A DNA stretch of 64,000 nucleotides from an uncultured Pseudomonadales bacterium (GTDB taxonomy: Bacteria; Pseudomonadota; Gammaproteobacteria; Pseudomonadales; Azotimanducaceae): the NCBI GenBank assembly GCA_958296405.1, contig OY282519.1, positions 124,001 through 188,000 on the forward strand, in the 5' to 3' direction. Below are positions 1 through 64,000 of the stretch, one piece after another (the stretch's first letter is position 1; each line of letters begins with the position of its first letter). Under the pieces are notes generated by a model. It was not told the origin of the DNA. It did not search any database and saw only the letters and a list, made by a program, of their open reading frames with translations. The position numbers were made by a program, and so were the translations under genes.

Positions 1-1251
1 CGGTCGCTTGGCTGCGCCGATGCCGCCGCAGGTCTGGCAAGGTTCGCACAGCACATGGGCCAAACTCGGCCGCGCCCGCTTGCGGCTCATCTCCACGAGG
101 CCCAGCGGCGAGAAGGGCGTCAGCCGCACCTTGCCTGGGTCGTCTTCAATGCCCTTCTCCAAGGCGCGCATCACAGCGCGCTGGCTCGCTGCGTCCTCCA
201 TGTCAATGAAGTCCACTGCCACGATGCCGCCGATGTTGCGCAGGCGCAGTTGCCGCGGGATGACGCTGGCCGCCTCCAAGTTGGTGCGCAGCGCCGTCTC
301 CTCCAGATTGCGCGCGCCAAGCCAAGTGCCGCTGTTCACGTCGATGGTCGTCATCGCTTCGGTTTGTTCGATGACAAGGCGCCCGCCGGACTTCAGCAAC
401 ACCTCCTTCGCCAGCGCCCGCTGCAACTCATCCTCGATGCCGCGGCGCTCGAACAGCGACGGCGGGGGCGCATCATGCAACTCCACGCGCTCCGCGAGCG
501 CCGGCAAGTGCTCGCGCGCGTAGCGGCGCAGCCGCCGACACGTTTGAGCATCATTGACGAGCACCCGGGTGAGTTCGGCGGTGGCGAGATCGCGGATGGC
601 ACGGGTGTGGACCGGCAGTTCCTCGTACACGAGTTCGCCGATGGCAGCGCGCCGGCAGCGCTCTTCAATGCGCTGCCAGATGTCCCGGACGACGCGCATG
701 TCGGCGCGCAGCTCCTCGAACGAGGCGCCTTGCGCCACCGTGCGGGCGATGAACGCCGCGTCAATGCCTTCGGCCAACGCCGCGGCCGCCGTGTCCCGAC
801 GCAAACGTTCGCGCTCCGAGACATCCTCAATGCGTTGCGAGACGCCAACCCGGTTGCCACGCGGCAGCATCACGACGCTGCGCGAAGCGATGGCCAAGTT
901 CATGGTGAGGCGAGCGCCCTTGGCGCCCACCGGGTCTTTCGCGACTTGCGCGAGGACGCGTTGCCCCTCGCACACCAGCGCCTGGATATCCGGCAGCGCC
1001 GCATCGCCACCTTGCACACGACGCCCGCCCTGCGCTTCGCGCACATGCAGGAACCCGAATCGATCTAGCCCAATGTCGACAAAGGCCGCCTGCATGCCCG
1101 GCACGACGCGATCCACGCGGCCCACATAGATGTTGCCGGTGAGGCTCCCACGGCCCGAGCGCTCCACATGCAGTTCCTGCAAGGCACCCTCTTTGGTGAG
1201 CGCCACGCGAGTCTCGAAATCGCTGACGTCAACGAGCAATTCGTATGTCAT
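1..1251 (-). CDS. rng: Ribonuclease G (partial, runs off left edge)
   Basis: Endoribonuclease of the RNase E/G family, acting in 16S rRNA 5' maturation and mRNA turnover. The ATG at 1251-1249 gives MTYELLVDVSDFETRVAL, followed by an S1-type segment (GNIYVGRVDRVVPGMQAAFV). Further on are both catalytic metal-site segments, TIDVNSG and VAVDFIDMED, and close to the window edge a Zn-link cysteine cluster CEPCQTC. About 417 codons are visible; the family is near 490, so roughly the last 70 residues lie outside. It begins 6 bases after the maf stop, last in the mreBCD-maf-rng operon, the usual gammaproteobacterial order. The lack of a long C-terminal scaffold region cannot be tested here, but the operon context favours RNase G over RNase E. 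Confidence 0.93.
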   Translation of the reverse strand, partial: MTYELLVDVSDFETRVALTKEGALQELHVERSGRGSLTGNIYVGRVDRVVPGMQAAFVDIGLDRFGFLHVREAQGGRRVQGGDAALPDIQALVCEGQRVLAQVAKDPVGAKGARLTMNLAIASRSVVMLPRGNRVGVSQRIEDVSERERLRRDTAAAALAEGIDAAFIARTVAQGASFEELRADMRVVRDIWQRIEERCRRAAIGELVYEELPVHTRAIRDLATAELTRVLVNDAQTCRRLRRYAREHLPALAERVELHDAPPPSLFERRGIEDELQRALAKEVLLKSGGRLVIEQTEAMTTIDVNSGTWLGARNLEETALRTNLEAASVIPRQLRLRNIGGIVAVDFIDMEDAASQRAVMRALEKGIEDDPGKVRLTPFSPLGLVEMSRKRARPSLAHVLCEPCQTCGGIGAAKRP

Positions 1252-1257
1252 GGCGAC

Positions 1258-1824
1258 TCATCGCTGGCGACACCGCCAACATTGCACACCGAATGACCTT
1301 AGCAAATCGTCAGTTTCCCGCAATGGCAAACCGACGATGGCGCCAAAGCTGCCATTGATGCGGGCGGCGAAGACGCCGCCAATGCCTTGAATGCCGTAAC
1401 CACCCGCCTTGTCCGCGCCTTCGCCAGTGCGCCAATAGGCAACGGCCTCCGCGCGCTCGATGTCACGAAACGAGACCGTCGCGCTGGCGAGGCGGCTCGC
1501 CTCGCGATCGCGATCGCGCATGTGCAGCCCAGTGAAGACCTGATGTTCGCGGCCAGACAAGGCGAGCAGCATGGCCACGCCTTCATCCAGCGTGCGCGGC
1601 TTGCCCAAGATGCGGCCGTTGAGCGCCACCGCAGTATCGGCCCCAAGCGTCGGCGCCTCCCCGGCAACGGCGGCGGCCTTCGCCCGTGCCAGACGCAACA
1701 CATAGGCAGGGGTCGCCTCGCCTTGCCGCGGGGTTTCATCCACATTGGCGGGAACGGCCCGAAAGCGAACGCCGAGGCGACGCAACAATGCAGCCCGGCG
1801 CGGTGACGCCGATGCGAGCACCAT
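1258..1824 (-). CDS. maf: Maf family nucleotide pyrophosphatase
   Basis: House-cleaning nucleoside triphosphate pyrophosphatase of the Maf/HAM1-like fold, hydrolysing non-canonical or modified NTPs (family knowledge; the dTTP/UTP versus m7GTP subtype is not resolved). The 188-residue product opens with the family signature LASASPRRAALLRRLG, then VDE, the GADTAVALNG segment and KAGGYGIQG. The length is normal. Its ATG (1824-1822) overlaps the mreD TGA by one base, so it is translationally coupled to the shape operon. rng follows 6 bases after the stop. A longer open frame continues upstream in this phase but lies inside mreD and is not used. Confidence 0.92.
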   Translation of the reverse strand: MVLASASPRRAALLRRLGVRFRAVPANVDETPRQGEATPAYVLRLARAKAAAVAGEAPTLGADTAVALNGRILGKPRTLDEGVAMLLALSGREHQVFTGLHMRDRDREASRLASATVSFRDIERAEAVAYWRTGEGADKAGGYGIQGIGGVFAARINGSFGAIVGLPLRETDDLLRSFGVQCWRCRQR

Positions 1825-2312
1825 CACTGAACGCGCCGCGCCCAAACAGCCAGCGCTTTGGCCGCGAAGGGCCACAACAGCGCCGTCACCGCGGCCGAGG
1901 TCACCACCGCCCAAGACAGCGGCGTTTCTTGCACCAAGCGCCCCGCCACATCTCGCACCACGCCGATCGCCAAGGCGATGACGAACAGCACCAATGCCTG
2001 CTGCAGCACGGCATTCATGCGCAAGCGCTGGTACCAAGTCCACCCGATCAACGCCATCATCGCAAAGCACAAGCCATTGACGCCGAGTGGATCCGCATGC
2101 AGCACATCGAGCAGCATGCCAAACATCCAGCTCACCAGCATGCCAACGCGGTGCGGGCGCTCGATGAGCCAAAAGAACATCACCAGCACCACCCAATCCG
2201 GCCGCCACCAACCCACCCAATCCGGCAAGTCGCCCGGCACGCGGGCCACCGAGAGCGTGGCTGCGGCGAGGAACGTGAGGCTCATGACCCAGCCACCCCG
2301 AAACGGGCTCAC
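1824..2312 (-). CDS. mreD: Rod shape-determining protein MreD
   Basis: Inner-membrane component of the elongasome; with MreB, MreC, RodA and PBP2 it organises lateral wall synthesis. The 162-residue protein is almost entirely hydrophobic, with about five membrane segments (for example WVVLVMFFWLIERPHRVGML and LVLFVIALAIGVV). The central PLGVNGLCFAMMALIGW resembles the conserved MreD core. The length matches the family. Its start overlaps the mreC stop by 4 bases and its stop overlaps the maf start, so the three are one transcriptional and translational unit. Identification rests on hydropathy, size and position, as MreD is weakly conserved. Confidence 0.88.
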   Translation of the reverse strand: MSPFRGGWVMSLTFLAAATLSVARVPGDLPDWVGWWRPDWVVLVMFFWLIERPHRVGMLVSWMFGMLLDVLHADPLGVNGLCFAMMALIGWTWYQRLRMNAVLQQALVLFVIALAIGVVRDVAGRLVQETPLSWAVVTSAAVTALLWPFAAKALAVWARRVQ

Positions 2313-3136
2313 GCAGCCGGCTCCACCGGGCGCCGCCCGTGCGGTCCCTCCTGAGTTGCTGCGTCCACTGACTCGGCGGCTTGGTCCGCAGCGCGGCCGC
2401 GCACGTCCAAGAACACGAGCACATGCCGCCGCCGGTCTGGGTTCATCATCGGCCGGACGGTCACGCGGGCGAAGCGCGCGGTGGGCTGCTTCTCCACCTC
2501 CACCACCTCTCCAACCGGATAGCCCGGCGGAAACCGGCCGCCCAATCCGGACGTGACGAGCAGATCTCCCTCCATGACATCTGCGGACTGTGGCACGGCC
2601 TCGAGTTCGAGCACATCGAAGCGGCCCGAGCCGGCAGCGATGGAACGCCAGCTATTGCGCTCGGCTTCAACCGGCGTCGCATGCAACTTGTCTGTGATGA
2701 GCAGCACAACGCTGGTGAACGCCGAAGCCTCGACGACTTGGCCGTACAGGCCGGCTTCGTCCAACACGGCGGCACCGGTCTCCACGCCGTCGTCGCGCCC
2801 TTTGTCGATGACGACGCGATGCTTGTCCGGGTCTCGCACCACCGCCATCAGTTCCGCCACCACCACCCGGCTGGGCGCCCGCGGCCGGCTGCCAAGCAGC
2901 TCGCGCAAACGGGCGTTCTCGACGCGTTCGGCACGGGATTCCTGCACCATCAGCGACAGTTCCGCCACACGGCGCTCCAGCGCGGTCACCCTCGCCTCAC
3001 TGGCGAAGAGCCGCCCTGCATAGTCACCGACGACATGCGGCGATTCCGCGATCACATAGAGCGGCCCGGCAACGGCGCCGATGCCGTCACGCAATGGCGC
3101 GAGCAGGCGGGTGTTCGCCTCGACGAACCCAAGCAA
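2309..3136 (-). CDS. mreC: Rod shape-determining protein MreC (start uncertain)
   Basis: Periplasmic elongasome protein anchored by one N-terminal helix; links MreB/MreD to PBP2. The coordinates use the first TTG in frame (275 residues), but this cuts the membrane helix. The same frame extends upstream to the mreB stop and encodes a typical MreC N-terminus, KALFARSSGAVHLFLALLAA, with no ATG, GTG or TTG before 3136. CTG at 3196 is possible. An ATG overlapping the mreB stop (3257-3255) starts a different frame that ends after 14 codons, so a frameshift is also possible. The coiled coil (RVTALERRVAELSLMVQES) and beta domain (VVAELMAVVRDPDKHRVVID) are intact. The last 4 bases overlap mreD. Confidence 0.87.
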   Translation of the reverse strand: MLGFVEANTRLLAPLRDGIGAVAGPLYVIAESPHVVGDYAGRLFASEARVTALERRVAELSLMVQESRAERVENARLRELLGSRPRAPSRVVVAELMAVVRDPDKHRVVIDKGRDDGVETGAAVLDEAGLYGQVVEASAFTSVVLLITDKLHATPVEAERNSWRSIAAGSGRFDVLELEAVPQSADVMEGDLLVTSGLGGRFPPGYPVGEVVEVEKQPTARFARVTVRPMMNPDRRRHVLVFLDVRGRAADQAAESVDAATQEGPHGRRPVEPAA

Positions 3137-3253
3137 CAGCGATGCGGCGAGGAGGGCGAGGAAAAGGTGGACAGCACCGGAACTGCGCGCGAACAGCGCC
3201 TTCCCGGAGGGATCAGCCCCCGTCTGCCCAGAAACGATTGGCCTTGCCCTCGG

Positions 3254-4318
<1,065 letters not shown>

Positions 4319-4329
4319 TCAACCGACCC

Positions 4330-4358
4330 ACTCTACCCGTTGAGGCCAAGGCAGGCAA
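4330..4358 (-). promoter_or_regulatory. Putative sigma-70 promoter of mreBCD-maf-rng
   Basis: On the minus strand TTGCCT (4358-4353) and TAGAGT (4335-4330) are separated by exactly 17 bases and lie 39-67 bases before the mreB ATG. Match to consensus is moderate (4 of 6 in each box). The rest of the 300-base mreB-gatC gap shows no other clear element, and no gatC promoter was identified. Confidence 0.45.
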
Positions 4359-4592
4359 GGGAAACTTGGCCACGGGGCGGGGTGGTTGGGCGGCATCTGG
4401 CCGGGTTAATCGGGCGATGGGGCCACCTGTTCCCGCCCTGCGACGAACGGCTTTGAGCGCATAGGCGAGCACAACGCAGCCCCACGCAGGAAGGCCGCCT
4501 TGACGCCGCCATCGCCGCCGTCCACTCCCCACAGCACTCGACAACGCCGCCCCGCGGCAAGACAATCATGCGCTTCCTCGGCGCGTTCGCCA

Positions 4593-4874
4593 ATGAACCA
4601 AGAAGTCCTCGACAAGCTGACGCGCCTCGCCCAACTCGCGTTGGCACCGGAAGAGGCGCGCCACGCGCTGGCGGACCTGCGCGCCATCGTCGACTTGATC
4701 GACGAGATGCAGACGGTGGACACCGAAGGCGTGGCGCCCTTGGCGCATCCCTTGGACATGGAGCAGCCGTTGCGCGCGGACAGGGTGACGGAGCAGCCGG
4801 CGCGGGAGCGCTATCAAGCCGGCGCGCCGCTCACGCGGGATGGGCTCTACCTCGTGCCCAAGGTCGTCGAGTGA
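4593..4874 (+). CDS. gatC: Asp/Glu-tRNA amidotransferase subunit GatC
   Basis: Small subunit of the GatCAB amidotransferase, which converts Glu-tRNA(Gln) and/or Asp-tRNA(Asn) to the amidated forms; GatC stabilises GatA on GatB. The 93-residue product MNQEVLDKLTRLAQLALAPE begins at the ATG that matches GatC family starts. The frame is open 31 codons further upstream from a TTG, but that extension is Pro/Ser-rich and unlike the family. The C-terminal segment LTRDGLYLVPKVVE is the conserved GatC tail. gatA follows after 3 bases, so gatC-gatA-gatB form an operon. Confidence 0.93.
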   Translation: MNQEVLDKLTRLAQLALAPEEARHALADLRAIVDLIDEMQTVDTEGVAPLAHPLDMEQPLRADRVTEQPARERYQAGAPLTRDGLYLVPKVVE

Positions 4875-4877
4875 GCC

Positions 4878-6308
4878 GTGGCGCACGCAGCCAACATCGC
4901 CGCCCTGCGCCACGGCTTGGACGCCGGCGAGTACAGTGCGCGGGAACTGACGCAAGATGCGCTGGGGCGCATTGACGCAACCAACCCGTTGCTCAACTGC
5001 TTCATCACGATCACCGCAGAACAAGCCTTGGCCGATGCCGACGCCGCGGATGCGCGCATTGCCGCCGGCAACGCCGGCCCCCTCACCGGCATCCCCATCG
5101 CCCATAAGGACCTCTTCTGCACCGCCGACGCGCCCACCACCTGCGGCTCGCGCATGCTGGCCGAGTACATGCCGCCCTACGATGCCACGGTGGTGGCGCG
5201 GCTGCGCACCGCCGGCGCGGTGTCGTTGGGCAAGACGAACATGGACGAGTTCGCCATGGGCGCCTCCAACGAGACGAGTTGGTTTGGCCCAGCCCGCAAC
5301 CCGTGGCGCCCACAGCACACGCCGGGCGGCTCTTCCGGCGGCGCCGCGAGCGCCGTCGCCGCCGGGCTTGTGCCGCTGGCCACAGGCACGGACACCGGCG
5401 GCTCCATTCGCCAACCGGCTGCGTTCTGCGGCGTCACCGGGCTCAAGCCCACCTACGGGCGCGTGTCGCGCTATGGCATGGTCGCGTTCGCATCGAGCCT
5501 AGATCAAGGCGGCGCCTTCGGCCGTTCGGTCGAAGACGTGGAGTGGCTGTTGCAAGCGATGGAAGGGCATGATCCGCAGGATTCCACCAGCGCCGAGCGC
5601 CCCGCGACTACGCGCGCGGCCGCCGCCGGCATGACGTTGGGCTTGCCGCGCGAGTACTGGGACGGCTTGGACGCCGGCATGGCGCAGTGCCTGCAAGCCG
5701 CCACCCGCGAGCTGGAGGCGGGGGGCTGCACCGTGCGGGACATCTCCTTGCCGCACACCGCGGCGGCAGTGCCAGCCTACTATGTGATCGCCAGCGCCGA
5801 GGCGTCGGCGAACCTCGCCCGCTACGACGGCGTGCGTTTCGGCCATCGAGCCGATGCGCCAAAGAGCTTGGACGACCTTTACCGGCGCTCGCGCGGCGAA
5901 GGCTTTGGCGCCGAGGTGAAACGGCGCATCCTCACTGGAACGTATGTGTTGTCCGTCGGCTATTACGATGCCTACTACCTGAAGGCGCAGCGCGTCCGCC
6001 GGCTCATCCGGCAAGACTTCGTGGACGCCTTTGGGGCAGTGGACGCCGTCGTCGCGCCAGTCACCCCAAGCGTCGCCTTCGAGTTAGGGACAGTGCAGGA
6101 TCCCGTGGCCATGTGCCGCCAAGACGTTTTCACCACGCCAGCGAGCCTTGCGGGGGTGCCCGCGATGTCCGTGCCATGCGGATTCTGTGACGGCTTGCCC
6201 ACCGGACTGCAACTCATTGCGCCGCATTTTGAGGAAGGGCGGCTGCTCGCGCTCGGCGCGGCGTTCCAACGCCGCACAGACTGGCACCTGCGCCAGCCGT
6301 CGGCATAG
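4878..6308 (+). CDS. gatA: Asp/Glu-tRNA amidotransferase subunit GatA
   Basis: Glutaminase subunit of GatCAB: hydrolyses glutamine and passes ammonia through a tunnel to GatB. 476 residues from a GTG start 3 bases after gatC. The amidase-signature catalytic triad is visible: Lys77 in PIAHKDLF, cis-Ser152 in TPGGSSGGAASAVAAG and nucleophile Ser176 in TGTDTGGSIRQPAAFCG, followed by GLKPTYGRVSRYGMVAFASS. Spacing and length match GatA, distinguishing it from generic amidases. Its middle position between gatC and gatB confirms the assignment. Confidence 0.96.
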   Translation: MAHAANIAALRHGLDAGEYSARELTQDALGRIDATNPLLNCFITITAEQALADADAADARIAAGNAGPLTGIPIAHKDLFCTADAPTTCGSRMLAEYMPPYDATVVARLRTAGAVSLGKTNMDEFAMGASNETSWFGPARNPWRPQHTPGGSSGGAASAVAAGLVPLATGTDTGGSIRQPAAFCGVTGLKPTYGRVSRYGMVAFASSLDQGGAFGRSVEDVEWLLQAMEGHDPQDSTSAERPATTRAAAAGMTLGLPREYWDGLDAGMAQCLQAATRELEAGGCTVRDISLPHTAAAVPAYYVIASAEASANLARYDGVRFGHRADAPKSLDDLYRRSRGEGFGAEVKRRILTGTYVLSVGYYDAYYLKAQRVRRLIRQDFVDAFGAVDAVVAPVTPSVAFELGTVQDPVAMCRQDVFTTPASLAGVPAMSVPCGFCDGLPTGLQLIAPHFEEGRLLALGAAFQRRTDWHLRQPSA

Positions 6309-6332
6309 GTGGCATAGGTGAGGCAGGCGGCA

Positions 6333-7763
6333 ATGGATTGGGAGAGCGTCGTCGGGCTGGAGGTTCACATCCAACTTGCCACGCGCTCGAAGATATTCTC
6401 CGGCGCCGGCGCTGCCTTCGGCGCCGAGCCGAACACGCAAGCCTGCGGGGTGGATTTAGGATTGCCCGGCACCCTGCCCGTGCTCAACCGCGAAGCCCTG
6501 CGCATGGCGCTCACATTCGGCCTCGCCATTGAGGCGGAAATCGCCAGCGAATGTCGGTTCGACCGCAAAAACTACTTCTATCCAGACCTGCCAAAGGGCT
6601 ATCAAATCAGCCAATTCGAGGCGCCGGTGGTGCAGGGCGGCACCATTGTCATCAGCGCAGGGGAAGCAGAGCAGCGCATCGGCATCACGCGGGCGCACCT
6701 TGAAGAGGACGCCGGCAAGTCTCTGCACGAGGACTACGCCGGCATGACGGGCATCGACCTGAACCGTGCCGGCACGCCGCTCTTGGAGGTGGTGTCTGAA
6801 CCAGACCTCCGCTCCGCGGCCCAAGCCGCCGCGTTCTTCCGCGAACTGCGGGCGCTCGCCCGTTACCTGCGCATCTCGGACGGCAATCTGAATGAAGGAT
6901 CCATGCGCTGCGACGCCAACGTCTCTGTGCGGCGCCGGGGCGCCACCGCTCTTGGCGAACGCACAGAAGTCAAGAACCTCAACTCGTTCCGCTTCATCGA
7001 GCGCGCCATCCGCCATGAAATCGCACGGCAAATCGATGTGCTCGAAGGCGGTGGCCAAGTGGCCCGAGAGACGCGCCTCTACGACGCCGAGCGAGATGAG
7101 ACGCGGCCCATGCGCGGCAAGGAGCTGTCGGACGATTACCGCTACTTCCCAGACCCAGACTTGCTGCCCGTGCGCATCACGGAGGCGCTGCTCGCCGAGG
7201 CCCGCGCCGAAGTGCCCGAACTGCCCCGCGCCAAGCGCCGCCGCTACCAGGAAGCGCTGGGGCTCTCTGCCGCCGAGGCTTGGCAACTCGCCGAAGAGCC
7301 AGGCATGGCCGCCTACTTTGAGGCCGTGGCGGACGCCGCGCCGCCGCGCCGCGCCGCGCACTGGATGATGGATCAAGTCGCCGCGGCGCTGAATCGCAGC
7401 GGCTTGGACATCGCGGCTTGCCCCGTGCCGGCGGCGCAGCTCGCGCAGCTCCTGCAACGCATCGAAGACGGCGTGGTGTCCGGCAAGATCGCAGCCACCA
7501 TCTTCGAGGCGCTGTGGAACGAGGGCGGCGACGTGGACGCCATCATCGCCGAGCGCGGGCTGCGGCAGCTGAGCGACGCGGACGCGCTCACCGGCATCGT
7601 GGCGCAGGTCGTCGCCGCGCATCCGGCACAGGCGCAGCAATTCCGCAACGGCAAAGCCAAGTTGCTGGGCTTCTTCGTGGGCCAAGTGATGCAGGCCACC
7701 GCCGGCAAGGCAGACCCGAAGCAGGCCAACGCACTGTTGCTGAAAGCGTTGCGCAACCCCTGA
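6333..7763 (+). CDS. gatB: Asp/Glu-tRNA amidotransferase subunit GatB
   Basis: tRNA-binding, kinase/transamidase subunit of GatCAB. 476 residues from the ATG giving [20 protein letters not shown], which matches the GatB N-terminus. A GTG 15 bases upstream is in frame but adds five residues not seen in the family. Landmarks are [59 protein letters not shown] and [15 protein letters not shown] in the cradle domain, then the helical and YqeY-like tail ending [16 protein letters not shown]. The gap after gatA is about 24 bases, consistent with co-transcription. Confidence 0.96.
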
Positions 7764-7813
7764 ACCGCGCCGTTGCGGCCCGCCGCAGCGCCCACCAGAT
7801 TAGAATCAAGCCA

Positions 7814-8716
7814 ATGTCCGCGCTCACCCACATCCGCGAGCTCGAAGCCCAGAGCATCCACATCATTCGCGAGGTGGCGGCTGAGTTCGAGAAGCCGGTG
7901 ATGCTCTACTCCATCGGCAAGGATTCGTCTGTCTTGCTGCATCTCGCCCGCAAGGCGTTCTTTCCCGGCGCCCTGCCCTTTCCCCTGCTGCATGTGGACA
8001 CCACTTGGAAGTTCCGCGACATGATCGCGTTTCGAGACCGCATCGCCCGCGAACTCGGCCTCAACCTCATCGTCCACACCAACGCCGCGGGAGCGCGCGA
8101 CGGGGTGACGCCGTTCACCCACGGCAGCAAGAAGTACACAGACATCATGAAAACCCAAGCGCTGCTTGGAGCCTTGGACCAACACGGCTTCGACGCCGCC
8201 TTCGGCGGAGCGCGCCGCGACGAGGAGCGTTCACGGGCCAAGGAACGGGTTTACTCGGTGCGCGACCGCAACCACCGTTGGGACCCGAAGCATCAACGCC
8301 CAGAGCTGTGGAACCTATACAACGGCAACATTGACCGCGGCGAGGAAGTGCGCGTGTTTCCGCTCTCGAATTGGACGGAGCTGGACGTTTGGCAATACAT
8401 CCACCTCGAAGGCATCGACATCGTGCCGCTGTACCTCGCGGCGCCGAGGCCAGTGGTGGAGCGGGACGGCATGCTCATCATGGTGGATGACGAGCGCATG
8501 CCCCTTGAACCGGGAGAGCGACCACAGCCGCGCATGGTGCGCTTCCGCACCCTCGGCTGCTATCCGCTTTCTGGCGCCATCGAATCCCACGCCGCCACAT
8601 TGCCAGAGATCATTGAGGAAATGCTGCTCGCCCGCCAATCCGAGCGCCAAGGCCGGATGATCGATTTCGACGCCGCCGGCTCCATGGAACGCAAGAAGCG
8701 CGAAGGCTACTTCTGA
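7814..8716 (+). CDS. cysD: Sulfate adenylyltransferase subunit CysD
   Basis: Catalytic subunit of ATP sulfurylase, forming adenosine 5'-phosphosulfate from ATP and sulfate with the GTPase CysN, the first step of sulfate assimilation. 300 residues. The N-terminal PP-loop appears as [20 protein letters not shown], followed by [12 protein letters not shown], the [16 protein letters not shown] segment and C-terminal [16 protein letters not shown]. Its TGA overlaps the ATG of cysNC by one base, so the two are translationally coupled. The 50-base gap from gatB leaves open whether it shares the gat transcript or has its own promoter. Confidence 0.96.
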
Positions 8717-10644
8717 TGGCGCCAACACATGCGGCCAGCGAAGCCAGTGAAGATGTGTTGGCCTACCTTGCGCGGCACGAGCGCAAGGAGCTGCTGCGCT
8801 TCCTCACTTGCGGCTCCGTCGATGACGGCAAGAGCACACTCATCGGGCGCCTGCTGCACGATACCCAGGTGATCTACGAAGATCAGCTGCAGGCCCTCGA
8901 ACGAGACAGCCAAACGGCAGACGGCACGCTGGATTTAGCACTGCTCGTGGATGGCCTGCAGGCGGAGCGCGAACAGGGCATCACCATTGACGTCGCCTAC
9001 CGTTACTTCTCCACGGAGAAGCGCAAGTTCATCATTGCGGACACGCCGGGGCACGAGCAATACACCCGCAACATGGTGACGGGCGCGTCCACCTGCGACG
9101 TGGCAGTGATCCTCATCGACGCCGGCAGCGGCACCCTCACCCAAACGAAGCGACACACCTACCTAGCGCGACTGCTGGGCATCCGTCATCTGATCGTCGC
9201 TGTCAACAAGATGGATGCTGTGGGCCACAGCGAGGCGGTGTTTGATGGCGTCCGCGAGGACTATGGCAGCTTTGCCGAACGGCTCGGCGTCACCAGCCTG
9301 AGCTTCGTGCCAATTTCGGCGCTGAACGGAGACAACGTGGTGCAGCCATCGGCGAACATGCCGTGGTATCGGGGCGCGACCCTGATGCACCTGTTGGAAA
9401 ACGTGCCGGTCGGCGCGGCGAAAGACTTCGCGCATTTCCGCATGGCGGTGCAGCGCGTCAACCGGCCGGACGCTTCGTTTCGCGGCTACAGCGGCACGGT
9501 GGCCGGCGGGGTCGTGCGCCCAGGCGACGCAGTGCTCGCGCTGCCCTCTGGCCAAACATCAAGCGTGACGCGCATCGTCACCATGGATGGCGATTTGGAT
9601 GAGGCTTGTTCCCCGATGGCCGTGACGCTCACCCTCGCCGACGACATCGACCTAGGCCGCGGCGACATGCTGACTAGCGCGGAGCGCTTGCCACACTTGG
9701 CAGACGTGTTCGACGCGAACGTCGTCTGGATGGCCGAGGCGCCGCTCGACCCCGGCCGCCAATACATCGTGAAACACGGTGCCAAGCAGGTGTTCGGGCA
9801 AGCGCTGGCGGTGCGCCACCGCGTGGATGTGAACACTCTGGAGCTGCTGCCGGCGGCCAAGCTGCAATTGAATGAAGTGGGCCGCGCACTGTTCACCCTC
9901 GCCGAGCCCATTGCCTTCGATGCCTATCGGGACAACCGCGACACCGGCGCGTTCATCTTGATCGACCCACTCTCCAACGCCACGGTGGGCGCTGGCATGA
10001 TCGAGCCGCCGGCGGCGACGATGGGCGGCCCGCACTGGGATGACGCGCCTCGCGGCGCACTCGCCGCCGCCCCCGCCGCAGTGACCGCGGGCGAAAGGGC
10101 CGAGCGCTTGGGTCAGCAGCCAGCCACCGTGTTGTTCACCGGCGTCTCCATGAGCGGCAAGACAACCATCGCCCAAGCGGTGGAACGCAAGCTGTTCGAG
10201 GCCGGGCAGCTAGCGACGGTGCTGGACGGCCAAAGCTTCCGCCTCGGCATGAGCCGGGACTTGGGGTTTTCCTCTGCAGACCGCTCCGAGAACCTGCGCC
10301 GCGCCGCCGAGGCCGCAAAGATCGTGAACGGCGCTGGCTTGATCTGCCTCACGGCGTTCGTCGTGCCCCACGAGCGTGTGCGCGAGCTGGCGCGAGAGGT
10401 GGTCGGCGCAGACCGTTTCCTGGAAGTGTTCCTCACCGCGCCGCTTGAGACGTTGCAGCAACGCGACAAGCGCGGCCTCTACGCCGCCGCGCAACGCGGC
10501 GAGCTGCCGAGCTTCCCCGGCGTCACCTCCACCTTCGAGCCGCCAGCAGCGCCAGATCTCACGATCGACACCGCCGCCACATCCGTGGAAGAGGCCGCCG
10601 AGCAGGTGCTGACGCTATTGCGCGCGCAGGGGTTTGTTTCGTGA
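8716..10644 (+). CDS. cysNC: Bifunctional CysNC (ATP sulfurylase GTPase subunit / APS kinase)
   Basis: Fused protein of 642 residues: CysN, the GTPase that drives CysD, and CysC, which phosphorylates APS to PAPS. GTPase motifs: G1 GSVDDGKST (33-41), G3 DTPGHEQY (109-116), G4 NKMD (164-167), then the EF-Tu-like barrels. The C-terminal kinase begins near residue 470 with P-loop GVSMSGKTT, followed by LDGQSFRLGMSRDLGFS, RSENLRR and a normal CysC tail. The P-loop differs from the usual GLSGSGKST but keeps GK and a hydroxyl residue; the usual LDGD is LDGQ. Kinase activity is likely but these substitutions are noted. It overlaps the convergent gene at 10615 by 30 bases. Confidence 0.94.
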   Translation: MAPTHAASEASEDVLAYLARHERKELLRFLTCGSVDDGKSTLIGRLLHDTQVIYEDQLQALERDSQTADGTLDLALLVDGLQAEREQGITIDVAYRYFSTEKRKFIIADTPGHEQYTRNMVTGASTCDVAVILIDAGSGTLTQTKRHTYLARLLGIRHLIVAVNKMDAVGHSEAVFDGVREDYGSFAERLGVTSLSFVPISALNGDNVVQPSANMPWYRGATLMHLLENVPVGAAKDFAHFRMAVQRVNRPDASFRGYSGTVAGGVVRPGDAVLALPSGQTSSVTRIVTMDGDLDEACSPMAVTLTLADDIDLGRGDMLTSAERLPHLADVFDANVVWMAEAPLDPGRQYIVKHGAKQVFGQALAVRHRVDVNTLELLPAAKLQLNEVGRALFTLAEPIAFDAYRDNRDTGAFILIDPLSNATVGAGMIEPPAATMGGPHWDDAPRGALAAAPAAVTAGERAERLGQQPATVLFTGVSMSGKTTIAQAVERKLFEAGQLATVLDGQSFRLGMSRDLGFSSADRSENLRRAAEAAKIVNGAGLICLTAFVVPHERVRELAREVVGADRFLEVFLTAPLETLQQRDKRGLYAAAQRGELPSFPGVTSTFEPPAAPDLTIDTAATSVEEAAEQVLTLLRAQGFVS

Positions 10645-11004
10645 AGCCGAGATGGGGTGGCCAGCAGATTGCGCTTCGCTGAGCCGCCGGTGCCGCGCTT
10701 CAAGGGCGCGCTCGAAACTCACTAGGCGGCGGATGAGCGCGTTGTAGCGAGAGTGGGCGTCTGCGTGCGCCTCGGCGATGGCTTCGTACAGGGCAAGCTC
10801 CGGTTGCTGCGGACAACCCGGCGCATGGGGCACTTCGAGGCCGGCAGCACGCAATCGCCGCGCGCCGATTGCCACCAGCAGCGCCTCCGGGGTGATGGTC
10901 TCCCGCTCGCCTTGCGCCAAGGCGCGGAGTGCATCCAAACCGCGCTGCACGAAGTCTGCCCCCGGCAGGTCGTCTATGGGTACGCAGAGTGCATGAGCGC
11001 TCAT
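10615..11004 (-). CDS. Small protein coupled to a nucleotidyltransferase-like gene
   Basis: I do not recognise the family. The 129-residue product MAMSAHALCVPIDDLPGADF is alpha-helical in character with an Ala/Arg/Glu-rich C-terminal half (ALIRRLVSFERALEARHRRL). The ATG at 11004 overlaps the stop of the upstream nucleotidyltransferase-like gene in an ATGA arrangement, so the two are translationally coupled, as in bicistronic toxin-antitoxin modules. An ATG two codons earlier is an alternative start. Its 3' end overlaps convergent cysNC by 30 bases, marking the left edge of the accessory island. A role as partner of the nucleotidyltransferase is inference from arrangement only. Confidence 0.7.
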   Translation of the reverse strand: MSAHALCVPIDDLPGADFVQRGLDALRALAQGERETITPEALLVAIGARRLRAAGLEVPHAPGCPQQPELALYEAIAEAHADAHSRYNALIRRLVSFERALEARHRRLSEAQSAGHPISASRNKPLRAQ

Positions 11005-11546
11005 GGCCATTGGCCATCGTCCATGGCATTCGTCGCGACATCCACCCTGCCGGCGAAGCAAGCAACATCGATGGCGGGATAGCGCGGGATGCTCGTCTTG
11101 ATGGCATCGAACAGCGCCGCTAACCGCCGCGGCTCAATCAAGGCGTACTCATGCATGGCGCGAACATCGCCCCAATCCTGTTCGTGGCCGCGTTCGATCT
11201 TGGCGAGCGCTTGGGCGTAGAAATCGTAGTGGAAGAACTCCACCGGGCCGTGCCGCGCGACCGACGGGCTACGCGCTCGCCAATCCGGCAGCAGCGGTAT
11301 GAAATCATCCGGCGCCGCCAATTCGATATTCATGTTGAGCGCTTCCTTCAGGCGCGCGATGGCTTGGAATACCCCCGGCGGTTCGGGGGCCAGCTTGATG
11401 TCCACGTCCACCGTGGCGCTGCGCCAGCCGACCAGCACCGCCGACGCGCCACCCACCAAGTAGATGCGCCCCGGCCCCCGTGCTGCTTCGCCAAGCCGAC
11501 GCATGAGCTGGCGCACCTTCACAGCTGTGCTGACTTCTCGGCGCAT
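11001..11546 (-). CDS. DUF6036-type nucleotidyltransferase-like protein
   Basis: 181 residues with the minimal nucleotidyltransferase signature near the N-terminus: IYLVGGASAVLVGWRSATVD, i.e. the GG...G.R.T.D.D pattern with acidic metal ligands. This family is often found in two-gene toxin-antitoxin-like modules. The ATG at 11546 (MRREVSTAVKVRQLM) is preferred to a TTG two codons upstream. The stop overlaps the start of the downstream small gene by 4 bases. The substrate is not predictable from the sequence. The gene sits immediately beside an IS element. Confidence 0.7.
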   Translation of the reverse strand: MRREVSTAVKVRQLMRRLGEAARGPGRIYLVGGASAVLVGWRSATVDVDIKLAPEPPGVFQAIARLKEALNMNIELAAPDDFIPLLPDWRARSPSVARHGPVEFFHYDFYAQALAKIERGHEQDWGDVRAMHEYALIEPRRLAALFDAIKTSIPRYPAIDVACFAGRVDVATNAMDDGQWP

Positions 11547-11622
11547 GGGCAACCTATGGGTTCTCGACTGCTAGCCAGCGAGCATGTTCGCTTCCGGTGG
11601 CCGAGGGTTCAACCAGCTGAAA

Positions 11623-12740
11623 GGGATCATCACCTTCTGGACAGTGCCGCGCCCAAGGAAGCCCTTGGGCGCGGCGGTTCGGTAGCCTATGAGTTGAGAA
11701 GCAACATGGGAGACCGAACGATGCGGATGTTGGCACAAGACAGGGCGTTCCACCTGAATTTGCGGGTGGACGGGACGGACGACGCGGAGGCGCTGCGTCG
11801 GCTGCGGGAGCTGGAGGGGATCGACCGGATCCGGAAGGAGGTGGGTCTGGCGGAGGCTCTGGCGGCGTTCGGGGTGGGGCGGAGCACGTACTACGCGCGG
11901 AGGAAGCGGCTGCTCGAGGAGGGGGTGAAGGGGCTGGTTCCGCGCAGCAGCCGGCCGCGCAGCCATCCGGGGCGGCGGTGGACGATGGCGGATGCCAGGC
12001 GGGTGGTGCGCATCCGCCGCGAGACGCCGTGGGCGGGGAAGGCGAGGATCGCGCTGGACTTGGCGGAGCGCTGGCCGGAGCGGGCGCTGAGCGAGGCGAC
12101 GGCAGGGCGCATCCTGCGCTGGGCGGTGGAGCGCGGGCATGCGCGGCCATGCTCGTTCTGCGAGGGGAGGGCCGCCGCGAAGCGGCGGCGCGACTTCACC
12201 GGCGCGCATGCGCGCCGGTGGAAGCCGCGCGACATGCACTTCGGCGTGCAGTTCGACCACATGACCACGCACATTGACGGCGTGACCCGCAAGGAGTTCC
12301 GCGCCGTGTGCCCGCGCACGCGGCTGCAGTGGGCCAAGGTCTACTCGCGCGCCACGGCGAACACGGCGCGGGCGTTCCTGCGCGAGGCCGTCGGCAAGCT
12401 GGACATCCGCGCCGTGCAGGTGGACGGCGGCTCGGAGTTCATGGCCGCCTTCGAGGAGGAGTGCAGGGCGCTGGGGCTGCCGCTGCTGGTGCTGCCGCCG
12501 CGCTCGCCGCAGCTCAACGGCATCGTCGAGCGCGCCAACCGCACCGCGCGCGTCGAGTGCTGGAGCCAGTACCGGGGAGAGCTCACCTGCGCCGCCATGA
12601 ACGAGGCGCTCGCCCGCTACCTCGACTACTACAACAACCGACGCCGACACCGCTCCCTCGGCATGAAAACGCCCGCCGAGTTCGCTAGGATGATCGAGGC
12701 GGCTGCCTGACCCCAAATGTCCAGAAGGTCGCTGATCCCC
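11623..12740. mobile_element. IS481-like insertion sequence
   Basis: About 1.1 kb bounded by imperfect terminal inverted repeats: GGGATCATCACCTTCTGGAC at the left (from 11623) and, read on the minus strand from 12740, GGGATCAGCGACCTTCTGGA at the right. It encloses one intact integrase-type transposase. I could not identify a confident target-site duplication outside the repeats, so the exact ends may differ by a few bases. It lies between the nucleotidyltransferase pair and two broken genes. Confidence 0.8.
11706..12710 (+). CDS. IS481-like transposase (integrase core)
   Basis: 334-residue DDE transposase. The N-terminal part is a helix-turn-helix module (VGLAEALAAFGVGRSTYYARR), followed by the integrase core. 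Candidate catalytic residues are the Asp in VQFDHMTTHIDG, the Asp in AVQVDGGSEFMA and the Glu in LNGIVERANRT. The C-terminal YLDYYNNRRRHRSLGMKTPA is characteristic of the IS481/IS3-like supergroup. The reading frame extends upstream without a stop, but MGDRTMRMLAQDRAFHLNLR at 11706 is the natural start just inside the left inverted repeat. It appears intact and could be active. Confidence 0.88.
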   Translation: MGDRTMRMLAQDRAFHLNLRVDGTDDAEALRRLRELEGIDRIRKEVGLAEALAAFGVGRSTYYARRKRLLEEGVKGLVPRSSRPRSHPGRRWTMADARRVVRIRRETPWAGKARIALDLAERWPERALSEATAGRILRWAVERGHARPCSFCEGRAAAKRRRDFTGAHARRWKPRDMHFGVQFDHMTTHIDGVTRKEFRAVCPRTRLQWAKVYSRATANTARAFLREAVGKLDIRAVQVDGGSEFMAAFEEECRALGLPLLVLPPRSPQLNGIVERANRTARVECWSQYRGELTCAAMNEALARYLDYYNNRRRHRSLGMKTPAEFARMIEAAA

Positions 12741-12778
12741 CACACCAGCGAATGACGCATGAATGCGCTCATCTAGCG

Positions 12779-13541
12779 CTAGTGCCTACCCCTCGCACCC
12801 ACTAGCTCCGCCATCTCGCTCAAGAACGCCGCGTCGCAGGCTTCATCGACGTGGCGGTTGTTCCAAAGGCCGGACGCACGCACCCGCGGACGGTCGCAAT
12901 GCACTCCAAGCCAGCCGGCCGAGGGCGTGTCCGCGGCCGGTGCGCGGGCGTGGCTGAGCAGCGCGATGGCGTTGCGTTCGATGCGGCCGCGGGCGCTCTG
13001 CGGGCCTGGCGGGTCAGGCACGTCCAGCCACAGGAACGGCATCTGCCCGATCTGGGCGCTGACGCGCTGTTCCAAGTCCAATTCTGCGTGCCGTACCGTC
13101 GCAGCCGACGCCAGCCCAAGCCGGCGTGCGGCCTTTCCCGGATCACTTTCGACTCCCCAAGATTGCGGCAAGGGGCAGTGGCCGCGGCGAGCAAGCGCCA
13201 CACCCACAAGCAGGCGGAAGATGGAGCCGCGATGGTTGCCTCCGCCGCTCTTCGCGCTGCCCCGATGCTGCGACAGACGCTGCCACAGCGTGGAGCGTGA
13301 ACCGCCCTTCAACGCGTGGGTTCCAACGCGCACGATGCGCCCTCCAACCCCCGAGCGGCTGCGCCGCTCGCCGGGCTCGAAGAAGAAGTACACCCCCAGC
13401 TGCGGCCAATCCATGCGGCCGTTGCACTCGGCAAGTCGGCGGCACCCCCCCGACGTTGGCGGCCAAGTTCGAGAGCAGATCGTAGAAGCGCTTGGTGTCT
13501 GCGACGCGATCCGACGCCGATTGCGTGCCTACGCGACGCAT
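12779..13541 (-). pseudogene. Frameshifted GIY-YIG-like nuclease gene
   Basis: The downstream part (from about 13414) reads MDWPQLGVYFFFEPGERRSR, RIVRVGTHALKGGSRSTLWQ and NHRGSIFRLLVG, a GIY-YIG-like nuclease core. The upstream part from the ATG at 13541 reads MRRVGTQSASDRVADTKRFY and LLSNLAANVGG in another frame. The two join at a run of seven C (13445-13451); removing one base restores a continuous protein reading ...NVGG-(C)RRLAECNGRMDWPQLG. The gene length is 3n+1, as expected for a one-base insertion. It could equally be a slippage-switchable gene or a sequencing error in the homopolymer. The upstream neighbour is also broken. Confidence 0.72.
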
Positions 13542-13999
13542 CGGTTGAGCCACGCCAACTGCTCGCCGATACGCTGCCCTGCCATCGGAACACAGACCTA
13601 GATGCCGCAGCCAGCCAATGCGGGAGCCAAGAACTCACGGTAACGCCACCCCGCGAAGAAGACCACGGATTGCGCTCCCGCCAAGTGGGGCCCAAGCGCC
13701 CTCACGCAGCGCTCTGCCCAGTCACGCCGCTCGGGCTTGAGCATCTTGTTCAACGTCTTCTCGTAAGGCTCAATCACCTGCTCTGGAGACACCAAGCCAT
13801 ACTCGGCGGAGAGGATGAACCAAGGCCAACCTTGCGCCTCCACGTAACGGCGCACCTTCCGAAACCAGGGCGACGTGTACAGTTCTCGTGCTGGTGCCGG
13901 GTGAGGCAGCTTCCGGGCCACGCAAGATACTAGGCATAGATCGGCCTTCGGCAACACATCCGATGCTTTGCGCACACTGGGTTGACTTGCTTTCTTCAT
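13529..13999 (-). pseudogene. DUF6884-like gene with internal amber codon
   Basis: The N-terminal 133 residues read KADLCLVSCVARKLPHPAPA, WFILSAEYGLVSPEQVIEPY and VVFFAGWRYREFLAPALAGC, the DUF6884 pattern. A TAG at 13600-13598 interrupts the frame. The same frame then continues with VCVPMAGQRIGEQLAWLNRC and ends at TAG 13531-13529. This matches the usual family C-terminus, so the first TAG is an internal nonsense codon. The downstream GIY-YIG gene starts at 13541, overlapping the true end. DUF6884 and GIY-YIG proteins occurring together suggests a two-gene accessory unit, now inactivated. A truncated product of 133 residues could still be made. Confidence 0.65.
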
Positions 14000-14065
14000 G
14001 GCCCGTTCCCACTAGGCAGGGGAGCGGACTCTACCGCATTCAGCGGCCAATGCACCGAACCATCG

Positions 14066-14842
14066 CTAGGCTTCGTCCAGCGCCCGCAGCATCCGCTTCA
14101 AAGCGACGTGGCGATAGCTGCCGAGCGCGAGCCTCTGCACCTCGTCAAAGTCGAAGTGTTCTTCAATGTCGAGAGCGATCCATCCTTGGTGGCCGGCGTG
14201 GTCTGGGATGGCGAAGCGTGGGTCGTCGGTCAAGGCCGCCTGCAGTTCAATGCCCACCCAAACCGTCACGGTGAGTCGGCGCTGGTAGCGGTCGCGATGG
14301 ACCGCGAGGAAGGTCTTGTTGCCGGCCTTAAAGGCAGGATTGCCGAACTGTTGCCCTTCCGTGGTCTCCGGCAGCGTCGCGCACCAAGCGCGCAGCCGTC
14401 GCAGCATGTCTTGGGCGTGGGGTGCCGAGAGCGGATCGAGCTCCTCTGGGTCAATCGTTTCCGTCGGCGGTTCGATGGCCGGTGGTTCACCAAGCTGGCG
14501 ACGCAGCGCCGCCGGCGCCACTTGGGCGAACGCCTCCTGCACTCGCCCGGCGATGGCCAACCAGTCGTTCCCCCGGTCTAGATAGATGCCTAGCCAGCCA
14601 TTGGCGCCGACATGGGGCGGCACAAAATAGCAGGCGGGTTCGCTGCCCACATAGTGTTGTTGCGCCCCTTCGGGCGCCCGCGCCCACAACGCGATTCGCC
14701 CGTTCCCGCGATAGTTGATCGCCAAGGTCGCGAACGTCCTGCCTGCCACTCTGAAATCCGCCATGCCGATGCCGTGGCGCTCTTCCACATCCGGCAGCGC
14801 CGCGCAGATCTCCCGCACCGTTGCGCCGATGTCCTTGCCCAT
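14066..14842 (-). CDS. Tandem-domain YjbR/MmcQ family protein
   Basis: 258 residues from the ATG at 14842. Two successive YjbR/MmcQ (DUF419-type) domains are visible: the first with LPDVEERHGIGMADFRVAGR, FATLAINYRGNGRIALWARA and EPACYFVPPHVGANGWLGIY; the second with LRAWCATLPETTEGQQFGNP, AFKAGNKTFLAVH and HAGHQGWIALDIEE. The fold resembles a double-wing DNA-binding domain, but function is unknown. Most family members have one domain of about 115-120 residues, so the duplication is unusual. Two degraded fragments homologous to its first domain occur at 18920-19015 and 22605-22740. Confidence 0.78.
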   Translation of the reverse strand: MGKDIGATVREICAALPDVEERHGIGMADFRVAGRTFATLAINYRGNGRIALWARAPEGAQQHYVGSEPACYFVPPHVGANGWLGIYLDRGNDWLAIAGRVQEAFAQVAPAALRRQLGEPPAIEPPTETIDPEELDPLSAPHAQDMLRRLRAWCATLPETTEGQQFGNPAFKAGNKTFLAVHRDRYQRRLTVTVWVGIELQAALTDDPRFAIPDHAGHQGWIALDIEEHFDFDEVQRLALGSYRHVALKRMLRALDEA

Positions 14843-14904
14843 GGGCAACACCCTAGCCCGCACCCGCGGGAAAGTAGCACGGCGGGCCGGGGCTCGATCG
14901 CAAA

Positions 14905-15052
14905 GCTCGCAGCCGACGTTGACGGCGACAGCGGGCGATGGAAGGCGGACACAGCACAGGCGGCTCTAGCCGTGATTCTTCCATGCAGATACGGCCATGT
15001 CGGCGGCACCACGGACATCGACGTGATTCCCGTTTTCGCCCCAAGGCCGTGA
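14905..15052 (+). pseudogene. Internally deleted vestige of a DUF4143 ATPase gene
   Basis: The left part (about 14905-14955) aligns by eye with 17535-17590 of the ATPase gene at 16833-18101, and the right part ends AVILPCRYGHVGGTTDIDVI against AVILPSGYGHVGGAADVGMI of that gene, including the same stop position. About 400 bases of the middle are missing. It is therefore a paralogous copy reduced to two joined ends. No intact coding sequence remains. Confidence 0.6.
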
Positions 15053-15114
15053 GCTTGCGCCGGGTTAGCGGATTTGGCACTGTGTCAGCCTTGATCGACT
15101 GAGGCGGAGATCGC

Positions 15115-15477
15115 ATGGGCGTAACGCATGTTACTGCGCAGGTCCTCGATCTAGGGCGTACCGGCACGCCGTTCGAGACGGAGTTTCTAGTCGACACCGG
15201 ATCGCTTCACTGCATGGTGCCGGCGAGCCGGCTGCAGGAAGCAGGGGTGAAGCCCGAAGGCAGGCAAGTATACGAGCTCGCTAGCGGTGAGCCGGTTGAG
15301 TATCGCTATGGCTTTGCACGAGTTACTTTTTTTGGCGACGAGACCGTGGCACACGTCATTTTCGGACCCGAACATGCCGAACCTATACTAGGCGTGGTCG
15401 CCTTGGAGAACACCGGTGTGATGGTGGATCCGGCAAGCCAAACCCTGAAACGGCTGCCCGCGATGCCGCTCAAGTGA
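15115..15477 (+). CDS. Retropepsin-like (clan AA) aspartic protease
   Basis: 120-residue single-domain protein with the aspartyl protease signature: EFLVDTGSLHCMVPA, giving the catalytic D27-T28-G29-S30, and the hydrophobic-glycine partner segment PILGVVALENTGVMVDPAS. Bacterial homologues of this size would work as homodimers, each subunit giving one Asp (family knowledge). There is no signal peptide or membrane segment. It stands alone between two ATPase pseudogenes. It has lower GC than the core genes. The substrate is unknown. Confidence 0.75.
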   Translation: MGVTHVTAQVLDLGRTGTPFETEFLVDTGSLHCMVPASRLQEAGVKPEGRQVYELASGEPVEYRYGFARVTFFGDETVAHVIFGPEHAEPILGVVALENTGVMVDPASQTLKRLPAMPLK

Positions 15478-15630
15478 CATTGGCCAACAACGGCTATGCA
15501 CAAGCGGTTGGCCTTGCTGGACTTAGCGAAAGTCTGTGTGCGCCTGAGCTAGCTGGTGGAAGGAAGGTAGGCTGAGGAGCGTCATGCATTGCTCCCGATG
15601 CGTCGCGCTGGCGGCGTTTGGAACATTCGT

Positions 15631-16559
15631 TTAGCTGCTCCTCTCCCCATCACCCGTGACGAACCCTAGGTAATTCCCCGGATGCACCACTTGAAACGCG
15701 CTTTCCGGATAGGCATTTCGCCAGCCGCCGGGCACCCGTGGCGTGCTTCTGGGCGACCACTTCATCTCGGCTGCCGTCAGTTGCCCGGCGTAGTCTTCGA
15801 CCAGATCTATCTCCTGCCGGTCATAGGTGCGCCAGAAGTGGCTCGTCGGGTGGCGGCCGGTGTACAGGTTGTACTTCATCCGCTCGGCCAGCACGTAGTT
15901 CTCCCAAAGGGCGCCGGCGTCGTCGCGCAGCTTGAGGGGATTGAAGCTGCTGATGAGGCCGTTGCGTACGCCGTTGTCATAGAAGTAGTAGCGACGGCTC
16001 TTCGTAATCTCTTTGCGGAGGTTGCGGCTGAAGCCAGCAGTACGACTTCCGGGTAGGCACCGTAGAGCAGGCGGGCTTGCAGATTGGTTCGCGTCTCGTG
16101 GGCGGATTCCACCGGCGCCAGTTCCAGCTGCGCGAGCGGCAAGAGCAGCAACGTTGTCTTGCGGCCGGTCAACGGTTCGCCGGTTTGCGCCGCCAAGTCG
16201 AACGAGGATGAGCCGGTCGCGACGACGCGCAGGCCATCCACATGATCCACCAGCAGTTTCAGATTGAGCCCGATCTGCCGCACATGCTGGGCCTCGTCCA
16301 CTACCAGCGTGCGCCGATCGCCGACGAACTCGCGCAGCTTGGCAACAGACTGGGACTCGAGATATTCGCGCACGGCGATGTCCTCGCCCGTCACGACCAT
16401 CGCGTCCGGCGCGTGCTCGCGCACGTAGCGACGAATCAGCGTGGTCTTGCCGACTCGCCGCGGGCGGTACAGCACGGCCACCTTGCCGGGCGCCACCGCG
16501 CCAGCCAACCGGCCAAGCTGAGCCTGCGGTATGTAGGCCCCGTCCGCCATAGGCCCCAA
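15631..16559 (-). pseudogene. Broken AAA/DUF4143 ATPase gene
   Basis: The N-terminal part (from 16559) reads AVLYRPRRVGKTTLIRRYVR (Walker A, with the usual GPR altered to RPR), LVVDEAQHVRQIGLNLKLLV (Walker B) and ARLLYGAYPEV. The frame then departs. In other frames the C-terminal part is recognisable: SRRYYFYDNGVRNGLISSFN, LAERMKYNLYTGRHPTSHFW and YDRQEIDLVEDYAGQLTAAE. The linker of about 130 residues expected between YGAYPEV and the YFYDNG strand is missing, so there is both a deletion and a frame change. It is one of three ATPases of this family in the island. Confidence 0.75.
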
Positions 16560-16674
16560 TTTACATTAATTCGGTTAGAAAGACGGACAGTTTTACTGGA
16601 AATGAGGAATTTCTGGGCTTTACAGCCACTTGCGTCCATCAGCGTCACGCATGGCTTGCCCCGCTGCTGCGGGA

Positions 16675-16695
16675 GGGGGGGGGGGGGGGGGGGGG
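16675..16695. repeat. 21-base G homopolymer
   Basis: 21 consecutive G residues, followed by A and six more G. It lies 137 bases before the ATPase start at 16833 and 116 bases before the divergent broken ATPase at 16559, in a region with no coding sequence. Such a tract is prone to slipped-strand length change. Confidence 0.9.
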
Positions 16696-16707
16696 AGGGG
16701 GGAAGAA

Positions 16708-16799
16708 CGCCAACTCACCCTCCAATAAATCGCTAAATCACCCTCTATAATTCCGCCAAATCACCCTCTGAAAAATCGCCGAATCACCCTTTAGGCATT
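16708..16799. repeat. Four tandem 23-bp units upstream of ATPase gene
   Basis: Units begin at 16708, 16731, 16754 and 16777, each 23 bases. Each unit contains a conserved core like CGCCAAATCACCCTCT followed by a variable A/T-rich 7-base tail. The second unit contains a perfect TATAAT at 16746-16751. The array ends 33 bases before the ATG at 16833. The 23-base period is close to two helical turns, as for an operator bound cooperatively. It is not a CRISPR array, because the units abut with no spacers. Confidence 0.85.
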
Positions 16800-16832
16800 G
16801 CATTTCTGCATCGGAACGCGCTATTTTGGGGC

Positions 16833-18101
16833 ATGGCCCGGCAACGTTCCGCCTACCGTCCGCGCGTCGTCGACGCCGAGCTCGCCGCTCTGTTGGATGC
16901 GTCCGGCGCTGTCCTCGTGGAGGGCGCTCGGGCGGTCGGCAAGACGGAGACGGCGATTCAGGCCAGCGGCAGCCATGTGTTTTTCGACATTGACCTCAAC
17001 GCGCAACGGATGACGAGCATCGATCCTGCGGCCATCCTGACAGGGGCGGTGCCTCGATTGTTCGACGAGTGGCAGTTGGCGCCAGACATCTGGAACCACG
17101 TTCGCCGCAGCGTGGACGAGCGCTCGGCAAGCGGACAGTTCATCTTGACCGGTTCGGCGGTGCCGACGGATGACATCACCCGCCACACCGGCGCTGGCCG
17201 TTTCACCCGGCTGCGGATGCGGCCGATGGCGCTTTTCGAGGCCGGCCACTCCACCGGCAACATCTCGCTGCGTGGCCTGCTTGATGGCGAACCGCAGCAC
17301 GATCGCACAGCACCGCTCCCAATTGCCCAGTTGGCCGAGCGGGTTGCCATCGGAGGCTGGCCAGCCCACATCGGCCGCGCTGCGGCACCGGCCTTGCGCC
17401 TGAATCGCGGCTATCTGGAGGACATCCGGCGCGCCGACATCTCGCGCCTCGATGGCAAATCGCGTGACCCCATGCGGGTTGGCCGGCTCCTGCGGTCCTT
17501 GGCGCGCAACGTCGGCACGCCAGTCTCGATGGCAGGGCTCGCGGCCGACGTTGGCGGCGACGGCACGGCAATGAAGGCGGATACGGCGGCGGAATATCTG
17601 GACGCGCTCGAACGGCTGATGGTGGTTGAGCATCAACCCGCTTGGCGTCCCCACCTGCGTTCGCGCGCCTCCTTGCGTTCAACGCCCGTGCGCCACTTCG
17701 TTGATCCCTCGTTGGCGGTTGCCGCTCTAGGCGCGTCGCCGGCGGCGCTCGCGGCCGACTTGGAGTGCTTCGGCTTCCTGTTCGAGTCCATGGTCATCCG
17801 CGATTTGCGCGTCTACGCGCAGGCCTCGGACGCGGAGGTGTTCCACTATCGAGAGAAGGACGGCTTGGAGGTCGATGCGGTCGTCGCCACCGCAGACGGC
17901 CGCTGGGCCGCCTTCGAGATCAAGCTGGGCGACCGCTGGGTCGCCGACGGCATGAAGAATCTGCGCCGCTTGGCCAAGCGAATGCAGAATAGCGATCATG
18001 GCCCGCCAGCCGCCTTAGCTGTGATTCTTCCAAGCGGATACGGCCATGTCGGTGGCGCCGCGGACGTCGGCATGATCCCCGTTTGCGCCTTGGGGCCGTG
18101 A
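16833..18101 (+). CDS. AAA-family ATP-binding protein with DUF4143 C-terminus
   Basis: 422 residues. P-loop VEGARAVGKTETAI at 29-42, Walker B-like PRLFDEWQLAPDIW near 74-87 and sensor-like FILTGSA, then a winged-helix region and a C-terminal nuclease-like segment (VFHYREKDGLEVDAVVATAD, WAAFEIKLG). This PD-(D/E)xK-like pattern is common in DUF4143 proteins. The family is widespread as stand-alone genes of unknown biological role, often in variable regions. It is preceded by a 21-base G tract and a 23-bp tandem array. Its 3' end was the source or sister of the vestige at 14905-15052. Confidence 0.85.
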   Translation: MARQRSAYRPRVVDAELAALLDASGAVLVEGARAVGKTETAIQASGSHVFFDIDLNAQRMTSIDPAAILTGAVPRLFDEWQLAPDIWNHVRRSVDERSASGQFILTGSAVPTDDITRHTGAGRFTRLRMRPMALFEAGHSTGNISLRGLLDGEPQHDRTAPLPIAQLAERVAIGGWPAHIGRAAAPALRLNRGYLEDIRRADISRLDGKSRDPMRVGRLLRSLARNVGTPVSMAGLAADVGGDGTAMKADTAAEYLDALERLMVVEHQPAWRPHLRSRASLRSTPVRHFVDPSLAVAALGASPAALAADLECFGFLFESMVIRDLRVYAQASDAEVFHYREKDGLEVDAVVATADGRWAAFEIKLGDRWVADGMKNLRRLAKRMQNSDHGPPAALAVILPSGYGHVGGAADVGMIPVCALGP

Positions 18102-18149
18102 GCGGCACATGCTGCGGCCATGCATCCGACGCCGGAGCCGATTCATCAC

Positions 18150-18265
18150 TGGGCAGACGCGTCGGAATCCCTGCGTCAACCACTTGGGCGCGGACGGGCG
18201 CCGTGCCTACGAGGAGCTCTGAAACATGTACGATAAATGCGTGAACGATTCCGACGCGGCGCTGG
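18150..18265 (+). pseudogene. Vestige of the 3' end of a BPTD_3080-like nuclease gene
   Basis: Bases from about 18160 to 18255 align by eye with 25686-25790, the last codons of the nuclease gene at 22802: GGCGTCAACCGCCTGGGCG there corresponds to TGCGTCAACCACTTGGGCG here, and GTACGATATGCG to GTACGATAAATGCG. The frame is destroyed by indels. The remainder of 18102-18418 holds no gene I can support. Confidence 0.5.
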
Positions 18266-18418
18266 CCGCGCGAGCGGGGCGAAAGGGTACTCGGCACCTC
18301 GGTTGGCGGCGGACGGTCGTTCACAGCATCCCACATCGGGCCGATACCCAGCCACACGCCAAGCAAGCCGGGCGCGCTCGCCCCAAGGCCACCAGCCAAC
18401 TCGTCGGCGCTGATAGGC

Positions 18419-18670
18419 ATGAAAACGACAAAGTACTTTCAAGAGCAGGTCTTGCGCAAACGTCCATACATCGACCCCTCGTGGTGTGTGGATGTCATCG
18501 CCGCACCTCTTCAACGTCAGGCGCAGGAAGACGGGCGCTTGCGTTTCTGGGGCAGAGTGCATGACCCACGCGACGCGAATTGGAGGATACTGCGGGTGGT
18601 AACTCTGAGTGACGGCGAGACCATCCACAACGCCTTCTTCGACCGAGGCTACCGCGAGGACCAACCATGA
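18419..18670 (+). CDS. Small protein paired with DUF2283
   Basis: 83 residues, MKTTKYFQEQVLRKRPYIDP, with WCVDVIAAPL, GRLRFWGRV and the conserved-looking end RVVTLSDGETIHNAFFDRGY. Genes of this type commonly precede a DUF2283 gene and may be a toxin-like partner resembling DUF4258 proteins; this is inference from arrangement. The stop overlaps the start of the DUF2283 gene by 4 bases (ATGA), so expression is coupled. The start at 18419 follows a poorly conserved region with no clear promoter. Confidence 0.7.
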   Translation: MKTTKYFQEQVLRKRPYIDPSWCVDVIAAPLQRQAQEDGRLRFWGRVHDPRDANWRILRVVTLSDGETIHNAFFDRGYREDQP

Positions 18671-18882
18671 AGATCCACTACCACCCCGAGACCGACAGCC
18701 TCTACCTCGAACTCAAGGCTGAACCCGGCGTCGAGACCCGCGAAATCGCCGACGGCGTCAACGTCGACATGGACGCCAAGGGCGAGGTCGTCGGGTTCGA
18801 CATCGATCATGCCGCCAAACGCTTCGATCTCTCCACGGTTGAAGTGGATGCGTTGCCGGTACGGACCCATCGGACCGGCTGA
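18667..18882 (+). CDS. DUF2283 domain protein
   Basis: 71 residues, MKIHYHPETDSLYLELKAEP, then ETREIADGVNVDMDAKGEVV and GFDIDHAAKRFDLSTVEVDA. The YDxExDxLYIxL-type opening and the DxxGxVVGxEI-type strand are the DUF2283 signature. These small beta proteins are frequent second members of two-gene cassettes beside DUF4258-like genes. Its ATG overlaps the upstream stop (ATGA). The biochemical role is unknown. Confidence 0.82.
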   Translation: MKIHYHPETDSLYLELKAEPGVETREIADGVNVDMDAKGEVVGFDIDHAAKRFDLSTVEVDALPVRTHRTG

Positions 18883-18919
18883 ACTGGAGCATCGCGGTGA
18901 GTTCTGCACAGACTTGAGC

Positions 18920-19015
18920 GTCGTCTTGGCGGGAACGCCGATGTGGGGCGGCACGAAACAGTAGGTGGGTTCGCTGCTCACCGGGTGTTGTTGCGCCCTT
19001 GCCGAGTGCGCTGCC
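18920..19015 (-). pseudogene. Vestige of a YjbR/MmcQ gene
   Basis: Read on the minus strand this encodes ARAQQHPVSSEPTYCFVPPH followed by IGVPAK, closely matching EGAQQHYVGSEPACYFVPPH of the intact tandem YjbR gene at 14066. Only about 30 codons remain, with no start or full domain. Confidence 0.65.
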
Positions 19016-19038
19016 AAGATCGCCCACCGCGGTGAAAA

Positions 19039-19079
19039 ATCCTTGCCAATTGAACGATAGCCGTTAAATTAGCAAGGAT
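19039..19079. promoter_or_regulatory. Inverted repeat spanning the start of the second DUF4143 ATPase
   Basis: ATCCTTGCCAATT (19039-19051) and AATTAGCAAGGAT (19067-19079) are inverted with 12 of 13 positions matching and a 15-base centre. The right arm contains the AAGGA ribosome-binding-like bases and the first two bases of the ATG at 19078. It may be an operator for autoregulation or an mRNA hairpin that hides the start site. Confidence 0.55.
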
Positions 19080-20250
19080 GATTGAACGACACGCCAAGCG
19101 TAGGGTTCTACGCAGCCTTGCCGAAGCGGCAGCCGTCGCTCTCCTCGGCCCGCGCCAAGTTGGCAAGACCACGCTCGCCAGAGACATCGCCGCCGACGTG
19201 CCGGACAGCCTGTACCTCGATCTGGAGAATCCCGGCGACGCCGCTCGCCTTGCGGACCCAACGCAGTATCTCAACGCTCAAGTCGGCCAGTTGGTGATTC
19301 TGGACGAGATTCAGAGGATGCCGGGGCTCTTCCAAGTTTTGCGCGGGCAAATTGATTTGCGCCGCCGCAAGGGTGAGCCCACCGGCCAGTTCCTCTTGCT
19401 TGGTTCGGCTTCGGACGCGCTGCTGCGGCAATCGGGGGAATCCTTGGCCGGGCGCATCTTTTACGACGAACTTCCCGGATTGACCGTTCTGGAAATCGGC
19501 ATGGGTTCTGCGCAGCAAAGGCTGTGGGTCCGCGGCGGCTTCCCAGACGCCTTCAGCGCTAGGAGCGATGCCGTGAGCGCGCGTTGGCGGTTTAACTTCA
19601 TCCGCACCTATTTGGAGCGAGACATTCCACAATTCGGCGTGCGGGTGCCGGCCCCCACACTCCAGCGGCTCTGGACCATGCTTGGCCACTATCAGGGCGG
19701 GTTGCTCAATGCTTCCGGACTTGGGCGCAGCCTGGCCGTCTCCGTGCCGGCGGTAATGCGCTACATCAATCTCCTCGTAGACCTAATGCTGGTGCGGCGG
19801 CTGCCCCCGTACTTCGTCAATGTGGGCAAGCGGTTGGTCAAGGCGCCCAAGGTCTACATTCGAGACAGCGGCATCCTCCATTCATTATTGGGCTTACGCA
19901 CCTACGACGACCTGCTCTCCCATCCAGTGGTGGGCGCCAGCTGGGAGGGTTTCTCCATCGAGAATTTGCTTGCGGCCGCCCCCTTTGGAACCGATGCCTA
20001 TTTCTACCGAACGCGGGCCGGCGCGGAGATCGATTTACTGTTGCTTCTGCCGAATGGCGAACTCTGGGCCATTGAAGTCCAGCGCAGCACAACGCCCCGC
20101 ATCGGCAAAGGCTTTGCTTTGGCGGGTGAAGACGTCAACGCGACCAAACAGTTCGTCGTCCACTCGGGCGATCACAGCTTCCCCCTTAACGCGAACACAG
20201 TGGCCATCCCTTTGCCGGCGCTCATGGATCGCTTAGCTGCGATGGATTGA
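19078..20250 (+). CDS. AAA-family ATP-binding protein with DUF4143 C-terminus
   Basis: 390 residues. Walker A LLGPRQVGKTTLARDI at 22-37, Walker B LVILDEIQRMPGLF at 72-85, FLLLGSASDALLRQ as sensor region, ERDIPQFGVRVPAPTLQRLW in the DUF4143 winged-helix part, VYIRDSGILHSLLGL and the nuclease-like end FYRTRAGAEIDLLLLLPNGE with WAIEVQRS. All motifs are intact, unlike the copy at 15631-16559. Its role is unknown, as for the family. The ATG is embedded in an inverted repeat. Sequence differs greatly from the paralogue at 16833, so it is not a recent duplicate. Confidence 0.88.
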   Translation: MIERHAKRRVLRSLAEAAAVALLGPRQVGKTTLARDIAADVPDSLYLDLENPGDAARLADPTQYLNAQVGQLVILDEIQRMPGLFQVLRGQIDLRRRKGEPTGQFLLLGSASDALLRQSGESLAGRIFYDELPGLTVLEIGMGSAQQRLWVRGGFPDAFSARSDAVSARWRFNFIRTYLERDIPQFGVRVPAPTLQRLWTMLGHYQGGLLNASGLGRSLAVSVPAVMRYINLLVDLMLVRRLPPYFVNVGKRLVKAPKVYIRDSGILHSLLGLRTYDDLLSHPVVGASWEGFSIENLLAAAPFGTDAYFYRTRAGAEIDLLLLLPNGELWAIEVQRSTTPRIGKGFALAGEDVNATKQFVVHSGDHSFPLNANTVAIPLPALMDRLAAMD

Positions 20251-20337
20251 ACAGGACAGAGAGCTCCAAAACTGTTCGCTGTTTCGGTTGGCAAGTGGCC
20301 CGCACAACCGGCTTTCCGGACGGCCAACGCTCAATCG

Positions 20338-21174
20338 CTACAGGCCCGGCCGGTAGATGACGCCTAGCCGCACGACGCCAAACTGGTTCTCGATGCGGTA
20401 AGACACAGGCCTTCGCGGAGAGCCCGCCCCACAGCAGCGATCATCGCCGGAGCGGTTCGCGTCATGGGTGCTGTCCCCGAAATCCATGTACAAGCCTTCG
20501 AGCCGCAGCGTCCAAGCGTCGCTCAGCGAAGTTTCGATGCCGGCGCCGACCACCCAACCGAGTTCCGTCGAGCCATCCCGGAACGAATCGTCGGGGTCTG
20601 TGCGCTGCGCGGCCCTGCCGTCCGCCAGCAACACCCATTCGCCGTTCTGATCCCTGTAGGCGTCGAGGTCCCGCAGCGATTGCTCGATCCGCGCAAGTGC
20701 CAGCCCCGCGGACGCGAACATCGTCACGCGCCCAATGGGCCGCTCGACCCCCGCCCGCGCTGTCGCGACCCATCGGAACTCCGACTTCACCGTCTCGTCC
20801 GGCGGCTGGTATCGCGGATCGATGCGGTTCGTTTCCGCCGACAGTTCGCCGAACATGCCGTCGATCTCGACCGTGAGCGGCACACCGCCGATCTCGACCT
20901 TCCTTCCTATCAGGGCGCTGCCAGCGGGCCCAGCGTCGTCGTAGTCGACAGCCCAGCCGGGATTGCCTGAGTATGAGAAGCCATCTTTGTCAACGACTTG
21001 GCCGTCCACCCGGCCAGCGCCGGCGAAGACGCCCGCGTAGGTCTTCTTCCAGCCGGAGGCATCGTCGTCTGCAGCGTTTGCGGGGCTGCCGTCCGCAAGC
21101 ATGGCGATGAGCGGCAGGGCGATGATCGCCCGCCATGCGAAACGGCCAACGGCAGGAGGTCCAGCAATCTCCAT
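20338..21174 (-). CDS. Outer-membrane beta-barrel protein (opacity-like)
   Basis: 278 residues from the ATG at 21174; a GTG three codons upstream is possible. N-terminal signal sequence WRAIIALPLIAMLADGSPANA followed by ADDDASG. The remainder alternates hydrophobic and polar residues as in small outer-membrane barrels, for example FRWVATARAGVERPIGRVTM, FASAGLALARIEQ, LGWVVGAGIETSLSDAWTLR and the terminal strand FGVVRLGVIYRPGL, ending near an aromatic/leucine as outer-membrane proteins do. It likely inserts in the outer membrane; ligand unknown. A copy lacking its middle occurs at 25888-26327. It is unusual to find it inside a defence-like island. Confidence 0.72.
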   Translation of the reverse strand: MEIAGPPAVGRFAWRAIIALPLIAMLADGSPANAADDDASGWKKTYAGVFAGAGRVDGQVVDKDGFSYSGNPGWAVDYDDAGPAGSALIGRKVEIGGVPLTVEIDGMFGELSAETNRIDPRYQPPDETVKSEFRWVATARAGVERPIGRVTMFASAGLALARIEQSLRDLDAYRDQNGEWVLLADGRAAQRTDPDDSFRDGSTELGWVVGAGIETSLSDAWTLRLEGLYMDFGDSTHDANRSGDDRCCGAGSPRRPVSYRIENQFGVVRLGVIYRPGL

Positions 21175-21341
21175 GATGGCCACCTATTCGCAGCGAAGCA
21201 CGTTGATGATGTCGCCGAACGGATCAGGCGATACCGTACATCTTCGGAAGCCATCGGCTTTCTAGATGCATGTGGAACAGCGCCTGTCCGCTTCCATGTG
21301 GCATGATACCGAAATGATGGCAGTTAACTGCGAAGAGAGCG

Positions 21342-21599
21342 ATGGCGACGATCAACCTACGGCAGCTGGATGACAGTGTGGTACAGCATCTCAAGCAACG
21401 CGCTGCGGGAAACAACCGCTCCTTGGAAGGTGAGGCGCGGCACATCCTCCAAGGCGTGGCAGAGGGGGAGCTGTCGCTAAAGCGCGCGTCCTTCTTGGCG
21501 CTGGCAACGCGGCTGCGACGCCAGTCCGAAGGATGTGCGCAAACACCTTCGGAGGCCTTGATCCGGGAAGACCGCGAAGCGGGACACCGTGCCACCTGA
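21342..21599 (+). CDS. FitA-like ribbon-helix-helix antitoxin
   Basis: 85 residues. The N-terminus MATINLRQLDDSVVQHLKQR followed by AAGNNRSLEGEARHILQG is the FitA/StbC/VagB-type ribbon-helix-helix pattern (beta strand with INLRQ, then NNRSLEGEAR helix). It would bind the operon promoter and neutralise the adjacent PIN toxin. Its stop overlaps the toxin ATG by one base (TGATG). The upstream stretch with CATGATACCGA at about 21302-21312 is conserved before the paralogous copy at 26355, so it likely includes the promoter/operator. Confidence 0.87.
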   Translation: MATINLRQLDDSVVQHLKQRAAGNNRSLEGEARHILQGVAEGELSLKRASFLALATRLRRQSEGCAQTPSEALIREDREAGHRAT

Positions 21600-22030
21600 T
21601 GCGTCTGGTCGTGGATGCCAGCGTCGCGGTCAAGTGGCTGGTCGCGGAAGAAGACTCGGACGCCGCGGATCGATTGCTGACGGGCGGCGATGATCTCTAC
21701 GCGCCGCGGCTGCTGGCATCCGAGATCGCCAATACCGTGTGGCGCAAAACTCGGATGGGCGAGATCGAACGTGGGCGGGCCGGCATCCCAGCGGCTGCCG
21801 TAGCGGAGATGCCGGTTCATTGGCGCTCCGACGAGACGGTTTGCGCGGACGCGGTGCGTCTGGCAGTGGCACTAGACCGACCGGTTTACGATTGCCTCTA
21901 CCTCGCACTCGCGCATCGGCTCGATGCCCAACTGGTGACGGCAGACATCCGCTTTGCAAACGCTCTGGCGACAACCGAGCACGGCGGTGCGGTGATGACG
22001 CTGAGAGACTATGCGAAGGAACAACGCTGA
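21599..22030 (+). CDS. vapC: VapC-like PIN-domain toxin
   Basis: 143 residues, MRLVVDASVAVKWLVAEEDS. The PIN-domain acidic residues are visible: Asp7 in VVDAS, Glu in LLASEIANTVWRK, Asp in RPVYDCLYLALAHRLDAQLV and Asp in LVTADIRFANAL. It would be a Mg-dependent ribonuclease toxin paired with the FitA-like antitoxin. The ATG overlaps the antitoxin stop by one base. All catalytic residues are present, so the module may be functional. Confidence 0.88.
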   Translation: MRLVVDASVAVKWLVAEEDSDAADRLLTGGDDLYAPRLLASEIANTVWRKTRMGEIERGRAGIPAAAVAEMPVHWRSDETVCADAVRLAVALDRPVYDCLYLALAHRLDAQLVTADIRFANALATTEHGGAVMTLRDYAKEQR

Positions 22031-22801
22031 CGTGACCCGAGCGCTCGATCAGCCGACCCGCACAACCATCGGCTGGGCCATGTCCCGCTGCGGACTTGGA
22101 GGCATCCTCTACACGCCCAGCCCACAATGACAGTCGAACACCCAAACCCAACCATTGCCTCGCGGGCACCGTGGCTCTACTCCTTCAACGCGCCGCCCAG
22201 ATCCAGGACACGTTTGCCGGCTCGCGCCACCTGCGATACGGCGATGGAGAGACGCTGCGCCGACAGATCGAACAGACGACGGCTGAGGCACGTTCCCAAC
22301 GTTGCGACGGACGGCTAGTCGTTTCACAAACCGGGAAAACTCGACGCTGCACCAGCCATCTACTTCGCCAATACCAAGCGCCGCACTGCGATGAATGCGA
22401 AAGCGGGTACATCATGGCGACGGCGAGCAAGCGAAGTGCGCCAACCGTCGCTGCACGGGTGCAGTTCGCGGTTGCCCGCTGTGCGTTTTTCCAGCACCGA
22501 GGATGTGGCAATCGCCGTGTCGCCAACAGCCTCGTAGCGACGAGCGCAGAGATTATCGAAAGCCCCTCTGCCGGGTCGCGCAGTGGCGTCGAGATAGTAG
22601 GCGGGCTAGCCGGGCACCGGGTGTTGTTGCGCCCGTTGCGGAGCGCACGCCCACAACGCGATGCGGCCGTCCCTGCGGTGGTCGATCACAAGCATCGCGA
22701 ACGTCTTGCAGGCACCCGAAAAAATCCGCTGAGGCACGCCTGCCACCGTATCCCAAACACCTACAATGGCCCTCTAGCCTTGATCACAAGCCACCATCAG
22801 C
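22031..22801. other. Non-coding/decayed interval
   Basis: About 770 bases between the VapC gene and the restriction nuclease. Open frames here lack recognisable domains. The only supported content is a YjbR/MmcQ vestige at 22605-22740. The final 100 bases should hold the promoter of the nuclease gene; CTACAAT at 22761-22767 is a weak candidate -10 box. Confidence 0.5.
22605..22740 (-). pseudogene. Vestige of a YjbR/MmcQ gene
   Basis: The minus strand encodes CKTFAMLVIDHRRDGRIALW followed by ACAPQRAQQHPVPG, which aligns with GRTFATLAINYRGNGRIALW and ARAPEGAQQHYVGS of the intact gene at 14066-14842. Only about 45 codons from the first domain remain. Confidence 0.65.
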
Positions 22802-25800
22802 ATGCCAAACTTCTTCGAGCAGCCCATCCTGAACTCGCCTTACGAGCGCCCTGCCCGGCACTGGGAACTGGATGAGAATCGGCAGCCTACCAACCAGCAA
22901 GTCGAACGCCGCCGCGAGGCGTCCTTCATCACGCCCATTCCTCCGCCGAAGAAACAACGCAGCCAAAGTCGATTGGAGTTCGATGCTGCGGCCGCGGCAG
23001 TCGCCAGCGACAAGCAGCAGTACGAGATCGCCCAAGTCATCAACAGCGTACGGCGGCAAGTGGCTGCTTGGCGGGAACTGCCCGAGCGGCAGTGGAAAGT
23101 GACGTCGCAGACAGCACGACTGCTGAAGCACTGGCGGCATCATTCCTTCAGCGGCATTCGTCCGTTCTTCTGCCAGGTGGAAGCCGCGGAAACTGTCATC
23201 TGGCTCACCGAAGTGGCACCGCAGGCGGGCCGAGAAGCGCGGGGCTTCCTCGATCACTTAGCATCCGCCAACGAACAGGCGAACCCGGGCCTCGCCCGCT
23301 TGGCGCTGAAGCTCGCCACCGGTGCCGGCAAGACCACCGTGATGGCCATGTTGATCGCTTGGCAAACCGTCAACGCCGTGCGCCACCCCGCCAGCAGCCG
23401 CTTCACGCGGGGCTTTCTGGTGGTGACGCCGGGCATCACCATCCGCGACCGACTGCGGGTGCTGAAGCCCAATGATCCAGACAGCTACTATCAAGCGAAT
23501 GAACTGGTGCCCCCAGATATGCTGCCGGACATGGGGCGCGCCAACGTCGTCATCACCAACTACCACGCCTTCATGCGCCGCGAACGCATGCCGCTGGCCA
23601 AGGGCAGCCGAACGTTGCTGCGGGGCCATGGCCCGCCTTTGCGGACGGAGGAAACCGAAGGCCAGATGCTGCGCCGGGTGATGCCGGAACTGATGGGCAT
23701 GAAGCGCATCTTGGCGTTCAATGACGAAGGGCATCACTGCTACCGCGAGCGCCCCGACGCTGGCGAAGAGGGCGACTTGAAAGGCGAGGAAAAGGACGAG
23801 GCAAACCGCAACCAGGAAGCGGCGCGCGTATGGATTTCCGGCTTGGAAATCGTTGCCGCCAAGTTGGGCCTAAGCCGCGTGATCGACCTTTCCGCCACGC
23901 CGTTTTTCCTGCGCGGGTCCGGCTACGCCGAAGGCACTTTGTTTCCGTGGACGATGTGCGACTTCTCGCTTATGGACGCCATCGAGTGCGGCATCGTCAA
24001 GCTGCCCCGCGTTCCAGTCGCAGACGACATCCCCAGCGCGGAAGTGCCCGTCTACCGCAACCTGTGGGAGCACATCGGCAAAGACATGCCTAGAAAAGGG
24101 CGGCGCGCCTTGGATCCATTAGCACTGCCAGTGCGCCTGAAAAGCGCACTCGAAGCGCTGTACGGCCACTATGAGCGGGTGTTCAACGAGTGGGAGGCAG
24201 CTAAGATCGAAGTGAAGCCGTGCTTCATCGTGGTCTGTAACAACACCGCTACCTCCAAACTCGTCTACGACTACATCGCCGGCTTCCACCGCCAACGCCA
24301 GGACGGTTCGCAAGAACTAGTACAGGGCCGTTTGGAACTGTTCCGCAACTTCGACGAAGCCGGCAACGCTCATCCGCGCCCGCGCACGCTGCTGATCGAC
24401 AGCCAACAGTTGGAGTCCGGTGCTGGGCTTGATGCGAAGTTCCGCGACGTCGCCAAGGACGAGATCGAGCGTCTGCGCCGCAACGTGGTGGCGCACACGG
24501 GCCTCGGCCGCCGCGCCGAGGACTTGACGGACGCGGAGCTGCTGCGCGAGGCCGTCAACACCGTTGGCAAGGCAGGCAGGCTCGGCAGCGAGACGCGCTG
24601 CGTGGTGTCCGTCTCCATGCTCACGGAGGGCTGGGACGCCAACACCGTCACCCATGTGCTGGGCGTGCGCGCCTTCGGCACCCAACTGCTGTGCGAACAA
24701 GTGGTGGGGCGCGCGTTGCGCCGTCAATCTTACGAGTTGAATGACGCCGGCCTGTTCAACGTGGAATACGCAGACGTGTTTGGCATTCCCTTCGACTTCA
24801 CCGCCAAGCCCGCCGTCGTCAAACCGCAGCCGCCAACCAAAACCGTGCTGGTGCAGGCCATCAAGCCAGACCGCGACGTTTGCGAGATACGTTTTCCGAG
24901 GGTGGCCGGCTATCGTGTGGAACTGCCGGAAGAACGGCTGACCGCCACGTTCCACGACGATTCCACGATGGTGCTAACGCCCGAACTGGTGGGGCCCGCG
25001 GAAACGGTAAACGAGGGCATCGTCGGCGAGAGCGTGGTGCTGACGTTCGCGCACACTGCCTCGACGCGGCTTGCCACAGTGGCCTACCACCTTGCCAAGC
25101 ATCTGGTGGAAACCAAGTGGCAGGACGCAGATGGCGCCCCAAAACTGCATCTGTTTGGACAACTGAAGTGCATTGCGCTCCAATGGTTGCACAACCATCT
25201 GGAGTGCAAGGGTGGCACCTACCCGGCGCAGCTTCTCTACAAGCAGCTAGGCGACCAAGCCTGCGAACGCATCACACACGGCATCGTCCGTCACAACATC
25301 GGCAGCCGCCCGGCGACAGTGGTGTTGGACCCCTACAATGCGGAGGGTTCAACCGCACAAGTTCACTTCGCCACCTCCAAGGAGACGTTCCGTACGGACG
25401 AACGCTACTGCCATGTGAACTATGTGGTGTGCGACAGCGGCTGGGAGAAGCAGTTCGCCAGCGTCATCGAGAGGCATCCCAAGGTGCGTGCCTATGTAAA
25501 GAACCAAGGGCTGGGCTTCACGGTGCCCTACCGCTTGGGCGGTGAAGCGCACACCTACCTGCCGGACTTCATTGTGCTGGCCGAAGACGGCCATGGCGAA
25601 AACGACCTGCTGCATCTGGTGGTGGAAGTGAAAGGGCTCCGCCGAGAGGAAGACAAAGTGAAGCAGGACACCATGCAGACCTATTGGATCCCGGGCGTCA
25701 ACCGCCTGGGCGAGCATGGGCGCTGGGCCTTCGTGGAGCTTCGAGACGTGTACGATATGCGCAAAGACTTCGATGCGGCGCTGGCATCCGCGAGCTCCGA

Positions 25801-25816
25801 TGAAGAAGATGATTGA
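22802..25816 (+). CDS. BPTD_3080-type restriction endonuclease (SF2 helicase-nuclease)
   Basis: 1004 residues; ATP-dependent restriction subunit resembling type III Res. P-loop KLATGAGKTTVMAMLI at 170-185, motif Ia VVTPGITIRDRL, Walker B FNDEGHHCY at 306-314, motif III DLSATPFFL at 362-370, and motif VI-like region LLCEQVVGRALRRQSYE near 640. The C-terminal nuclease core is a PD-(D/E)xK pattern: TYLPDFIVLAEDG near 918-930 and LVVEVKGLRRE near 940. The partner methyltransferase is at 28034, separated by an inserted two-gene cassette and vestiges. A fragment homologous to its 3' end occurs at 18150-18265, suggesting a second copy once existed. Predicted to cleave unmodified foreign DNA. Confidence 0.87.
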   Translation: MPNFFEQPILNSPYERPARHWELDENRQPTNQQVERRREASFITPIPPPKKQRSQSRLEFDAAAAAVASDKQQYEIAQVINSVRRQVAAWRELPERQWKVTSQTARLLKHWRHHSFSGIRPFFCQVEAAETVIWLTEVAPQAGREARGFLDHLASANEQANPGLARLALKLATGAGKTTVMAMLIAWQTVNAVRHPASSRFTRGFLVVTPGITIRDRLRVLKPNDPDSYYQANELVPPDMLPDMGRANVVITNYHAFMRRERMPLAKGSRTLLRGHGPPLRTEETEGQMLRRVMPELMGMKRILAFNDEGHHCYRERPDAGEEGDLKGEEKDEANRNQEAARVWISGLEIVAAKLGLSRVIDLSATPFFLRGSGYAEGTLFPWTMCDFSLMDAIECGIVKLPRVPVADDIPSAEVPVYRNLWEHIGKDMPRKGRRALDPLALPVRLKSALEALYGHYERVFNEWEAAKIEVKPCFIVVCNNTATSKLVYDYIAGFHRQRQDGSQELVQGRLELFRNFDEAGNAHPRPRTLLIDSQQLESGAGLDAKFRDVAKDEIERLRRNVVAHTGLGRRAEDLTDAELLREAVNTVGKAGRLGSETRCVVSVSMLTEGWDANTVTHVLGVRAFGTQLLCEQVVGRALRRQSYELNDAGLFNVEYADVFGIPFDFTAKPAVVKPQPPTKTVLVQAIKPDRDVCEIRFPRVAGYRVELPEERLTATFHDDSTMVLTPELVGPAETVNEGIVGESVVLTFAHTASTRLATVAYHLAKHLVETKWQDADGAPKLHLFGQLKCIALQWLHNHLECKGGTYPAQLLYKQLGDQACERITHGIVRHNIGSRPATVVLDPYNAEGSTAQVHFATSKETFRTDERYCHVNYVVCDSGWEKQFASVIERHPKVRAYVKNQGLGFTVPYRLGGEAHTYLPDFIVLAEDGHGENDLLHLVVEVKGLRREEDKVKQDTMQTYWIPGVNRLGEHGRWAFVELRDVYDMRKDFDAALASASSDEEDD

Positions 25817-25887
25817 TCGAGCCGCCAAGAGCAGAACTCCGCGCAGCCTTGCCAAAGCGCCGCCTGTTCGCCGAGCGGATCCCGGCT

Positions 25888-26327
25888 CCATATGGCGGCT
25901 TTCCGCAAACGCCCAATCACTACAGGCCAAACCCGTAGGTTACGCCCAAACGCACGACGCCGAGCTGGTTCTCCACGCGGTAGGAACGCAGGACACAGGC
26001 CTTCACGGAAAGCCTGCCCCCACAACGGCGCTCATCGCCAGAGCGCCGGCGAAGACGCTTGGGTAGGTGCCCGTCCAGCGGGATGCATCATCGTCCGCCG
26101 CACTCGCTGCGCCGCCGTCAGCAAGCATCACGCACACCGCCAAGGCTCGCCAACGGCATGGCGAGTATCGACAGGCTGACGACGATGAGCAGGCGATGAT
26201 CGCACACCGCCAAGGGGAGCGGCTACCGGAGGGAAGTCGAGCGCTCTTTTCCGTAGCAGCCGCCTCATTCGCAACTGAACGCGGGCGGGTGAGCGGCTCC
26301 TACGCCCGCTTCCGTGTGGCATGATAC
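25888..26327 (-). pseudogene. Internally deleted copy of the outer-membrane protein gene
   Basis: Bases 25890-26030 match the 3' end of the gene at 20338-20450 (both contain ACGACGCC, TGGTTCTC and ACACAGGCCTTC in the same order), and 26040-26160 match its 5' part at 21025-21150 (GCCGGCGAAGACGC). The central portion of roughly 550 bases is missing. It is followed by a copy of the FitA-like antitoxin start, as at 21342, so the OMP-antitoxin block was duplicated and then lost its middle. Confidence 0.7.
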
Positions 26328-26354
26328 CGACTGCAGGTGATTGGGGAGCTTGTC

Positions 26355-26543
26355 ATGGCGACAGTCGATGTGCGGCGACTGGATCACGGCGCGGTCCGGC
26401 GTCTCAGGCAACGCGCTGCACGGAACAATCGCTCCCTCGACAGTGAAGCACGGCACGTTCTCCACGGCGCGGTCGAGAACGAGCTGTCGGCGAGGCGCAT
26501 GTCCTTCCTTGCCTTGGCGGCGCGGCCGACAATCACCGGTTGA
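26355..26543 (+). CDS. FitA-like antitoxin paralogue without toxin
   Basis: 62 residues, MATVDVRRLDHGAVRRLRQR followed by AARNNRSLDSEARHVLHG, clearly homologous to the antitoxin at 21342. It ends early at SFLALAARPTITG and has no PIN gene after it. The DNA-binding ribbon-helix-helix is intact, so it might still bind the operator shared with the 21342 locus. It could be a functional orphan or a remnant; I regard remnant as slightly more likely. Confidence 0.65.
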   Translation: MATVDVRRLDHGAVRRLRQRAARNNRSLDSEARHVLHGAVENELSARRMSFLALAARPTITG

Positions 26544-26547
26544 CCAT

Positions 26548-27009
26548 ATGCTGCACAGTGAACAGACCTATCAACCCATCTTCCCACCCGGTCTTCACCC
26601 CATGACCGTCGATGCGCTGGAGAAGACATTTGTGGCCCCCGGTTTCGCCACTCCGCTCCGACGAAGGCTGACCGAGCAGCTCGGCCTTTTTGTAGGCAAG
26701 CTAGTCGGGCTCGGTGTTCACGGGGACATCTGGATCGATGGTTCGTACGCCACAAGAAAACCGGAGCCGCAGGATGTGGACGTTGTGCTCGTGGTGTCGC
26801 CTGTGGTGCTCAGCGCCATCGCCCCGGAGAAATTGGCCACCTTAGCGCACTACATGACGCGAGAGGGCAGGGCATACGTCCGAGCAACGTGGCAAGTGGA
26901 CTTCTACATCGTAAAGGCGAACAGCTCCGAGGGCGAGCACTGGGAGGAGTGGCTGTCGAGAAATCCCGACCAATCGAGCAGGAAAGGCATTCCCTTCGTC
27001 CAGATATGA
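26548..27009 (+). CDS. DUF6932-like nucleotidyltransferase-fold protein
   Basis: 153 residues from MLHSEQTYQPIFPPGLHPMT. The core GVHGDIWIDGSYATRKPEPQ followed by DVDVVLVV is a nucleotidyltransferase G-S...D.D signature; WQVDFYIVK may supply the third acidic residue. The substrate is unknown. The frame is open upstream but that part overlaps the antitoxin gene. The stop overlaps the next gene by 4 bases (ATGA). The pair sits between the restriction nuclease and its methyltransferase, a position typical of accessory defence cargo, and could be a toxin-antitoxin-like module. Confidence 0.72.
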   Translation: MLHSEQTYQPIFPPGLHPMTVDALEKTFVAPGFATPLRRRLTEQLGLFVGKLVGLGVHGDIWIDGSYATRKPEPQDVDVVLVVSPVVLSAIAPEKLATLAHYMTREGRAYVRATWQVDFYIVKANSSEGEHWEEWLSRNPDQSSRKGIPFVQI

Positions 27010-27959
27010 ACTTCCCTACGGAAATCCCAGAACTGGAAGCGCAGTTGGCTCGTTTGCTCGGCATCCGCGAGGAGCAGGAGCAATCGCTAGCCGAGTCGGC
27101 CATGCCGGAAGTGGAAAGGATATTCCTTTCAAGTACCGAACGACTACAAGAGGAATTGGAACGTCGCCTGAGAATTGCGAAAGCCGAACGCGCCCACGAG
27201 GTGCTGAGTCTGGAGTTGAGCGGAGTCCAACTGGCGCGCGGGTGCGTTCCACTGCGTCTATTGGCCAAGCTCGCCGAGCCATTCAATGCCGCTTTGGAGC
27301 AGTCCGCGTGGCGTGTCTGGGACAAGGAAGGCGATGTGGCCAGGATCGACACCGAGTTCATCCGACAGTTGGATCTCCAGCTTGCGGGCATCGACGTGGG
27401 CAGCACGCAGCTCTCCATCATCGGGAATACCGCTCCCGATCTCACCGGAGTTTCCGCCTTGGAGACGGCACTGCGCGAAGTCTTCGACGTACTTGGCGCG
27501 GACGTCGATGCGATGTCCGATCGAGTCCACGCCATCGGCTTTCGCGCAGGCAAATCACTGTGCGACTTCCTGCGACTCTTGGAACGAGAGCATGTCGCTG
27601 CCGACCTAAACTGGAGAGCGCCCGATCAGACCTACCAATGGCATGGCGATGGCCGCGAAATCACGAGAGTACGGGCGCTGCTTGACGACATCGGTGAGCC
27701 CGAGACGACGACCGAGTCGTTCCGCGCACGAGTAAACGTGCTGTCGATCCGCAACCGTATGGAAGTAGAGCGCCTTGACACGGGCGAGAAGCTCCGCTTG
27801 AGCTACCATAAGTCACTGTCCGACGCGGTGCATGAACTGCATTTGGCTGACGAGCGTGTCCTGCAAGTAGAGAAGACAACGTATCCTTTCGTTGCAAGCC
27901 GGCGCAAGCGCGACGCCTACCGACTCATGGAGTTGCAACCAGCTGCTGGGTCGCAGTGA
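27006..27959 (+). CDS. Uncharacterised partner of the nucleotidyltransferase-like protein
   Basis: 317 residues; I do not recognise a family. The first 70 residues are charged and helical (EEQEQSLAESAMPEVERIFL, RLQEELERRLRIAKAERAHE), suggesting a coiled coil. The middle contains TQLSIIGNTAPDLTGVSALE and the end is basic (VASRRKRDAYRLMELQ). There are no membrane segments or nuclease motifs. Start MNFPTEIPELEAQLARLLGI overlaps the upstream gene by ATGA. It is 74 bases before the methyltransferase, perhaps on the same transcript. Lower GC than flanking core genes points to acquisition. Confidence 0.65.
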   Translation: MNFPTEIPELEAQLARLLGIREEQEQSLAESAMPEVERIFLSSTERLQEELERRLRIAKAERAHEVLSLELSGVQLARGCVPLRLLAKLAEPFNAALEQSAWRVWDKEGDVARIDTEFIRQLDLQLAGIDVGSTQLSIIGNTAPDLTGVSALETALREVFDVLGADVDAMSDRVHAIGFRAGKSLCDFLRLLEREHVAADLNWRAPDQTYQWHGDGREITRVRALLDDIGEPETTTESFRARVNVLSIRNRMEVERLDTGEKLRLSYHKSLSDAVHELHLADERVLQVEKTTYPFVASRRKRDAYRLMELQPAAGSQ

Positions 27960-28033
27960 CTATCGTGCAAGGATCTAGCGTCCCACATGGCCGACTGCCT
28001 GTCCCACAGCCCCGAGGCAGGATGAGCTAAACG

Positions 28034-30826
28034 ATGGCACGAAAGACCCGACAGCCCAAGCAAGTGACGGCGCTCACCCATGGCGAGGCGTCGCGCAAGA
28101 ACATTCCGACGGCCGAGCATCAGGCGGTGATGGCCGAAGGACAGCGCAAGCCGGTCCCGGTGATCTACGAGCGGCGCAATCGCGATCTGGACCCGCAGTT
28201 GGTGTGGCGCGGTAAAGACGAGCAGGATTGGCAGGACTTGGTGGTGCCGGCGCCGCCGCTGTTCATTCAGGAGAAGGTGCATCCCAAGGTGCTGATCGAC
28301 GACCTCTTGCGGCGCAGCAAGGAGGATCGGGCGGAGGCGGAACCGCAGGTGGACCTGTTCGCGGATTTCAACGGGCTGCCGGACGAAAATGCCCGTACCG
28401 AGTTCTACCAGCACGACGCCAACTGGGCGAACCGCATGATCCTCGGCGACGGCCTGCAAGTGATGGCATCGCTAGCCGAACGCGAAGGCTTGCGCGGCAA
28501 GGTGCAGTGCATCTACATCGATCCGCCCTATGGCATCAAGTTCAACTCCAACTTCCAGTGGTCCACCACCAGCCGCGACGTGAAGGACGGCAAGACCGAG
28601 CACATGACCCGCGAACCGGAGCAGGTCAAGGCGTTTCGGGACACCTGGCGCGACGGGATTCACTCGTATCTGACGTATCTGCGCGACCGGCTGACGGTGG
28701 CGCGGGATTTGTTGACGGAGAGTGGCTCCGTGTTCGTGCAGATCGGCGACGAGAATGTGCATCGGGTGCGCGCAGTGATGGATGAGGTGTTTGGGGATGA
28801 GAACTGCGTCACCACTATCGCGTTCAAGAAGACTGCTGGACTTGGGAAAGGCGAAATAGCTGAAGTAGCTGATTTCGTCCTGTGGTATTCGAAGTCAATA
28901 GCGACGGTCAAGAAACGGTTGCTGTGTGACTCGAAGGTACCAGAGTTCGACCCAGCCTACTCGATGGTGAAGGACACGGTCGGCCACTTTCGGAGAATAC
29001 GTCGCGAAGAAAGCGTTGCGATAAACGAGTACGTCCGCTTCCAGATCCTATTGGCGGCAGGTCGAACGCCGAGTTGCGTCTATGACATCCGGGCGTTTGG
29101 ACAGACCTACTCACCGACAGCTGGACGTAGTTGGTCAACGAACGAAACGGGTATGGTCCGCTTGCAGAAGGCTGATCGCGTTGCCCGATCTGGTCGAACG
29201 CTAAACTATGTGCGCTTCGTAGGTGATAATCCCGTAAACCCACTCTCTAACTTGTGGGGAGATACTGCCTCCGGTAGCGGTATGGGCAAGGTATACGTTG
29301 TCCAAACATCTACAAAGGTGGCGCAGCGTTGCATCCTAATGACCACCGACCCCGGCGACCTAGTGCTGGACCCGACTTGCGGTTCCGGGACCACCGCCTA
29401 CGTCGCGGAACAGTGGGGCCGCCGTTGGATCACTGTCGATACGTCCCGTGTCGCTCTCGCCTTGGCGCGTGCGCGGGTCATGGGCGCTCGCTATCCCTAC
29501 TACATGCTTGCCGATTCGGCCGAAGGCCAAGCAAAGGAAGCAGAGCTCGCTCGCGACGCACCCACCGAAGCATCAACGCACGGGTCAATCCGGCATGGCT
29601 TCGTCTACGAGCGCGTACCACACATCACTCTGCGCTCCATCGCCAACAACGCCTTGATCGACGTCATCCACGATGAGTACCAGGCCAAGCTCGAATCCCT
29701 GCGCGAAGCGCTCAACAAGGCCCTAGGCGAGCAGTGGCAAGAGTGGGAGATACCTCTCGACGCCAAAGACGAATGGCTAGACGAAACGAAACGACTGCAC
29801 GCCGAGTGGTGGCAGCAGCGCATCGGCCGCCAGCAAGACATCGACGCCTCCATCGCCGCCAAAGCGGACTACCAGCACCTTTACGACAAACCCTATGAAG
29901 ACAACAAGCGTGTGCGCGTGGCCGGCCCGTTCACCGTGGAGAGCTCGTCGCCACATCGCACGCTGGCGGTTGACGAGAACAGCGACGCGCAAGCCATCGA
30001 AGTCCACGACGCACACCCAACGTACCAAACAGGCCAAAGCAACCAAGACTTCACTCGCATCATCTTAGATAACCTAGGCACCGCTGGCGTCCAACAGGCG
30101 CACAAGGACGACAGGATCAGCTTCACGTCGATCGAAGCGTGGCCCGGCGCGATGGTCTGCGCCGAAGGCCGGTACGCGGAAGCAGATGGCGATGCCGCGA
30201 AGCGCGCTGCCATATTCGTCGGCCCTCAGTTCGGCACCATCTCGCGCCCCGATCTCGTGGAGGCCGCGCGCGAAGCGGCGGACGCCGGTTTCAACGTGTT
30301 AATCGCTTGCGCCTTCAACTACGACGCGCAGGCGTCCGAGTTCTCCCAGCTAGGGCGCGTGCCAATCCTCAAGGCGCGCATGAATGCAGACTTGCACCAA
30401 GCCCAAGACTTCAAGAAGACCAATCGTGCCAATCTGTTCGTCATCTTCGGCGAGCCAGACATCGAGATCGTACCCACCGATGGCAACGGGAAGAGCGAAC
30501 AGTTGCAAGTGAAGATCAACGGCGTGGACGTGTACCACCCCAGCACCGGCGAAATCCGCAGCGACGCTGCGGACGGCATCGCCTGCTGGTTCGTGGACAC
30601 GGACTACAACCAAGAGAGCTTCTTCGTCCGCCACGCCTACTTCCTCGGCGCCAACGACCCTTACAAGTCCTTGAAGACCACGTTGAAAGCCGAGATAGAG
30701 CCGGACGCTTGGGCCACCCTCAACAGCGACACTTCGCGCCCGTTCGCCAAACCTAAATCCGGCCGCATCGCCGTGAAAGTGATCAACCACCTCGGCGACG
30801 AGGTGATGAAGGTGTTTCGGGTCTGA
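28034..30826 (+). CDS. Site-specific DNA N6-adenine methyltransferase (type III-like Mod)
   Basis: 930 residues. DPPYGIKF at 163-170 precedes LDPTCGSGTTAYVAEQWGRR near 445-465, the beta-class order (motif IV before motif I) of N6-adenine methyltransferases such as type III Mod. The target-recognition region between them (roughly residues 255-440, bases 28800-29350) has clearly lower GC and different codon use from the rest, as after domain exchange. A long C-terminal region of about 450 residues, with EYQAKLESLREALNKALGEQ and a tail VKVINHLGDEVMKVFRV, is characteristic of the subfamily paired with BPTD_3080-type nucleases. It would protect host DNA from the nuclease at 22802. Confidence 0.9.
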   Translation: MARKTRQPKQVTALTHGEASRKNIPTAEHQAVMAEGQRKPVPVIYERRNRDLDPQLVWRGKDEQDWQDLVVPAPPLFIQEKVHPKVLIDDLLRRSKEDRAEAEPQVDLFADFNGLPDENARTEFYQHDANWANRMILGDGLQVMASLAEREGLRGKVQCIYIDPPYGIKFNSNFQWSTTSRDVKDGKTEHMTREPEQVKAFRDTWRDGIHSYLTYLRDRLTVARDLLTESGSVFVQIGDENVHRVRAVMDEVFGDENCVTTIAFKKTAGLGKGEIAEVADFVLWYSKSIATVKKRLLCDSKVPEFDPAYSMVKDTVGHFRRIRREESVAINEYVRFQILLAAGRTPSCVYDIRAFGQTYSPTAGRSWSTNETGMVRLQKADRVARSGRTLNYVRFVGDNPVNPLSNLWGDTASGSGMGKVYVVQTSTKVAQRCILMTTDPGDLVLDPTCGSGTTAYVAEQWGRRWITVDTSRVALALARARVMGARYPYYMLADSAEGQAKEAELARDAPTEASTHGSIRHGFVYERVPHITLRSIANNALIDVIHDEYQAKLESLREALNKALGEQWQEWEIPLDAKDEWLDETKRLHAEWWQQRIGRQQDIDASIAAKADYQHLYDKPYEDNKRVRVAGPFTVESSSPHRTLAVDENSDAQAIEVHDAHPTYQTGQSNQDFTRIILDNLGTAGVQQAHKDDRISFTSIEAWPGAMVCAEGRYAEADGDAAKRAAIFVGPQFGTISRPDLVEAAREAADAGFNVLIACAFNYDAQASEFSQLGRVPILKARMNADLHQAQDFKKTNRANLFVIFGEPDIEIVPTDGNGKSEQLQVKINGVDVYHPSTGEIRSDAADGIACWFVDTDYNQESFFVRHAYFLGANDPYKSLKTTLKAEIEPDAWATLNSDTSRPFAKPKSGRIAVKVINHLGDEVMKVFRV

Positions 30827-30846
30827 TCGCCAAGGCGCTCGGAGCC

Positions 30847-31518
30847 CTACTCCAACCCCGCCATCACCTCCGCGATGGATTCGCCGCGCAGAGCGTTCTT
30901 CACGGCGGCGTAGGACGCGCCATCTAGTTCCATCAGGCGCTTTGCGGCGGCGCGGGCCGCCTCTGGCAAGTCTTCGGGGGCGACCACTTCGTCGAGGAAG
31001 CCGGCGTCTTGGGCCGCTTGGGTGTCGAACAGGGTGGCACCGATCGCGGCGCGGGCGAGATGCCGTTTGGAGAGGCGCTCTTGGGCGAGCATCAGGCCAA
31101 AGGGCGGCAGGCTCATGCCGATGGCGGTTTCGTTGAGGCCAATGCGGAACTCGCCATCAACGCCGATGCGATAGTCCGCAGTGAGTAGGCAAAAGGCGCC
31201 GAGGGCGATGGCGTGGCCGGGGGCGGCCACCACGAGCGGCTGTGGCAGGCCGTAGAGGCGCATCATCAGGCGCGCGCCGGCCAAACTCATGGCGTGGGCA
31301 GCTGCAGCGTCGCCGCCGCGGATCACCTTCAGGTCGAAGCCGCCGGAAAAGATGCCTGGGCGGCCGGTGATGAGCACCGCCTTGGCTTCGCTGGATGCGC
31401 GGTCTAAGTGCGCATCCACGGCGGCGATCATGTTCGGGCCGAAGGCGTTGGCCTTGCCGTCGTCCATCGTGATGATGGCGAGTTGGTCACTCAATTCGTA
31501 GGAGGCGAGGTCTGTCAT
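30847..31518 (-). CDS. Crotonase/enoyl-CoA hydratase family protein
   Basis: 223 residues, MTDLASYELSDQLAIITMDD. Crotonase-fold features: the oxyanion-hole segments ITGRPGIFSGGFDLKVIRGG and AAPGHAIALGAFCLLTADYR, then GEFRIGLNETAIGMSLPPFG. It is shorter than the usual 255-265 residues, and the C-terminal helical part is reduced. The reaction (hydratase, isomerase or hydrolase) cannot be told. It marks the right boundary of the accessory island and is convergent with the methyltransferase. The next gene is 67 bases upstream, on the same strand. Confidence 0.85.
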   Translation of the reverse strand: MTDLASYELSDQLAIITMDDGKANAFGPNMIAAVDAHLDRASSEAKAVLITGRPGIFSGGFDLKVIRGGDAAAAHAMSLAGARLMMRLYGLPQPLVVAAPGHAIALGAFCLLTADYRIGVDGEFRIGLNETAIGMSLPPFGLMLAQERLSKRHLARAAIGATLFDTQAAQDAGFLDEVVAPEDLPEAARAAAKRLMELDGASYAAVKNALRGESIAEVMAGLE

Positions 31519-31585
31519 CGGTCTCTCTTCACCTTTGGTGTTTGGTCTTTAGGAGGCTGTTCTAGGGGTCAAGGGGCAGTGCGCT

Positions 31586-32608
31586 TCAAGAATCCGTCCC
31601 GCCGCCCCCACAACGCGGCCCGAACAGATCCATGCCAACGCCGAATTGCGGCGCGAGGAGCGCTGGCCCTGCGTCGCCGGCTTTACCGGCATCGAACCAA
31701 GCGAAGGCGTCTAACGTTTCTTGGCTCGCCAAGACGATGGTGCCGAACGGCTGCCAGAAGTTGTCCCAGTGGATGGGCACCACGCAGCGCGGCGCCACTG
31801 CCTCCACGATCTCGGCCCAGTAACGCGCAGTGTGCTCCTTGCCGAGGAGGTTCAGCCCGCCGATGCCGAGCAACACGACGTCTGCCTCAATGGCGTCCAG
31901 CGCTCCGGGAACGAACCCCGCACTGCCCTGCACCAACGCGCTGCCCGCCGGGTGGCGCACTACCACGCTGTAGCTGCCGCCTTCCTTCCAATCCGTCAAC
32001 GCCGCCGGCGGCACCAGCGGGCGCTCGATCGAGCCTGGAATGGGCGGCCCGCCATCCACCAAAGGGGCGTGCGCCGAGCGGATGAGGACGATCTCGAACG
32101 CCCCGAAGTTGTATGTGCCGGCATCGCCCTCCAGCACTTGGATGCGCTCTTCGGCAACGCCGGCGCCACGCGCGATGTTGGCCGTGGACTCGGAACCGAG
32201 CACCGCGGCGTTCGTGCGCTTGGCGATCACGCCCAAGTCCATCGCGTGGTCGAAGTGGGAATGAACGGGGGTGATGGCGGCGAGGCGTTGGAGGCCAAGG
32301 CGCTCTATCTGTCGCTCGATTTGATCGATTTCTGGCGCGATGCGCGCTGCGTCGTCTTGGCTCGTCAAGCTGTCTTGGCTTGGCCGACTGAAGAAGCCGT
32401 CAATGAGGAACTGGGTGTCGCCATCGTCAAACAAAAGCGTCGCCACGCCCAACCAAGTGATGGTGAGGCGCGTTGCGTCCGTGGCCGGCGGCGCATCTGG
32501 CAGCCCCAGCGGCCCGGCAGCGAACACGGCGTTCGGCAACGTGATGACGAGCGCGACGAGCGCGGCAAGGATGCCCTTCCGCACTGGCGCGTGCGGCATG
32601 AGCGCCAT
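31586..32608 (-). CDS. Exported MBL-fold metallohydrolase
   Basis: About 340 residues. A signal-type hydrophobic stretch GILAALVALVITLPNAVFAA near the start suggests export to the periplasm. The metallo-beta-lactamase motif is PVHSHFDHAMD (His116, His118, Asp120, His121 counted from the ATG at 32608), with further ligands likely in IRSAHAPLVDGG and CVVPIHWDNFW. The layout resembles UlaG-like or NAPE-PLD-like hydrolases rather than beta-lactamases. A GTG eight codons upstream is in frame but gives no better signal. The substrate is unknown. Confidence 0.83.
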   Translation of the reverse strand: MALMPHAPVRKGILAALVALVITLPNAVFAAGPLGLPDAPPATDATRLTITWLGVATLLFDDGDTQFLIDGFFSRPSQDSLTSQDDAARIAPEIDQIERQIERLGLQRLAAITPVHSHFDHAMDLGVIAKRTNAAVLGSESTANIARGAGVAEERIQVLEGDAGTYNFGAFEIVLIRSAHAPLVDGGPPIPGSIERPLVPPAALTDWKEGGSYSVVVRHPAGSALVQGSAGFVPGALDAIEADVVLLGIGGLNLLGKEHTARYWAEIVEAVAPRCVVPIHWDNFWQPFGTIVLASQETLDAFAWFDAGKAGDAGPALLAPQFGVGMDLFGPRCGGGGTDS

Positions 32609-32666
32609 TTCGAATGCCTTTCGGTTCGCCACTCGCTACATCACTCCCAGAGGGAGATCGGCATCC

Positions 32667-33584
32667 TCACCCGACCTCACCCGACAGCCTAGGCACACCC
32701 TCTTGCGGCTTGAAATCATCCGCCAGCGGGTCTGCAAACGTGGGCGCCATCTCCGTTGCTGAATCGCCGGAAATCCTTGAACCACGCAACACGCGCGGAT
32801 GGCTGGTGTCGTAGAGCGCGGCGCGGTGCATGATGCAGCGGTTGTCCCACACCGCCAAATCGCCCACCTGCCATTGATGGCTGTAGATGCGCGGCGGCTG
32901 GCAGGCCCAGGCCATGAGCTCGTTGATGAACCGCTCTGATTCCTCCGCCTCCATGCCGGGGATCTCGTAGGCATGGCGTCCAGCGTAAATCGCCATGCGG
33001 CCGGTCTCCGGATGCCGCTTCGCCATCGGCCGCAACGGTTGGCCCTGGGTGTGGAAGCCGTAGCGTTGGTCTGTGTTGTGGACGAAACCGATCTTCCTTT
33101 GCGAGTGGTACAGGGAGTGGTACGCCGAAAGGCCTTCGAGCTGCTCCTGCTTGGCTGCGTCCAGCGCGTCCCAAGCGGCGCGCATGTCTGCGAACTCCGT
33201 TTGCCCGCCGGCCGGCGGCACCTTGAGCGCAGACAGCATGCCCGCCTTCGCCGCCAACGGCATGTAGGTGCTGTCGATGTGCCAGCCCTCGTTGCCGCGC
33301 TGCAGGCGAAACGCTTCGTCCTGCTTCGTGGTGAGGGTACCATCCTTGCGCTGATTGGTGATGCGTCCGCTGGCGCGGCCCTCCATGCGGTCTCCGAAGC
33401 GGTAGGCGAACGCTTGTTGCGCGTCGTCGTCCAAATGCTGGCCCGGAAACACCAGCACGCCATACTTCAAGAACGCGGTGTGGATGTGGCCCCAAGTGCC
33501 GTCATCCACTTGGTTCAAGTCCACATTCGTGACCACTGCGCCAAGCGTGGCGTCAATCGGCTCAAAAGTCGGTGCGTTGCTCAT
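32667..33584 (-). CDS. TauD/TfdA family Fe(II)/2-oxoglutarate dioxygenase
   Basis: 305 residues from MSNAPTFEPIDATLGAVVTN; an upstream ATG adds eight residues. Iron ligands: His102 and Asp104 in GWHIDSTYMP and the distal His in WDNRCIMHRAALYD, with the 2-oxoglutarate Arg in RVLRGSRISG. Further family marks are FADMRAAWDAL and GFHTQGQPLRPM. Members oxidise taurine, alkylsulfates or aryloxyalkanoates; the substrate here is not resolved. It follows the MBL hydrolase upstream in the same direction, so the two may be co-expressed. An insertion sequence lies directly upstream. Confidence 0.9.
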   Translation of the reverse strand: MSNAPTFEPIDATLGAVVTNVDLNQVDDGTWGHIHTAFLKYGVLVFPGQHLDDDAQQAFAYRFGDRMEGRASGRITNQRKDGTLTTKQDEAFRLQRGNEGWHIDSTYMPLAAKAGMLSALKVPPAGGQTEFADMRAAWDALDAAKQEQLEGLSAYHSLYHSQRKIGFVHNTDQRYGFHTQGQPLRPMAKRHPETGRMAIYAGRHAYEIPGMEAEESERFINELMAWACQPPRIYSHQWQVGDLAVWDNRCIMHRAALYDTSHPRVLRGSRISGDSATEMAPTFADPLADDFKPQEGVPRLSGEVG

Positions 33585-33643
33585 CCATGCTTCCTGCTCG
33601 CCGCTCAAGCGGGGGAGACTAGCAGTTGCCCTGACGCCGGGCT

Positions 33644-33661
33644 AGGCCTTCGCCCACCGCA
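33644..33661. repeat. 18-bp target-site duplication, left copy
   Basis: AGGCCTTCGCCCACCGCA occurs here and identically at 35090-35107, immediately flanking the insertion sequence between them. Confidence 0.85.
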
Positions 33662-35089
33662 TGTCGATAGCAAATTGATCTGTCCGCTTTTGGCAGCACG
33701 TCATCTGTCCGGTTCTCCCGCTGGCCGGACGAGCCCTGCGGGCAGTCGTCCGAGCAGCGCTTTCCACGGTCTTTCCACGGGCGCGATCCCCTCGAACATG
33801 AAAGCGCGGGTGGGAAGGCGGTGGGAAGCGCGGCGCCGAGCCGGCGCGGCCTCTTCATGCGCCGGCCGCCGGCGCGCCGTCCGCGCCGTAGCGGCCCAGC
33901 CGCCGCGGCCCGTGGAACACCGACAGGCGCCCGTCCGAGTGTTCGTGGACCCGCACCGTCCGCCTCACGTAGTGCCTGCCGTGCGGCCCCGGCGGGATCT
34001 GCAGGCGCAGGTTCTTGTACCGAATGCAGTTGTCGTTGCCCACCTTGCGCTCCTCCTTCAGGCACAGGATGTCGTCCAGGTCCGCGTCCAGCGCCGGGAC
34101 GAAGCCGTCCCCCGACTCCGCCGCAGGCACCGCGAAGCGCTGGTTCCACGACGGCCAGAACGCCTGCTCCAAGTATCGGTTGGCCGCCTCCATGTCGCGG
34201 ACGCCCTCCGCCGCCAGCTCCTTCGGCAGCCGCCCCTGCATGGTTCCGAACTGGCGCTCCGAACGCCCCCGCGCCTGCGGCGAGTATGACGGGATCATCT
34301 CGATGCCCAGCTCCCGCATCGCCCTCCCGAACTGCGTCGGGTTCGACTTGTCCACTCCGCCGCCCGCCTTCGGCGTGTGCCAGTAGTGGCTGCCGCGGTC
34401 CGTCCACAGGCTGCCGAACAGCCCGCGGCGCTCCACCGTCTCGCGAACCCCGCGCAGGCTCGACCAAGTGTCCTCCTCGTCCACGAAGAACCCGGAGTAC
34501 ACCTCCGTCGTCGCGTCGTCCAGCGTCACGATCAGGTCCCAGACCGCGCCCTCCACCCAGCGGTGCGTCGATCCGTCCTGATGCGCCAGCAGACCCGCCA
34601 TCGGCGTCCGCTCGCGCTGCTTCCGATGCTTCCCCTTCCCGCGCCCCTTCGCCACCAGCCCGGCCGCCTGCAGCCGGTTCTTCGTCCACGTGTACGACCG
34701 CTCTCCGCCGTGCCTCTCCCGGTAGCGCTCGTGGAAGTGCGCCACCGACCAGCCGGCGTAGCGCTCCCTGTACAGCGCCTCCATCCGAACCACCTCGTCC
34801 ACCGGCGCGCTCCGGGCCGACACCTGGGACATCCGCTTGTCCGCCAGCCCCTCCAGCCCGTCCTCGCGGTACCGGTCCACATACCTCCGGAACGACCGCG
34901 GGCACACCCCCAGCAACTCCGCCGCCTCCTCCTGCGTCAGCCGCCCCTCCGTCCACGCCGACAGCGCCTCCTCGAATCTCCTCATCCTCGTCTCCTGCAG
35001 CCATGCCGCCTTCTTCACAGACCCTCCGGGTCCATCCAAAAGCGGACAATCTATGTGCTGCAAAAGCGGACAGATGATGTGCTAACAAC
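33662..35089. mobile_element. ISNCY-like insertion sequence
   Basis: About 1.43 kb flanked by an identical 18-bp direct repeat. The ends carry imperfect inverted repeats of about 35 bases: the left contains ATCTGTCCGCTTTTGGCAGC (from 33679) and the right, on the minus strand, ATCTGTCCGCTTTTGCAGCA (from about 35074), preceded on both sides by TAGCA. It encodes one apparently intact transposase. Long duplications of this kind are known for the IS1202 group within the ISNCY families. The insertion separates the dioxygenase from the cytosine methyltransferase. Confidence 0.85.
33855..35018 (-). CDS. ISNCY-type transposase (integrase core)
   Basis: 387 residues from a GTG at 35018 preceded by GGAGGG. 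N-terminal helix-turn-helix RLTQEEAAELLGVCPRSFRR, a second basic HTH region, then an integrase catalytic core: the Asp of VWDLIVTLDDATTEVYSGFF, the Asp of LFGSLWTDRGSHYWHT and the Glu in QARGRSERQFGTMQGRLPKE. The tail LRLQIPPGPHGRHYVRRTVR is typical of this transposase group. The frame is open and complete. A longer start (TTG 35063) would begin within the inverted repeat and is less likely. Confidence 0.88.
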   Translation of the reverse strand: MKKAAWLQETRMRRFEEALSAWTEGRLTQEEAAELLGVCPRSFRRYVDRYREDGLEGLADKRMSQVSARSAPVDEVVRMEALYRERYAGWSVAHFHERYRERHGGERSYTWTKNRLQAAGLVAKGRGKGKHRKQRERTPMAGLLAHQDGSTHRWVEGAVWDLIVTLDDATTEVYSGFFVDEEDTWSSLRGVRETVERRGLFGSLWTDRGSHYWHTPKAGGGVDKSNPTQFGRAMRELGIEMIPSYSPQARGRSERQFGTMQGRLPKELAAEGVRDMEAANRYLEQAFWPSWNQRFAVPAAESGDGFVPALDADLDDILCLKEERKVGNDNCIRYKNLRLQIPPGPHGRHYVRRTVRVHEHSDGRLSVFHGPRRLGRYGADGAPAAGA

Positions 35090-35107
35090 AGGCCTTCGCC
35101 CACCGCA
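35090..35107. repeat. 18-bp target-site duplication, right copy
   Basis: Identical to 33644-33661; marks the right end of the insertion sequence. Confidence 0.85.
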
Positions 35108-35201
35108 GCGCCTCCCCGATGCCCCGACGCGGCCTCATTCAAATCGTGCGATAGGCGGGTGAAGCCACGGTTGTTGGCAACCCACCGTTGTTGCATCGCC
35201 C

Positions 35202-36185
35202 CTAGCCTTTGCCGATGAGCGGCAGCACACACTGTTTCACCAGCCACTCAACCACCGGCACGCACACCGCATCGCCCAAGGCATACATGGCTTGGCGTGG
35301 CGACACGGATTGGCATTGCATGTCCCCGGCGCCCTGCAGCGCCGCATACTCGCGCACATCCATCCAGCGGGCGGCCAAATCGCCATTGCCGGCGCGCAGC
35401 ACCGCCTGCCGGCCCGAGCCGCCGGCGGTGGTGCGCAGCGTGCCGGCCACCTCATCGGCGCGCACTTCCCAAACGGCGCGGTGGCACCGGGTGCGTCGGT
35501 AGGCGCCGTGGTGCGCCACGCGCGGGCGCATCTGATAGGCGTCCACCCGCGCCGCCTGAATGTCCGAGAGCGAGCACAGGAACTTGCCGAGCCGCTTGGC
35601 GCCCCACCACTCGGCGTGGTCAACGGCGACGTCGCCGAGCCGCAAACCGGGGTGGCGCGGCGGCGGGTCCGGCAGAAGCACTGGGTCCACATCCAGAAAC
35701 CCGAGCAGGAAGACGCGCAGGCGGCTCTGCGGCACGAAGGCCGCCGCGTCGATCAGCGCATGGTTCGCCTTGTAGCCCAGCGCCCGCAAGCGCGACACCA
35801 CGGCAAGGTAGGCCTCGCCGCGATTGGCAGTTAAGAAGCCGGGCACGTTCTCGAGGATGACGATGGGCGGGCGCCGGCGCATCTCGCCCACAATTCGCAG
35901 GAAATCGAAGACGACGCCGGAGCGCTGGCCTTCGAGGCCGGCGCGGTTTCCGGCCAGCGACAGATCCACGCAGGGGAAGGACGCGGTGGCGATGTCCACC
36001 GGCGGAACGTCCTTGCCGGCCAATTCGCGAATGTCGGCTTCGCGCAATTCGCCAGCGCCCCAATTCTCGCGGTAGAGCCGTGCCTTGATGCGGTCGAAAT
36101 CGTTGGCGAACGCCGTCTCGATGCCGCACCGCGCAAGGCCCGCCCGCATGAGGCCCATGCCGGCGAAGAACTCAGCCGCTTTCAT
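35202..36185 (-). CDS. DNA (cytosine-5) methyltransferase, orphan
   Basis: 327 residues from MKAAEFFAGMGLMRAGLARC. C5-methyltransferase motifs: I FFAGMGLMRAGL, IV ASFPCVDLSLAGN with catalytic Cys72, VI VILENVPGFL (112-114 ENV), VIII VPQSRLRVFLLGF and X ALGDAVCVPVVEWLVKQ. The target domain is short. No restriction enzyme or Vsr gene lies beside it; upstream is a 450-base gene-poor stretch and downstream an IS. It may act as a solitary or anti-restriction methyltransferase, or have lost its nuclease. Confidence 0.9.
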   Translation of the reverse strand: MKAAEFFAGMGLMRAGLARCGIETAFANDFDRIKARLYRENWGAGELREADIRELAGKDVPPVDIATASFPCVDLSLAGNRAGLEGQRSGVVFDFLRIVGEMRRRPPIVILENVPGFLTANRGEAYLAVVSRLRALGYKANHALIDAAAFVPQSRLRVFLLGFLDVDPVLLPDPPPRHPGLRLGDVAVDHAEWWGAKRLGKFLCSLSDIQAARVDAYQMRPRVAHHGAYRRTRCHRAVWEVRADEVAGTLRTTAGGSGRQAVLRAGNGDLAARWMDVREYAALQGAGDMQCQSVSPRQAMYALGDAVCVPVVEWLVKQCVLPLIGKG

Positions 36186-36633
36186 GCACCGCTCTTGGCA
36201 AGAGTGGGAGCGCCAGAGGCTCCGCCCCGCAAAAGGAAGTGCGCACGAGTGGCAGCACCCTTCGCGAGACGATGAGTGGTGGCCCGCATGGGGTTGTCGT
36301 CCCACCGACCGCCGGCCCGGGAGCACGGAGTGCGATGCGGCGCTTTAGCCAACGACGTGCCCTGATGCCTCCGCGGCCCAAGCAAACGTTGGGCGCGAGC
36401 GCGGCATCGTAGCACGGCGCTTGGAGCGCGCTGCGGCGGCTCGGTTGCACACGACCAAGGACGCCGGCGGCGAGCCGCACGCCGCCCGAAGTCGCGCTGC
36501 GCCTTCAAGGCCCAGATCGGCCACCCGGCATGGTGAGCGCACAAGGGGACATTGCTACCTTGCATTCTACTCTGCCCTGGCACCGGCCGGCCGGCGTTTG
36601 TGACCCCACGCACGAGTTTGATACGCTGCCCGC
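36186..36633. other. Gene-free interval
   Basis: About 450 bases between the divergent methyltransferase and selenoprotein genes. No open frame here has recognisable domains. A short self-complementary stretch, GGAGCGCCAGAGGCTCC at 36209-36225, could form a hairpin. Promoters for both flanking genes are expected here but none matches consensus well. Confidence 0.4.
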
Positions 36634-37725
36634 ATGTACGACACGTCTTATCCGGTGCGCGCGAACCTGCGCGAGGCCCATGAGCAAGCATGGCAACTCA
36701 TTGCCCAGCCCGGCGCATTCTGGAGCGGCGCCCAGCGGGTGCAGATCGTGCAGGAGGCGCGGGCGGCGTTGCGCTGCAGCCTCTGCGAGCGGCGCCAAGA
36801 AGCGCTTTCGCCGAACGCTGTGCAGGGCGACCACGACACGGCGAGCGCATTGCCGGCTGCCTTGGTGGAAGTGATTCACCGCCTGCGGTCAGACCCTGCG
36901 CGCATGACGCGCTCCGTGTTCGATGAAGCCCTCGCCGCCGGCCTCTCAGCGGAACAATATGTGGAGACGGTGAGCGTCGTCTGCACATCCGTCGTCATCG
37001 ACACGTTCCACATCGCGCTGGGGCTCGAAACGCCCGCCCCGCTTGAGCCGCAAGCCGGCGCGCCGACCGGGCAAGAACCGCCGCCAGTGGTGGACGGCGG
37101 CGCTTGGGTACCCCTCACGGCGGTGGATGTGCAAGACGGCACCTTCGGCCTGCCCCGCGCCCCAAACATCGGCCGCTCAATGGGCTCGGTGCCGAGCGCC
37201 GTGGCGCTCTTCTTCTTGGCATTCCGCCCGCATTATGCGCTGCGCGACATTCCCCTTGCCATCAGCCAAGCGCAGGCGGAGTTCATCGCCTCCCGGGTGT
37301 CTGCCCTCAACGAATGCTTCTACTGAGCCACCTCGCACACCATGCTGCTCCGGGCGAGCGGCGAGCGCGATGGCACCACCTATAACCTTTCCGCCGTGAC
37401 GGACGATGCCGCCGATGCCGGCGTTCCCCACAGCGGCCTGATCCGCGGCCTGACGGAAGCCGCAGTGCATCATGACGCCACGGCGCTGGCCACCCTGCGC
37501 GAGGCAGCGACCGTCGCCATGGGCGAGCAGCAGATGGTGGACACGCTCACCGTCGCCGCCGCCTTCAACGGCATCACCCGCGTCGCCGACGCCACCGGCA
37601 TCCCGCTGGACGCCAACACGCAGCAGATGACCGCGAGCCTGCGCATGGAGACGGGGATCGATGGATTCGATTATGGCGCGAAGAGGGCGCGCTATGACGG
37701 CGTGGCGTCCGCCGCCGGCGCTTGA
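36634..37725 (+). CDS. AhpD-like (CMD family) selenoprotein, Sec encoded by TGA at 37324
   Basis: Two open frames in the same phase, separated only by a TGA at 37324-37326, form one 363-residue alkylhydroperoxidase/carboxymuconolactone-decarboxylase-like protein. Around the TGA the sequence reads SALNECFYUATSHTMLLRAS: this is the AhpD active-site pattern E-C-x-x-C-x-x-x-H with the second cysteine replaced by the TGA residue (231). The N-terminal half has LRCSLCERRQEALSP and EQYVETVSVVCTSVVIDTFH; the C-terminal half has VDTLTVAAAFNGITRVADAT. A SECIS-like hairpin follows at 37344-37362. Thiol/selenol peroxidase or oxidoreductase activity is likely. The alternative, a nonsense mutation, is hard to reconcile with the motif position. 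Automatic annotation would split it. Confidence 0.88.
37344..37362 (+). promoter_or_regulatory. Bacterial SECIS-like hairpin
   Basis: GCTGCTC (37344-37350), loop CGGGC (37351-37355) and GAGCGGC (37356-37362) form a 7-bp stem including one T-G pair, extendable by another T-G wobble (37343 with 37363). The apical loop begins 25 bases after the TGA and has G as its second base. Published bacterial SECIS models require a loop 16-37 bases from the UGA with a G among its first two positions, so this fits. It would bind SelB. Confidence 0.75.
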
Positions 37726-37980
37726 TTGGACGCTGATGGCGGACGGGCGCCGGCGCGAGGGAACGCCCCCGGATGCCCAGCATGTTCCATTTCGCCACGC
37801 ATCAAGCTATGCTCACTGCAACTTGAGCCGTTCGCCCAAGCGAGCGAACTGGCTGGGCTGGCCCCGGCAAGCGTGCGGCAGACGCGCGGGCGAAGGCCAG
37901 AGCAAGCCACTGACACGAGATGAGCCACGCATGGGCCACGCATAGGGCGCATGGGCCACGCATAGAGAGGGGAGGCGCTG

Positions 37981-38394
37981 ATGTCCGATAAGCCGCTGCC
38001 TGCGGTCGATTTCCTGAAGATTCCAGACGATGGCGAGCCCTACCTTGAAGGGCACAAGTGCCAGCCTTGCGGCGCCATTTTCCTCGGTGCCAGAAGCGTC
38101 TGTTCCAAGTGCGGCGCGCGCGATCAAATCGAGCCGATGAAGCTCGCAAACCTCGGCTCGCTGTATTCGTACTCCATCGTCCACCGCTCGTTTCCGGGCA
38201 TCGAGGTGCCGTACATCTCAGCCATCGTGGATTTAGACGATGGCGCATCCGTGAAGGGCAACCTCATCAACGTCGACCCAGACCCTGACAAGATTGAGTT
38301 CGGCATGCCTATCGAGGTGGTCTATGGCGATGCCCTCGGCCGCAAGGACAGAGACGGCAACTCGTACCTTTCCTACTTCTTCCAACCACGTTAA
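37981..38394 (+). CDS. DUF35 zinc-ribbon/OB-fold acyl-CoA-associated protein
   Basis: 137 residues. Zinc ribbon CQPCGAIFLGARSVCSKCG followed by an OB-fold with GSLYSYSIVHRSFPGIEVPY, YISAIVDLDDGASVKGNLIN and a final SYLSYFFQPR. DUF35 proteins form complexes with thiolases and act as scaffold or CoA-binding partners. The thiolase gene starts 41 bases downstream, preserving this partnership. The interval upstream contains ATGGGCCACGCATAG twice (within 37930-37965), of unknown meaning. Confidence 0.88.
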   Translation: MSDKPLPAVDFLKIPDDGEPYLEGHKCQPCGAIFLGARSVCSKCGARDQIEPMKLANLGSLYSYSIVHRSFPGIEVPYISAIVDLDDGASVKGNLINVDPDPDKIEFGMPIEVVYGDALGRKDRDGNSYLSYFFQPR

Positions 38395-38435
38395 CCCCGT
38401 TACGAGTGGCGCGAGCCACTAAGGAGCCTCAACAA

Positions 38436-39581
38436 ATGAGCGACGCTTACATCGTTGGCGTAGACATGATCAAGTTCGGGCGGTTCCCAGAGAAGACCGT
38501 GCCGGAAATCGGCTCACAAGCGGCGCTCCTAGCGCTCGACGACTGCGGCCTCTCCGTTCAAGACATGGAAGCCCTGTACTGCGGCAACCTCGGCCAATCG
38601 AGCGGCATGGTCGGGCAGCGCATCCTGCAGCAAATCGGCCAAACGGGCATTCCGGTGGTGAACTGCTCGAACGCCTGCGCCACCGGCGCCACCGCATTCC
38701 GCGAAGCATGGACGGCGGTGAAGGCCGGCTTGTACGACTTGGTGCTTGCGGTGGGCGTAGAGCAAATGGGCAAGGGCTTGCTCGGCGGCGCCGGCGGCGC
38801 GACGGGCATTCCGAAGGAAGGGCTGCTCGGCTCCGGCACCATGCCGGCGGTGTTCGCGGAAGCCGGCATGGAACACTCGCGCAAGTACGGCACCACCTTC
38901 GAGCAGTTCGCCAAGGTGTCGGTGAAGAACCATCACCACTCCACCATGAACCCGAAGGCGATGTACCAAATCGAGACGCCGCTCGAGACGGTGATGAACG
39001 CCGAGATGATTTCGTACCCGAACACCAAGCTCATGTGCTCGGTGAACGTGGACGGCGCCGCCGCCGCGGTGATCGCCACGGAAAGCAAGGCACGGGAACT
39101 CGGCCTGATGAAACGCGCGGTGAAGGTGCGCGCCTCGGTGCTCACGTCGGACCCGTGGCAGGAACGCGACTTGGTGATGCCGGACGTCAACACCTGCACG
39201 CGCAAGGCGGCCGCCGCCGCTTACGAGATGGCGGGCGTCGGCCCCGAAGACATCAACTTGGTGGAGCTGCATGACTGCTTCGCCACCGCGGAGATCCTGC
39301 ACTACGAGAACTTGGGCCTCTGCGGCGACGGCGAAGCCGGCCGGCTCATCGACGAAGGCGAGGTCGCGCTCGGCGGGCGCGTGCCGGTGAACGTGTCCGG
39401 CGGCTTGCTCTCCAAGGGCCATCCGCTCGGTGCCACGGGCATCGCCAACATCTACGAGGTGTCCACGCACCTGCGCGGCGAAGCTGGCAAGCGTCAGGTT
39501 GAGAACGCGCGCTTCGGCCTCACCCATGTGATTGGCCTCGGCAGCGCTTGCGGGATACACGTCCTCGAGAAGGTCGCTTAA
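38436..39581 (+). CDS. Thiolase family protein (SCP-x/acetyl-CoA acetyltransferase-like)
   Basis: 381 residues from MSDAYIVGVDMIKFGRFPEK, with AAGGAG 10 bases upstream. Thiolase landmarks: nucleophile Cys in VVNCSNACATGATAFREAW, HDCFATAEILHYENLGLCGD and GGLLSKGHPLGATGIANIYE; the C-terminal GLTHVIGLGSACGIHVLEK. The HDCF and single-chain layout resemble the sterol-carrier-protein-x thiolase group that partners DUF35 proteins. It probably cleaves or condenses acyl-CoA units in a side-chain or lipid catabolic pathway; the substrate is unknown. The DUF35 gene is immediately upstream in one operon. Confidence 0.9.
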   Translation: MSDAYIVGVDMIKFGRFPEKTVPEIGSQAALLALDDCGLSVQDMEALYCGNLGQSSGMVGQRILQQIGQTGIPVVNCSNACATGATAFREAWTAVKAGLYDLVLAVGVEQMGKGLLGGAGGATGIPKEGLLGSGTMPAVFAEAGMEHSRKYGTTFEQFAKVSVKNHHHSTMNPKAMYQIETPLETVMNAEMISYPNTKLMCSVNVDGAAAAVIATESKARELGLMKRAVKVRASVLTSDPWQERDLVMPDVNTCTRKAAAAAYEMAGVGPEDINLVELHDCFATAEILHYENLGLCGDGEAGRLIDEGEVALGGRVPVNVSGGLLSKGHPLGATGIANIYEVSTHLRGEAGKRQVENARFGLTHVIGLGSACGIHVLEKVA

Positions 39582-39669
39582 CGCGACTGACAGTTCGCCC
39601 AGCCGCCGCCGGGGCCATCCCGGCGGCGCGGGCCCTGCCATCAAAGCGGGCGGACGCCCGAACCCAGCC

Positions 39670-40155
39670 ATGCGCATCGGCGTCGTCAGCGACACCCACA
39701 ACAATCTCAAGAACTGCCGGCGCATCGTCGAGCTTTTCAACGAGTCTGGCGTGGACGCGGTGTTCCACACCGGCGACATCACCCAAGCGAAGACCCTTGA
39801 GGTGTTTGCCGATTTAGCGGTTCCGCTGCACGGCGTTTTCGGCAACAACGATCAAGAGCGCGAATCCTTGCAGCGCGCCGTCCGCGCCTTTGGCTTCCAC
39901 TTCCAAGACCCGCCCTTTGAGGCCGTGTGGGGCGGCCAAAGCATCGTCGCCGTGCATGACCCGCTGGATTTCGACGGCGTGCTGCGGGAAGACCACAGCC
40001 TCGCCTTGCACGGCCACACCCACCTGACGCGCATCGAGCGCAACAACGGCCAGCTCATCTTCAACCCCGGCGAGTGCGCCGGACACATGCGCGGGCTGAA
40101 TGTGGTGGGCGTGGTGGAGCTCGCCACGCTCACGCCGAGCCTGCTGCACTTCTAA
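39670..40155 (+). CDS. YfcE-type metallophosphoesterase
   Basis: 161 residues. Calcineurin-like metal motifs: MRIGVVSDTHNNLKN (Asp8, His10), VFHTGDITQ (Asp36), GVFGNNDQER (Asn60, Asp61), VAVHDPL and LALHGHTHLTRI (GHTH near 119), followed by IFNPGECAGH. This is the MJ0936/YfcE family of phosphodiesterases, normally 155-185 residues. The physiological substrate is unknown. It lies 88 bases after the thiolase gene on the same strand. The frame is open upstream but the ATG at 39670 matches the family start. Confidence 0.9.
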   Translation: MRIGVVSDTHNNLKNCRRIVELFNESGVDAVFHTGDITQAKTLEVFADLAVPLHGVFGNNDQERESLQRAVRAFGFHFQDPPFEAVWGGQSIVAVHDPLDFDGVLREDHSLALHGHTHLTRIERNNGQLIFNPGECAGHMRGLNVVGVVELATLTPSLLHF

Positions 40156-40334
40156 GGCAGCGCGAAGGCTCGGCTCTCAGCCTAGGGCCTGCTTGGGCGT
40201 CTGCGCGGCGTGAGCGGCGCCGCGCAATGGCAGGCCGCTGGGTTGGCGGGGGGCGTTGCGCCTTCAGCCGGCCGCGGTGCTCCGCGTATCAGCGGCGCTG
40301 CACTTGAACGAGCCGCTGGGCTGGGTGTTGGGTC

Positions 40335-41126
40335 TCAGCCAGCCGCCGCGCCGGCGCCTTGCTCCACCGCGGCCTCGAACTGCGCCAAGAACGTGAGGAT
40401 GCGCTGGGCATTCAAGCCGAGGTCGCTTTGCCCCACGCGCGACACAGAGCGCGCATCGACGAGGGTGCCGTCTCCGTCCGCGCGCAGCCGCACCACCATG
40501 TCGTCCTTGAAGCCGAACCAGAACGTCGTGTGGGTCACCTCGATGATGCTTTCCCCCTTGGGCGCATCGAGTTTGGCGTTCACGAGTTCAAGCCCCATTG
40601 CATCCAAGATGGCAAGCGCCCGTTCCGTCGCGCCATCAAGGTCAGCCGCGAACCGTTTGGTCGCGAGTTCCGGCCACGCCTCGCGCTGCGCCAACGCCAG
40701 CGTGCGCGCACCCACGGGTTGCTCCGCATCATATTCATGGGGGTTGGCGCCCTCGCCGCGCAGCGCCACCACCGCGTCGAACGCCGGTGGATCTGCGGTG
40801 TCGGTGGTGATGTTGTGAATCGGCGGCACGGAACGCGCGGCGTTGTACTGCACGAACAGCACGGCCAGCGTGAGCGCACCCACCGCGGCGCCGAGGCCCA
40901 GCGGCGCAAACTCGGTACCGAGGGACCGCGCCGCGACGAATATGAGGCCGACGATGCCCAAGAGCGTGGCCGCCACGGCCACCACCGCGCCGGCGCCAAG
41001 AAAGACAAAGCCCGTCGTGAACGGCCATAGGCCGAAGCGGCTGCCCAGCGCTCCGAGCGGCAGCAACATCGCTGCCACCACCGCGCCAATGAGGATGGTC
41101 TTCGACCACCACATGTTGCCCATCAT
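40335..41126 (-). CDS. DUF1499 membrane protein
   Basis: 263 residues. Three hydrophobic segments at the N-terminus (ILIGAVVAAMLLPLGALGSR, FVFLGAGAVVAVAATLLGIV, LGLGAAVGALTLAVLFVQYN) anchor it in the inner membrane. The soluble part carries DUF1499 features: DPPAFDAVV, IIEVTHTTFWFGFKDDMVVR and DARSVSRVGQSDLGLNAQRI. Function is unknown. The C-terminal tail is Ala/Gly-rich. A 180-base gap separates it from the convergent phosphoesterase; nothing else is recognisable in that gap. Confidence 0.87.
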   Translation of the reverse strand: MMGNMWWSKTILIGAVVAAMLLPLGALGSRFGLWPFTTGFVFLGAGAVVAVAATLLGIVGLIFVAARSLGTEFAPLGLGAAVGALTLAVLFVQYNAARSVPPIHNITTDTADPPAFDAVVALRGEGANPHEYDAEQPVGARTLALAQREAWPELATKRFAADLDGATERALAILDAMGLELVNAKLDAPKGESIIEVTHTTFWFGFKDDMVVRLRADGDGTLVDARSVSRVGQSDLGLNAQRILTFLAQFEAAVEQGAGAAAG

Positions 41127-41181
41127 TCCTCTCCTTAACCTCCTAGTGCCCGGCGGCCGCCGCCAGCAAGTGATCGCCCGG

Positions 41182-41994
41182 CTACCGGCCTTCCCAATGG
41201 ATGCGTTCGCCGTTCAGCGCCGCCCGCAACGCCCGCGCCGCGTCTTCGCTCTGCATGCAGCGGGCGAACTCCTGCTGCTCGATCATCAGCCCCGCGGCAA
41301 GATCGACGTCCAGCCCCGCATAGATGGCGCGCTTCGCCGCGGCGAGGCCAATGGGTGAGCGGGCCGCCAGATTCGACGCGAACGCCAGCGCCGCGTCGGG
41401 CAGATCCGCCGGCGCATGCAAGCGATGCACGAGGCCCAACTCACGCGCCTCCTGCGGCGAGAGCGTGGCGCCGTGCAAGATCAGGTCCAACGCTTTCGCC
41501 ACGCCAAGCAAACGAGTGAAGCGCTGGGTGCCGCCGGCGCCCGGAATGATGCCCACGCCCGTTTCCGGCAGGCCAAAGCGGTAATTCCCATCCGCCATCA
41601 AGCGAAAGTCGCACCCCAACGCGAACTCGCAGCCACCGCCGGCGGCGTTGCCGTTGATCGCCGCGATGGTGACGTAAGGCGCCGCTTGCATGGCCAAAGT
41701 GAGGCGATGGAAGGCGTGGAGCGCTGCGTCGTCTTCCGGCGCCTGGCGCGGGCGGGTCGTGCGGCCTTCTGCGGAATCCGCAAGCTCCGCCACTTCGTAG
41801 TGGGCAATGAACACGCCTTCGCCGCCGCCGGTGAAGAGCACCGCGCGCACATCGTCCCGCGCGGCCAGCGAGGCCACGAATGTGCCGAGTTCTTGAAGCT
41901 CCGCCGCCACCATCGTGTGACGCGGCGGATTGCTCATCACGCAGCGTTGGACGCCGGCGGCCGGCTCGTCGATGTCCAAGTGGCGGTAGGTCAT
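41182..41994 (-). CDS. Enoyl-CoA hydratase/isomerase family protein
   Basis: 270 residues from the ATG at 41994 (MTYRHLDIDEPAAGVQRCVM). Crotonase oxyanion hole segments FTGGGEGVFIAHYEVAELAD and AAINGNAAGGGCEFALGCDF, then YRFGLPETGVGIIPGAGGTQ and RFTRLLGVAKALDLILHGAT. Both Glu positions expected for hydratase activity are plausible (the GGGCEFALGCD and GLPETGVG Glu). The frame is open further upstream but without family similarity. It is probably part of acyl-CoA beta-oxidation together with nearby thiolase and DUF35 genes. Confidence 0.9.
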   Translation of the reverse strand: MTYRHLDIDEPAAGVQRCVMSNPPRHTMVAAELQELGTFVASLAARDDVRAVLFTGGGEGVFIAHYEVAELADSAEGRTTRPRQAPEDDAALHAFHRLTLAMQAAPYVTIAAINGNAAGGGCEFALGCDFRLMADGNYRFGLPETGVGIIPGAGGTQRFTRLLGVAKALDLILHGATLSPQEARELGLVHRLHAPADLPDAALAFASNLAARSPIGLAAAKRAIYAGLDVDLAAGLMIEQQEFARCMQSEDAARALRAALNGERIHWEGR

Positions 41995-42129
41995 GCATCC
42001 CCTCCGGCGCGGAGCCGGCGCCGCGCTTGGCGAATATCGTACCGCAACGCGCGCCCAGCGCCGCCAGCCCGTTTTGTTTCCCACCCGGTGGGCGTATAGT
42101 GCCGGGCTTTTCGCTGCCCCAACGCTCAC

Positions 42130-43490
<1,361 letters not shown>

Positions 43491-43494
<4 letters not shown>

Positions 43495-44012
43495 GCCGCG
43501 CCATCATCGCCGCGATCGGGCAAGACCGGCCCGGCCTCGTCAACGAACTGTCGAAGCTCGCCGCAGACCTCAACCTCTCCATCGAAGACAGCCGCATGAC
43601 GGTGCTCGGCGGCGAGTTCGCCGTGATCATGAGCGTCGCCGGCGGCGACCTGCCGCTCAAGCGCTTGGAAACGAAGCTGCGCCAACTCGCCGACGAGAGC
43701 GGGCTGGCGTGGCTGTTTCGGCGCACCGGAGACCGGGAGGACGTCGAAGGCCGCGTGCCCTATACCGTCAATGTGACGGCCTTGGATCATCCCGGCATCG
43801 TGCATCGCATCACCGGGTTCTTCTCGTCCAAGGGCATCAACATCCACAACTTGGAGACCGTGACCGAACGCGCCCCGCACACCGGCACGCCGATCTTCTC
43901 CTTAGCCATGGAAGTGGAACTGCCCGGCGAGTTGCGCATTGCAGACCTGCGCGACGAGTTCTTCTACTTCTGCGACGACCAAGACTTGGACGCGGAGTTC
44001 CGGCCTAGCTGA
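43491..44012 (+). CDS. gcvR: GcvR-like ACT-domain protein
   Basis: 173 residues with two ACT domains: [20 protein letters not shown] and [20 protein letters not shown] in the first, [37 protein letters not shown] and [11 protein letters not shown] in the second. Matches GcvR, which senses glycine and restrains the GcvA activator of the glycine cleavage operon. Overlap with the glycyl-tRNA synthetase gene (ATGA) is a sensible functional link through glycine. No gcvA is in the window. The 180-base gap to the next gene has no other gene. Confidence 0.87.
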
Positions 44013-44159
44013 GGGCCGGGTGGGTCCGTGGCGGGCAACGCTGGGTTAGCATGGTGTCCTGTGCCGCATCGCTATCGTGGCGGCGCGAGCGGGGGCGTCA
44101 TGGCAGGGAGCGACCAGCGAGCCGAAAACCCTTGTAGACGCAACCAGTATTCGGCTACA

Positions 44160-44182
44160 TTACATGACAAATGAACATGTAA
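44160..44182. promoter_or_regulatory. Palindromic operator-like site before the methyltransferase
   Basis: TTACATG (44160-44166) and CATGTAA (44176-44182) are perfect inverted repeats separated by 9 bases, ending 12 bases before the GTG start. Such spacing is typical of a dimeric regulator operator, for instance autoregulation by the methyltransferase or a controller protein. No C-protein gene is visible. Confidence 0.5.
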
Positions 44183-44194
44183 CCTGAGCTGGTC

Positions 44195-45196
44195 GTGAAC
44201 ACCCAACATCAAACGAGTTCGGCAAAGTGCTTCAGGGTGCTCCCCGAGAGACAGCTTGCCGCCGCCGAGGTTGAACGCCATCGCGTCGTCTCGCTGTTCA
44301 GCGGCTGCGGCGGGATGGACTTGGGCTTTCTCGGCGGCTTCTCGTTCGGTGGCGAGTTCTACCGCCGGCTGCCGTTCGAGATCGCGTGGGCGAACGACAT
44401 AGACAGGTTGGCGTGCGACACCTACGCGGCCAACCTTGGCGACGGCCACCTGCATCGCGGCAGCATCGTCGACGTGCTCGACACCCTGCCAGAGTCGGCG
44501 GACGTGGTGATCGGCGGTTTTCCCTGCCAAGACGTGTCGATCAACGGCTCGCGGAGCCTAGGCCAAGGCGAGCGGACAATCCTCTACGAGCAGATGATCG
44601 AAGTGGTGCGGCGCACGAATCCCAAAGTATTCGTCGCGGAGAACGTCAAAGGGTTACTCATGTCGCACGGCAAGCCCTTTTTCGATCAGATGCTTGTAGA
44701 CTTCTCGCTCCCCGGCTACACGGTTTCGCACCAGCTGTACCTCGCCGCGGACTACCGCGTGCCGCAGATGCGCGAACGCATCTTCATCGTCGGCGTGCGG
44801 GGCGATGCGCCGTTCGCCCATCCCGAAGCGCTCGATCACCGCATGACGGCGCAGGAAGCCTTGAAGGACTTGGAGTCCGCCGACGAGGACAAGAGCACAT
44901 CGCACATTTGGAGCAAGGCACGGCGCAGCCCGGAGCAAGGCAACCGGCGCCTCAAGGCCGACAAGCCGGCGACCACGATCCGCGCGGAACACCACGGCAA
45001 CGTGCAGTGGCACTACAAGCTGGAGCGGCGCATATCGCTGCGCGAAGCCGCGCGGCTGCAATCCTTCCCGGATGGCTTCGACTTCGTGTGCGCCATGCGC
45101 GCGACGGAGCGGCAGATTGGCAACGCGGTGCCGCCGGTGCTGGCGTGGCATATCGCCAACGCTGTCCGAGAGCACATTGACCCAGAGCGAGTTTGA
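44195..45196 (+). CDS. DNA (cytosine-5) methyltransferase of a restriction-like operon
   Basis: 333 residues from a GTG start. All main C5-methyltransferase motifs are present: I VVSLFSGCGGMDLGFLGG at 31-48, IV VVIGGFPCQDVSINGS with catalytic Cys111, VI VFVAENVKGLL (ENV 149-151), VIII VPQMRERIFIVGVRG and X IGNAVPPVLAWHIANAV, with LREAARLQSFPDGFDF as motif IX region. A small N-terminal extension of about 30 residues precedes motif I. It heads a run of three same-strand genes with a BrnT-like gene and a giant GHKL/helicase gene and likely marks self DNA for that machinery. A perfect palindrome sits just upstream. Confidence 0.93.
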   Translation: MNTQHQTSSAKCFRVLPERQLAAAEVERHRVVSLFSGCGGMDLGFLGGFSFGGEFYRRLPFEIAWANDIDRLACDTYAANLGDGHLHRGSIVDVLDTLPESADVVIGGFPCQDVSINGSRSLGQGERTILYEQMIEVVRRTNPKVFVAENVKGLLMSHGKPFFDQMLVDFSLPGYTVSHQLYLAADYRVPQMRERIFIVGVRGDAPFAHPEALDHRMTAQEALKDLESADEDKSTSHIWSKARRSPEQGNRRLKADKPATTIRAEHHGNVQWHYKLERRISLREAARLQSFPDGFDFVCAMRATERQIGNAVPPVLAWHIANAVREHIDPERV

Positions 45197-45354
45197 AACG
45201 CTCCTAGACCGTGCGGCGCGGTTGCGTAGCGGAGCACCCGTTCTTCCATGTGAGACGGATGTTCGGGTACGACAAGGGTTCCCGTGCCTTCCATGCGTCG
45301 CCAGGGCGATGCCGGAGCGATGGCGGCGATAAGTGTTCGCATGCGGATTGCACG

Positions 45355-45657
45355 ATGCGTGGCGTGTTCGAGTTCGAGTGGGATCCGGCGAAGGCGGCAA
45401 GCAACGTGCGCAAGCACGGCGTGTCGTTCGACGAAGCGGCCACCGTATTCGCGGACAATCTGCTATTGTCGATGCAGGACGACGAGCATAGTGACTTCGA
45501 GCAGCGGTGGATTTCTCTAGGCCGGTCAAGCGAAGAGCAACTCCTAGTCGTGGTTCACACGTACCGCGAGTTGGACGACAACACGATGGCGGTGCGCATC
45601 GTCTCAGCCCGGCCTGCAACGCCTAGGGAACGACGGCGCTACGAGCAAACGCCATGA
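45355..45657 (+). CDS. brnT: BrnT family toxin-like protein (no BrnA)
   Basis: 100 residues, MRGVFEFEWDPAKAASNVRK followed by HGVSFDEAATVFADNLLLSM, then ERWISLGRSSE-like strand QRWISLGRSSEEQLLVVVHT and IVSARPATPRERRRYEQ. This is the BrnT (DUF497) fold, a RelE-like ribonuclease toxin. Usually the BrnA antitoxin gene follows; here the next gene instead is a GHKL/helicase, whose ATG overlaps the BrnT stop (ATGA). No BrnA-like frame is seen on either side. Translational coupling to the helicase suggests an integrated role. Confidence 0.85.
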   Translation: MRGVFEFEWDPAKAASNVRKHGVSFDEAATVFADNLLLSMQDDEHSDFEQRWISLGRSSEEQLLVVVHTYRELDDNTMAVRIVSARPATPRERRRYEQTP

Positions 45658-48600
45658 AGGAGGAGTACGACTTCACGGAGGCCAAGCGAGGCATGTTCCA
45701 CGCCAGCGCTAGGCTGAGGCCCTCAACCGACCGTGCTAAGAACGTATGGGAAGGGCCGGATGGCGCACTCGGACGTTTCGTCGAGGCCGAAAGCCGCAAG
45801 ACACTTAACGCCTATCGTGAACAGCCGCAGCTCGTAACCGAACACGCCAACCAAGAATACGACACCGCTCACGGCGGCTATGCCCATCGACAGCTCTACG
45901 AACTGGTGCAGAACAGCGCCGACGCCTTGACCCACCCCGGCACAGGCCAGAGCATCTTGATCCGCCTAACCCACCGGTTCCTCTACTGCGCCGATGACGG
46001 CAAGCCAATCGATGAAGAGGGCGTCAAGGGCCTTATGTTCGCCCACATGTCGAGCAAGCGCGGTACGCACGAGATCGGCAGGTTCGGGATGGGTTTCAAG
46101 TCTGTGCTCGGTGTTACCGACGCACCAGAGTTCTACAGCTGGTCCGGCGCTATGCGGTTCGACAGGAGCCGTGCTGCTGAGCAGATTCAGCACGTTCGAC
46201 GGGCTGAGCGTTATCCTGCGCTTCGGCTGCCGGTGCCGATAGACTCCAATGCCGACGCCGCGGACGACACCGATCTTCGGGAGCTGATGAGTTGGGCAAC
46301 CAACGTAGTCCGCCTTCCCCTCGGAGCCGACGCGTTCGACGACTTGGAAACGCAGATTCAGGAGTTCCCTCCTGAGTTCCTGCTGTTCGTTCCGGATGTT
46401 CGCTACTTGACCCTAGAGGCGCCCGACGAGTCCAGAGAGTTCACGCTTCAACGGGAGGGAGAAGCGCTCAAGCTGGACACCGGAAAAGGCACCTCTCGGT
46501 GGCGGTGCTGCGAGACAAAACATACACTATCGGCCAAAGCCCGTGCAGACAGCCGTACGCTGGATGACACTGGAGATGTGCGGATTGCATGGGCTGCACC
46601 GCTCGATCGCCTGTCTGAACCCGGCCGTTTCTGGGCGTTCTTTCCAACACAGACGGTCAGCTTGCTCGCCGGCATCCTGAACGCGTCGTGGAAGACAAAT
46701 GAAGATCGCCAAAACCTTCTACCGGGTCCGTACAACGATGAACTGATCGACGCGGCGGCCGAAATGGTGGCCCGTGCATTGCCTGCGCTGGCAACACCAG
46801 ACGACCCGGCGAGACATCTTGACGCCCTGCCTCGGCGCCCTGAAGATGGTGATGGTGTTCATAGCGACCGACTTCGCGAGAGCTTGATTTCCGCCCTTGA
46901 TGGGCGGGAGGTCGTCCCAGACCAAGATGGCCACTTGAGGCTAATCAATGAAGTCCACTACGCGCCCCAGGAGCTAACGCCGCAAAGAGGAGTTCTCCAA
47001 GAGCCCTTGGATCAATGGGGGGAATACGAGCACCGACCAAGGCGTTGGTTGCATCATAGTGCCCTGACAAGAAACAGACTAGCTAGAATAAATCGGCTAT
47101 TCGGCGAAAAACGCTGGTTGTCGAGCGTCGATTGGAGCTGGCGAACCGGCGCTCCTCGAGCCTCGATCGCCGAATGGCTACTTGCGCTGAAGGAAGAGTG
47201 GCCAAGCGCCTGTGCAGTCGATGCGTCCAAGGCAGCGGTCAGAGTTGCCGCACTTTGTGCATCTGTTATACGCACGACCCCGCGATCTTTGGGCGGCATC
47301 GTCTTGATGCAGAGCGGGCGCTGGCAGCCCCCCGACCCGGACGCTCTCTTCTTGCCAGCCTTCGCTGCCTCCGAAGACGACAACGGCAGAAGAGACCATT
47401 TGGTACATGTCGAGCTGGCGTCGGACGAATGGGCGGCAAGAGATCTTCGAGCGCTGGGCATTCGCGAGATCTCAGCGGAGCGAACTTTCGCGTTGGTTGT
47501 GGATGGATTGCCGGGACGTCTTGAAGACAACGCGAGCGATCAATGGTGGCGAGAGTTTTGGGCGAGATCGCGGACGGTGGATGTCGATGTCGCAGCATCG
47601 AAACTGACCGGGAAGGGGCACCGCGTTCGCCTCTACACGGTTGGTGGCAAGTGGCAACCAGCGGACTCGGTGTTGCTGCCCGGTGATATCGTGCCAGCCG
47701 ATGGGAGCAGGGATGCAGACGTGGCCGTGCATGTCGGTTATCACGCCGACGACATTGACCTGCTGCACAAAATTGGGGTTTCCGATCGGCCGACAGAAAG
47801 AGATCTCTCGACGGAACCTTGGTTTGACCAGTTTCTTCAGGACTGCCGCATTGACTATAGGTCGCATGAACTTCCTCAGAACCCGCATGAACACTTGCTC
47901 GTGTTCAAGTCTTCTACTCGCGGTAGCGGCCCGCTGCAGGTTCTAACGTGCCTTTCAGACGTAGGCGCATCGGCTTTTGTTGACGCATTGCTTTTTGCAG
48001 ATAGCAGCTATCGGGACTGGCCTATGGGGCACGAGACACGGCCCGAAGTCTATCCGGATATCCAGTATCGTTCGCCAGTGCTGACGATGCTTGAGCGTTA
48101 CGGTCGCATCAAATGTGCAGGCGGATTCGCAGATTTTGGCGACGGCATTGGCCATGAACCGCGCAACCTACACGCTCGGCGTGCGCTGCTTGCTCATCCT
48201 ATGGCCCATCGTATCCGTCAGGCATTCACCCTCGCCGACCCCCGATTCGAGACTGCTGACGAAGAAGACCCTATTCCCCTATTGGATGTGTGGCCAGGTG
48301 CCCCTTCCTCGTGGTCTGCCTATAGTTTGGTGCGCTGTGGGCGCATCCGGGGCGACGATGGCAGCGAGCCGCCTTGTGTAGGTGTGGACTCGACCGTGTT
48401 GTTGGTTGGCACTGGGAGCAACGCAAGCGATATCCGTCTAGTAGCCGATGAACTCGGCACCCAGTTGGACGAAATAGAGCTCGACGCAATCCTACGATTC
48501 GTTACGCAGGATGAGATCGAGCAAAGAAGGGCGCACGTCAGGGAGCAACCGACAGATGCAGCCAAGCTGCTCTGCGCAGTCGGCGAGGCGGCGCTTCGGC

Positions 48601-50123
48601 AGCGCCTCCCCTCGTCGCTTTTGGACGCTCTAACAGCCAACGGCACAACGTTGGCAGGCGTCAAGGTAGCAGAGGCCGCGATCGCCACGTTTCATACGCG
48701 AGCGCTTCTGGAGTACCGGTGGGCGCTCGATGGGCTGGCTCCGCCAAGTCGCTGGGCAGGGTCGCAGCGAGCGGTGGAGTTCGTTCAATCTCTGGGCTTC
48801 GCACCTGAATGGGCGGGCGAACGTGACGTTAAGAGAGCGCCGTTTGTCGAAGTCGAGGGTCCGTTCTCCTTGCCGGCGTTGCACCGCTACCAACAGCGCA
48901 TCGTAGACCGCATCACTGCTTTGCTCGGCGACCGATACAACGGGGCGCCACGACGCGGAATGATCACCCTGCCAACCGGGGCAGGGAAAACCCGCGTGGC
49001 CGTTCAGGCCATCGTCCAAGCCCTTCGCGACGGCATTTATGCGGGGGGCATCCTCTGGGTTGCGGACCGGGATGAACTGTGCGAACAAGCCTTAGAGGCT
49101 TGGCGACAGGTCTGGTCGGGGATGGGTGTTGCCGCCACGTCCTTGCGAATCTCGCGCATGTGGGGCCAGCAACCCGCGCCGGTCGCAACTAGCGAACTAC
49201 ACGTCGTGGTCGCAACGATTCAAACGCTCCGTGCTCGGCTCTCGAGAAACAACCCCGCCTACCGGTTCATAGGCGATTTCGGATTGGTCGTCTTTGACGA
49301 AGCGCACCGATCCATCGCGCCAAGTTATACGTCGGTAATGGAAGAAATAGGTTTAACACGGTGGCAGAGGCACGGGGAGCCCTTCCTGCTTGGCCTCACC
49401 GCGACGCCCTATCGTGGCCACGATGAGTCTGAAACTGAGCGGTTAGTTAATCGGTACGGCCGGAACCGACTGGACAAGGATGCGTTTGAGAGCGATGACC
49501 CGGCTAAAGTGGTCCACGAGCTGCAGGAGATGCGTGTGCTGGCCCAAGCGGACCACGAGACGATTGCCGGTGGCGACTTTTCCCTAAGCGAGGACGAATT
49601 GGCGGAGCTGCGGGCCATGCCGCGACCAGCTTGGCTACCGCGTAGCGTAGAGGAACGCATCGCCGCCAACACCAGCCGAACGCTCAGCATCGTCGGCGCC
49701 TATGCGCTTCATGTCGCCCAAAAGAATCCGGACTGGCCGACTTTGATCTTCGCCACATCGGTAGAGCACGCCCAAACCATCGCGGCGTTGTTGAACACTA
49801 GGGGCGTGAAGGCCCGATCAGTGAGCGGAGACACGGATCGCGCCGTTCGTCGAAGCGTGGTTGAGGATTTTCGCAGCGGCAAGATCACGGTGCTTGTGAA
49901 CTATGGTGTGTTCCGGGAAGGATTTGACGCGCCAAAGACGCGGGCAATCGTCGTTGCCCGGCCCGTCTACAGCCCCAACCTGTACTTTCAGATGATTGGC
50001 AGAGGGCTCCGCGGCCCCAAGAACGGTGGCAGCGAGCGTTGCCTGATTATCAACGTGCAAGACAACATCGACAACTTCAACAGGGAGTTGGCGTTTGCGG
50101 AGTTGGATTGGCTTTGGGCTTGA
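45654..50123 (+). CDS. GHKL (HSP90-like) ATPase fused to SF2 helicase, 1489 residues
   Basis: Giant single-chain protein. N-terminal sacsin-like GHKL ATPase: N-box LYELVQNSADAL (Glu83, Asn87), G1 ADDGKPID at 113-120, G2 IGRFGMGFKSVLG at 141-153. A long middle of about 700 residues has no recognisable domain and lower GC around 47030-48300. C-terminal SF2 helicase: Walker A ITLPTGAGKTRVAV near 1104-1117, Walker B LVVFDEAHRS near 1212-1221, LLGLTATPYRG near 1245, and motif VI YFQMIGRGLRGP near 1443-1454. No nuclease motif was found by eye. Couples by ATGA overlap to BrnT, with a methyltransferase upstream. Proposed as the effector or translocase of a restriction-like defence system; GHKL ATPases are known in some restriction operons. 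Confidence 0.88.
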   Translation: MKEEYDFTEAKRGMFHASARLRPSTDRAKNVWEGPDGALGRFVEAESRKTLNAYREQPQLVTEHANQEYDTAHGGYAHRQLYELVQNSADALTHPGTGQSILIRLTHRFLYCADDGKPIDEEGVKGLMFAHMSSKRGTHEIGRFGMGFKSVLGVTDAPEFYSWSGAMRFDRSRAAEQIQHVRRAERYPALRLPVPIDSNADAADDTDLRELMSWATNVVRLPLGADAFDDLETQIQEFPPEFLLFVPDVRYLTLEAPDESREFTLQREGEALKLDTGKGTSRWRCCETKHTLSAKARADSRTLDDTGDVRIAWAAPLDRLSEPGRFWAFFPTQTVSLLAGILNASWKTNEDRQNLLPGPYNDELIDAAAEMVARALPALATPDDPARHLDALPRRPEDGDGVHSDRLRESLISALDGREVVPDQDGHLRLINEVHYAPQELTPQRGVLQEPLDQWGEYEHRPRRWLHHSALTRNRLARINRLFGEKRWLSSVDWSWRTGAPRASIAEWLLALKEEWPSACAVDASKAAVRVAALCASVIRTTPRSLGGIVLMQSGRWQPPDPDALFLPAFAASEDDNGRRDHLVHVELASDEWAARDLRALGIREISAERTFALVVDGLPGRLEDNASDQWWREFWARSRTVDVDVAASKLTGKGHRVRLYTVGGKWQPADSVLLPGDIVPADGSRDADVAVHVGYHADDIDLLHKIGVSDRPTERDLSTEPWFDQFLQDCRIDYRSHELPQNPHEHLLVFKSSTRGSGPLQVLTCLSDVGASAFVDALLFADSSYRDWPMGHETRPEVYPDIQYRSPVLTMLERYGRIKCAGGFADFGDGIGHEPRNLHARRALLAHPMAHRIRQAFTLADPRFETADEEDPIPLLDVWPGAPSSWSAYSLVRCGRIRGDDGSEPPCVGVDSTVLLVGTGSNASDIRLVADELGTQLDEIELDAILRFVTQDEIEQRRAHVREQPTDAAKLLCAVGEAALRQRLPSSLLDALTANGTTLAGVKVAEAAIATFHTRALLEYRWALDGLAPPSRWAGSQRAVEFVQSLGFAPEWAGERDVKRAPFVEVEGPFSLPALHRYQQRIVDRITALLGDRYNGAPRRGMITLPTGAGKTRVAVQAIVQALRDGIYAGGILWVADRDELCEQALEAWRQVWSGMGVAATSLRISRMWGQQPAPVATSELHVVVATIQTLRARLSRNNPAYRFIGDFGLVVFDEAHRSIAPSYTSVMEEIGLTRWQRHGEPFLLGLTATPYRGHDESETERLVNRYGRNRLDKDAFESDDPAKVVHELQEMRVLAQADHETIAGGDFSLSEDELAELRAMPRPAWLPRSVEERIAANTSRTLSIVGAYALHVAQKNPDWPTLIFATSVEHAQTIAALLNTRGVKARSVSGDTDRAVRRSVVEDFRSGKITVLVNYGVFREGFDAPKTRAIVVARPVYSPNLYFQMIGRGLRGPKNGGSERCLIINVQDNIDNFNRELAFAELDWLWA

Positions 50124-50199
50124 GGCGGGACGGCCGCGGGCGCTTGACACGATTGGAAGCTGTTGAGCCGCGGCGAGCGTTCTGGCGGCCAGCGCTGCC

Positions 50200-50451
50200 C
50201 TAATCTAACGCGCGCCGGCGGCGCACCATGGGGGCGCCGGGCGGCTCGCCATTGAACGGCACTTGAATCCACATTTCGGGGAATGTCTTGCCGTAGGCCA
50301 CCGCATACGGGAACTCCATCACCCGTCGCGCACCAATGGTGGCCATCACCTTGTCGTAGAACGCCGCGGCGCGGGCGAGGTCTTCCACGCCGATGGAGAC
50401 ATGGTGGATGATGCTCGGCACATCATCCACCACCACAGGGTCAGCCGCCAC
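50200..50451 (-). CDS. Truncated VOC/glyoxalase-like protein
   Basis: 83 residues from a GTG start. IIHHVSIGVEDLARAAAFYD followed by KVMATIGARRVMEFPYAVAY and PEMWIQVPFNGEPPGAP is the first half of a vicinal-oxygen-chelate domain (usual length about 125-130). The end, PMVRRRRALD, is unlike the family, so the second half has been lost, possibly when the adjacent restriction-like operon entered. The start overlaps the stop of the DUF3604 gene. Probably non-functional. Confidence 0.6.
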   Translation of the reverse strand: MAADPVVVDDVPSIIHHVSIGVEDLARAAAFYDKVMATIGARRVMEFPYAVAYGKTFPEMWIQVPFNGEPPGAPMVRRRRALD

Positions 50452-52519
50452 TAGGAGCTTCTTCGGCCATTGCTGCCGGGGCCTCTGGGGCTGCCGGGGC
50501 GTACCAGATGGGCGATGTCCAAGCCCGCTCTTGAATCGTCGCTTGGAGATCTGGCCGCGGCGCCACGCCGGCGCGCAGCGCGTCCCAGGTAGACCAGCGG
50601 CAAGTGGGGTTCTCCAGCACCCGCGCGTAGTACACAGCGCGCTGCGACGGGTCGAACTGCGGGTCTTGCCAAGCGGCGGCGAGTTCGGCCGCGCCCATGC
50701 CTTCCGAGATGGCGCAGTTCTCCAAGTTCACACTCGCTCCGTTGTCTGGGCAGCGGTGCGTTGTCGGATCCACGGCACCGCCGTCGGAACAGGCGACGTC
50801 GAACACTTGTTCCCGCATCGCGCCGTCTTCCACCCAACCCTTGATGACTTGGGCGCGTTGCAGGGGTGCGCTGCGCGCGTCTCTGGAAGCCCACAGCAGG
50901 AAGGTGGGCGCCCCATCCGCCTGCGCTTGCAGATCGCCGCCCATCGGCACGCCGCCGGCATACGCTTGGGATGCCCGATCCATCGCGTCCATGTCCACGC
51001 CGTCAAGGCCGAAGCCGCCAAAGAAACGCACGCGGATGCGCGGCCCGCTGGTCGCAAAGGTTTCCTTGCGGCGGAATGCGTCGTGGATGGATGCGCGGGT
51101 GTTCTCCTCCGCCCATGCCCCAGTGAGGCCAGAGGCGCTCCAATAGGTGTAGTAGCCGGCGGCGAATTGGTCTGCGTCCGCGCCGCACCAAACGGATGGC
51201 GCCGGCTCGGTGGATTCGCCGGCAACGGCGGTGGGCACTGTTTCCGGACAGGGCTGGATGTCGAAAGGCCCAGCCTCTTCCTGCGGCTCCATAGGCACGG
51301 AGCCACGCCGTTCAGCAGTGCCGTCAAGCATGCCAACCTTGCTGTAGAAATCCGATTCGTCGCCGGCGTAGGAAGCGTTGTGGGTGTCGCTCGCGCCGAC
51401 GAGGCCGAACTTGAACGGGTTGAAGCCTTCGTTCTCCTCGAACTCAAGCCCTTTCACCAGCGCCTCGCGCGCATAGCTGCCGGAAATGTTGCTGATGACC
51501 TGCGTGGCGATGCGAAATGGCATGATCTCGAAGTTCGCCCACTCGTCGTTGGGGGAGAGCAAGGGATGGGTGTCGGAGGTGCCCTTCACCTGCGTCACTT
51601 CCACCAGCGGCTCGTTGCGCATCCGCAACTCGGCGTAGGCGGCATCCAACGGCGCATCGTCATAGTAGGCCGGCTTGAACATCTGGCCATTCGAGCCATT
51701 GGAGTTGTGTGGGATCGCCACTGCGTCCTGACCGTTGGCGCGGGCTGCGTCCATCCAAGCCCACAGGTCTTCCGGATTGGATGAATCCAGCCGCGAGAAC
51801 GGCACCGCCGGCGCCGCATCGCCGCGGAAGATGACATTGCGGTGCAGGTTTTGCGATTCCGGCCCAGAGGTGTATTCATAGCCGATGAAGGCGGTGAATG
51901 TGCCGGGTTCGTTGGCGCGGTTCGCCGCCGCCATGATGTCCGCCCAAGCGGAGCGGACAATGTTCAAGTCCAGAAGTTCGTCGGCCTTCTCAGGGTCTGA
52001 GAGGATGGGCCGCATGTCGGCGAACGCCGCGCGACGCTCATCCACCGTCTGCGCGGCTGCGAATGGCTGCGCGGCCTCTTTCTTCGACACCTCGGTGGTT
52101 GGATCTGCCATGGCGGGGAGCATTCCCAAGAACATGGCGTGGTCTGTGACTGAGTAGAAATCCAGCGGCTCCGGCATCTTCATCTCGAAGCCAAGCGCAT
52201 GCTTCAGGTTTTCGCCGCGCGCGTAGCGGTACGCCTCGTCGGGCGTCGCGACGGTGCCGAACAGGAACGCGTCAAAGGAAAAGCGTGAGTGGACGTGAAG
52301 GTCTCCAAAGTAGGCGTTGCGCTCTGGATTGGCCGCCGGCATGGCCGGCGCATCCGGCTCAGGCATCGCAGGTTCGGGCGCGGCCTCCGGCTCAGATTCG
52401 GCCGGCGCCGGCGCTTCGGCGCAGCCTGCCAGCGCCGCGAAGGCCCCGGCCCATGCAACGCGGACGCCCCAGCCCTTCAAGCGCGCCAAGCGAGCGCCGT
52501 CATGTGTGTTCGCGTTCAT
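50441..52519 (-). CDS. DUF3604 lipoprotein
   Basis: 692 residues from the ATG at 52519 (MNANTHDGARLARLKGWGVR). The signal peptide ends in a lipobox: AWAGAFAALAGCAEAPAP, so the protein is a lipoprotein. After a Pro/Glu/Ala-rich linker comes the DUF3604 core: YFGDLHVHSRFSFDAFLFG, DFYSVTDHAMFLGML, AIPHNSNGSNGQMF and LVGASDTHNASYAG, a PHP-like metal-binding pattern of His and Asp. C-terminal RSAPLQRAQVIKGWVEDGAM is typical. Function is undefined; a metal-dependent hydrolase in the periplasm or on the surface is likely. It overlaps the truncated VOC gene by 11 bases. Confidence 0.88.
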   Translation of the reverse strand: MNANTHDGARLARLKGWGVRVAWAGAFAALAGCAEAPAPAESEPEAAPEPAMPEPDAPAMPAANPERNAYFGDLHVHSRFSFDAFLFGTVATPDEAYRYARGENLKHALGFEMKMPEPLDFYSVTDHAMFLGMLPAMADPTTEVSKKEAAQPFAAAQTVDERRAAFADMRPILSDPEKADELLDLNIVRSAWADIMAAANRANEPGTFTAFIGYEYTSGPESQNLHRNVIFRGDAAPAVPFSRLDSSNPEDLWAWMDAARANGQDAVAIPHNSNGSNGQMFKPAYYDDAPLDAAYAELRMRNEPLVEVTQVKGTSDTHPLLSPNDEWANFEIMPFRIATQVISNISGSYAREALVKGLEFEENEGFNPFKFGLVGASDTHNASYAGDESDFYSKVGMLDGTAERRGSVPMEPQEEAGPFDIQPCPETVPTAVAGESTEPAPSVWCGADADQFAAGYYTYWSASGLTGAWAEENTRASIHDAFRRKETFATSGPRIRVRFFGGFGLDGVDMDAMDRASQAYAGGVPMGGDLQAQADGAPTFLLWASRDARSAPLQRAQVIKGWVEDGAMREQVFDVACSDGGAVDPTTHRCPDNGASVNLENCAISEGMGAAELAAAWQDPQFDPSQRAVYYARVLENPTCRWSTWDALRAGVAPRPDLQATIQERAWTSPIWYAPAAPEAPAAMAEEAPSGG

Positions 52520-52622
52520 CTCTTCTCTGCGCCTCCCTGCCTCCACACCATCTGCCACCATGCTAACCGAGCTTCACGGCGATGTGTACCGACGTGCCGG
52601 TTTCACCACATCTGGCGCTGGG

Positions 52623-52850
52623 CGGCCTAGCAGGCGACAAGGCAGTCGTTGGGGGCAAGGTAATCGAGGGATGAGTGTGGGAGCTTGCAGTTCCGAAAGA
52701 ACGCGTGCCTGAGAAGCCGCTTGGAGGACCGCGGCGACGGTGAGGCCGCAATCGAGGAGGTTCCAGAACTCGATGCGGGCGGCGTGGTTGGCGCAGCCGT
52801 TCCATCGCGCGCGGCGCGGCGGCAGGATGCGGAGGCGCCGCCGCCGAGTT
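52623..52850 (-). pseudogene. Remnant of an IS481-like transposase C-terminus
   Basis: The minus strand encodes PPRRARWNGCANHAARIEFW and NLLDCGLTVAAVLQAASQA in one frame and FFRNCKLPHSSLDYLAPNDC in another. This resembles the end of IS481 transposases (PPRSPQLNGxVERANRT... and YNxxRPHSSLxYxTP). Frame breaks and loss of the catalytic Glu show it is dead. Confidence 0.6.
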
Positions 52851-52859
52851 CCCTGCAGG

Positions 52860-53181
52860 CGCCCTCGAACTCGGCTATGAACTCGCTGACGCTGTCAGCG
52901 CAAAGCAGAAATGTCCCCTTTTGCCGGCGACATCCGCGGCTTGGCTCGCGTCGATGACGACGCTCTTCTTTGTTGGCGTTGCGCGCCAGAAACGGGATGC
53001 CGCCGCGTGGAGACTCGCCGGCGTTCGGCACCTGCGGGCGGCGACGGCACGTGGCGGCCCCTTCCGGTGGCTCCACCAAGAACACCTCGGCACCACACGC
53101 GACCCACAAGCGCCCCGCGTACTCGGTGAGTGGATGCGCCACCTCCACGACGCGCAAGCCCGACAACACGCCAATTCCCAT
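52860..53181 (-). pseudogene. Remnant of a CaiB/BaiF CoA-transferase gene
   Basis: Starts MGIGVLSGLRVVEVAHPLTE and continues YAGRLWVACGAEVFLVEPPE and GGIPFLARNANKE, the N-terminus of family III CoA transferases. It then shifts frame (KSVVIDASQAADVAGKRG in the next phase) and again before ADSVSEFIAEFEGACRELGG. It runs into the transposase remnant, so most of the gene is gone. Just upstream, 53191-53406 is an open frame of 71 residues (MENTSKSFHFDHNSYSLAGD...) that I do not recognise and which may belong to the same decayed locus. Confidence 0.65.
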
Positions 53182-53475
53182 GGAGCCTCCTCAAGGTCGC
53201 CAGCAAAGGCCATGCATATCGGACAGGTGCAGGTTGTGGGTGGCGGAGCCCTCGGCGCTCGCATAGCCGACCGCCAAGACCAAGCGGCCCTCCGCCAAAT
53301 CCAGCAGTTGCGCAGCAGTTCGACGAATCGCACCCGGATTCTCATCGTCGCCCGCCAGACTGTACGAGTTGTGATCGAAGTGGAAGCTTTTCGACGTATT
53401 CTCCACCGCGGAGCTGCGCCGTGCTACATTCTTGAGGTTGCCGGCACCCTAATTTCCCCTCAATGCGGGCTTAGG

Positions 53476-54360
53476 TCACCCCGCGGAGCGCTTGCCTCTT
53501 CTGAACAACCTTGCCCAGAACCCGCGCTTTCCCTCGGATGCCTGCGAGAAGAGGTCGAGGGTCTCCTTCAGCACACGAATTAGCTGTTTGATGGTCTTGG
53601 CATTCAACTGTTCCGCTCGCTCGGCAGCGTACCCCTTAACGATCTCTCCATTGGCCGTCACCATCAAGATCGCCTCGATGTGCTTGCGCAGTTCCTCTTC
53701 CGTGATTCGTGAGCCTATGACTTCTCGGATCGCTTCCGGCGTCGTTTCCTTCTCGTATTTTTCCCGCAATCGATTTCCAGCGCTCTCAAGAGTCTCTTGG
53801 CTCCGGGAGCCGAAGTCGGTCAAGGCACCTTGCATCTGTTGAGTGAAGTTGTTGACCTTCTCCCGCTCTTGGGCCATGGCCTCGTCCATCTTTCCCTTCC
53901 CGTCGGCCACGGCGTTGTCCATCTTTTCCTTCCCGCCAGCCACGATCTCGTCCATCCTTGCCTTCCCGTCGGCCACGATCTTGTTCATCTCATTTGTCTC
54001 TTCGGCCACGATCTCGTCCACGACCTTGGTCATCGTTTTCTTGGCCACGCGTTCCGCCTTGAGCCGGGTTCCCCGGTCGATGCGGAGCGTCATGAACAAA
54101 AAGATGCCGGTGATCGCCACCGTCGTCATGGCGGAGTACACAGAAACCATGGGGCCGTAGTCCACTGGGCTGCTTGTCTGCGCACTTGGGCTGCTTGTCT
54201 GCGCACTTGGGCTGCTTGTCTGCGCGCTAATGGAGTTCCAGACGGTCAGCGCGGGCGCAACCCAGAGGCTGCCAATGAAGATCATCGCGGCGAGAGCCAA
54301 CATGAACTTCGCCCCCTCTGACCATCCCTCAAAGAAACCCTTTCCGTCATCGGAAGCCAT
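53476..54360 (-). CDS. Membrane-anchored coiled-coil protein
   Basis: 294 residues from the ATG at 54360. I do not recognise a family. Two membrane segments: AKFMLALAAMIFIGSLWVAP near 20-40 and SAMTTVAITGIFLFMTLRI near 75-93. Between them lies a loop with SAQTSSP three times, encoded by three 21-bp DNA repeats. After the second segment comes a long charged helix with an 11-12-residue repeat (IVADGKARMDEIVAGGKEKM, DNAVADGKGKMDEAMAQE), likely a coiled coil. The C-terminus is basic (KRGFWARLFRRGKRSAG). Topology suggests a cytoplasmic coiled coil anchored in the inner membrane. Confidence 0.75.
   Translation of the reverse strand: MASDDGKGFFEGWSEGAKFMLALAAMIFIGSLWVAPALTVWNSISAQTSSPSAQTSSPSAQTSSPVDYGPMVSVYSAMTTVAITGIFLFMTLRIDRGTRLKAERVAKKTMTKVVDEIVAEETNEMNKIVADGKARMDEIVAGGKEKMDNAVADGKGKMDEAMAQEREKVNNFTQQMQGALTDFGSRSQETLESAGNRLREKYEKETTPEAIREVIGSRITEEELRKHIEAILMVTANGEIVKGYAAERAEQLNAKTIKQLIRVLKETLDLFSQASEGKRGFWARLFRRGKRSAG
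54169..54231. repeat. Three 21-bp in-frame tandem repeats
   Basis: Units start at 54169, 54190 and 54211. The first two are identical and the third differs only near its end. They encode the heptad SAQTSSP in the periplasmic loop of the membrane coiled-coil protein. Copy number could vary without frameshift. Confidence 0.9.
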
Positions 54361-54491
54361 GCTGTTCGCTCCCGGCGCTAGCCGCGCCTCAAGTGTTGTC
54401 AACGATTCCGCCAAAGGGGCGTTGCCCCTCTTGGAGGGCTAATCAGGACGTCGGGCGAACCCGCTGCCGACGCAAGGGCCGCGCGGCTCCG

Positions 54492-57400
54492 TCACTCAGG
54501 GCACACAACGCCCATGTCGATGCCCTTCGCCACCACGGTCTTCACGCCGCGGATGAACTCGCAGACCGCCGCCGGCAGCGGCTCGGTCAAGGGATTGTCC
54601 GAGATGTTCAGGTACTGCAGCTCGCTCAAGCCCGCGAACGCCTGCGGCGGGATCGAAGCCACCTTGTTGCCCTCAAGCCACAGGTGCGTGAGCTTCCGGT
54701 TGTTCGACAAGTCCGGCATCTCCTCCAGCTCGTTGCGGGAGAGCTGCAGCGCCGTCAGCTCCGGCAGGTGCGAGAGGCCGTCGCCGACGGCGGCGATCGC
54801 GTTGCCGCCGAGCCAGAGCCGCGTCAGCTTGCCGTTGCCCGACAGGTCCGGGAACTCCGCCAGCCGGTTGCTGGACAGCTGCAGCCCCGTCAGCTCCGCC
54901 TGCTCCGAGAGCCCGTCCCCCACGCTGGCGATCCTGTTCCAGCCGAGCCACAGGTGCGTCAGCTTCCCGTTCATCGACAGTTCCGGAAACTCCTCCAAGC
55001 GATTGCGGGACAGGTTGAGCTGCCGCAAATCCTCAAGGGCGTTGACGGTCCCGTCGTGATAGACACGCCCAAACGTCTCATCCAGGAGGCTGGAAATCCT
55101 GTTCGAGCTCAAATTCAAGTGCGTGAGCTTGGGCGTGTATGCGAAAACGGCGTCGCCAACAGCCTCGATGCTGTTGCGCGCCAAATTCAGTTGCTTCAAT
55201 TCGTCAGCCCCATAGTCAGCCCCATAGAAGGACTCCCAGTCCAAGGCTTCAAGCTGGTTGTCGTTCAACTGCAGAGACTCCAGATGCCGCAAGTCTCCAA
55301 TCCAACGGGGATCCAGCTCCCTCAACTCGTTGTGGCTCAAGTCCAATGTCTTCAAGGGGTAGTAGTCCGCATCGCGGTTGTCGGCGTCGAACGGCTTGTC
55401 GAAGTATGAGTCCTTGATCCTGCTCAGCTTGTTCCCCTGCAGGTTCAAGTGCTCGAGTTGCGGAAGGTGCGCCAGCGCCTCGTCTTCAAGCTCGGTCAAC
55501 TCGTTGCCGCTCAGGTCGAGGCTCTTCAGCAGGTTCAAGCCGTCGAAGTACGAGTTCTGGAAGTGGCCGAGCAGGTTGTCGCTCAAGTCCAAGTCCTCCA
55601 GGCGGGTGAACCCCGCGAACATTCCGCTCGAAAGCCGGAAGCCGGAGTAGGGGTTCCGTCCCGAAAGGTCCAAGGAGACGGCATCCTCGGAGGCGCCGGA
55701 CAGGCCGCCGCAAAGGGCGTTGTCGAAGCCCTGCTCCACAGACATGGTCGCGGGGGCAACGCCAGGCACTCTGTCCAACCACCCGTCCAACGTCATCTCG
55801 GTCAGCCACACCCTGACCTCGGCGGTCCTCGGCCCAGAGCCGCAGGCGCCGTCATGCGGGGCGGCGGCGATGGACAGCCGGTGCGACCCCAGGCGGAGCT
55901 TCTCGGCGGACGCGCTCACCGCCGCGAGGGAGGAGCTGGCTTGGAGCGAGACGCGGGAGCAGTTCTCCGGCGCCGGGAAGGACACGTCGAACCGCCGGGT
56001 TCCCCCTCGCGCGGGGAAGGCCACCGCGTCCGGCAAGGAGGAGAGGGCATCGGCCGCGACGTCCCCCTCGTTGCAGACCGCCCGCTCCTCTTCGGCAAGG
56101 TCGGACAGGCTGGCGACGATGTCCCAAACCTCGTCGATGGCTCTTGAGGCGTCAACGGGGCCGTCCAAGTCGGTGGTCCTCTCATCCCCCGGCACTCCCA
56201 TGGGGGTGTTCGGCCGGTAGGGGTAACTAAAGCGTGCCGGTGGAGGGGGGAAGAACAGATCAGGGTTGGAAAAATAAGGTACTCTTATTCTTCGAGCTCT
56301 ATTATTTCCACACACACCCTCCTCAATGCCGGCAGCCATGACAGTCCATTGGCTTACACATTCTGATGAGATATTGGGATCGATGTAGCCGAAAGCATAA
56401 CTTTTGAAGGGCCCGTCCTTCTCCAAGTCAGCCCCTTCCCAGTTATAACTCTCACGATTATGAGCAAGCCCCAAGCTATGGCCTATTTCATGAGCAAAAG
56501 TATAAATTTCGGTGCATCTAATTGAAGAAACAGAATATATATCCGTTCTTCCCCATCTCTGCCGCCGGGTGTGCTCCACGCATGACTCCTTGTCGTCAGC
56601 GCTCTCGCAATCTTTTTGAACAAAGTACTCATCGACCAAACCATATCGACTAACTGTGCCACAAGCACCGCGCGCTTCCACCACAAAAAGATGAACCATG
56701 TCCGCCCGATGCTCTTCCATCAGCGAGTGTTGCACCTCATCCAAAGCGCTCCGGTCCCGCCCGTCATTCCGGTACTGATGGTCTTCCTCAGTAAGCTTCA
56801 AATTTTGAAGATCAGTGCCTATGCTCTCTGTCTGCTCGTAATCGACCTTTTCCATGGACAAGCGCACTTGCCTGTGGGAAAGCCCGCTGTTGTCCAAGAC
56901 CTGATTCATCTTAGCCATTTCGTTTTCGATGGTGGCTCTAATCTGCTCAGGCCCTCCCTCATGATCCTCCACCCTTTGGGTGTAGAGCGCCAGTATGTCA
57001 ATGGCCTCGGAGGCTCCGTCGTCCGCCTGCGCCGGGGCCCGCCTTGCCGGCCGGCTCCAACCGCCTGCTCCCGCGCCGGCGGCAGGCCCCCAGAGCCGGC
57101 CCGCCCCAGCGGGAACCTCGCCGCCCGCCGGCAGCGCCTCTTGGCCACAGCCCGGCAGCTCCGACACGTCCTGCTGCCTGATCAGCACCTGATTGAAGTC
57201 CTCCCCTTCAGACCTCATGGCGTAGACGCCTTCGGGCGAATGCACCTCGCCCCGGACGATGCCGCTGCCATGCACGAAGATGCTGAAGTGCCCGCCGCCC
57301 TCCAAGGAACCCGACGTGAAGGAGGCGCCGCCGCCCAAGTCCTTGGTCGCTTTCACGCGCCCCCGGACCTCCACGTCGTTGAACAGGTTGAGGACCAGCG

Positions 57401-57650
57401 GCATGCCGGCGCCCGCGGCGCGGGCGACCTCGCTCCGGTCGAACCGGGCCACGCGCCAGCGGTCCGGAACCGCCAACGGGTCTTCCCGCAGCTCCTGATG
57501 CCTCGCAGGGCTCAGGCTGTCGCCTGCTGCTTGAAAGACATGGGCTTGGGCAAGGGAAGGGAGCAGGCCCACGGACAACGCGGCCGCGGCGAGGGCCGCC
57601 TTGCCGGGGAACCTCGTTTTCAGGGCAATGCCAAGGCGCTGAACAGTCAT
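54492..57650 (-). CDS. Secreted metzincin metalloprotease with leucine-rich repeats
   Basis: 1052 residues. Signal peptide [21 protein letters not shown] to about residue 36, a pro-like region with [20 protein letters not shown], then a reprolysin-like protease domain from about 215 ([17 protein letters not shown]) with zinc motif [11 protein letters not shown] at 387-397 and Met-turn SQWTVMAAG (Met438). A beta-rich spacer follows, then from about 655 onward at least a dozen leucine-rich repeats, e.g. [33 protein letters not shown] and [18 protein letters not shown]. It ends in a short cap with cysteine. The LRR part may bind a host or prey surface and direct the protease. A 16-base G tract is 15 bases before the ATG. 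Confidence 0.9.
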
Positions 57651-57665
57651 TGGGCGGCGAGACTA

Positions 57666-57681
57666 CCCCCCCCCCCCCCCC
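57666..57681. repeat. 16-base homopolymer (G on the coding strand) in the protease promoter
   Basis: C16 on the plus strand, thus G16 on the coding strand of the protease gene, ending 15 bases before its ATG. On that strand TTGACG precedes it and TAGTCT follows it, so the tract could be the spacer between -35 and -10 elements; alternatively it lies in the leader, with TTGACA at 57717-57712 as a more distant -35. Length change would alter expression. Confidence 0.8.
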
Positions 57682-57902
57682 GTCAATACCTGTGTAAACT
57701 GCCAGCATCCTGTCAACGCAAGAGCGGAAACGCGCCCCCCTATTGGAGAACGCGGCGCGCGCCTTGCCCTCACCGGCTCGGCGGCCGCCCTCCGATGCCG
57801 CTGCGGTCAACTTCCGCCGCCACATTGCGCCTTAGGCTCACAGCCAACGGCGGCGGCTTGCGCTATCCTCTCCACGAACTATTGGGGCGGGGTGGAAGAG
57901 AC

Positions 57903-58385
57903 ATGGCGAAGGGCATCAACAAGGTCATACTCATCGGCAACTTGGGGCGAGACCCGGAAACCCGGTACACCCAAGCCGGCGCCGCCGTCGCCAACTTCTC
58001 GCTCGCCACCAGCGAGCGCTGGCAAGACCGCAACACCAACGAGACCCGCGAGCAGACGGAGTGGCACAACATCGTGTGCTTCGCGCGGCTGGCGGAAATC
58101 GTCGGCGAGCACTTGCGCAAGGGCTCCAAGGTGTACATCGAGGGCCGCCTGCAAACCCGCTCTTGGGAGGGACAGGACGGCCAAACGCGCTCGCGCACGG
58201 AGGTGATCGCGCGGGACATGCAGATGCTGGACTCGCGGCCCGGCGGCGCTCCGGACGCCTCGCGGGACGGGGCGCCGGGCGAAGGGTATGCTCCGCCGCC
58301 ACAGAGCCGCCCGGCCACGCGGCCTGCGCCAGCGCCGGCGCCCGCGGCGGACACGGACGATTTCGACGACGACATTCCGTTCTAG
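57903..58385 (+). CDS. ssb: Single-stranded DNA-binding protein
   Basis: 160 residues. OB-fold [60 protein letters not shown] and [20 protein letters not shown], followed by a Pro/Ala-rich linker and the acidic partner-binding tail DDFDDDIPF. Typical bacterial SSB length. It is divergent from the protease gene; the 250-base gap must hold both promoters. It coats single-stranded DNA in replication and repair. Confidence 0.97.
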
Positions 58386-58460
58386 CGGGTTCCTCCACGC
58401 CATCGGGCGCTGGCGCAACGCAGGGCAGGCTCGCCGGCGCTGCTCACCAGCAGAGGCCCC

Positions 58461-59303
58461 TCACCAAAAGGCCAGCAAGAACGCGCCCAAGGCGAGCCGA
58501 TACACCACATACGGCGTCATGCCGGTGCGGTTCACGAGAGCCACGAAGGCCGCCATGCAAGCGTAGGCGGCCACGCCGGCGACGACGAAGCCGAGCGCCA
58601 GCGATGGCCACGCTTGTGCCTGCCAAGTCGCTGGTTCCAGCGCCGCCAGCAACACCGCGCCGCCGATGGTCGGCAACGCAAGCAGGAATGAAAAGCGCGC
58701 CGCGCTTGGCCGGGAAAGGCCCAGCAACAGCGCTGCGGTGATGGTCACCCCGGAGCGTGAAGCGCCGGGAATGAGCGCCGCCGCCTGCGCCAAGCCGATG
58801 AGCGCCGCCTGCGCGAACGTCACCGACGCTTCGTCCCGGTCGCCGCCGCCACGCCGGTCTGCCCACCAGAGGACGATGCCGAAGCCGATGGTGGCCGCGG
58901 CCACCACGCCCACACTGCGCAACGCGGTTGCGGCGAACGGTTCGATGAACCAGCCAGCCACCGCGATGGGCACCGCCGCGACGGCCACCTTGGCCATCAG
59001 CTGCGCGTTGGCGTCCCAGCGCAGCCGCGCGGCGCTGGCGCCGAAGCCGGCCAACTCGCGCCGGAAATAGAGTGCGAGCGCCGCCAACGATCCGCCATGC
59101 ACGGCGATGTCGAAGGCCAAGCCCTGATCCTGCCAACCCATCGCCTTGGCGGCGAGGATCAGATGCGCCGAGCTGGAAATCGGCAGGAACTCTGTGACGC
59201 CTTGGATGAGCGCCAAGCAGATGACATGCAAAGGGTCGATGCCGAGCTCTCCAAGCAGGCCCGCGCCCGGTGCGCGCCACCGTCGCCATGCTATCGTTTC
59301 CAA
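58461..59303 (-). CDS. uppP: Undecaprenyl-diphosphatase UppP (BacA type)
   Basis: Up to 280 residues; integral membrane phosphatase recycling undecaprenyl carrier for wall synthesis. Motifs LIQGVTEFLPISSSAHLILA and LIPGASRSGVTITAALLLGL are diagnostic, with about eight membrane segments. The start is uncertain: the family begins just before DPLHVICLALIQGV, which points to a TTG at 59231; the TTG at 59303 used here adds a polar 20-residue extension and lies 3 bases from the divergent gene. Confidence in identity is high and in the start low. Confidence 0.93.
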   Translation of the reverse strand: METIAWRRWRAPGAGLLGELGIDPLHVICLALIQGVTEFLPISSSAHLILAAKAMGWQDQGLAFDIAVHGGSLAALALYFRRELAGFGASAARLRWDANAQLMAKVAVAAVPIAVAGWFIEPFAATALRSVGVVAAATIGFGIVLWWADRRGGGDRDEASVTFAQAALIGLAQAAALIPGASRSGVTITAALLLGLSRPSAARFSFLLALPTIGGAVLLAALEPATWQAQAWPSLALGFVVAGVAAYACMAAFVALVNRTGMTPYVVYRLALGAFLLAFW

Positions 59304-59305
59304 CC

Positions 59306-59911
59306 ATGGCCGGCATGTGTGAAATGCCTCTGTTTCCGTTAGGGCAGGTGTTGTTCATCGGCGCCTGCATGCCGCTGCGCGTCTTCGAGCCGCGCTATGT
59401 GGACATGGTGGGGCGCTGCCTGCGCGAGGATGCGGCGTTCGGCGTGGTGCTCATCCGCAAGGGCGCGGACGCCTACATCGGCGCCGATGCGCGGCAACCA
59501 GACATCTTCAACATCGGCACCTCGGCGCGCATTGTGGATTTCGACCAGGCCAGCGACGGCATGCTCACCATCAAGGTGCTCGGCGAGAGCAAGTTCCGCA
59601 TCCACGGCACCGAAGAGCAGGCAGACCATCTGCTCGTCGGCGAGGTGGAGATGCTGCCGGAAGAGCGCGAAGTGCCGCTGGGGGAAGACTTCGAGTGGCT
59701 GGCCACGCTGCTGCAAGAGTTGATGCGCCATCCCCTCATGGCAGACCGCTGGCGCGACGAGTTGGACTTGCGGGACGCCCGCGCCGTGGGTTGGCGCCTC
59801 TCGGACATGCTGCCGCTGCCGCCGGAAACGAAGCAGGGCCTGCTGCAGATGAACCTGCCCCAGGAGCGCTTGACGGAGATCCGCCGCTTGGTGGACAAGC
59901 TGCGCGGCTAG
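59306..59911 (+). CDS. LON peptidase substrate-binding domain protein
   Basis: 201 residues from [21 protein letters not shown]-terminal Lon-type substrate-binding (LON/DUF PUA-like) fold: [56 protein letters not shown] and a helical C-terminus [20 protein letters not shown]. There is no AAA or protease domain, so it is not Lon itself. Function is unknown. Starts at 59306 or 59315; the former is used. Divergent from uppP with no gap. Confidence 0.87.
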
Positions 59912-59993
59912 CCGAAGAACATGCGCCTCTGCACGGCGACGGCGCGTTGGGCCGGGCAGCCGGCACGGGCGCCGCGGCTATAATGCCAAGGCG

Positions 59994-61250
59994 ATGAACA
60001 TGCCCTTTTCCATGCCCGACATGGGCTGCCGCGCCCGTGCCGCATCACGGCGCATGGCCGCGGCCGGCGCCGGCGCCAAGGCGGCGGCGTTGCATGCCGT
60101 GGCGCACCGGCTCGATGGAGACCGCGGCGCGCTCAAGGCCGCCAACGCCGAAGACGTGGAGCGCGCCACCGCCACTGGATTGGATGCGCCGTTGGTGGAT
60201 CGGCTGGTGCTGGACGACCGCGGCATAGACCGCATGTGTGAAGGCGTGCGCCAAGTGGCCGCGCTGCCGGAACCCATCGGCGCCATCGCGGAATTGGACT
60301 ACCGCCCCAGCGGCATCCAAGTGGGCCGCATGCGCGTGCCGCTAGGCGTCATCGGCATCATCTACGAATCCCGCCCCAACGTCACCGCAGACGCCGCGAG
60401 CCTGTGTTTGAAGAGCGGCAACGCCTGCATCCTGCGCGGCGGTTCCGAGGCGATTCGCTCCAATCGCGCCATTGCGGGGAGCATCCGCGCCGCCTTGGAG
60501 GCGTCTGCCATGCCCACCGATGCGGTACAACTCGTGCCCACGACAGACCGCGCCGCGGTGGGAGACCTGCTTGGCCTCGATGGGTACGTCGATGTGATCG
60601 TGCCGCGCGGCGGCAAGAGCTTGATCGAGCGCGTGACCCGCGAATCCCGCATCCCCGTCATCAAGCATTTGGACGGCGTGTGCCATGTGTACATCGACGC
60701 CGACGCGGATTTCGACATGGCGGTGGACATCGCCTGCAACGCGAAGGTTTCGAAGTACGCCGTTTGCAACGCCATCGAGACGCTGTTGGTGGCCGCCGAC
60801 GCGGCCGCGCCGACGCTGCCGCGGCTCAAGGAGCGCTTCGACGCCGCCGGCGTGGAACTGCGTGGCTGTGAACGCACCCGCGCCATCATCGACGCGCTGC
60901 CGGCCACCGAGGCGGATTGGGGCGAAGAGTACTTGGCGCCGGTGTTGGCGGTGCGCGTGGTGGACGGGCTGGACGCCGCCATCGAGCACATCAACCGCTA
61001 CGGCTCTGGCCACACCGACGCCATCGTCACGAAGGACTACGCGCGCTCGCGCCGGTTTCTTGCCGAGGTGGATTCGGCATCCGTGATGGTGAACGCCTCC
61101 ACGCAGTTCGCAGACGGGTTCGAGTACGGCCTCGGCGCCGAAATCGGCATCTCCACGGACAAGCTGCACGCGCGCGGGCCGGTGGGCCTTGAAGGGCTCA
61201 CCACGCGCAAGTTCGTGGTGTTCGGCAACGGCGAGCTGCGCCAGCGTTGA
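59994..61250 (+). CDS. proA: Gamma-glutamyl phosphate reductase
   Basis: 418 residues; NADPH-dependent reduction of gamma-glutamyl phosphate to the semialdehyde in proline synthesis. Aldehyde-dehydrogenase-like fold: [52 protein letters not shown] and catalytic Cys in [20 protein letters not shown], then [20 protein letters not shown] and [19 protein letters not shown]. Its stop overlaps the nadD start (TTGA), so proA-nadD-rsfS-mrdA form one operon. An ATG two codons later (MPFSMPD) is an alternative. Confidence 0.96.
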
Positions 61251-61861
61251 AGCGCGGCCTCGTCGTCCTGCTGGGCGGCACCTTCGACCCGGTACACATC
61301 GGGCATCTACGCGCCGCGCAAGCGGCGCGCGCGGCCTTGGGCGTGGACGCCGTCACCCTCGTGCTGTCGGCGCGGCCACCGCATCGCTCGGCGATGGCGA
61401 GCGCCCAGCATCGTTGGCACATGCTGCGCCTCGCCGTCGCGGACGAAGCTGGGCTGGAAGCCTCCGACATCGAGTTGCAGCGGCGCGGCCCCTCCTACGC
61501 CATCGACACGATGCGGGCGTTCGCCGCGCCAGACCGCAGCGTCGTCTGGCTGCTCGGCAGCGACAGCTTGGCGGCGTTTCGGGAATGGCGCGACGTCGAG
61601 GCGTTTCCACGCTGCGGCCACATCGCGGTGCTGGCGCGGCCACATGCGGCGCTCGGCGGGCTGCCCGGGTTCCGCCCGGCGCGAGAACCCGCGTGCCTGC
61701 GGGAGTGCGCCGCTGGCTGCCTGCTCACCTTGGACGCGCCCATGCTGGATGTGTCCGCCACCGATGTTCGCGGACGGCTCGAGCGCGGCGAAGATGCTTC
61801 GCATTTGCTCAAGCCGACGGTGTGGCACTATATTTGGCGGCATGGCCTTTACCGCGCTTGA
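61247..61861 (+). CDS. nadD: Nicotinate-nucleotide adenylyltransferase
   Basis: 204 residues from a TTG start overlapping the proA stop. Nucleotidyltransferase signature [70 protein letters not shown] and terminal [20 protein letters not shown] with [12 protein letters not shown]. It adenylates nicotinate mononucleotide in NAD synthesis. The gene order nadD-rsfS-mrdA is familiar in Gammaproteobacteria. Confidence 0.95.
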
Positions 61862-61876
61862 GCCGCGGGGCCGCTA

Positions 61877-62227
61877 GTGGCGCCAGCGGAGCTGCGCGAC
61901 CTCATCGTCGCGTCGCTCGATGACCTGAAGGGGCGAGATGTGCTCGCCTTGGAGGTGACGCGCCAGACGACCCTGACGGACTACATGATCCTCGCCAGCG
62001 GCACGTCCGAACGCCATGTCCGCGCCTTGGTGGACAACGTGGAGGCGGCGGCGAAGCAACGCGGCGCGCGCATCTTCGGCATCGAGGGCCGGCCCGCGGC
62101 GCAGTGGGTGCTGGTGGACTTGGGCGATGTGGTGGTGCATGTGATGCAGCCGGAGACGCGGGCGTTCTACGCGCTCGAACGCCTGTGGGGCGATTTGGCG
62201 GCCGTCGAGGCGGAAACGCCGGCCTGA
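61877..62227 (+). CDS. rsfS: Ribosome silencing factor RsfS
   Basis: 116 residues from a GTG start 15 bases after nadD. DUF143/Iojap pattern: LDDLKGRDVLALEVTRQTTL, TDYMILASGTSERHVRALVD, GARIFGIEGRPAAQWVLVDL and GDVVVHVMQPETRAFYALER with LWGD. It binds ribosomal protein L14 and blocks subunit joining in slow growth. rlmH, which commonly follows, is absent; mrdA comes next after 42 bases. Confidence 0.95.
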   Translation: MAPAELRDLIVASLDDLKGRDVLALEVTRQTTLTDYMILASGTSERHVRALVDNVEAAAKQRGARIFGIEGRPAAQWVLVDLGDVVVHVMQPETRAFYALERLWGDLAAVEAETPA

Positions 62228-62269
62228 GCGCCGGCGCGCTGCCCGTCGCCGCGCGTTCGTTCAAACACC

Positions 62270-64000
62270 ATGACCGAATCGCTGCACATCAAAGACACCC
62301 GCCTCGAACAGCGGGCATTTGCGGCGCGCGCCATCGTCATCTTCTTCGTCTCGCTGACGCTGGTGCTCGCGTTGCTGGCGCGCCTGGTGCAACTGCAGGT
62401 GGTGGAACACGATTCCTACGCCACCCGCGCCGAGGAGAACCGCACCCAAACGCAGCTCGTGGCGCCAGACCGCGGCTTGATTTATGACCGCAACGGCGTG
62501 CTCCTCGCAGACAACCTGCCGGTGCGCTCGCTCGCCGTGGTCGTGGAGTTGGTGCCAGACCTCGACGCGCTGATTGCCACCTTGCGCGAGCGCGTGGACA
62601 TCACAGAGGCGGACATGGCGCAGTTCCAGCGCCGGGTGCGGCGGCGGCGCCCCCACGAGCCCGTCGCCCTGAAGCTCAATCTCACCCAAGCGGAGATCGC
62701 CCGGGTGCGGGTGGACGGGCATCGCTGGCCGGCGGTGCGGATTGCCGACGAGAACCTGCGCCACTATCCGTTCGCCGCGCTCACGGCGCACGCCTTGGGT
62801 TCCGTGCGCCGCGTCACCGCAGAAGATGCGGAGCGGCTGGACGCGGAGCGTTACCGCGGCGTCAAGTTCGTGGGGCGCTTGGGCGTGGAGAAGTTCTACG
62901 AGGATGTGCTGCACGGGCAGGTGGGTTGGCAGCGCGTGGAAGTGGATGCCCGCGGCCGGGTGCGCCGCGTGGTGGACGCAACGCCGCCGGTGGCCGGCCA
63001 AAATCTCACCCTGCATTTGGACATTGCCCTGCAAACCGCCGCCGCCGAGGCCTTGGAGGGGCGCCGGGGCGCCGTGGTGGCCTTGGATGTGCGCTCCGGC
63101 GGCGTGCTCGCCTTGGTGAGCAACCCTGGCTACGACCCGAACCTGTTCGTCGTCGGCGTGGACCCAGCGCACTATCGGGCGTTGGTGGATTCGCGGGACA
63201 CGCCGCTCTTCAACCGCGCCACGCGCGGCCGCTACGCGCCCGGCTCCACCTTCAAGCCCATCGTCGGCCTTGCCGGCTTGAGCGTCGGCGCCACGGATTG
63301 GGAGCGCGTCCTCAACGACCGCGGCGAGTTCCGCCTGCCCGGACGCGCGCGCGCCTACCGCGATTGGAGCTGGCAGCGCGGCAACGCCGGCGGCCAAGGC
63401 ATCGTAAACCTGCGCAAGGCGATCTATCGCTCCTCCAATGTCTATTTCTACGATTTGGCGACGCGCATGGACGTCGACGCGCTGTCGGATTTCGCCGGCC
63501 AATTGGGCTTTGGCCGCGTCACCGCCATCGACATCGCCGATGCCGACCCAGGCTTGCTGCCCTCGCGGATCTGGAAGCAGGGGGCGAAGGGCGAGCCTTG
63601 GTACGCCGGAGACTCGGTGAATCTCGGCATCGGGCAGGGCAATCTGTTGGCGACGCCGCTGCAGCTCGCCACCGTCGCCATGGTGATCGCCAATCGCGGC
63701 AGCTGGATTCGCCCGCGCATGCTGCTCTCCAGCGACGGCGCCGTGCCCGGCTTTCCCGCCGCCGCGCCAACGCGGGTGACAGCGCCTGGGGCCGAGCACT
63801 GGGAACGCATGGTCGATGCCATGGAAGAAGTGGTGCATCGCGGCAACCAAGGCTTCCGCGAAAACGGCACCGCCTGGTTCCACATCGGCCGCGACATCGG
63901 CTATCGCATGGCCGGCAAATCTGGCACGGCGCAAGTGGTGGGCATCGCCCAAGGCGAAGAATACGACGCAGCAGAGCTGGACGAATATCAGCGCAAACAC
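62270..64000 (+). CDS. mrdA: Penicillin-binding protein 2 (partial, runs off right edge)
   Basis: 577 codons seen; transpeptidase of the elongasome working with RodA and MreBCD. N-terminal membrane segment AIVIFFVSLTLVLALLARLV, then VAPDRGLIYDRNGVLLADNL and the non-catalytic pedestal. Penicillin-binding motifs: S326-T-F-K329 in YAPGSTFKPIVG, S388-S-N390 in YRSSNVYFYDLA and K550-S-G-T553 in MAGKSGTAQVVG. The family is about 620-650 residues, so some 50-70 C-terminal residues are missing. The same functional system as the mre operon at the left edge of the window. Confidence 0.95.
   Translation, partial: MTESLHIKDTRLEQRAFAARAIVIFFVSLTLVLALLARLVQLQVVEHDSYATRAEENRTQTQLVAPDRGLIYDRNGVLLADNLPVRSLAVVVELVPDLDALIATLRERVDITEADMAQFQRRVRRRRPHEPVALKLNLTQAEIARVRVDGHRWPAVRIADENLRHYPFAALTAHALGSVRRVTAEDAERLDAERYRGVKFVGRLGVEKFYEDVLHGQVGWQRVEVDARGRVRRVVDATPPVAGQNLTLHLDIALQTAAAEALEGRRGAVVALDVRSGGVLALVSNPGYDPNLFVVGVDPAHYRALVDSRDTPLFNRATRGRYAPGSTFKPIVGLAGLSVGATDWERVLNDRGEFRLPGRARAYRDWSWQRGNAGGQGIVNLRKAIYRSSNVYFYDLATRMDVDALSDFAGQLGFGRVTAIDIADADPGLLPSRIWKQGAKGEPWYAGDSVNLGIGQGNLLATPLQLATVAMVIANRGSWIRPRMLLSSDGAVPGFPAAAPTRVTAPGAEHWERMVDAMEEVVHRGNQGFRENGTAWFHIGRDIGYRMAGKSGTAQVVGIAQGEEYDAAELDEYQRKH

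Follow-up and report, generated by a model that had tools for sequence, protein, structure and literature searches.

The locus and its protein family

The window, i.e. the whole 64-kb stretch of DNA that was analysed, carries on its forward strand an AhpD-related gene whose single frame is interrupted solely by a TGA codon and closed by a TGA stop at 37723-37725. The gene and its predicted features are as follows.

36634..37722, + strand: AhpD-related gene of the NF041238 family, predicted selenoprotein of 363 residues with the TGA at 37324 read as Sec
36634..37053, + strand: predicted N-terminal AhpD-like lobe (approximately residues 1-140), with C48-x-x-C51 and without the Glu/Tyr/His relay
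37141..37671, + strand: predicted C-terminal AhpD/CMD lobe (approximately residues 170-346), with E216, C228, Y230, U231 and H235
37324..37326, + strand: in-frame TGA, putative Sec231, second redox position of C228-F-Y-U231
37344..37362, + strand: putative SECIS-like hairpin, stem 37344-37350/37356-37362, loop 37351-37355 (CGGGC)
37346-37350/37356-37360, + strand: conserved core stem of the hairpin, five pairs

A preliminary description of this DNA had reported the single frame broken only by this TGA and had foreseen that mechanical gene calling would split it. Both points hold on the + strand, as an ORF listing that takes TGA as a stop yields pieces of 230 residues (36634-37326) and 127 residues (37342-37725). 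Translation likewise confirmed its placement of the codon at the second-Cys position of a redox motif: the surrounding residues are N-E-C-F-Y-U-A-T-S-H, and the TGA occupies the second redox position of E-C-F-Y-U-x3-H.

The read-through protein matches the NCBIfam model NF041238 (AhpD_rel_CFYUT, 'alkylhydroperoxidase-related (seleno)protein') with 416.2 bits for a cut-off of 175, residues 8-346 aligning with positions 1-356 of the 357 of the profile. Residues 209-248 also match PF02627 (CMD; 26.8 bits, cut-off 23). The CFYUT signature with its in-frame TGA is present here as CFYUA. This Ala for Thr after Sec, the sole difference that we found between the window gene and NF041238, also occurs in L035/L050 (one gene seen twice).

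In the available part of a 2026 review (PMC13188914), NF041238 is listed as 'AhpD-related protein (hypothetical protein 1, Sargasso Sea metagenome)' with the motif CxxU, an entry that cites Zhang, Fomenko and Gladyshev 2005. The accessible sections of the latter (PMC1088965) attribute a CXXU motif to hypothetical protein 1, and their Table 2 counts four Sec and seven Cys sequences for it in the Sargasso set, and zero Sec and five Cys sequences in complete genomes. As far as these partial sources go (PMC1088965, PMC13188914), the full-length match, the CFYU motif, the Sec in second position and a SECIS-like hairpin downstream are all common to hypothetical protein 1/NF041238 and the window gene. 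Because of the match over the full model and the papers on the Sargasso protein, this kind of gene is to be regarded as known. The window gene is a member of a selenoprotein family already described, and its double-lobed shape is the only fresh detail. The claim of the preliminary description that this is a genuine selenoprotein is supported by the data, but it amounts to less than was implied: the family is already catalogued as a selenoprotein and is covered by a model in NCBI annotation.

We compared the gene neighbourhoods of 80 loci, namely 79 retrieved loci and the window stretch. In the window, the gene adjoins a ChsH2-type OB-fold/thiolase pair and a DNA methyltransferase gene. The most shared neighbour outside the gene itself is found at 24 of the 80 loci at most, and therefore we draw no function from the neighbourhood. 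This recurring gene lies on the opposite strand (e.g. L072 4621-5961, - strand), within 200 bases of the start of the selenoprotein gene in 21 of the 24 cases, and the one representative examined codes for an O-acetylhomoserine sulfhydrylase. In 20 loci, a gene of alpha/beta-hydrolase-like type, judged from one representative, is present further along. Neither type of neighbour accompanies the window gene within the stretch compared. The window also contains an insertion resembling an IS (33644-35107), with an ORF at 33855-35063 (- strand) coding for HTH domains. Inverted repeats lie within this insertion, and 18 nt are repeated perfectly in direct orientation (33644-33661/35090-35107). Approximately 1.5 kb is missing at this place from the sister contig L050.

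Probable selenocysteine at the in-frame TGA

We read the codon in the nearest relatives of the gene, i.e. at 28 whole-genome loci, one of which is L036, the copy in the window itself, and at 80 loci on genome contigs, the latter being the best 80 of 314 matches. TGA occupies the same codon at all 108 loci (107 retrieved relatives and L036), which represent 101 distinct sequences, as seven pairs are the same stretch seen twice. Among the whole-genome matches above the cut-off, 46 of 47 contain exactly one TGA, and the 47th is a fragment that ends short of the site. A Cys form of the family was not found among the best 80 of 314 contig matches and the 28 whole-genome loci. As these contig loci are the best 80 of 314, a more distant Cys branch may have been missed; the available part of PMC1088965 counts Cys homologues. 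In a phylum-wide sample searched at E <= 1e-25, the family is present in one of 398 genomes, the gene's own genome, and a megablast search of plasmids gave no match. Six genomes (G001, G003, G007, G012, G015 and G023) have at least three above-cut-off family matches each, with one TGA inside each match, and some of these matches are cut by contig ends.

Bacterial SECIS-type hairpins lie approximately 16-37 nt from the UGA and carry a G at the first or second position of the loop. The 7-bp hairpin announced in the preliminary description, 18 bases after the TGA and with a G at loop position 2, is indeed there: it starts at the 18th base after the TGA and comprises seven pairs, or eight counting the U-G pair 37343/37363, and both its distance and the loop CGGGC agree with the SECIS type. 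The G at loop position 2 is present in all 96 distinct 48-nt sequences, and the five core pairs are formed in 93, 94, 94, 96 and 96 of them. Pair 27/33 shows a compensatory change, with C-G in 91 sequences, U-A in four and U-G in one (n=96).

The choice of synonymous codons in the hairpin is similarly narrow. Leu is encoded by CTC or CTT in 101/101 distinct sequences, where codon usage in these genes would predict approximately 39. Arg is encoded by CGG or CGT in all 95 sequences with Arg (~31 expected from the same genes), and CGC, the commonest Arg codon elsewhere, is never used; the six other sequences have AGT or GGT. The Ser codon is AGC or AGT in 97/97 sequences with Ser (~36 expected from the same genes), with four others. 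RNAalifold gave a consensus of -5.24 kcal/mol, and none of 200 column shuffles was as good. In contrast, when folded singly, the window sequence does not surpass its own shuffles (z +0.31), and the core stem is part of the minimum-energy fold of 56 of the 96 single sequences. A search of the 64-kb window with Rfam yielded no family at gathering score. The alignment thus indicates that the hairpin is under nucleotide-level selection, and this support comes from the comparison between sequences, not from single-sequence energy.

The preliminary description had proposed a search for the selenocysteine machinery, with the absence of selB, selC or selD as a refutation. This outcome did not occur: selA, selB, selC and selD are all present in the gene's own genome, a single contig of 3,825,434 bases that is 98.3% complete. 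The selA (514 bits) and selB (376 bits) genes are adjacent and overlap head to tail. The Pfam domain SelB-wing_2 has no match in this genome; we rejected this as a sign of SelB absence, as the full SelB model matches SelB. The selD gene codes for a 729-residue Ndh-SelD fusion (268 bits; L018 331-2520) with CGGCG in its SelD part, a fusion type known from ocean data according to the accessible part of PMC2398784. The tRNA-Sec model is unspecific, with matches at E <= 0.001 in 14/14 control genomes, above the cut-off in five of them. Of the two matches that exceed the cut-off in the gene's own genome, one is a tRNA-Ser. We therefore used ARAGORN to name the tRNA-Sec gene (selC), which has a TCA anticodon and scores 69.7 bits.

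Across 58 related genomes, selA is found above the cut-off in 25 of the 28 genomes in which the gene itself scores above its cut-off and in 10 of the 30 in which it does not (Fisher p 1.3e-5), a co-occurrence that is confounded by kinship. Two of the three exceptions, G023 and G025, have pieces of selA below the cut-off, and the third, G001 (71% complete), has a weak match only. When the comparison is limited to genomes from other families of the order (n=21), the figures are 2/2 versus 2/19 (p 0.029). In one related genome of the order (L040, G047:C321), the selenoprotein gene (378-1463) is directly followed on the same strand by selA (1738-2961).

On these sequence data, we consider it very likely that the internal TGA of this AhpD-related gene codes for selenocysteine. 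The conserved sequence and the complete machinery suggest that the UGA at 37324 would be decoded by SelB and tRNA-Sec, directed by the hairpin. It is extremely improbable that the locus has decayed to a pseudogene, or that the TGA is a real stop between two separate genes. The ATG at 37342 could start the 127-residue ORF, and evolution is faster after the TGA, with a higher dN/dS than before it in 9 of 11 pairs (0.38 versus 0.11 for the window and the sister contig L050). However, the dN/dS values 3' of the TGA are 0.13-0.46, below 0.5 in 11/11 pairs, an indication that the part downstream is translated. The occurrence of TGA and no other codon at the 108 loci and the Sec machinery in the same genome also argue against two genes or a decayed one, and the second ORF would, according to the model, start within the helix after the redox motif. 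Readthrough of the UGA as a near-cognate residue (Trp, Cys or Arg) is very improbable. The identity of residue 231 is deduced from the sequence, which leaves some room for such decoding, but the synonymous constraint on the SECIS-like hairpin, the four sel genes and the presence of Cys in the homologous AhpD column all point to Sec. These findings support the use of selenocysteine in a genome that consists of one contig and is close to a record from an uncultured member of the Pseudomonadales (sister contig OY282379.1), and the UGA is retained in every one of the nearest relatives read.

Two predicted lobes and the proposed chemistry

The AlphaFold2 model of the whole chain has a pLDDT of 89.3. 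In Foldseek searches with this model AhpD structures rank first, with no E-value below 0.07, and neither the whole chain nor the N-lobe has a match at E <= 0.001. At the sequence level, the C-terminal lobe has matches among AhpD structures (6k40, E 6.8e-13). Its residues E216, C228, Y230, U231 and H235 are invariant in 21/21 aligned sequences and follow the spacing of the AhpD relay, Glu-x11-Cys-x-Tyr-Cys/Sec-x3-His. The Sec in the second position is presumably the attacking atom, like Cys133 in M. tuberculosis AhpD. The catalytic residues of 2PRR given in the available part of PMC4674687, Glu74, Cys86, Tyr88, Cys89 and His93, map by spacing to E216, C228, Y230, Sec231 and H235, respectively.

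The N-terminal lobe modelled alone has a pLDDT of 91.8. Its first Foldseek matches are 6k40, 2prr, 3c1l and 2oyo, with probabilities of 0.99-1.00 but E-values of 0.04-0.15 and an rmsd of approximately 9 A. A sequence profile of this lobe searched against PDB sequences also places 6k40 and 2oyo first (E 0.16-0.2). C48 and C51 are invariant in 21/21 aligned sequences, and the relay residues are not kept in this lobe. Alignment of the N-lobe and C-lobe profiles places C48xxC51 on C228xxU231, which is a hint only (P = 0.037, probability 1.4%). No Pfam family explains the N-lobe in the 21 members scanned, for which ten families were matched in one or two members each (best E 0.002). Both the whole chain and the N-lobe alone thus rank AhpD structures first, at E >= 0.04, and these models and fold searches suggest two fused AhpD-like lobes per chain. 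The protein is likely a fused AhpD pseudo-dimer that arose by duplication.

From AhpD chemistry, the protein is likely a thiol/selenol peroxidase. The selenolate of Sec-231, activated by a Glu216/Tyr230/His235 relay, would most likely reduce an organic hydroperoxide. Cys228 would then resolve Sec-231 to form a selenenyl sulfide, to be reduced by a cellular dithiol. As a conjecture, C48/C51 of the N-lobe may pass electrons on to the Sec centre, or their role may be structural. Taken as a whole, a selenoprotein of two AhpD-like lobes that performs the peroxidase step is in our analysis fairly probable.

It is possible, though somewhat doubtful, that the protein is a true selenoprotein but not a peroxidase, and that it uses the CMD/AhpD fold for disulfide exchange, redox sensing or a reductive reaction like that of the debrominase Bmp8. 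Bmp8, which has the same fold, is among the Foldseek matches (rank 15, probability 0.91), the invariant N-terminal CxxC (21/21 aligned) would suit such roles, and the O-acetylhomoserine sulfhydrylase-type gene (one representative) near 24/80 loci belongs to sulfur amino-acid metabolism. In contrast, AhpD and peroxidase-related proteins are the best relatives by both sequence and fold, and the window protein retains the residues of the AhpD relay, which favours a peroxidase.

Relation to AhpD proteins and sestrins

Selenoproteins called AhpD-like 1 (COG2128) and CMD-like/AhpD-like 2 (PF02627) likewise have CxxU in AhpD/CMD-domain proteins of marine bacteria; the accessible parts of PMC1088965 and PMC2398784 list them apart from hypothetical protein 1, as families of their own. 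By both sequence and fold, the C-lobe is matched best by the peroxidase-related AhpD proteins 6k40, 2oyo, 2prr and 3c1l, which also have the relay Glu, Cys, Tyr, Cys and His, as far as the available part of the source goes. Unlike the two-lobe protein of the window, they are one-lobe chains of 188-197 residues. In the alignments, 6k40 and 2oyo have Cys where the window protein has Sec. Thus, the expectation of the preliminary description that homologues have Cys in this column is correct for these AhpD proteins outside the family, whereas within the family the relatives read have TGA throughout.

The two-lobe reading of this family was not found in the open-licence literature searched. According to the available part of PMC4674687, Sestrin2 consists of two fused AhpD-like lobes in one chain, only one of them with the catalytic relay, and corresponds to a duplicated 2PRR-like monomer. 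Foldseek comparison of the whole chain with Sestrin2 gave TM-scores of 0.42 and 0.45 (probabilities 0.80 and 0.82) for 5t0n, and a TM-score of 0.44 (probabilities 0.54 and 0.63) for 5dj4. The full-length rmsd of 14-16 A gives no support to a similar packing of the lobes. In sequence searches, sestrins were absent both from the whole-chain matches at E <= 0.1 and from the 16 N-lobe matches at E <= 10. The likeness to sestrins may be convergent. The active site of Sestrin2, as given in the same partial source, lies in the N-lobe and has a single Cys, its catalytic residue being the first Cys (PMC4674687). In contrast, that of the window protein would be in the C-lobe, with CxxU, and a CxxC is kept in the N-lobe.

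We tentatively propose, as a possibility of rather low probability, that this family is a bacterial, Sec-bearing counterpart of the sestrin architecture. A duplication of AhpD would have given rise to a Sec peroxidase lobe and a degenerate lobe whose invariant C48/C51 reload the selenenyl sulfide, i.e. a self-contained two-centre peroxidase. The two-lobe reading offers a testable reason for the N-terminal dithiol, which the family name leaves unexplained.
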